Assembly: GCA_025463615.1 (NCBI GenBank)
Contig: JAODAU010000162.1
Span: 1-13,012 of the forward strand
From: Microbacteriaceae bacterium
GTDB taxonomy: Bacteria > Actinomycetota > Actinomycetes > Actinomycetales > Microbacteriaceae
Reading direction: 5' to 3'
Length of the DNA: 13,012 nucleotides
The translations under genes were made by a program, and so were the position numbers. Under the pieces are notes generated by a model. It did no database searches. It had not been told where the DNA came from and saw only the letters and a program-made list of their open reading frames with translations. Numbering within the stretch: the stretch's first letter is position 1; each line of letters opens with the position of its first letter. This document shows, one piece after another, positions 1 to 13,012 of this stretch.

Positions 1-1
1 C

Positions 2-445
2 GCACTGCTCGTAAAGACCCTGAAGAACACGGATCGCACGGCGATCGTGCACTTCGCCCTGCGCCAGAAGACCCGCCTGGGTGCCCTTCGCATCCACGGC
101 AAGGTGCTGATGCTGCAGTCGCTGCTCTGGGACGACGAGGTGCGCGAGGCCGACTTCCCCGCCCTGCGGGAGACGACGCGCATCTCGGCGCAGGAGCTCG
201 AGCTCTCCAACGCGCTGGTCGAGAGCTTCTCCGGCAAGTTCACGCCCTCCCGGTTCAACGACGACTACCAGGACGAGCTGAGGAAGCTGGTCGAGGCCAA
301 GCTCAAGAAGGGCGACTCCGTCGACACGGCCGAGACCTTCGGCGAGGAGGACGAGGAGAAGAAGGAGGGCGGCGGCGACGTGCTCGACCTTATGGATGCC
401 CTGCGCAAGAGCGTCGAGAAGAACCGGTCGCGCAAGCGCGCTTAG
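2..445 (+). CDS. ku: Ku protein, C-terminal part (NHEJ), 5' end outside window
   Basis: The visible 147 residues match the second half of bacterial Ku, the homodimeric ring that binds DNA double-strand ends and recruits ligase LigD for non-homologous end joining. The core segment reads ALLVKTLKNTDRTAIVHFAL followed by RQKTRLGALR and a WDDEVR stretch, typical of the Ku beta-barrel region. A helical arm follows (LSNALVESF, then FNDDYQDELRKLVEAK). The tail is first acidic and Lys-rich (GEEDEEKKEGGG) and ends in a basic run (KNRSRKRA), as in Ku proteins with a DNA-binding lysine/arginine-rich extension. The frame is open from base 2 to the TAG at 443-445, so the start lies to the left of the window. 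No ligD partner is visible downstream; the next gene is an unrelated small membrane peptide. The family call is firm; the extent of the missing part is unknown. Confidence 0.93.
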   Translation, partial: ALLVKTLKNTDRTAIVHFALRQKTRLGALRIHGKVLMLQSLLWDDEVREADFPALRETTRISAQELELSNALVESFSGKFTPSRFNDDYQDELRKLVEAKLKKGDSVDTAETFGEEDEEKKEGGGDVLDLMDALRKSVEKNRSRKRA

Positions 446-564
446 CCATTACGCGCTTTCTCCTGTGCGTTCAACCCCCTATTGGGAGTTCCCGATGGGC
501 CTACCGTGCGTCTCGTTCAGGTTGCAGACCGCAGCCAACGGACCGAGGAAAGGCACATATCCCC

Positions 565-726
565 ATGAATATCCTCCTGATCGTCATCATCGTCGTGGCC
601 ATCGTGCTCGCGATCACCGGCGGACTGGTCCAGTCGTTGAACTTCCTGCTCTGGGTTGGCATCATCCTGGCGGTCATCGCCATCATCGCCTTCCTGGTGC
701 GTGTCATCACGGGTCGGCGCGTCTGA
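565..726 (+). CDS. Small two-helix membrane protein, 53 aa, function unknown
   Basis: This short ORF encodes MNILLIVIIVVAIVLAITGG followed by a second hydrophobic stretch and a basic tail ending VITGRRV. Two membrane helices are evident, roughly residues 3-20 and 27-47, joined by a short GGLVQSLNF turn, so a hairpin in the cytoplasmic membrane is likely, with Arg-rich ends probably facing the cytoplasm. A purine-rich ribosome-binding stretch (GAGGAAAGG, 545-553) lies 11 nt before the ATG, a slightly long spacing. The preceding 119 bases after ku contain no other gene, and I see no convincing terminator there. Peptides of this shape and size are common in Micrococcales genomes without an assigned role. 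I do not infer a function. Coding potential rests on the clean RBS, the coherent amphipathic layout and the absence of any competing gene. Confidence 0.72.
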   Translation: MNILLIVIIVVAIVLAITGGLVQSLNFLLWVGIILAVIAIIAFLVRVITGRRV

Positions 727-820
727 CCCTCAGCGTGACGAATGGCGTGACCGGATGGACCCCGGTCGCGCCATTCGTGCGTTAACGACCCGTCGCCCCG
801 GCCGCCGGTGGCCGACGCCC

Positions 821-826
821 TATCAT
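821..826 (+). promoter_or_regulatory. -10-like hexamer TATCAT of the NCS1 transporter gene (leaderless start)
   Basis: TATCAT fits the actinobacterial TANNNT -10 pattern and ends 7 nt before the ATG at 834. No Shine-Dalgarno is seen between them. The spacing places the transcription start at or next to the start codon, which would give a leaderless mRNA. No good -35 box is visible. This is inference from spacing alone. Confidence 0.45.
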
Positions 827-833
827 TCTGGGT

Positions 834-3431
834 ATGGACAGGGACGAGGAGGGGGCGGATTCCGCGGGGCCCGACGACTCGATCCTGCCGCCCGGCCCGC
901 GCCGTTCCACCTACGTGCCGCCGGCCGACACCACCCAGATCCCGGCGATCTTCGCGGACGCCCGCACGCCGACGCCGGCGCGGTCGCCCACGCCGGACGA
1001 GGCACAGGATGACCCCTCCGACAAGTCGCCCGAGGACTCGCTCGACGACGACCGGCTGCTCGCCGCGTTCGAGGCGGAGACCGCACAGCTCCTGACCACC
1101 CCGATCGTCACCGTCGGCTCGAACCGCCCGGCGACCGAGCTCTCCGACCTGCCCGCGCCGACCGGCCCGCCGGTCGTGTTCCCGGAGGTGCCGGAGCCCG
1201 AGGCCGAGCCTGAAGAAGACCCCGAGGAATGGGTTCCCGCCGGCACCGGCCGCCACTCGCTCGCCACCACACCGATCGATACCATCGCGACCGACCCAGT
1301 CGCGACTGACACAGTCGCGACTGACACAGCCGCGACCGAGCCAGCCGCGATCGACCCAGCCGCGACCGAGCCGCCGCCGATCCCGCGCGACTGGGAGCCC
1401 GAGGTCGTGGCCCCGGTGGAGGAGCCGGCGGGCGCGGAGGAGGTCGCGGCCTCGGAGCTGCCTCCGCCGCCGGCATCCGTGGAGCCGTTCGCCGCGCCGC
1501 CGCCCGTGATCTACGACCTCGTGGAGCCGGCGCGCGCCGCGCCCGTGTTCGACTTCGAGGCGCTGCGGCAGCCGCCGGTCGTTCCGATCGTGGTCGAGCC
1601 GGTCGCGCCGGTCGCCGACGAGCCGATCGCCCCGCCACCACCGGATGCCGAAGCAGCGCCCTTCGCGCCACCGCCGTCGCCCTTCGCGCCACCGCCCCCG
1701 CCCTTCGCCCCACCCGTCGACCTCGCGGCCGGCGACGCGGTGCCGCTCGTCACGGATTCGCGCGCCGTGATCGCGCCCGCGGTCGAGGAGGAGCACCGGG
1801 ACGAGGTAGACGCAACGGATCGTGCGTTCGACGCCGTCATCCTCGCCCCCGCGGTGGACGAGCCCGTGACCGGCAGCGCGCCGATCCAGCCGATGGCGAG
1901 CCCGCGGGTGCCGGAGCACGTGGTGGTGCTCGACGACGGCCGGCCCGTGGGCCCGAGCGCGCTGGCGGTCGAGGCGCCCGGCCTCGAACCGACGCCTGTC
2001 GACCGGCGAGTGGGGCGCGCGTCGCGCCTGTTCTGGCTGTGGTTCGCGGCCAACTCCTCCGTGCTGAGTGTCGCCTTCGGTGCCGTGATCCTCTCGCTCG
2101 GCATGAGCCTGCGGCAGGCCGCGGCCGCGACGTTCCTCGGCATCGTGGTCTCGTTCGTGCCGCTCGGACTCACCACGCTCGCGGGCAAGTGGAGCGGCCA
2201 GCCGACGATGGTGATCTCGCGGGCGACGTTCGGCGTCGTGGGCAATGTCGTTCCGGCCGTGCTCGCGGTGGTGACGCGGGTGTTCTGGGGCGCGGTGCTG
2301 CTCTGGATCGTCGGGCTCGCGACGGCGCACATCATCGTCACGGCGAGCGTTGCCGGGCCGTTCGACGAGACGCAGCTGACCGCCGCGGTGATGGTGCTCG
2401 GCTTCCTCATCGCGGTCGGGGTCGCGGTGCTGGGCTACGGCCTGTTCGCGCGGATCCAGCTGGTGCTCGCCATCGTGTCTGCGCTGCTGGTGGTCGGCTT
2501 CGTCGCGATCACCTGGCACCGCGTCGACATCGGCACCGCTCTCACGGTGCCCGACGGGCCGTGGATCCTGGTGCTGACGGGCGTCGTGCTCGTGTTCAGC
2601 TTCGTCGGTCTCGTGTGGGTGAACAGCGCCTCCGACCTGGCTCGGTACCAGCGGCCGTCGAGCTCAGGCGGCGCCGCGATGATCTGGGGTCCGCTCGGCA
2701 CGGTGATCGCGCCGCTCGTGCTCATCGTCTACGGGGCCCTGCTCGCGGCCTCCAGCCCTGACATCCTGTCGGGGCTGTCGACGGACCCGCTCGGTACGAT
2801 CGCGAGCATGCTCCCCGGCTGGTACCCGATCCCGCTGGTCGCCGCGACCGCGCTGAGCCTCCTGTCGGGCGTGGTGCTCACCATCTACTCCGGCGCGTTC
2901 GCTCTCCAGGCGGTCGGGCTGCAGGTGCACAGGGCCGTCACGGCGATCATCGTGGGTGTGCTCGTGCTGGCGGTCGCCATCCTGATCTCGGTGAGCTCGC
3001 TCGACGTGGTGACGGTGTTCCGTGACCTCGCGACGACGCTCGCCGTGCCGGTCGCCGCCTGGGCCGGCCTCGTGACGGCCGAGATGATCCTGCGGAAGCG
3101 TCGGTTCGACTCGGAGTCGCTGCTGCGCCGCGGCGGGGTCTACCCGGACGTCAACTGGGTGAACCTGGGCGCGATGATCGGGGCGACCGTGATCGGCTTC
3201 GGCCTCACCACCGCGACGGTCGGCTGGCTCGCCTGGCAGGGCTACCTGTTCCGCCTGTTCGGCGTGGACCTGCGCGGCGACCTCGCCGGCACCGACCTCG
3301 GTGTGCTCGTCGCGCTCGCCCTCGGCGTGCTCACGCCGTTCGTTGCCGGCGTGCGCACCATCCGCGCGCAGGAGCGCGTGCGACTGTCGCCGGACCGCTG
3401 GACGCGAGCCGCGGGCTCCGCACAAAACTAG
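834..3431 (+). CDS. NCS1-family cytosine/purine-type permease with long disordered N-terminal extension
   Basis: The C-terminal ~470 residues (from about residue 396, RASRLFWLWFAANSSVL) form a multi-pass permease of the NCS1 family (cytosine/purines/uracil/thiamine/allantoin), which imports nucleobases or related compounds with a cation. Family marks include the first helix with FAAN, the GLTTLAGKWSGQPTMVISRA stretch with a following FG, and about 12 hydrophobic segments ending near GVLTPFVAGVRTI. Residues 1-395 are a soluble extension rich in Pro, Ala, Glu and Asp with almost no predicted fold. It contains six 15-bp tandem units (1286-1375, encoding ATDTV/ATEPA-type pentapeptides) and a 21-bp PFAPPP repeat (1658-1715). 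Usual NCS1 proteins are about 430-500 residues, so this one is nearly double. Substrate cannot be read from the sequence. The ATG at 834 follows a TANNNT hexamer and no RBS, and the frame remains open and in character throughout the extension. Confidence 0.85.
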   Translation: MDRDEEGADSAGPDDSILPPGPRRSTYVPPADTTQIPAIFADARTPTPARSPTPDEAQDDPSDKSPEDSLDDDRLLAAFEAETAQLLTTPIVTVGSNRPATELSDLPAPTGPPVVFPEVPEPEAEPEEDPEEWVPAGTGRHSLATTPIDTIATDPVATDTVATDTAATEPAAIDPAATEPPPIPRDWEPEVVAPVEEPAGAEEVAASELPPPPASVEPFAAPPPVIYDLVEPARAAPVFDFEALRQPPVVPIVVEPVAPVADEPIAPPPPDAEAAPFAPPPSPFAPPPPPFAPPVDLAAGDAVPLVTDSRAVIAPAVEEEHRDEVDATDRAFDAVILAPAVDEPVTGSAPIQPMASPRVPEHVVVLDDGRPVGPSALAVEAPGLEPTPVDRRVGRASRLFWLWFAANSSVLSVAFGAVILSLGMSLRQAAAATFLGIVVSFVPLGLTTLAGKWSGQPTMVISRATFGVVGNVVPAVLAVVTRVFWGAVLLWIVGLATAHIIVTASVAGPFDETQLTAAVMVLGFLIAVGVAVLGYGLFARIQLVLAIVSALLVVGFVAITWHRVDIGTALTVPDGPWILVLTGVVLVFSFVGLVWVNSASDLARYQRPSSSGGAAMIWGPLGTVIAPLVLIVYGALLAASSPDILSGLSTDPLGTIASMLPGWYPIPLVAATALSLLSGVVLTIYSGAFALQAVGLQVHRAVTAIIVGVLVLAVAILISVSSLDVVTVFRDLATTLAVPVAAWAGLVTAEMILRKRRFDSESLLRRGGVYPDVNWVNLGAMIGATVIGFGLTTATVGWLAWQGYLFRLFGVDLRGDLAGTDLGVLVALALGVLTPFVAGVRTIRAQERVRLSPDRWTRAAGSAQN
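1286..1375 (+). repeat. Six 15-bp tandem repeats inside the NCS1 gene
   Basis: Six consecutive 15-base units begin with CGCGA (starts at 1286, 1301, 1316, 1331, 1346, 1361), with forms such as CGCGACTGACACAGT and CGCGACCGAGCCAGC. They encode a pentapeptide repeat of the type A-T-D/E-x-V/A. Because the unit is a multiple of three, gain or loss of units keeps the frame, so copy number could vary between strains. Confidence 0.9.
1658..1715 (+). repeat. 21-bp PFAPPP-coding tandem repeat inside the NCS1 gene
   Basis: Two near-identical 21-base units (1658-1678 and 1679-1699, differing at the end as GTC versus CCC) and a partial third (1700-1715) encode APFAPPPS, PFAPPPP and PFAPP. They lie in the disordered N-terminal extension and add a polyproline-type segment. 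Confidence 0.85.
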
Positions 3432-3434
3432 ACT
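3429..3434 (+). promoter_or_regulatory. -10-like hexamer TAGACT before nif3, overlapping the upstream stop codon
   Basis: TAGACT matches TANNNT and is followed by 6 nt (GGGCGA) and then the nif3 ATG at 3441, with no Shine-Dalgarno. Its first three bases are the TAG stop of the transporter gene. A leaderless nif3 transcript is inferred; an A-rich stretch (CACAAAAC) lies just upstream. Confidence 0.55.
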
Positions 3435-3440
3435 GGGCGA

Positions 3441-4259
3441 ATGCCTCCCACCGTCGCCGACATCAGCAGCGTCGTCGAACGACTCTGGCCGATCGCCGGG
3501 GCCGAGGGGTGGGATGCCGCGGGCCTGCTCTCCGGCGACCGCGCGGCCAGCGTCTCCCGCATCCTGCTCGCCGTCGACGCCGTGCCGGATGTTGCGGACG
3601 AAGCCATCGCCGCCGGCGCCGACCTGCTGCTCGTGCACCACCCGCTGCTGCTGCGCGGGGTGACCACCGTGGCCGAGGACCGGTTCAAAGGCGCGGTGCT
3701 CGCGCGGCTGATCCGCGGCGGCTGCGCGCTCATCTCGGCCCACACGAACGCCGACATCGTCGAGACGGGCACGTCGGCTGAGCTGGCCTACCGGCTCGGG
3801 GTGATCGACGCGTCGCCGATCGTTGCCACCGCCTCGCCGACGCAGGGCATCGGGCGCGTCGGTCGACTCGCGGAGCCGACGACGCTGGGGAGGTTGGCGC
3901 GGAGGCTCGGCGACATTCTGCCCGCCACGGCTTCCGGTATCCGCGTCTCCGGCGACTTCGATCGCGAGATCGAGACCGTTGCGCTCTGCGGGGGAGCGGG
4001 CGACAGCCTGCTCGGCGAGCCGGCCGTGCTCGCCGCGGACGTGTACATCACGTCCGACCTGCGCCACCACCCGGCCAGTGCATTCCGCGAGGACGCCAGG
4101 CTCGTCGGCGGCCCCGCGCTGATCGACGTGTCGCACTGGGCCAGCGAGTGGCTCTGGCTCGAGACCGCCGCGCAGGAGCTGCGGCGCGAGCTGCCCGGGG
4201 TGGACGTGCTCGTCAGCGACCTGCGCACCGACCCCTGGGACTTCACCATTGTCCAATAA
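3441..4259 (+). CDS. Nif3-like dinuclear metal centre protein (DUF34)
   Basis: This 272-residue protein belongs to the NIF3/YbgI (DUF34) family, which forms toroidal hexamers with a dinuclear metal site in each subunit; GTP cyclohydrolase-type or nucleotide-related activities have been proposed for members, but the cellular role is unsettled. The metal ligands are visible: the H66-H67-P motif in LLLVHHPLL, H101 and D105 in SAHTNADI, and H232 and E236 in DVSHWASE. The N-terminal family motif that is often WDNVGL reads W24-D-A-A-G-L here. Length is that of the short family form without an inserted PII-like domain. The start is a likely leaderless ATG. Fifteen bases after its TAA comes the DUF164 gene, the same pairing as in Mycobacterium tuberculosis (Rv2230c next to Rv2229c), which supports a shared function. 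Confidence 0.92.
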   Translation: MPPTVADISSVVERLWPIAGAEGWDAAGLLSGDRAASVSRILLAVDAVPDVADEAIAAGADLLLVHHPLLLRGVTTVAEDRFKGAVLARLIRGGCALISAHTNADIVETGTSAELAYRLGVIDASPIVATASPTQGIGRVGRLAEPTTLGRLARRLGDILPATASGIRVSGDFDREIETVALCGGAGDSLLGEPAVLAADVYITSDLRHHPASAFREDARLVGGPALIDVSHWASEWLWLETAAQELRRELPGVDVLVSDLRTDPWDFTIVQ

Positions 4260-4274
4260 ACGAACGAGGACCCT

Positions 4275-5015
4275 TTGTCACTGAAAGCTAGCCCGGACGA
4301 CCAGGCGCACCTGCTCGAACTCCAGGCCATCGACACGAAGCTGCGGCAGCTGGACCACCGCGCCAAGACCCTCCCGGAGACCGCCGTGCTCGCGGGCCTC
4401 GGCAGCGAGGCCGACGCGCTGCGCATCGAACGCCTCAGCGCCACGGGCGCGGTCGAGGACGCGAAGCTCGAGCTCTCCCGGGTCGAGTCGGACGTGTCGC
4501 TGGTGGAGACGCGCATCGCCCGGGACAGCGAGCGGCTGCAGGGGTCGTCATCCGTCAAGGATGTCGCCGGCCTCGAGAGCGAACTGGCCGGCCTGCACAA
4601 GCGCCAACTCGACCTCGAGGAGATCGAGCTCACCGTCATGGAGAAGCTCGAGGCCCTCGAGGCGGCCGAGCGCGAGCTGACCGAGAAGCTGCGCGAGCTG
4701 GAGGAGCGGATCGCCGCCACCGCGGCCGTGCGCGACGAGCAGCTCGCGACCCTCAACAGCGAGCGCACGCACGCGGCCGCCAACCGGGCGACGATCGCGG
4801 GCAAACTCCCGGCCGACCTCCTCGCCCTCTACGAGCGCCAGCGGGAGCGCTACGGCTTCGGGGCGTCGCTGCTGCAGTACGGCGTCTCCAGCGCGAGCGG
4901 CGTCAAGCTCAACGAGAACGACATGCAGACGGTGCGGGCCGCGGCGCCGGACGACGTGATCCTCTGCCCCGACAGCAACGCGATCCTCGTGCGCACCGCC
5001 GAGTCGGGTCTCTGA
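4275..5015 (+). CDS. DUF164 coiled-coil protein with degenerate C-terminal zinc ribbon
   Basis: The 246-residue product resembles the Nif3-associated DUF164 family (Rv2229c type), normally a long antiparallel coiled coil followed by a C4 zinc ribbon. Residues ~10-185 are charged heptad-rich helix (for example LELSRVESDVSLVETRIARD). After it comes the family segment LPADLLALYERQRERYGFGA. In relatives the ribbon reads GVCxxC...CxxCGRILVR; here the corresponding positions are S205, S208, C231 and S234 (GVSSASGV and LCPDSNAILVRT), so three of four cysteines are serine and zinc binding is probably lost while the fold-flanking residues remain. Translation starts at TTG 4275, preceded by GAGGA (4266-4270) at 4 nt. 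The stop TGA overlaps the ATG of the RNase H gene by one base, indicating translational coupling. Its molecular role is not known with certainty. Confidence 0.87.
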   Translation: MSLKASPDDQAHLLELQAIDTKLRQLDHRAKTLPETAVLAGLGSEADALRIERLSATGAVEDAKLELSRVESDVSLVETRIARDSERLQGSSSVKDVAGLESELAGLHKRQLDLEEIELTVMEKLEALEAAERELTEKLRELEERIAATAAVRDEQLATLNSERTHAAANRATIAGKLPADLLALYERQRERYGFGASLLQYGVSSASGVKLNENDMQTVRAAAPDDVILCPDSNAILVRTAESGL

Positions 5016-5437
5016 TGGCGCGGCTGCTGCTCATCGAGGCCGACGGCGGGTCGCGGGGCAACCCGGGGGTCGCGGCATCCGGCTCCGTGGTCATCGACGG
5101 CGCGACGGGCGAGGTTTTGGCGGAGGTCGGGCGTTACCTCGGGCACGCGACCAACAACGTCGCCGAGTACACCGGTCTGGTCGAGGGCGTGCGCAAGGCG
5201 CTCGAGATCGACCCGGACGCCGAACTGCACGTGCGCATGGACTCGAAGCTCGTGGTCGAGCAGATGTCGGGACGCTGGAAGATCAAGCACCCGGACATGG
5301 CCGAGCTCGCCGCCGTCGCCCGCGGCCTCCTGGTGGGAACGCCCGTGAAGTTCGAGTGGGTGCCGCGCGCGCAGAACGCCCGGGCGGATCGCGTGGCCAA
5401 CCTCTCGATGGACCTCCGGGGCGACATCGGCGGCTAG
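5015..5437 (+). CDS. Ribonuclease HI family protein, single domain
   Basis: This 140-residue protein is a type I RNase H domain, which cleaves the RNA strand of RNA-DNA hybrids. The DEDD-type catalytic acids are all visible: D10 in EADGGSRGNPG, E51 in NNVAEYTGL, D76 in RMDSKLVVEQ and D125 in NARADRVAN. It resembles the N-terminal half of actinobacterial bifunctional RNase H/acid phosphatases (Rv2228c type), but it ends right after the RNase H fold (MDLRGDIGG) and lacks the phosphatase half. Its ATG shares one base with the DUF164 stop codon (TGATG), so it is probably translated from the same mRNA as nif3 and DUF164. The TAG stop (5435-5437) is also the first half of the presumed rnpB -10 hexamer. 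The family call is strong. Confidence 0.93.
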   Translation: MARLLLIEADGGSRGNPGVAASGSVVIDGATGEVLAEVGRYLGHATNNVAEYTGLVEGVRKALEIDPDAELHVRMDSKLVVEQMSGRWKIKHPDMAELAAVARGLLVGTPVKFEWVPRAQNARADRVANLSMDLRGDIGG

Positions 5438-5440
5438 GCT
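5435..5440 (+). promoter_or_regulatory. -10-like hexamer TAGGCT of rnpB
   Basis: TAGGCT fits TANNNT and is followed by 7 nt (GTCAGAC) and then base 5448, which is the first base of the RNase P RNA P1 helix. The spacing is what a -10 element and transcription start require. It overlaps the RNase H stop codon. No strong -35 box is seen. Confidence 0.6.
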
Positions 5441-5447
5441 GTCAGAC

Positions 5448-5828
5448 GAATGGGCCGGCAAGACGGTCGCGTCGGCGCCTCGGCTCTCGGGTCGGGTGCC
5501 GCCGAGGAACGTCCGGGCTCCGCAGGGCAGGACGGTGGGTAACGCCCACCCGGGGTAACCCGCGAGCAAGTGCAACAGAGAGTAGACCGCCAGGGACCTC
5601 GGTCCCCGGTAAGGCTGAAACGGTGGTGTAAGAGACCACCAGCGGTCCGCGTGATCGGACCGGCTAGGTAAACCTCGTCCGGAGCAAGGTCAGACAGGAA
5701 GCTATGGGGCTGCCCGTCCCGCTGTCGGGTAGACCGCTGGAGGGCTGCGGCAACGTAGTCCCGAGATAGATGGCCGTCGATGTCACGAAAGTGACGGGAC
5801 AGAACCCGGCGTAACAGCCGGCCCATTC
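5448..5828 (+). ncRNA. rnpB: RNase P RNA (type A), M1-like ribozyme
   Basis: RNase P RNA is the catalytic subunit that removes 5' leaders from tRNA precursors. The conserved core motifs are present in order: GAGGAACGTCCGGGCTCC (5504-5521), ACAGAGAGTAGACC (5575-5588), AAGGCTGAAACGGTG with a GTAAGAGACCACC stem side after it, GGAGCAAGGTCAGACAGGAAGC, AGATAGATGGCCGTC, and near the 3' end ACAGAACCCGGCGTAACAG. The ends pair perfectly as a 12-bp P1 helix, 5448-5459 (GAATGGGCCGGC) with 5817-5828. A GTCAC-GAAA-GTGAC hairpin (5782-5795) fits P18 with its GNRA loop, and GGGAC-CTCG-GTCCC is another stable hairpin. Length, about 381 nt, suits the bacterial type A class. The exact mature 3' end may extend a few bases. 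Orientation is certain from the motifs. Confidence 0.97.
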
Positions 5829-5837
5829 ACCATCCCG

Positions 5838-6434
5838 TCAGTGGCTTATGTCGACGCCGGCTTCGATGAGGTGGCGGCGAAGCCCCTCGACACCGTCGAA
5901 CAGGTGGGTGCGCATCGAGAGGCTGTCTGCGCCGGTGAGCTTCGACGCGGAGTCGTCGGTGAAGAAGACCTCCTCCGCCTCCACGCCGAGCGCGCGAAGC
6001 ACGTACTCGAAGGCGCGAATGTCGGGCTTCACGTAGCCGATCGCCGCCGAATTGAAGATCGCGTCGAACCGGTCGCCGATGCCCAGCGAATCGATCTCCG
6101 CGGGGATGGTGTCGGTCCCGTTTGTGAGCACGGCCGTAGTCAGCCCCGCGGCGCGCAGCTCGTCGGAGAGGTGCAGGAGGGCGCCATCGACGACCGCCGG
6201 TTGGACGCCCCACTCTGCGGCGGCCGCCGGGTTTGCGGCCAGTTCGCCGATCCGTCGCACCCACTCCATGCGGCTGATTCGACCGCTCGTCACGTCTTCG
6301 ATCAGGGGCTTCGCGTAGGCGATGCCATCGAAAGTTCCTGTGGCTATTCCGTGCCTGCGCTCGATATCTGCGACGTAGCTCGCGTCGAAGTGTCGGATGA
6401 CTCCGTCAAGGTCGAAGAGGACTACGCGGATCAT
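5838..6434 (-). CDS. HAD-superfamily hydrolase (phosphatase-like)
   Basis: The 198-residue product is a haloacid dehalogenase-type hydrolase, most likely a phosphatase of a small metabolite. Motif I is D8-L-D10-G-V (VVLFDLDGV), motif II T104 in VLTNGT, motif III K136 in YVKPD, and motif IV the D160-D161 pair in FFTDDS. An alpha-helical cap of the subfamily I type lies between motifs I and II (residues ~15-85). The substrate is not evident. The frame extends six codons further upstream to GTG 6452, but the ATG at 6434 puts motif I at the usual distance from the N-terminus and has a GAGAAGA stretch a few bases ahead, so I prefer it. The gene converges with rnpB, only 9 nt separating the ends, and its start is back-to-back with the DUF222/HNH gene. 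Confidence 0.9.
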   Translation of the reverse strand: MIRVVLFDLDGVIRHFDASYVADIERRHGIATGTFDGIAYAKPLIEDVTSGRISRMEWVRRIGELAANPAAAAEWGVQPAVVDGALLHLSDELRAAGLTTAVLTNGTDTIPAEIDSLGIGDRFDAIFNSAAIGYVKPDIRAFEYVLRALGVEAEEVFFTDDSASKLTGADSLSMRTHLFDGVEGLRRHLIEAGVDISH

Positions 6435-6478
6435 CGGACGATCTTCTCGCACGATCGGCGCGAGGGGGAGGAATGTCG

Positions 6479-6505
6479 GTGGTCGGTTGCATGATGATTA
6501 CGTGA
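6479..6505 (+). promoter_or_regulatory. Possible 8-codon leader peptide coupled to the DUF222/HNH start
   Basis: A strong Shine-Dalgarno, GGGGGAGGA (6464-6472), is too far (about 30 nt) from GTG 6502 to serve it directly. It is well placed for GTG 6479, which opens a tiny frame MVGCMMIT ending in TGA 6503-6505, overlapping the main start as GTGA. Re-initiation at the overlap would couple the two. An ATG at 6473 in the same frame abuts the SD and is less likely. Direct use of TTG 6487 in the main frame is the alternative. Confidence 0.35.
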
Positions 6506-7746
6506 CCACAACGACTCTTCTTGCCGAACTCGCGGCTGTTGCCGCTGAGCAGCGCGCGCTCGACGCGCGGCGTGTGGTGTTGGCGGGCGAGTTGGCGGCG
6601 TTGTCCGACCGGTCGCTGGGTGAGGCTGGGATTGCGCGGCGGGCGGGGTTCCGTAGTGCGGCGTTCATGCTCGCAGACTTGTGGCAGGTGAGCGTGGGTG
6701 AGGCGCGTCGGTTCTGCGAGGTTGGACTCGCGACGCGGGCGCGGCAGGCGTTGGATGGGTCGCCGTTGCCGGCCCGGTTTCAGGTGGTTGCGGACGGGAT
6801 CGCGTCGTGCACGCTCGGGATTGCGGCGGCGGGAGTGATCGTGCGGGAGCTGGAGGCCGCGTCTGTGCGGTGCTCGGCGGAGGCTCGGCGGGAGGCGGAA
6901 GAGCTCTTGGTGTCCCGGGCGGCGGAGTTCACGGTTGCGGAGCTGCAGATCGTGGCCCGGCACGCACATGAGGTGTTGGATCAGGACGGGTCCGAGCCCC
7001 GGGATGTGCGACAGAAGGCACGGCGGTCGCTGCGGTTCATCCCCGACTCGGACGGGATGATCCGTTTGCAGTGGGTGATGGCACCGGAGACCGCCGGGCT
7101 CGTGCGGGCGAACCTGAACGCAATTGTCGGTGCTGAGTTGCGCGCGGCACGGGAGACCGATGTGCCCGACGATCGCACGCTGGAGCAGCGGCGGGCGGAT
7201 GCGGCAGAGCAGGTGTTCCGGCATGCGGCGTCGTGCACCAAGACCGGTGGTGACCGCCCGACGGTGTCGATGGTCGTGCGGCTGAGCCTGCAGGATCTCC
7301 GTTGCGGGACCGGTACCGCGTTGATCGACGGTGTCGCCGAACCGATCTCGATCGCTACCGCCCGCAAACTCGCCGCCGACGCGGAACTGATCCCAATGGT
7401 GTTGGGCGGTCCGGGTGAGGTGTTGGATGTGGGGCGTGGGCAACGGTTGTTCACGAAGGCGCAACGATTGGCCCTGATCGAACGCGACGACGGATGCGCG
7501 TTCACCGGGTGCACGAGCCCGCCCGCGTTCGCCGAGGCACACCACATCCAGTGGTGGTCACACGGCGGACAAACGGATCTGTCGAACGGGGTGATGCTGT
7601 GCGCGTTCCACCACCACCGGGTGCACGACGACGGGTGGGAGATCGACGTTCGCGAGGGTGTGCCGTACCTCATCCCGCCGCCCTGGGTCGACCCGACACG
7701 ACGAGCACGGCGTGGCGGACGCGTGGAACTGAAGGCAGCAGCATGA
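6502..7746 (+). CDS. DUF222 / HNH endonuclease-signature protein (13E12 repeat family)
   Basis: The 414-residue protein has the DUF222 helical domain in its N-terminal two thirds (from LLAELAAVAAEQRALDARR through the RRSLRFIPDSDGM region) and a C-terminal HNH nuclease motif. Putative zinc cysteines are C332, C337 (CAFTGC) and C367; the HNH residues are H347-H348 (AEAHHIQWWSHGG), N362 (DLSNGV) and H370-H372 (CAFHHHRVH). Members occur in many diverged copies in actinobacteria, and the REP13E12 copies in M. tuberculosis serve as integration sites for phage phiRv1; the cellular role is not established. Codon choice stands out: TTG, GTG, CGG and GCG are frequent, whereas adjacent genes prefer CTC, GTC and CGC, suggesting a different history. 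The start is uncertain: GTG 6502 is chosen because the DUF222-like helix begins right after it; TTG 6487 is possible. Confidence 0.88.
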   Translation: MTTTTLLAELAAVAAEQRALDARRVVLAGELAALSDRSLGEAGIARRAGFRSAAFMLADLWQVSVGEARRFCEVGLATRARQALDGSPLPARFQVVADGIASCTLGIAAAGVIVRELEAASVRCSAEARREAEELLVSRAAEFTVAELQIVARHAHEVLDQDGSEPRDVRQKARRSLRFIPDSDGMIRLQWVMAPETAGLVRANLNAIVGAELRAARETDVPDDRTLEQRRADAAEQVFRHAASCTKTGGDRPTVSMVVRLSLQDLRCGTGTALIDGVAEPISIATARKLAADAELIPMVLGGPGEVLDVGRGQRLFTKAQRLALIERDDGCAFTGCTSPPAFAEAHHIQWWSHGGQTDLSNGVMLCAFHHHRVHDDGWEIDVREGVPYLIPPPWVDPTRRARRGGRVELKAAA

Positions 7747-7784
7747 ACGCCATTGCGGCTGTGCCCGCTTGTGATGGGACTGCG

Positions 7785-8462
7785 TCACGCATCGGGAACG
7801 AAGCGGTACCCCATCCCCGGCTCGGTGAGCAGGTACTTCGGGTGGGCGGGCACCGGCTCGAGCTTCTTGCGCAGCTGGCCGAGGTAGAGGCGGAGGTATC
7901 CGTCCTCCTTCTCGTACCCCGCACCCCAGACCGTCTCGAGCAGGTGGTGCTTGGTCACGAGACGGCGCGGGTTGCGCGCCAGCACCTCGAGGATGTGCCA
8001 CTCGGTGGGCGTGAGCTTGACCTGCTCGCCGGCGCGCGTGACCGTGTGCGCCGCGAGGTCGACGGTGACGTCGCCGAAACGAGTGGCCGGCTCGTCCGAG
8101 TCGGGAACGACCCGCCTGCTCAGGGCTCGGATGCGGGCGAGCAGTTCGTCGATCTGGAACGGCTTCGTCACGTAGTCGTCGGCGCCCGCATCGAGGGCGT
8201 CCACCTTGTCGGCCGAGTCGCTGCGACCGCTGACCACGAGGATCGGCACGGTCGTCCAGCCGCGCAGCCCCTCGATCACCTGGATGCCACTGAACCCCGG
8301 CAGGCCGAGGTCAAGCACCACGAGCTCGGGCCGGGTCTTCGCGGCGACGTCGAGCGCCTCGGGCCCGGAGCGCGCGATCGAGACCTCGTACCCCCGGGCG
8401 ACCAGGTTGATGCGCAGCGCGCGCAGGATCTGCGCGTCGTCGTCCACGATGAGGATCTTCAT
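7785..8462 (-). CDS. kdpE: KdpE-type response regulator (OmpR/PhoB family)
   Basis: This 225-residue regulator has a receiver domain followed by an OmpR-type winged helix. Receiver residues are D7-D8-D9 (IVDDDAQ), phospho-acceptor D51 (VVLDLGLPG), S78 (VVSGRS) and K100 (YVTKPF). The DNA-binding half contains the family markers LTPTEWHILEVLARNP, VWGAGYEKEDGYLRLYLGQL and the wing ending PGMGYRF, all close to KdpE. In the known system it receives phosphate from KdpD and activates the kdpFABC potassium pump at low K+ or osmotic stress. Its ATG overlaps the kdpD stop (ATGA, 8459-8462), so the two are translationally coupled. No kdpFABC genes are in the window, so the target is not evident here. 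It converges with the DUF222/HNH gene, leaving 38 bp with no clear terminator. Confidence 0.94.
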   Translation of the reverse strand: MKILIVDDDAQILRALRINLVARGYEVSIARSGPEALDVAAKTRPELVVLDLGLPGFSGIQVIEGLRGWTTVPILVVSGRSDSADKVDALDAGADDYVTKPFQIDELLARIRALSRRVVPDSDEPATRFGDVTVDLAAHTVTRAGEQVKLTPTEWHILEVLARNPRRLVTKHHLLETVWGAGYEKEDGYLRLYLGQLRKKLEPVPAHPKYLLTEPGMGYRFVPDA

Positions 8463-10945
8463 CCGATCGCCCCCTGCTCGGGCGCGGCTGGGAGCGACAT
8501 GACCATGGTCAGCCCGCCGCCGGGCGTCTCCTCGGCATCGAGCGAGCCGCCCATCGCCGTCATGAAGCCGTTCGAGAGCGCCAGGCCGAGCCCGATGCCG
8601 GTGGTGTTGTCGGTGTCGCCGAGGCGCTGGAACGGCTGGAAGGCCTCCGCCAGCCGCGACGGCGGAATACCGGGTCCGTGGTCGACGACGCGCAGCTCGA
8701 CCCGCCCGCCGAACGTGCTGCCGGCGACGACAGGGGGAGTGCCGGGCGGCGAGAAGCGCAGCGCGTTGCTCACCAGGTTGGCCAGCACGCGCTGCACCAG
8801 CACGGCATCCGCGATCACGGGCGGCAGGTCGGCCGGCAGGTCGACCGCTACCGCGCCCACCGGCGCCTGCAGCTCGTCGAGCGCGAGCGGCACGACCTCC
8901 TCCAGCCCGATTGTGCCGAGGCTGATCGGCAGCACCCCGGCCTGCAGGCGACTGGCGTCGAGGAGGTCCGCGACCAGGTCGGCGAGTCGGTGCAGGGACG
9001 TGTCCGCGGTCTCGAGCAGCTCGTCGCGATCGCGCTCGCTCCACGTGATGTCGGTGCTGCGCAGGCTCGACACGGCGGCGGTGGCGGAGGCGAGCGGGGT
9101 GCGCAGGTCGTGGCCGACGGCGGCGAGCAGCGCGGTGCGCAGCCGGTCCGCCTCCTCCAGCGGCCGCAGCCCTGACGCCTCGGTGCGCAGCCGGTCCTGC
9201 TCGAGGGCCGCCGCGATCTGCGAGGTGAATGCGTCGAGCACGCGGCGGTCGGATGCCGGAACCTCGCGCCCGGAGAGCACGACCGACCCGCCCTCGAACG
9301 CCACCCTCGCGCTCGGTGCGTCAACGGTGGCCGCGCCGGCCTCGTACACCCGGTCCTCACCGCGGAAGACGGTCACCGCGCTGAGGCCGAACGCCTCCCT
9401 GAGCCGGTTCGCGAGCGCCTCGACGGCGTTCTCACCGCGGATGATGCTGCCGGCCACCGTCGCGAGCGTCTCGGCCTCCGCGGCCGACCTTCGGGCCGCG
9501 CGACTGCGGCTCGCGGCCTGGTCCACCACGATCGAGACGAGCACGGCCACGGCCAGGTAGATGAGAAGCGCGACCACGTGCGAGGGCGTGGCGATCCGCA
9601 CCGTGTAGAGCGGAGGGAGAAAGAAGAAGTCGAGGCAGAACCCCACCGCGACGGCGGAGACGACCGCCGGCCAGATGCCGCCGACCAGGGCGACTATCAC
9701 CACGAGCAGCTGGAAGGCGAGCACATCCGCGACCAGGCTGTCGTCGCTGCGGAACGCGGAGAGCACGAGTGTGAGCAGGGGGATGCCGACGACGGCGAGC
9801 ACGAAGCCGGCCACCCGCCTGCGCAGCGTGAGCGCGCTCGACGGCCGCGGCAGCGGGAGCGAGCCGTCGGAGGCGTGCGACACGATGTGCACGTCGATGT
9901 CGCCGGATGCCCGGATCACGGTCGCCCCGACGCCCTGCCCGCCGAGGAACGCGGCGAGGCGACCCCGGCGGCTGATCCCGATCACGAGCTGGGTCGCGTT
10001 CACCCCGCGCGCGAAGTCGGTGAGCGCGGTCGCGACGTCGTCGGCCACGACCTGGTGGTACGTGCCGCCGAGCGACTCCGCGAGGGCGCGCTGGGCGACC
10101 AGCGACCCGGGATCGGGCTCGGTGAGGCCGTCCGGGCTCGCCACGTGCAGGGCGAGCAGCTGGCCGCCGGTCGTGCGCGACGCGATGCGCGCGCCCCGGC
10201 GGATGAGCGTGTCGCCGACCGCGCCGCCGGGCAGCGCCACGACCACCCGCTCGCGGGCCTCCCAGCGACCGCGTATGCCGTGCTCGTCGCGATAGGCCTG
10301 CAGCGCGACATCCACGTCGTCGGCGAGCCAGAGCAGTGCCAGCTCACGCAGGGCGGTGAGGTTGCCCACCCGGAAGTAGTTGGAGAGTGCGGCGTCGATG
10401 GTCATGGACGGGTAGACCAGCCCGCGCGCGAGTCGGTCGCGCAGCGCGTCGGGCGCGAGGTCGACGAGCTCGACCTGGTCGGCAGCGCGCAGCACCGAGT
10501 CGGGGATCGTCTCGCGCTGCGGCACCCCGGTGATCGCCCGCACGACGTCGTTGAGCGACTCGATGTGCTGCACGTTCACCGTCGAGATCACGCTGATGCC
10601 CGCCTCGAGCAGGGTGTCGACATCCTGCCAGCGCTTCTCGTGCAGCAGGCCGGGCGGATTGCTGTGCGCGAGCTCGTCGATGAGCGCCCACTCGGGGCGC
10701 CGCGCGGTGAGCGCGTCGACGTCGAGCTCACCGAGCTCCACCGAGCGGTGCGTCACGCGCACCCGCGCGACCTGTTCGAAGCCCTCGGCCAGCTCGGCCG
10801 TCGCCTCGCGGCCGTGCGTCTCGACCAGCCCGATCACCACGTCGTGACCCTGCTGCCGCAGTCTCCTGCCCTCCTCGAGCATCGAGAAGGTCTTGCCCAC
10901 CCCGGGTGCTGCGCCGAGGTAGACCTGCAGGAATCCGCGGCTCAC
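8459..10945 (-). CDS. kdpD: KdpD sensor histidine kinase
   Basis: The 828-residue membrane kinase has the complete KdpD layout. The N-terminal KdpD domain has Walker A at residues 11-19 (GAAPGVGKT) and a Walker B-like LIDELAHSNPPG around D90-E91. A universal-stress-protein-like domain spans about 230-355 (VVVALPGG...RASGDIDVHIV). Four membrane helices lie at ~378-396, 405-424, 427-443 and 455-475, followed by a GAF-like region (~490-585). The kinase core has H612 in GHDLRTPLASATAAV, N727 in LVSNALRFSPPG, DHGPGI (755-760) and GIGLGLAL (783-790). KdpD senses low potassium or ionic/turgor stress and phosphorylates KdpE. The start is GTG 10945, 4 nt after the ppgK stop, with GGTAGG just upstream lying across that stop; this makes co-translation with ppgK likely. 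All catalytic motifs look intact. Confidence 0.96.
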   Translation of the reverse strand: MSRGFLQVYLGAAPGVGKTFSMLEEGRRLRQQGHDVVIGLVETHGREATAELAEGFEQVARVRVTHRSVELGELDVDALTARRPEWALIDELAHSNPPGLLHEKRWQDVDTLLEAGISVISTVNVQHIESLNDVVRAITGVPQRETIPDSVLRAADQVELVDLAPDALRDRLARGLVYPSMTIDAALSNYFRVGNLTALRELALLWLADDVDVALQAYRDEHGIRGRWEARERVVVALPGGAVGDTLIRRGARIASRTTGGQLLALHVASPDGLTEPDPGSLVAQRALAESLGGTYHQVVADDVATALTDFARGVNATQLVIGISRRGRLAAFLGGQGVGATVIRASGDIDVHIVSHASDGSLPLPRPSSALTLRRRVAGFVLAVVGIPLLTLVLSAFRSDDSLVADVLAFQLLVVIVALVGGIWPAVVSAVAVGFCLDFFFLPPLYTVRIATPSHVVALLIYLAVAVLVSIVVDQAASRSRAARRSAAEAETLATVAGSIIRGENAVEALANRLREAFGLSAVTVFRGEDRVYEAGAATVDAPSARVAFEGGSVVLSGREVPASDRRVLDAFTSQIAAALEQDRLRTEASGLRPLEEADRLRTALLAAVGHDLRTPLASATAAVSSLRSTDITWSERDRDELLETADTSLHRLADLVADLLDASRLQAGVLPISLGTIGLEEVVPLALDELQAPVGAVAVDLPADLPPVIADAVLVQRVLANLVSNALRFSPPGTPPVVAGSTFGGRVELRVVDHGPGIPPSRLAEAFQPFQRLGDTDNTTGIGLGLALSNGFMTAMGGSLDAEETPGGGLTMVMSLPAAPEQGAIG

Positions 10946-10949
10946 CGGC

Positions 10950-11696
10950 CTACCGCCCGGCGGCGAGCGAGGCTGCGCCCATGATCCCGGCGTTGTTGCG
11001 GAGGGTCGCCGGCACCATGGGGGTATCGATCTTCACGAGCGGCAGGAAGTCCTGGTACTGCTTCGAGACGCCGCCGCCCACGATGATGAGGTCCGGGTGG
11101 AAGTACTTCTCCAACGCGGAGTAGTAGACCTGCAGGCGCGCGGCCCAGTCCTCCCAGGAGAGGTCCTCGCGCTCCTTGGCCGAATACGACGCCTTCGTCT
11201 CGTAGTCGACGCCCTCGAGCTCGAGGTGGCCGAGCTCCGCGTTCGGGATGAGCACGCCGTTGTAGATGAGCGCGCTGCCGATTCCCGTGCCGAGGGTGGT
11301 CAGGATGACGAGGCCCTTCTGGCCCTCCGCGGCGCCGAAGATCGTCTCGGCGTAGCCGGCGGCATCCGCGTCGTTCACGAACTTGATGTCGCGGCCGAGC
11401 TTCTTCTCGAACAGCTTCTCGGCCTCGAGCCCGATCCACGTCTTCGAGACGTTGGCCGCCGAGAGGGTCTTGCCCTTGATCACGACGGCCGGGAAGCAGA
11501 CCCCGACCGGTTCCTTCTTGCCGGCGTCAAGCTGCTCGATGATCTTCGCGACGGTGTCGACGATGTCCTTCGGCTCGCCGCCCTCGGGCGTGGGCAGCTT
11601 GATGCGGTCGCTGAGCATCTTGCCGGTCGACACATCGACGATGGCCCCCTTGATGCCGGTCCCGCCGATATCGATACCAACCGCTTTGTCAGCCAT
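10950..11696 (-). CDS. ppgK: Polyphosphate glucokinase
   Basis: This 248-residue ROK-family kinase phosphorylates glucose using polyphosphate (and usually ATP) as donor, a hallmark enzyme of actinobacteria, feeding glycolysis. The phosphate-binding loop is G7-IDIGGTGIKGA near the N-terminus and LTTLGTGIGSALI at ~132-144. The catalytic Asp is D109 in FVNDADAAG; glucose-side motifs are CFPAVV, ANVSKTWIG and the Glu/His stretch AELGHLELEG (153-162). As in PpgK proteins, the cysteine-rich zinc motif of other ROK kinases is missing, and the ending VPATLRNNAGIMGAASLA is typical. The ATG at 11696 is preceded by a purine-rich GAGAGAA. The gene starts 40 bp after the end of the map frame and is followed directly by kdpD. 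Coupling of glucose phosphorylation to a KdpDE pair is unusual and treated as a finding. Confidence 0.95.
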   Translation of the reverse strand: MADKAVGIDIGGTGIKGAIVDVSTGKMLSDRIKLPTPEGGEPKDIVDTVAKIIEQLDAGKKEPVGVCFPAVVIKGKTLSAANVSKTWIGLEAEKLFEKKLGRDIKFVNDADAAGYAETIFGAAEGQKGLVILTTLGTGIGSALIYNGVLIPNAELGHLELEGVDYETKASYSAKEREDLSWEDWAARLQVYYSALEKYFHPDLIIVGGGVSKQYQDFLPLVKIDTPMVPATLRNNAGIMGAASLAAGR

Positions 11697-11736
11697 GGAG
11701 CCATTCTCTCGTGTTTTGTTCGGGGAGTTCGGAAGG

Positions 11737-12603
11737 TCAGGGGAGTGTGAGCACTTCGGCGCCGCGTTCGGTCACCACGAGGGTGTGCTCGAACTGGGCG
11801 CTGGGACTGCGGTCGCGGGTGACGACGGTCCAGCCGTCCGCCCACATCTCCCAGTCGGGTGAGCCGAGCGTGAGCATGGGCTAGATGGTGAAGACCATGC
11901 CCGGTTCGATCGCCGTGGAGTGCGCGGGCGCCGCGTCGTAATGCGGGATCACGAGCCCGGAGTGGAACGCCGTGCCGACCCCGTGCCCGGTGAAGTCGCG
12001 CACCACGCCGTAGCCGAAACGCTTTGCGTACGACTCGATCGCGCGGCCGATCACGTTCACGGCCCGCCCCGGCGCGACGGCACGGATGCCCCGCTCAAGC
12101 GACTCGCGCGTGCGCTCGACGAGCGCGGTCACCTCGGGGCCCGCCTCGCCCACCACGAAGGTGCGGTTGCTGTCCCCGTGCACGCCGCCCTTGTACGCGG
12201 TGATGTCGATGTTGACGATGTCGCCGTCCTCGAGCACCGTGTCGTCCGGGATGCCGTGGCAGATCACCTCGTTCACCGAGCTGCAGAGCGACTTGGGGAA
12301 ACCGCGGTAGCCGAGGGTGGAGGGATACGCGTCGTGCGCGACCATGTACTCGTGCCCGATGCGGTCGAGCTCGTCGGTCGTGATGCCCGCGCGCACGTGC
12401 GAACCGACGAGCGTGATCGCGTCCGCGGCGATGCGGCCCGACTCGCGGATGCGCTCGACCGCGTCCGGGGCGTAGACGTCCGACCCGGTAAACTCGCGCG
12501 GCCCCGCGTGGCCGACGTACTCGGGGCGCGGGATGTGGCGGGGTACCGTGCGCTGTGGAGAGAGCCGCCCCGGCGTGAGATGGCCGTGCGAATCCCTGGG
12601 CAT
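11737..12603 (-). pseudogene. map: Methionine aminopeptidase type I interrupted by an in-frame TAG
   Basis: Type I MetAP removes the initiator Met from nascent proteins. The frame from ATG 12603 has the actinobacterial N-terminal extension ([12 protein letters not shown]) and the pita-bread fold with ligands D133 (NIDITAY), D144 (HGDSNRTF), H207 ([10 protein letters not shown]) and catalytic H116 (ICHGIPDD). At codon 241 (11883-11881) it meets TAG, exactly where the metal-binding Glu of GMVFTIEPM should be. Without a frameshift the frame continues for 47 further family-like residues, [13 protein letters not shown]... to the last ligand E272 in [10 protein letters not shown], and ends TLP-TGA at 11737. 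A single G-to-T change (GAG to TAG) explains it. The 240-residue product would lack two metal ligands and should be inactive. It could be a true pseudogene with a second MetAP elsewhere, or a sequencing error. Codon usage and all other motifs look undecayed, so the change is recent or artefactual. Confidence 0.9.
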
Positions 12604-12608
12604 ATCAT
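12603..12608 (+). promoter_or_regulatory. -10-like hexamer TATCAT of the SPOR-like gene, back-to-back with the map promoter
   Basis: TATCAT on the + strand fits TANNNT and would start transcription near 12615, giving a ~20-nt leader that includes the GAAGGAG ribosome-binding site (12624-12630). It lies within the first bases of map, so both -10 boxes occupy the same ~15 bp. No -35 box was identified. Confidence 0.35.
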
Positions 12609-12610
12609 CG

Positions 12611-12616
12611 ATTTTA
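12611..12616 (-). promoter_or_regulatory. -10-like hexamer TAAAAT of map (leaderless start)
   Basis: On the - strand TAAAAT (12616 to 12611) is followed by 7 nt (CGATGAT) and the map ATG at 12603. This is a near-ideal -10 placed for a leaderless transcript, and no Shine-Dalgarno is present. Confidence 0.55.
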
Positions 12617-12635
12617 GGCGAGCGAAGGAGCCACG

Positions 12636-12806
12636 ATGACCGACTGGTACTACAACATCCGCACCGGAGAGGTCGAGGAGGGACGCCAGTCGCTGGCATC
12701 CGACCTCGACGGCCCGTTCGCCACCCGCGAGGAGGCCGCGCGCGCGCCCGAGATCATCGCCGAGCGCTCGCGCAAGTGGGCCGAGGACGAGGCGAAGAAC
12801 AACTAG
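12636..12806 (+). CDS. Small SPOR-like hypothetical protein, 56 aa
   Basis: The product starts [19 protein letters not shown] and continues with [20 protein letters not shown] before a charged end, WAEDEAKNN. The pattern 'WYYN-TG-VE-G...[12 protein letters not shown]' matches the short proteins often annotated as SPOR-domain-containing in Micrococcales, where the [12 protein letters not shown] motif resembles a SPOR-domain repeat; peptidoglycan binding is not shown for these, and there is no signal peptide, so the protein is probably cytoplasmic. The Shine-Dalgarno GAAGGAG (12624-12630) is 5 nt from the ATG, an excellent start. The gene is divergent from map with only 32 bp between starts and converges on the next - strand gene with 6 bp between stops. 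I infer no function. Confidence 0.85.
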
Positions 12807-12812
12807 CCCGCA

Positions 12813-13012
12813 CTACTCGTACTCGTGTTCCGGGGCCGGGTAGGCGCCGGACGTGACGTCCTCGATGTAGCGGCCGACGGCCTGGATGGCCTGCGCCGCG
12901 ATGACGCTCGATTCACGGATGAGATCGACGGATGCCGCGGGGTAGACGTCTCCGCCGGTGTAGTTCGCCGGCGCCTTCTTTCCCACGTACTCGGGGCGTG
13001 CGATCGACTGCG
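12813..13012 (-). CDS. C-terminus of a PanB-like protein carrying a MetAP-like segment (partial)
   Basis: The last 66 residues of a - strand gene run off the window edge. The end, RYIEDVTSGAYPAPEHEYE, closely resembles the C-terminus of ketopantoate hydroxymethyltransferase PanB (E. coli ends [20 protein letters not shown]), the first enzyme of pantothenate synthesis. The 42 residues before it, RPEYVGKKAPANYTGGDVYP and on through IRESSVIAAQAIQAVG, align without gaps to residues 26-67 of the neighbouring map product with about 24 identities. It may be PanB with an added segment, a recombinant of the two genes, or the start of a second MetAP that has lost its body. The frame stays open to the edge and stops at TAG 12813-12815. 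Identity cannot be settled from this fragment. Confidence 0.5.
   Translation of the reverse strand, partial: QSIARPEYVGKKAPANYTGGDVYPAASVDLIRESSVIAAQAIQAVGRYIEDVTSGAYPAPEHEYE

Follow-up and report, generated by a model that had tools for sequence, protein, structure and literature searches.

A single internal TAG interrupts a mapB-type (MetAP1c-like) type I methionine aminopeptidase (MetAP) gene in the stretch of DNA analyzed here (hereafter the window; 13,012 nt at its full length), and the stop is, on balance, probably a sequence or assembly error. The window appears to be a short contig from a Microbacteriaceae bacterium, probably of short-read metagenome origin, in which one base, either wrong or very new, would have turned codon 241 of the 288-codon map frame into a stop (minus strand, 11883–11881, read directly from the sequence). 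With error as the most likely cause, the organism would probably encode a normal enzyme at this locus. Should the base be real, translation would yield a 240-residue fragment without two metal ligands, presumably inactive, judging from the ligands known for the family, and another MetAP would take over N-terminal methionine removal. The frame runs on the minus strand from an ATG at 12603 to a TGA at 11739–11737 (Table 1).

Table 1. Features in and around the interrupted map gene, in window coordinates.
Feature	Position	Strand	Remarks
mapB-type (MetAP1c-like) type I methionine aminopeptidase frame	11737..12603	-	288 codons and terminator; one internal stop
TAG, codon 241	11881..11883	-	in relatives, ligand Glu of the TIEP motif
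N-terminal part, up to the stop	11881..12603	-	240 residues; 224 bits, TIGR00500 positions 3–199
C-terminal part, past the stop	11737..11880	-	47 residues and TGA; conserved
ROK-family kinase gene (ppgK-like)	10950..11696	-	open; downstream of map; TAG-ended
Small protein gene (SPOR-like)	12636..12806	+	56 aa; divergent from map; TAG-ended
C-terminal tail of panB-like gene	12813..12870	-	TAG-ended; relatives have the whole gene here
DNA for a mapB N-terminus, distinct from that of the window's map	12871..13012	-	continues in frame into the panB tail; chimeric end likely

The earlier note on this DNA had placed a stop at 11881..11883 within GMVFTI-TAG-PMLTLG, and its coordinates, strand and reading are all correct: GMVFTI precedes the codon, PMLTLG follows it, and a frameshift is absent. 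Alignment to relatives likewise bears out the note's description of conserved flanks and an intact 47-residue C-terminal part that retains a second ligand glutamate at residue 272. That the stop replaces a glutamate also holds: of 8000 scored relatives, the top 120 are listed, and every one of them has E opposite the TAG. Codon 241 corresponds to E204 in Escherichia coli, which agrees with the aligned ranges for chain 1mat, and residues 241 and 272 are ligand glutamate positions, the former being the fourth metal ligand by order. Standard translation stops after residue 240, giving a product without either residue; the metal ligands are thus not all held in one polypeptide. Of the five metal ligands known for the MetAP family, the 240-residue N-terminal part would be without two.

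The identity of the gene is clear despite the stop. With X at the interrupted codon, the map frame scores 288.1 bits to TIGR00500 (type I methionyl aminopeptidase), and the part before the stop alone scores 224.1 bits; both exceed the curated cut-off of 171.35 bits, which is a whole-protein score. The 47-residue part after the stop scores 49 bits. An intact protein of 288 aa from an ENA-sourced cluster, P0002, is 95% identical to the window map product, and its best solved-structure matches by sequence are the MetAP entries 3iu7, 3pka, and 1y1n (for 3iu7, 387 bits, with P0002 residues 6–286 aligned to 7–286 of the 288 residues of 3iu7_A). These three entries are Mycobacterium tuberculosis MetAP1c (MapB). 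Both the N-terminal extension and the closest sequence match to MetAP1c that mark this subtype were found, by way of P0002.

The glutamate codon is uniform among relatives at the DNA level as well. All 80 related genome loci compared (the best 80 of 270; 16 of them records titled MAG) carry it at position 241, as GAG in 54 and GAA in 26. The earlier note had held that sister genomes with GAG or GAA would make the stop a sequencing error; each of these 80 related loci has one of these codons. An error is favored, though not proved. The top 50 loci bear names of Microbacteriaceae or its genera, and the lower-ranked L062, L067, L069, and L079 bear genus names from a neighboring family, so that the window most likely comes from the Microbacteriaceae. 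The closest locus in genome_contigs is 80% identical to the window, the window contig itself being absent from the matches; viral_contigs yielded 21 DNA relatives, the best of them 60% identical, and gave no match to one 34-base pattern. The plasmid collection contained no record spanning most of the window. Among 398 sampled genomes of the Microbacteriaceae, the family to which L001 belongs, 297 gave a mapB match (query P0002, E 1e-80). When a query carrying 32 residues upstream of the start was used, several mapB matches seemed to have internal stops; these were taken as upstream, because the repeat with P0002 found none among the 150 listed of the 297 matches. The sole internal stop in mapB among the 80 loci lies in a MAG, at codon 192 (L039, 6601), and that genome holds three further type I MetAPs over the cut-off. 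The TAG at codon 241 is, as far as seen, private to the window contig. Two side observations arose from these comparisons: one internal TAG was reported in a type I MetAP paralogue (G216:C121:47673-48422) in the genome of L008, a Cryobacterium MAG, and Lacisediminihabitans changchengi has two mapB loci (L021 and L023) that lie on separate scaffolds yet do not differ in score or codon counts when compared with the window.

The remainder of the gene bears no sign of age since the change. Identity to P0002 is 93.8% for residues 31–240 and 97.9% for the 47 residues past the stop, and median dN against the 80 loci is 0.20 before the stop and 0.17 after it; no relaxed selection past the stop is visible in this comparison. 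No second lesion or frameshift was found in the map gene. A decaying pseudogene would carry more lesions or relaxed constraint past the stop, and the map gene has neither; with no other decay, the base is therefore an error or a very recent change. Which kind of base change it is does not tell error from mutation. Nor does the location of the stop carry much weight. The earlier note had called its landing on a catalytic residue a striking coincidence, which is an overstatement: with codon 241 taken as Glu, 61 single-base routes lead to a stop in map, across 48 codons, and Glu codons account for 20 of those routes. The ligands Glu 241 and Glu 272 make up two of the 48, so that a nonsense codon would strike a ligand Glu about 4% of the time, or 10% of the time if it fell at a Glu. 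A stop at a catalytic residue is unremarkable for a feature picked post hoc.

The order panB, small SPOR-like gene, map, ppgK-like gene, KdpD-type kinase, and response regulator is common to the window and L001, a Frigoribacterium MAG. The ROK kinase and KdpD domains were found by domain search, and the 56-aa small protein returned no Pfam match. Elsewhere in the window, a bacterial RNase P class A RNA (5451–5829, plus strand; full model, 284 bits) lies between RNase H and HAD-family genes. A DUF222/HNH endonuclease gene (6397–7746, plus strand) has one weak relative among the 80 loci (L002, 34% identity) and is perhaps a mobile insertion.

The right end of the contig departs from this arrangement. 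L001 and similar relatives have a complete panB-like gene where the window has the tail only, and the DNA beyond it (12871–13012) is 86% identical in nucleotides to L050 over 142 bases, versus about 70% to the window's own map over 132 bases. A piece of 142 bases is close to the length of a single short read, as would be left by a chimeric read or graph join, and the contig end is likely chimeric. This suggests an assembly artefact in the window contig and the presence of a second Microbacteriaceae mapB in the sample. Both window ends fall inside genes, the left within a Ku-like gene. The chimeric join is more than 900 bases from codon 241, however, and by itself it is no proof that 11881–11883 is bad. 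The contig does not seem generally error-ridden, since no stop interrupts the other long frames, of which six match relatives nearly full-length (Nif3, zinc ribbon, RNase H, response regulator, kinase, and ppgK-like).

Whether a broken mapB would be tolerable bears on how a real stop should be judged. The earlier note had set the stop against the essentiality of MetAP in bacteria. PMC6562599 describes mapB as essential and mapA as dispensable in M. bovis BCG, with partial redundancy. The window's family looks less strict: a second type I MetAP is present in 30 of the 31 mapB-bearing relatives checked at the TIGR00500 curated cut-off. In one set of 20 such relatives, every genome carries between two and four type I MetAPs above the cut-off; in another, 10 of 11 have at least two, the exception being G212 (a 2.0 Mb MAG), with the mapB type only and no second MetAP over the cut-off. 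The note's suggestion that a second map gene carries the load accordingly fits what is usual in relatives, and this redundancy makes the premise that the window map must work a weak one. Genomes lacking mapB also occur: 101 of the 398 family genomes have no match at E 1e-80, an upper bound, as genome completeness is not given. When 20 listed of the 46 genomes without a mapB match to the extended query were tested, 19 had another MetAP over the cut-off, with a best score of 253 bits, versus at least 282 for the mapB type in mapB-bearing relatives; seven of the 19 hold exactly one MetAP over the cut-off. The twentieth (G060) has sub-cut-off MetAP pieces, yet gives a mapB match at 1.3e-83 with the P0002 query. 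By analogy with these relatives, a real loss of mapB would probably be tolerated in the window's organism.

That the stop is a true nonsense allele which arose very recently in mapB, carried by the strain or part of its population, with a mapA-like MetAP bearing the load and decay only starting, is therefore plausible, though in our judgment it falls short of probable. The at least two type I MetAPs in all 20 and in 10 of 11 relatives, the 101 family genomes without a match, the 19 of 20 listed genomes without a match to the extended query that keep another MetAP, and the independent internal stop of L039, in a genome with three other MetAPs, all argue for it; the essentiality of the mapB orthologue, with mapA dispensable, in the BCG work argues against it, as do the lack of internal stops in the 150 listed family matches, the absence of a second MetAP over the cut-off in G212, the possibility that the mapB absences are gaps in genomes of unstated completeness, and the freedom of the window map from any other lesion. 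A real recent nonsense mutation would give the same picture as an error. The earlier note had itself listed an assembly error among its options, and that option is the one we favor, inferred rather than proved, from an otherwise intact gene, the Glu of its relatives, and the chimeric-looking end. Error is preferred because the map gene has no other lesion and dN past the stop is not raised; because none of the 120 listed proteins or the 80 loci has anything but Glu at this position and no internal stop occurs in the 150 listed of 297 matches; because the chimeric-looking end is an artefact mark in the same contig, both ends of which lie inside genes; and because the sole other internal stop in mapB among the 80 loci sits in a MAG. 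Mixing of strains in the metagenome, giving a hybrid codon in the consensus, is barely credible: the contig end does point to a second related mapB in the sample, but the 80 relatives use GAG or GAA only at codon 241, a mixture of these cannot give TAG, and codon mixing was rejected on that ground.

The earlier note had also raised readthrough of the stop, which finds no support here. If the TAG were read through, by a suppressor tRNA or as a recoded UAG, enough full-length enzyme could be made, and the conservation of the part downstream of the stop would fit; little product might do, as a MapB variant of about 8% activity sufficed for growth of BCG with mapA present, according to PMC6562599. 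Against this, five further genes in the window end in TAG (the ppgK-like gene, RNase H, a permease, the small SPOR-like gene, and the panB tail), and these ends coincide, or nearly so, with those of the relatives' genes. No tRNA occurs in the 13,012-nt window, and codon 241 is a sense codon in 80 of 80 loci, just as no internal stop occurs in the 150 listed matches. The residues usually inserted when near-cognate tRNAs read through UAG are Gln, Tyr, Lys, or Trp, which would not replace a ligand Glu. Recoding is very unlikely because UAG serves as a terminator elsewhere in the window and none of the listed relatives shares the stop, and readthrough as a whole is very improbable. The least credible version is one in which the stop is real and fixed, UAG readthrough inserts a ligand-capable amino acid to yield a little full-length MapB, and a mapA-type enzyme does the bulk of the work; if true, it would be an example from nature in which suppression alone supplies a catalytic residue.

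With error as the preferred reading, the biological weight of the stop is small, and its main lesson is one of caution: where a conserved gene shows a single stop and lies on a short contig whose end looks chimeric, the reads should be inspected before stories of recoding are told. Set beside known systems, the window gene most resembles M. tuberculosis MapB/MetAP1c, its best structural match by sequence, with an N-terminal extension common to both; it differs in the stop at the fourth metal ligand. P0002 has the same length and start and is 98% identical past the stop position, but has Glu at residue 241 where the window map has TAG. The mapB of L039, a Leifsonia sp. 71-9 MAG, is similar in having a single internal TAG in an otherwise intact frame, although its stop falls at codon 192 (Tyr in P0002), which is not a ligand, and not at codon 241. 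Within the Microbacteriaceae the mapB-type MetAP seems dispensable, in contrast to its counterpart in M. bovis BCG, as far as the 101 of 398 genomes without a match, of unstated completeness, can be taken at face value.
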